Positions 1 to 5,427 of a stretch of 5,427 nt of DNA are shown in pieces. The DNA comes from Lautropia sp. (GTDB taxonomy: Bacteria > Pseudomonadota > Gammaproteobacteria > Burkholderiales > Burkholderiaceae_E): positions 1 through 5,427 of the forward strand of contig JACCRJ010000484.1 of the NCBI GenBank assembly GCA_013813615.1, written 5' to 3'. The position numbers and the translations under genes were made by a program. Every line of letters starts with the position of its first letter. Within the stretch, counting starts at the first letter, position 1. The notes below the pieces were generated by a model. The model was not told where the DNA came from, made no database searches, and saw only the letters and a program-made list of their open reading frames with translations.

Positions 1-43
1 CGCCAGACCTGACCTGAGCCCGGCCCGACCGGCGACATCAATT

Positions 44-74
44 GGGTGGTGACGGTGGATTGACGGCGAGCGGC
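44..74 (+). repeat. Left arm of the closing stem (terminal inverted repeat)
   Basis: Positions 44-68 pair with 256-280: 22 Watson-Crick pairs, two G-T wobbles (47/277 and 56/268) and one A-C mismatch (59/265). After an A-G mismatch (69/255), 70-74 pairs perfectly with 250-254. The arm contains TGACGG twice (50-55 and 61-66), spaced 11 bp apart. Confidence 0.75.
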
Positions 75-110
75 GCCTCGGGCGAGCCGCGGTGCGTTCG
101 GTGGCGCGGG

Positions 111-150
111 TATCCGTTGGGCACGGCACTGCCGTGCCCTCAAACGGATA
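111..150. repeat. Hairpin A of the structured element
   Basis: The outer stem is 111-118 with 143-150 (8 bp, TATCCGTT). Bases 140-142 (TCA) bulge on the 3' side. The inner stem is 119-127 with 131-139 (9 bp, GGGCACGGC), closing on the triloop ACT. All pairs are Watson-Crick. Confidence 0.8.
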
Positions 151-189
151 GCGACCGCTTGTCGTGCCCCGCACGACAAACCCGGTCGC
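151..189. repeat. Hairpin B of the structured element
   Basis: The outer stem is 151-157 with 183-189 (7 bp, GCGACCG). An asymmetric internal loop has one base on the 5' side (158) and ACC (180-182) on the 3' side. The inner stem is 159-167 with 171-179 (9 bp, TTGTCGTGC), with triloop CCC. All pairs are Watson-Crick. It abuts hairpin A directly. Confidence 0.8.
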
Positions 190-211
190 GGCCTGCGCCA
201 CCGGACCGCAC

Positions 212-247
212 CGCGGGTACCGGCGCGACGCGCCGGTGAAGCCCGCG
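212..247. repeat. Hairpin C of the structured element
   Basis: The outer stem is 212-217 with 242-247 (6 bp, CGCGGG). An asymmetric internal loop has T218 on the 5' side and GAAG (238-241) on the 3' side. The inner stem is 219-226 with 230-237 (8 bp, ACCGGCGC) with triloop GAC. The plan repeats that of hairpins A and B with different bases. Confidence 0.75.
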
Positions 248-249
248 AA

Positions 250-280
250 GCCGCGCGCCGTCAACCCGCCGTCACCGCCC
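250..280 (-). repeat. Right arm of the closing stem (terminal inverted repeat)
   Basis: This is the reverse-complement partner of 44-74. Read inward on the minus strand it carries the same two TGACGG motifs at the same 11-bp spacing. It ends 38 bp before the pilU stop codon. No convincing target-site duplication flanks the pair. Confidence 0.75.
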
Positions 281-318
281 TGCGGCGATCGTCACCGAGA
301 ACCTACCTACGACCAGGC

Positions 319-1518
319 TCAGACCAGGTCGAGATGCCCGATCCCGGTATTCACGTCCCGCTTGACCCGGGTCCCGTTCAGCTTGATGTTCAGCCTGAGA
401 TCGTTCACCGAGTCGGCGTTGCGAAGGGCATCCTCGTATCCGATGTGCCCCTGCTCGTACAGGTCGAAGAGGTGCTGGTCGAAGGTCTGCATGCCGAGTT
501 CGCGCGACTTCTTCATGATCTCCTTGATCTCGGAGACGTCGCCCTTGAAGATCAGGTCCGATACCAGCGGCGAGTTGATCATCACCTCGACCGCGGCTAC
601 CCGGCCCTTCCGGCCCTCGATCGGAATCAGCCGCTGGGAGATCAGCGCCTTCAGGTTCAGCGACAGGTCCATCAGCAGTTGCTGGCGGCGCTCTTCGGGG
701 AAGAAGTTGATGATGCGGTCCAGCGCCTGGTTGGAACTGTTGGCATGCAGCGTGGCCAGGCAGAGGTGGCCGGTTTCCGCGAAGGCCACCGCATGGTCCA
801 TCGTCTCGCGGTCCCGGATCTCGCCGATCATGATCACGTCGGGCGCCTGACGCAACGTGTTCTTCAGCGCAATCTCCCAGCTCGCCGTGTCGACGCCGAC
901 TTCGCGATGGGTGACGATGCAGTTGCGATGCGGATGGACGTATTCGACCGGATCCTCGATGGTGACGATGTGGCCATAGCTGTTCTCGTTGCGGTAGCCG
1001 ATCATGGACGCGAGGGTGGTCGACTTGCCCGAGCCCGTGGCGCCGACCATGATGATCAAGCCGCGCTTGGTCATCGACAGCTCCGCCATGACTGGCGGAA
1101 GGCGCAGTTCGTCGAACTTGGGGATGTTGCTCTGGATCACCCGCAGCACGATGCCGATCCGGCCCAGCTGCGTGAATGCGTTGACGCGAAAGCGCCCGAT
1201 GCCGCCGGGGCTGATGGCAAAGTTCAGTTCCTTGTTGGCCTCGAACTCGGCCGCCTGGCGGTCGTTCATCAGTGCGCGCGACAGCTCGACGGTGTGCTGC
1301 GCGGTCAGCGGCACGTTGGAGACCGGCATCAGCTTGCCGTCGACCTTGATGGCGGGCGGAAACTCGGCAGTCAGGAAGAGGTCCGAGCCCTTCTTCGCGA
1401 CCATCAGGCGCAGCAGGTCGTGCAGGAACTTCGATGCCTGCTCGCGCTCGAGCGACGCGGGTCTGGCAGCCGTGGCAGCGCCAGGTGCGGCGGTGTTGGC
1501 ACTGTCGGCGATGAACAT
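319..1518 (-). CDS. pilU: Type IV pilus retraction ATPase PilU (PilT-like)
   Basis: This is a 399-residue cytoplasmic hexameric ATPase of the secretion/pilus GspE-PilT family. With PilT it powers pilus depolymerisation and twitching. Visible motifs are Walker A GATGSGKST at 159-167 (K165), the Asp box IEDPVEYVH at 187-195, a Walker B-type strand VIMIGEIRD with E233, and the His box ETGHLCLATLH at 248-258 (H251, H258). It lacks the AIRNLIRE motif of true PilT and instead has PLVSDLIFKGDVSEIKEIMK at 317-336 followed by LGMQTFDQ, which is typical of PilU. The ATG at 1518 is preceded by a good AAGGAA ribosome site. It gives an Ala-rich extension of about 22 residues before the usual N-terminal region (LEREQASKFLHDLL), where no alternative start codon lies. 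It follows pilT by 80 bp on the same strand, so co-transcription is likely. PilU proteins usually depend on PilT for retraction; that is family knowledge. Confidence 0.95.
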   Translation of the reverse strand: MFIADSANTAAPGAATAARPASLEREQASKFLHDLLRLMVAKKGSDLFLTAEFPPAIKVDGKLMPVSNVPLTAQHTVELSRALMNDRQAAEFEANKELNFAISPGGIGRFRVNAFTQLGRIGIVLRVIQSNIPKFDELRLPPVMAELSMTKRGLIIMVGATGSGKSTTLASMIGYRNENSYGHIVTIEDPVEYVHPHRNCIVTHREVGVDTASWEIALKNTLRQAPDVIMIGEIRDRETMDHAVAFAETGHLCLATLHANSSNQALDRIINFFPEERRQQLLMDLSLNLKALISQRLIPIEGRKGRVAAVEVMINSPLVSDLIFKGDVSEIKEIMKKSRELGMQTFDQHLFDLYEQGHIGYEDALRNADSVNDLRLNIKLNGTRVKRDVNTGIGHLDLV

Positions 1519-1522
1519 GGTG

Positions 1523-1528
1523 TTCCTT
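1523..1528 (-). promoter_or_regulatory. pilU ribosome binding site
   Basis: The minus-strand AAGGAA lies 4 bases upstream of the ATG at 1518. It supports the longer N-terminus of PilU. The 80-bp pilT-pilU gap shows no obvious promoter or terminator, consistent with one transcript. Confidence 0.75.
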
Positions 1529-1598
1529 GTTGGCGGTGGCGGGGTAAGGCGTTGGTCGGGTTATCCGGTGCGGGCGTCAGGCAGCTCCGCGCGCAGCA

Positions 1599-2642
1599 TC
1601 AGCCCGGGAAGGAATCCTTGACGGTAGCCGCCGAACGTGCTTCCTGCATCGAGATGACGTTGCGGCGGACCAGGTCGGTCAGGCACTGGTCGAGCGTCTG
1701 CATCCCCAGGGCCGCGCCGGTCTGGATGGCGGCGTTCATCTGGGACGCCTTGGCTTCGCGGATCAGGTTGCGGATGGCCGCCGTGCCGATCATGATCTCG
1801 TGCGCCGCGACGCGGCCGTTGCCGTCCTTGGTCTTGAGCAGCGACTGCGAGATCACCGCCTTCAGCGACTCCGATAGCATGGCGCGCACCATCTCCTTCT
1901 CCGCCGCCGGAAAGACGTCGACGATCCGGTCGATGGTCTTGGGCGCCGACGAGGTGTGAAGGGTGCCGAACACCAGGTGGCCGGTTTCGGCAGCGGTCAG
2001 CGCCAGGCGGATCGTTTCCAGGTCGCGAAGCTCGCCCACCAGGATGATGTCCGGATCTTCGCGCAGCGCGCTGCGCAGGGCGTTGCTGAAGGACAGCGTG
2101 TGCGGCCCGACCTCGCGCTGATTGATCAGCGATCGCTTGGAATCATGAACGAACTCTATCGGGTCCTCCACCGTGAGGATGTGCCCGTAGAGGTTCTCGT
2201 TGATGTGGTTGATCATCGCCGCCAGCGTCGTCGACTTGCCCGAGCCAGTGGGTCCGGTCACGAGCACCAACCCGCGAGGCTGGCTCGAAATGTCGATGAA
2301 CGACTTGGGGCAGTTCAGTTCTTCCAGTGAAAGGATCTTGGAAGGAATCGTCCGCATGACGGCGCCGGCGCCGCGCTGCTGCACGAAGGCATTGACACGG
2401 AAGCGGGCGAGGCCGGGAATCGCGAACGAGAAGTCGCACTCGAGGTTTTCCTCGTACTGCTTGCGCTGCGAATCGTTCATGATGTCGTAGATCAGGCTAT
2501 GGACATCCTTGTGCTCCATCGGCGGCAGATTGATCCGCCGCACATCGCCGTGGACCCTGATCATCGGCGGCAGCCCGGCCGAGAGGTGAAGGTCGGACGC
2601 CTTGTTCTTTACCGAGAAGGCCAGCAGTTCAGCGATATCCAT
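1599..2642 (-). CDS. pilT: Type IV pilus retraction ATPase PilT
   Basis: This 347-residue protein is the main motor for type IV pilus retraction, acting as a cytoplasmic hexamer at the pilus base. The N-terminal PAS-like domain (about 1-110, with the family stretch ASDLHLSAGLPPMIRVHGD) precedes the RecA-like ATPase core. Motifs are Walker A GPTGSGKST at 130-138 (K136), the Asp box TVEDPIEFVH, the Walker B region DIILVGELRD with E204, and the His box ETGHLVFGTLHT at 219-230 (H222, H229). The C-terminal AIRNLIRE motif at 289-296, needed for retraction in characterised PilT, is intact and separates it from PilU. Length is typical of the family. The ATG at 2642 has an AGGG ribosome site 6 bases upstream. 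It is the first gene of a probable pilT-pilU unit, divergent from yggS, an arrangement common in betaproteobacteria and pseudomonads. Confidence 0.97.
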   Translation of the reverse strand: MDIAELLAFSVKNKASDLHLSAGLPPMIRVHGDVRRINLPPMEHKDVHSLIYDIMNDSQRKQYEENLECDFSFAIPGLARFRVNAFVQQRGAGAVMRTIPSKILSLEELNCPKSFIDISSQPRGLVLVTGPTGSGKSTTLAAMINHINENLYGHILTVEDPIEFVHDSKRSLINQREVGPHTLSFSNALRSALREDPDIILVGELRDLETIRLALTAAETGHLVFGTLHTSSAPKTIDRIVDVFPAAEKEMVRAMLSESLKAVISQSLLKTKDGNGRVAAHEIMIGTAAIRNLIREAKASQMNAAIQTGAALGMQTLDQCLTDLVRRNVISMQEARSAATVKDSFPG

Positions 2643-2648
2643 GGGTTG

Positions 2649-2652
2649 CCCT
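2649..2652 (-). promoter_or_regulatory. pilT ribosome binding site
   Basis: The minus-strand AGGG lies 6 bases upstream of the ATG at 2642, which fits the family N-terminus (MDIAELLAFSVKNKASDLHL). Confidence 0.6.
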
Positions 2653-2706
2653 ATCTGGGGTCATGCATGTTCCGGGCGGACGTTTGCGGGCCCGTTACTT
2701 CGGCGC

Positions 2707-2712
2707 ACTGTA
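2707..2712 (-). promoter_or_regulatory. Possible -10 box for pilT-pilU
   Basis: The minus strand reads TACAGT, within GGATTACAGTGC, about 65 bases before the pilT start. No acceptable -35 lies 16-18 bp upstream; the place is taken by GGACCC from the tandem repeat. This is only a candidate. I saw no sigma-54 type -24/-12 box. Confidence 0.25.
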
Positions 2713-2720
2713 ATCCACCG

Positions 2721-2738
2721 GGGTCCGGGGGGTCCGGG
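2721..2738. repeat. Tandem 9-bp direct repeat in the pilT-yggS spacer
   Basis: GGGTCCGGG occurs twice head to tail (2721-2729 and 2730-2738). The second copy overlaps the first three bases of the dyad at 2736-2750. Confidence 0.8.
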
Positions 2739-2750
2739 TGACCGTCACCC
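2736..2750. promoter_or_regulatory. 15-bp dyad, operator-like
   Basis: GGGTGACCGTCACCC is a perfect 7-bp inverted repeat around one central base. It lies 6 bp upstream of the TACAAT box of the yggS promoter, so it occupies the spacer and -35 position. A dimeric regulator bound here could control yggS and perhaps pilT. This is inference from position and symmetry only. Confidence 0.45.
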
Positions 2751-2756
2751 CTGTTC

Positions 2757-2762
2757 TACAAT
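2757..2762 (+). promoter_or_regulatory. Probable -10 box of the yggS promoter
   Basis: TACAAT matches the sigma-70 -10 consensus at 5 of 6 bases. The -35 region at 16-18 bp spacing has no recognisable TTGACA-like hexamer. Transcription would start near 2769, leaving a leader of about 64 nt before the ATG at 2833. Confidence 0.5.
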
Positions 2763-2832
2763 CGGCTATCCAATGATAGGTGGCGCCATTTTCAGGCGCC
2801 GGGCACAACGGTTGAAACCGCATCTGCAGGCG

Positions 2833-3675
2833 ATGAACGGCAATTCCGCGTTGGAGCAGCGCTACCTTCAGGTCAAGACTCGGATCAGACGCGCCGCACA
2901 GGCCGCCGGCCGGAACCCGGACGGCATCCATCTGCTGGCCGTCAGCAAAACCTTTCCCGCCGGCAGCATCGCCGCACTGGCCGCCATCGGGCAACTTGAT
3001 TTCGGCGAAAACTACCTGCAGGAAGCGCTCGGCAAGATGGCGGCGCTCGCCCATCTTCGGCCACACTGGCCGCTCGGGGGCGCGCCGGTCGATGGCCGGC
3101 AACAGATGCCGGTTCTACGGCCGGACGGGCTGCGGGATGTATCCCTGGACGGGCTGCTGGAAACATTGCCGAACGAACTGGAGCCGGGCCTGCAGTGGCA
3201 CTTCATCGGTCCCATCCAGTCGAACAAGACCCGCAAGATCGCCGAGGCGTTCGACTGGGTGCAATCAGTGGGCGAGGAGCGAATTGCTCGCAGACTTTCC
3301 GAGCAGCGACCCGCCCACCTGCCGCCGCTCAATGTCTGTATCCAGGTGAACGCGTCGGGTGAGCCGACCAAGAGCGGCTGCAGTCCCGATCAGGCGGATG
3401 CGCTGGCCCCTGCGGTGGCGGAATTGCCTAACCTGCGGCTGCGCGGTCTGATGGCGATACCCGAGCCGACCGAAGACGAAGCGGTTCAGCTGCGCCGCGC
3501 GGGCGAGATGCGGGGGTTGTTCGAGCGGGTCCGGGAGAGCCTGGGTGCCGGCGCGGTGGCTGGTCACTTCGACACCCTGTCGATGGGAATGTCAGCGGAC
3601 CTGGAGTCGGCCATCGCGCAGGGCTCGTCCCTGGTGAGGGTCGGCTCGGCGTTATTCGGGGAGCGGAAGATCTAA
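2833..3675 (+). CDS. yggS: YggS/PROSC-family PLP-binding protein with an insertion
   Basis: This 280-residue cytoplasmic protein is of the YggS/PLPBP family, which binds pyridoxal phosphate and keeps PLP and amino-acid pools balanced without a known catalytic reaction. The fold is a TIM barrel like the alanine racemase N-domain. Visible hallmarks are LLAVSKTFP with the expected PLP-binding Lys39, FGENYLQEAL at 57-66, WHFIGPIQSNKTRK at 122-135, the strand VCIQVNASGEPTKSG, LRLRGLMAIP, and HFDTLSMGMSADLESAI followed by LVRVGSALFG, the phosphate-binding end of the barrel. Family members are usually about 225-240 residues. The excess here is an insertion between FGENYLQEAL and WHFIG. The ATG at 2833 is chosen because it matches the family N-terminus and lies downstream of the likely promoter. 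Its ribosome site is weak (AGG only 2 bases away). In-frame ATGs at 2773 and 2602 are less likely, the latter overlapping pilT. No frameshift or stop is present. Confidence 0.93.
   Translation: MNGNSALEQRYLQVKTRIRRAAQAAGRNPDGIHLLAVSKTFPAGSIAALAAIGQLDFGENYLQEALGKMAALAHLRPHWPLGGAPVDGRQQMPVLRPDGLRDVSLDGLLETLPNELEPGLQWHFIGPIQSNKTRKIAEAFDWVQSVGEERIARRLSEQRPAHLPPLNVCIQVNASGEPTKSGCSPDQADALAPAVAELPNLRLRGLMAIPEPTEDEAVQLRRAGEMRGLFERVRESLGAGAVAGHFDTLSMGMSADLESAIAQGSSLVRVGSALFGERKI
3052..3186 (+). other. In-frame insertion within yggS (residues about 74-118)
   Basis: Usual YggS proteins have roughly 8-12 residues between the FGENY-containing helix and WHFIG. Here there are about 45, so about 35 are extra. 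The segment is rich in Pro, Gly, Arg and Asp and contains two DGL repeats (residues 98-100 and 106-108). In the barrel fold it should lie in the loop before a core strand, on the side away from the PLP pocket; this is inferred from the family fold. Exact borders cannot be fixed without an alignment. Confidence 0.7.
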
Positions 3676-3706
3676 GCGAGACCTAAGCAGCGGCCCAGGC
3701 CCGGGT

Positions 3707-3738
3707 CAAGCATCCAGGCAGAAGCCTGGTCATGCTTG
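3707..3738. terminator. Hairpin between convergent yggS and rpsT
   Basis: CAAGCAT plus CCAGGC (3707-3719) pairs with GCCTGG (3724-3729) and ATGCTTG (3732-3738). That makes 13 bp in all, with a TC bulge and loop AGAA. It sits in the 64-bp gap and ends one base before the rpsT stop codon. Its position between convergent genes suggests a bidirectional terminator or 3'-end stabiliser. Neither strand has a T-run after the stem, so it is not a canonical intrinsic terminator. Confidence 0.55.
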
Positions 3739-3739
3739 C

Positions 3740-4015
3740 TCATCCGGCCTGCGAGTTCATGCCCTTGATGGCAGCGGCGAGGCGGCTTTTATGGCGGGCG
3801 GCGGCGTTCTTGTGAATGATGCGCTTGTCCGCGATGGAATCGATGATGCTCATCGATGCCTTGAACCGGTTCGACGCTGCTGCCTTGTCACCGGCGGCAA
3901 CCGCCTTGCGCACCGTCTTGATCGCGGTCCGCAGCTTGGAGCGCAGGCTGCTGTTGTGGGCATTGAGGTGTACTGCTTGCCTTGCTCGCTTGCGGGCTGA
4001 AGCAATGTTGGCCAT
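3740..4015 (-). CDS. rpsT: 30S ribosomal protein S20
   Basis: This is a 91-residue basic protein that binds 16S rRNA early in assembly of the 30S body. The start [20 protein letters not shown] and the later stretches [17 protein letters not shown] and [17 protein letters not shown] are diagnostic of bacterial S20, which is nearly all helical. Length is normal (family about 85-92). The start is an ATG with AGGA 6 bases upstream. The gene is transcribed alone from a strong promoter at 4123-4151, divergent from murJ and convergent with yggS. S20 is known in E. coli to repress its own translation; the structured leader here could serve such control, but that is inference. Confidence 0.97.
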
Positions 4016-4021
4016 GGCGGG

Positions 4022-4039
4022 TCCTGTTGATCCTGTTGC
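4022..4039 (-). repeat. rpsT ribosome site, present as a tandem duplicate
   Basis: On the minus strand CAACAGGA occurs twice in a row at a 9-bp period, so there are two AGGA boxes at 4022-4025 and 4031-4034. The proximal one lies 6 bases from the ATG and is the expected Shine-Dalgarno site. The distal one is 15 bases away. Confidence 0.7.
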
Positions 4040-4084
4040 TTGGTGTATCTGCTGGTGCTCTGCCTGCGCTCTGTTGCGCTGCTG

Positions 4085-4106
4085 TCGATCCAGCGGGCTG
4101 GATCGA
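4085..4106 (-). promoter_or_regulatory. Hairpin in the rpsT leader
   Basis: TCGATCCAG pairs perfectly with CTGGATCGA (9 bp) around a 4-base loop. It lies about 10 nt after the predicted transcription start and about 70 nt before the rpsT start codon. It could protect the 5' end or take part in S20 autoregulation. No T-run follows, so it is not an attenuator of the usual kind. Confidence 0.6.
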
Positions 4107-4113
4107 GGCAGGG

Positions 4114-4123
4114 TAGCCGGCTA
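4114..4123. promoter_or_regulatory. Palindrome at the rpsT transcription start
   Basis: TAGCCGGCTA is a perfect 10-bp palindrome. It overlaps the last base of the rpsT -10 box and covers the predicted start point near 4116. It may be an operator or chance. Confidence 0.3.
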
Positions 4124-4151
4124 TTATAGCTTGAGGCGAACCCTCCATCAA
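4123..4151 (-). promoter_or_regulatory. rpsT promoter
   Basis: The minus strand has TTGATG (4151-4146), a 17-bp spacer, and a perfect TATAAT (4128-4123). This is a strong sigma-70 type promoter, fitting for a ribosomal protein gene. The predicted start is near 4116, giving a leader of about 100 nt. Confidence 0.85.
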
Positions 4152-4175
4152 CCACGGCGGTAAACGCCCGTGAGA

Positions 4176-4190
4176 GCCCGGCTACCGGGT
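4176..4190 (+). other. Small hairpin upstream of murJ
   Basis: GCCCGG pairs with CCGGGT (five Watson-Crick pairs and one wobble) with loop CTA. It lies about 75 bp upstream of the murJ start. I see no convincing -35/-10 pair for murJ in 4152-4264. Confidence 0.3.
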
Positions 4191-4248
4191 CGCCGGCATC
4201 CGCTGCTTGGCCGCGGGCAGCGCCCGGCCCTTGCGGCGGCAGAAGTAC

Positions 4249-4258
4249 AGGAATCAGG
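4249..4258 (+). promoter_or_regulatory. murJ ribosome binding region
   Basis: AGGAATCAGG contains AGGA (12 bases from the TTG at 4265) and AGG (6 bases from it). The proximal AGG supports TTG at 4265 as the start. Confidence 0.5.
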
Positions 4259-4264
4259 TCACCG

Positions 4265-5427
4265 TTGAATCTTCTCCGAGCAGCTGCAACCATCAGCGGC
4301 CTCACCTTCCTGTCCAGGGTGACCGGGCTGATCCGCGAGACGCTGGTGGCAGCCACCTACGGTGCCGGCCCGATGACGGATGCCTTCTTCGTCGCATTCC
4401 GGCTGCCCAACCTGCTGCGGCGCCTCTTTGCCGAAGGCGCGTTCACCCAGGCGTTCGTGCCGATGCTGGCCGAGACTCGCAGCGACCCGGGCCGCGCCAA
4501 GGCGGTTGCCGATTCGGTCGCGACCATCCTGTTCTGGACGCTCCTGCTGGTATCGCTCGCCGGCATCCTGGCGGCGCCGTATCTCGTCCTGCTGGTGGCA
4601 AGCGGGCTGCGGGAGGATGCGCAAACCTTCCGGATCGCGGTCACCCTTACCCGCTGGATGTTCCCCTACATCCTGCTGATCTCGCTGGTCGCGCTCAGCG
4701 CAGGCATCCTGAACCTGTGGCGCAAGTTTGCGGTACCGGCGTTCGCCCCCGTGCTTCTGAACCTGTCGTTCATCTTCGCGGCCGTGTTCCTGTCGGAATT
4801 CTTCGACCCGCCAATCTACGCGCTGGCCGCCGGCGTGCTGATCGGCGGCATCGCGCAACTGGCCTGGCAGGTACCTGCGTTGCTGAGGATCGGCATGCTG
4901 CCCAGGATCGGTTTGTCGCCGAGGCGGGCCGCTCGCGATCCGATCGTGCGACGGATCCTCAAGAACATGGGGCCGGCCGTGCTCGCCGTCTCCGTGGCAC
5001 AGTTCAGTCTGATCATCAACACACAGATCGCCTCCCACCTCGCGCCGGGCAGCGTCTCCTGGATCTCTTTCGGCGACCGCCTGATGGAGTTTCCCACCGC
5101 CCTGCTGGGCATCGCGATAGGCACCGTGCTGCTGCCGAGCCTCTCGCAGGCGCATGCCGACGACAATCCGGCGCAATACAGCGCCCTGCTCGACTGGGGC
5201 CTGCGACTGTGCCTGCTGCTCGCGGCACCGGCGATGGTCGGGCTCGCGCTGATGGCCGAGCCCCTGGTCGCGCTGATGTTCCACTATGGCGCCTTCAGCG
5301 GCCACGACCTGGCAATGACGGCCCGTACCGTCGTCGCCTACTCCGCGGGACTGTTCGGGCTGATCGCCGTCAAGATCCTGGCGCCCGGCTTCTTCGCCAA
5401 GCAGGACGTGCGCACGCCGATGAAGAT
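4265..5427 (+). CDS. murJ: Lipid II flippase MurJ (3' end beyond window)
   Basis: MurJ (MviN) is an essential inner-membrane MOP-superfamily transporter that flips lipid II for peptidoglycan synthesis. About 387 of the usual 510-520 codons are present; the gene is cut by the window edge, not broken. From a TTG start the protein begins MNLLRAAATISGLTFLSRVT, matching the family N-terminus. R18, R24, A29, D39, N49 and R52 then fall at the E. coli positions, several of them known functional residues. Other signatures are TDAFFVAFRLPNLLRRLFAE at 38-57, RWMFPYILLISLVALSAGIL at 130-149, and DRLMEFPTALLGIAIGTVLL, whose Arg272 corresponds to the important Arg270 of E. coli. Many hydrophobic segments are seen, the first about 6-30, 40-68, 85-113 and 132-150. 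The first in-frame ATG (4373) would delete 36 residues including R18 and R24, so it is not the start. The gene is divergent from rpsT, a conserved order in betaproteobacteria. Confidence 0.95.
   Translation, partial: MNLLRAAATISGLTFLSRVTGLIRETLVAATYGAGPMTDAFFVAFRLPNLLRRLFAEGAFTQAFVPMLAETRSDPGRAKAVADSVATILFWTLLLVSLAGILAAPYLVLLVASGLREDAQTFRIAVTLTRWMFPYILLISLVALSAGILNLWRKFAVPAFAPVLLNLSFIFAAVFLSEFFDPPIYALAAGVLIGGIAQLAWQVPALLRIGMLPRIGLSPRRAARDPIVRRILKNMGPAVLAVSVAQFSLIINTQIASHLAPGSVSWISFGDRLMEFPTALLGIAIGTVLLPSLSQAHADDNPAQYSALLDWGLRLCLLLAAPAMVGLALMAEPLVALMFHYGAFSGHDLAMTARTVVAYSAGLFGLIAVKILAPGFFAKQDVRTPMK

Follow-up and report, generated by a model that had tools for sequence, protein, structure and literature searches.

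Two described classes of sequence come closest to the foldback analysed here. The bacterial MITEs and small palindromic repeats (Correia/NEMIS, RUP, RPE and YPAL), as treated in the portion of PMC2229807 drawn on here, are short, non-coding, intergenic and built on inverted repeats, and they would yield a long stem-loop if transcribed, as would the element at positions 44-280. The element differs from this group, as portrayed in the same portion of that source, in being GC-rich and found as a single copy, in having no target duplication that we could find, and in exceeding the <200 bp stated there; it also lacks TA ends, a trait that it has in common with YPAL. The second class comprises the quasi-palindromes left by template switching, for which the part of PMC8794818 used here reports that one template-switch event is able to create perfect stems. 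The element resembles these in its close, near-perfect reverse-complement stems, each of a kind that can be made in a single copying event, and differs from them, again as far as that part of the source goes, in nesting several stems over 237 bases and in being known here without an ancestral sequence.

The foldback is an intergenic quasi-palindrome and thus belongs to a kind of sequence already known. Our tentative reading, to which we assign a probability of about 0.4, is that it is a single-copy, nested quasi-palindrome that would have arisen, likely by repeated template switching, and would act as a hairpin block at transcript 3′ ends.

Setting and architecture of the foldback

The window, that is, the whole stretch of DNA analysed (5,427 nucleotides), is the entire contig C255 of a Lautropia sp. 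assembly of 3.28 Mb in 720 contigs that is 82% complete. It carries pilU and pilT, both encoding PilT/PilU-family ATPases, a YggS-family gene, rpsT and a partial murJ. The closest named matches of the PilU protein come from Zeimonas arvi and two Lautropia assemblies (79-85% identical), and PilU proteins of the same genus are about 77-85% identical to that of the window. The foldback lies between the left contig end and pilU, whose 3′ end faces it, with a gap of 38 bases to the pilU stop codon (Table 1). It begins 43 bases in from the contig end; the contig stops at base 1, and the left-hand gene lies beyond it, so that this gene and pilU may or may not converge. Queries of the own genome with the neighbouring gene from two relatives came back empty, a result without weight as a negative.

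Elsewhere in the window, the YggS-family protein (2836-3675) is matched by NCBIfam in two pieces, and it apparently has, relative to what we take to be the family norm, some 40 extra residues ahead of WHFIGPIQSNK. A small nested hairpin with a 2-base bulge on its 3′ side and without a T-run occupies 3708-3737, where the YggS gene and rpsT converge.

Table 1. Parts of the nested foldback, the adjacent gene, and palindromes upstream of pilU in relatives
Feature	Position	Strand	Remarks
Whole nested foldback	44-280	.	101 pairs on + strand
Closing stem, left arm	44-74	.	15+9+5 pairs with 250-280
Closing stem, right arm	250-280	.	partner of 44-74
Closing-stem inner extension, weak	77-83	.	1+5 pairs with 241-247 across internal loops
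Partner of 77-83	241-247	.	weak inner extension of closing stem
Central 25-pair stem, left arm	87-111	.	10+15 pairs, includes G-U
Central stem, right arm	191-216	.	one-base bulge at 206
Hairpin 1	112-149	.	7-pair outer stem; 9 pairs and 3-base loop (119-139); 140-142 unpaired
Hairpin 2	151-189	.	7-pair outer stem; 9 pairs and 3-base loop (159-179); 158 and 180-182 unpaired
Hairpin 3, side hairpin	218-238	.	9 pairs (8 on - strand), 3-base loop
pilU, PilT/PilU-family ATPase	319-1518	-	profile matches; 3′ end faces foldback
pilU-upstream palindromes	L020:2886-2970, L027:2898-2984, L036:2897-2984, L039:2901-2986		Duganella and Rugamonas relatives

The computed fold consists of a 29-pair closing stem around a 25-pair central stem that forks into two hairpins, plus a side hairpin. 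On the + strand its pairs engage 202 of the 237 bases (95 Watson-Crick and 6 G-U pairs), and on the - strand 98 pairs, 3 of them G-U, engage 196. All terminal loops have 3 bases on either strand, the terminal stems counting 9, 9 and 9 pairs on the + strand and 8, 11 and 9 on the - strand; on the + strand, hairpins 1 and 2 each leave three 3′-side bases unpaired above their 7-pair outer stem. In the preliminary description, which had been made from the letters of the window, this stem was given 29 pairs over 31 positions, and our recount reproduces that figure; its three hairpins are present, its estimate of about 190 paired bases is borne out by the counts on both strands, and its internal stem exists, at 25 pairs instead of the 19 it had proposed. 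Its view that the region has no coding potential agrees with the lack of a Pfam match for the two overlapping ORFs tested.

Strength of the fold and search for relatives

Pairing by chance is excluded for 44-280. Folded as RNA, the + strand reaches -195.9 kcal/mol as compared with a mean of -124.6 (sd 4.9) for shuffles that preserve dinucleotides (z -14.5), the - strand reaches -186.0 kcal/mol (z -11.8), and the + strand folded as single-stranded DNA reaches -120.6 (z -13.6); in each of the three comparisons 0 of 200 shuffles were as good, so that the fold does beat such controls on either strand, as the preliminary description had it. The element has 90 pairs within helices of at least 7, where 500 shuffles average 24.1 and reach at most 52; the longest single helix, of 15 pairs, falls inside the shuffle range (mean 9.4, maximum 16; 500 shuffles). 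Because the longest helix alone does not go beyond the shuffles, the excess over chance must reside in the sum and nesting of the helices.

Within its own genome, as sampled by a scan of 103 of the 720 contigs (474 kb, 14.5% of the genome), the 240-nt segment holding the element is the strongest of all, with a z of -6.3 relative to the line of energy on GC content and a runner-up at -3.9. Strong local foldbacks are in themselves not new. When 110 pilU loci were scanned in 200-nt segments, which are out of register with the 237-base element, 16 segments in 9 loci, all from Massilia, Duganella, Rugamonas and Collimonas, outranked its best segment, and with the same-genus sample G015 included, a terminator-like hairpin of the latter, at -5.11, nearly equalled the element, at -5.15. 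A scan for inverted repeats over about 1.54 Mb, made up of own contigs, the same-genus sample and the pilU loci of relatives, with some places counted twice, returned 24 places; four of these have an overall length of at least 120 nt (this element, L226, L021 and L068), and among the four the interior of the element is the fullest, with 82% of its bases paired and -0.75 kcal/mol per base.

BLASTN of the own assembly (82% complete) returned the element itself and one 48-base, 81% match of chance size; the own-genome match, on contig C154, has in common with the element a 13-base hairpin tip, of which there are 2 occurrences in the sampled 474 kb. Across 74 genomes of the family, with at most 10 candidates scored per genome, so that diverged copies may escape, short matches appeared in 14 of the 73 others (18 places, E 2e-5 to 1e-3). 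Across 399 genomes of the order, with two candidates scored per genome and a cut-off of 1e-6, under which diverged copies may likewise escape, one other genome (G442) matched, at 83% over query positions 165-215 (E 5.1e-7). We refolded the 20 places concerned (18 in the family, one in the order, one in the own genome), adding 120 flanking bases per side where the sequence allowed, and they gave -0.27 to -0.63 kcal/mol per base as against -0.83 for the element. As none comes near its fold strength, these matches were rejected as relatives and are taken as GC-rich chance; the match in G442 is the least safe of them to dismiss.

A structure (covariance) model of the core (R1), which contains one sequence entered twice and spans 87-216 only, found the window and nothing else among the 74 family genomes, in a search of at most 46 candidates per genome under stricter filters that diverged copies may escape. 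Run over 81 sources, it gave 26 matches up to E 10, the window's own among them. One L021 foldback scored 33.8 bits (E 0.0012), and L032 matched weakly, at E 0.15 and 0.19; we read these as likeness of structure only. No Rfam family was matched at its gathering score, the best being CRISPR-DR20 with 25.6 bits against a gathering score of 42, in keeping with the earlier statement that no recognised family applies; searches of phages and of plasmids gave no convincing relative of the element. Among 105 other distinct regions downstream of pilU, one, from Massilia (L068), carries a strong foldback; the window ranks first at a z of about -8.0, followed by L068 at about -5.4, and BLASTN finds no similarity between the two foldbacks beyond 10-19-base matches (E 0.64). 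The same-genus loci examined downstream of pilU have different, weaker folds, and conservation of the paired positions, to which the preliminary description had looked, was not seen elsewhere in the relatives searched.

Origin and possible function

The case for a template-switch origin is one of inference from three features taken together: near-perfect stems, short loops at the hairpin tips, and the failure of the searches to turn up a convincing relative. As DNA was replicated, repeated rounds of hairpin-templated copying in this lineage could have built the nested stems one upon another. The two strands fold to nearly identical structures, with G-U counts that favour neither clearly, and a palindrome at the DNA level fits because both strands fold nearly alike. 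The single copy found and the absence of the element from the kin examined agree with this origin as well. Set against a random process of this kind is the uniformity of the hairpin tips on the + strand, where stem and loop may show more order than a random process would leave, the - strand tips being uneven in stem length. We consider very unlikely a new kind of composite DNA element, with uniform modules of 9-pair, 3-base-loop hairpins inserted into one another, which an enzyme of the lineage would produce or recognise in the form of folded single-stranded DNA.

The foldback may have consequences for transcription. A transcript running into it from either strand would acquire a very stable, bulky hairpin block at its 3′ end, which might end read-through or shield the pilT-pilU mRNA from 3′ decay. 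The evidence from gene ends for such a role, in counts derived from fractions, is mixed. In the same-genus sample G015, hairpins of at least 7 pairs occur at 10 of 29 convergent ends, 11 of 59 codirectional ends and 2 of 26 divergent gaps, those at gene ends being mostly without a T-run, and the excess at convergent ends leans towards a 3′-end role for such hairpins; in the own sampled contigs the corresponding counts are 2 of 17, 4 of 46 and 2 of 13, and convergent ends are not clearly richer. An intrinsic terminator was considered and set aside, as no stem followed by a U-tract occurs anywhere in 1-400.

Among the alternatives, a structured non-coding RNA or 3′ UTR element, lineage-specific and kept by selection, would account for a very stable fold that is more stable on the + strand than on the -; the G-U pairs, twice as many on the former, are too few to decide. 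We nevertheless regard this as doubtful, in view of the lack of an orthologue in the same-genus and family regions examined downstream of pilU, of a structure-model match in the 73 other family genomes, of an Rfam match at gathering score, and of any promoter-like or terminator-like site in 1-400; moreover, its uninterrupted 15-pair stems are longer than the runs of 2 to 10 consecutive pairs described as typical for RNA in the part of PMC8794818 used here. A mobile element of MITE-like or foldback type, represented today by one copy and formerly moved in trans by a transposase absent or unassembled here, is unlikely. It would agree with the terminal inverted repeat, the intergenic position without coding signal, the presence of another inverted-repeat element in the own genome (L226:280-411) and the seemingly dispersed foldbacks of relatives, and copies may have been lost from an assembly that is 82% complete and split into 720 contigs. 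Yet that assembly holds no second copy, and 14 of the 73 other family genomes offer short, chance-like BLASTN matches only, with no structure-model match there. The best flanking direct repeat, 6 nt long, does not abut the arms, and among 1000 random site pairs 9.4% do equally well. The transposase search covered the Y1 family; the assembly has two such genes, and their flanks, as far as examined, carry no similar hairpins. The ends of the element also lack a 5′-TA, although some such elements lack it too, according to the portion of PMC2229807 drawn on here. Both candidates had been put forward in the preliminary description, and neither gained support: the MITE-like one has a single copy, no abutting target duplication and no matching Y1 transposase ends, and the RNA has no orthologue among the 105 pilU-downstream regions or by the structure model. 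REP/BIME repeats moved by a RAYT require many short palindromes with a common foot, which are absent from the 474 kb sampled; hairpin tips (at least 7 pairs, loop of 3-5) are not recurrent there, the two commonest appearing 2 times each.

A DNA structure read by a protein as a cruciform or as single-strand hairpins, for instance a recombination or regulatory site, was likewise among the candidates of the preliminary description and appears improbable. Loops of 3 bases are favourable in DNA hairpins, and they occur throughout the element on either strand, alongside its strong fold as single-stranded DNA; against this, the assembly has neither an integron integrase over the cut-off nor a reverse transcriptase, and no second site of such strength exists in the 103 own contigs scanned. 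An integron attC site was rejected, TIGR02249 scoring 60.8 bits against a cut-off of 265, as in 14 control genomes, in the 82%-complete assembly, and so was a retron non-coding RNA, with no PF00078 match in the same assembly. An artefact of assembly or amplification would be in line with the proximity of the element to the contig end, and we judge it highly improbable: the arms differ at several positions, the nested, branched helices are probably unlike a simple snap-back chimera, and strong folds (z below -2) occur in 2.6% of 151 contig-end windows as compared with 2.0% of 6334 interior ones.

If the foldback is a by-product of copying, neither selection nor mobility is needed for large, branched foldbacks to form, a warning to RNA searches that rely solely on folding energy. 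Should it instead prove to move, or to be recognised in folded form as DNA, it would represent an element outside all families in the libraries searched.

Foldbacks elsewhere in the genome and in relatives

Several other foldbacks came to light in the course of the scans. In Massilia sp. HP4, a 156-nt foldback (L068:4138-4293, z -11.6) stands directly after the pilU stop codon. Massilia horti has two large ones, L021:879-1250 and L021:4626-4730, with common CGTAGGGTGCGCACCTGTGCGCACGCGGT-like arms in part and differing interiors; the arms of the former match perfectly over 163 bases or more, and this foldback may be an artefact or stem from a recent inverted duplication. These Massilia foldbacks are long and have internal structure, like the element of the window, but their similarity to it amounts to 10-19-base matches only (E 0.64).

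Relatives in Duganella and Rugamonas carry a long, almost perfect palindrome immediately upstream of pilU and, judging by position, beyond the pilT end. The four examples in Table 1 have common outer ends, GGGGTCA[G/A]GTC, and a common central ACACGGCCTCTGC, and differ in between; a palindrome at another place, L025:178-251, has only the outer ends in common with them. On another contig of the own genome (C303), the MITE-like L226:280-411, of 132 nt with 26-base inverted repeats (25 Watson-Crick pairs), interrupts a reading frame whose product resembles a LysR regulator.
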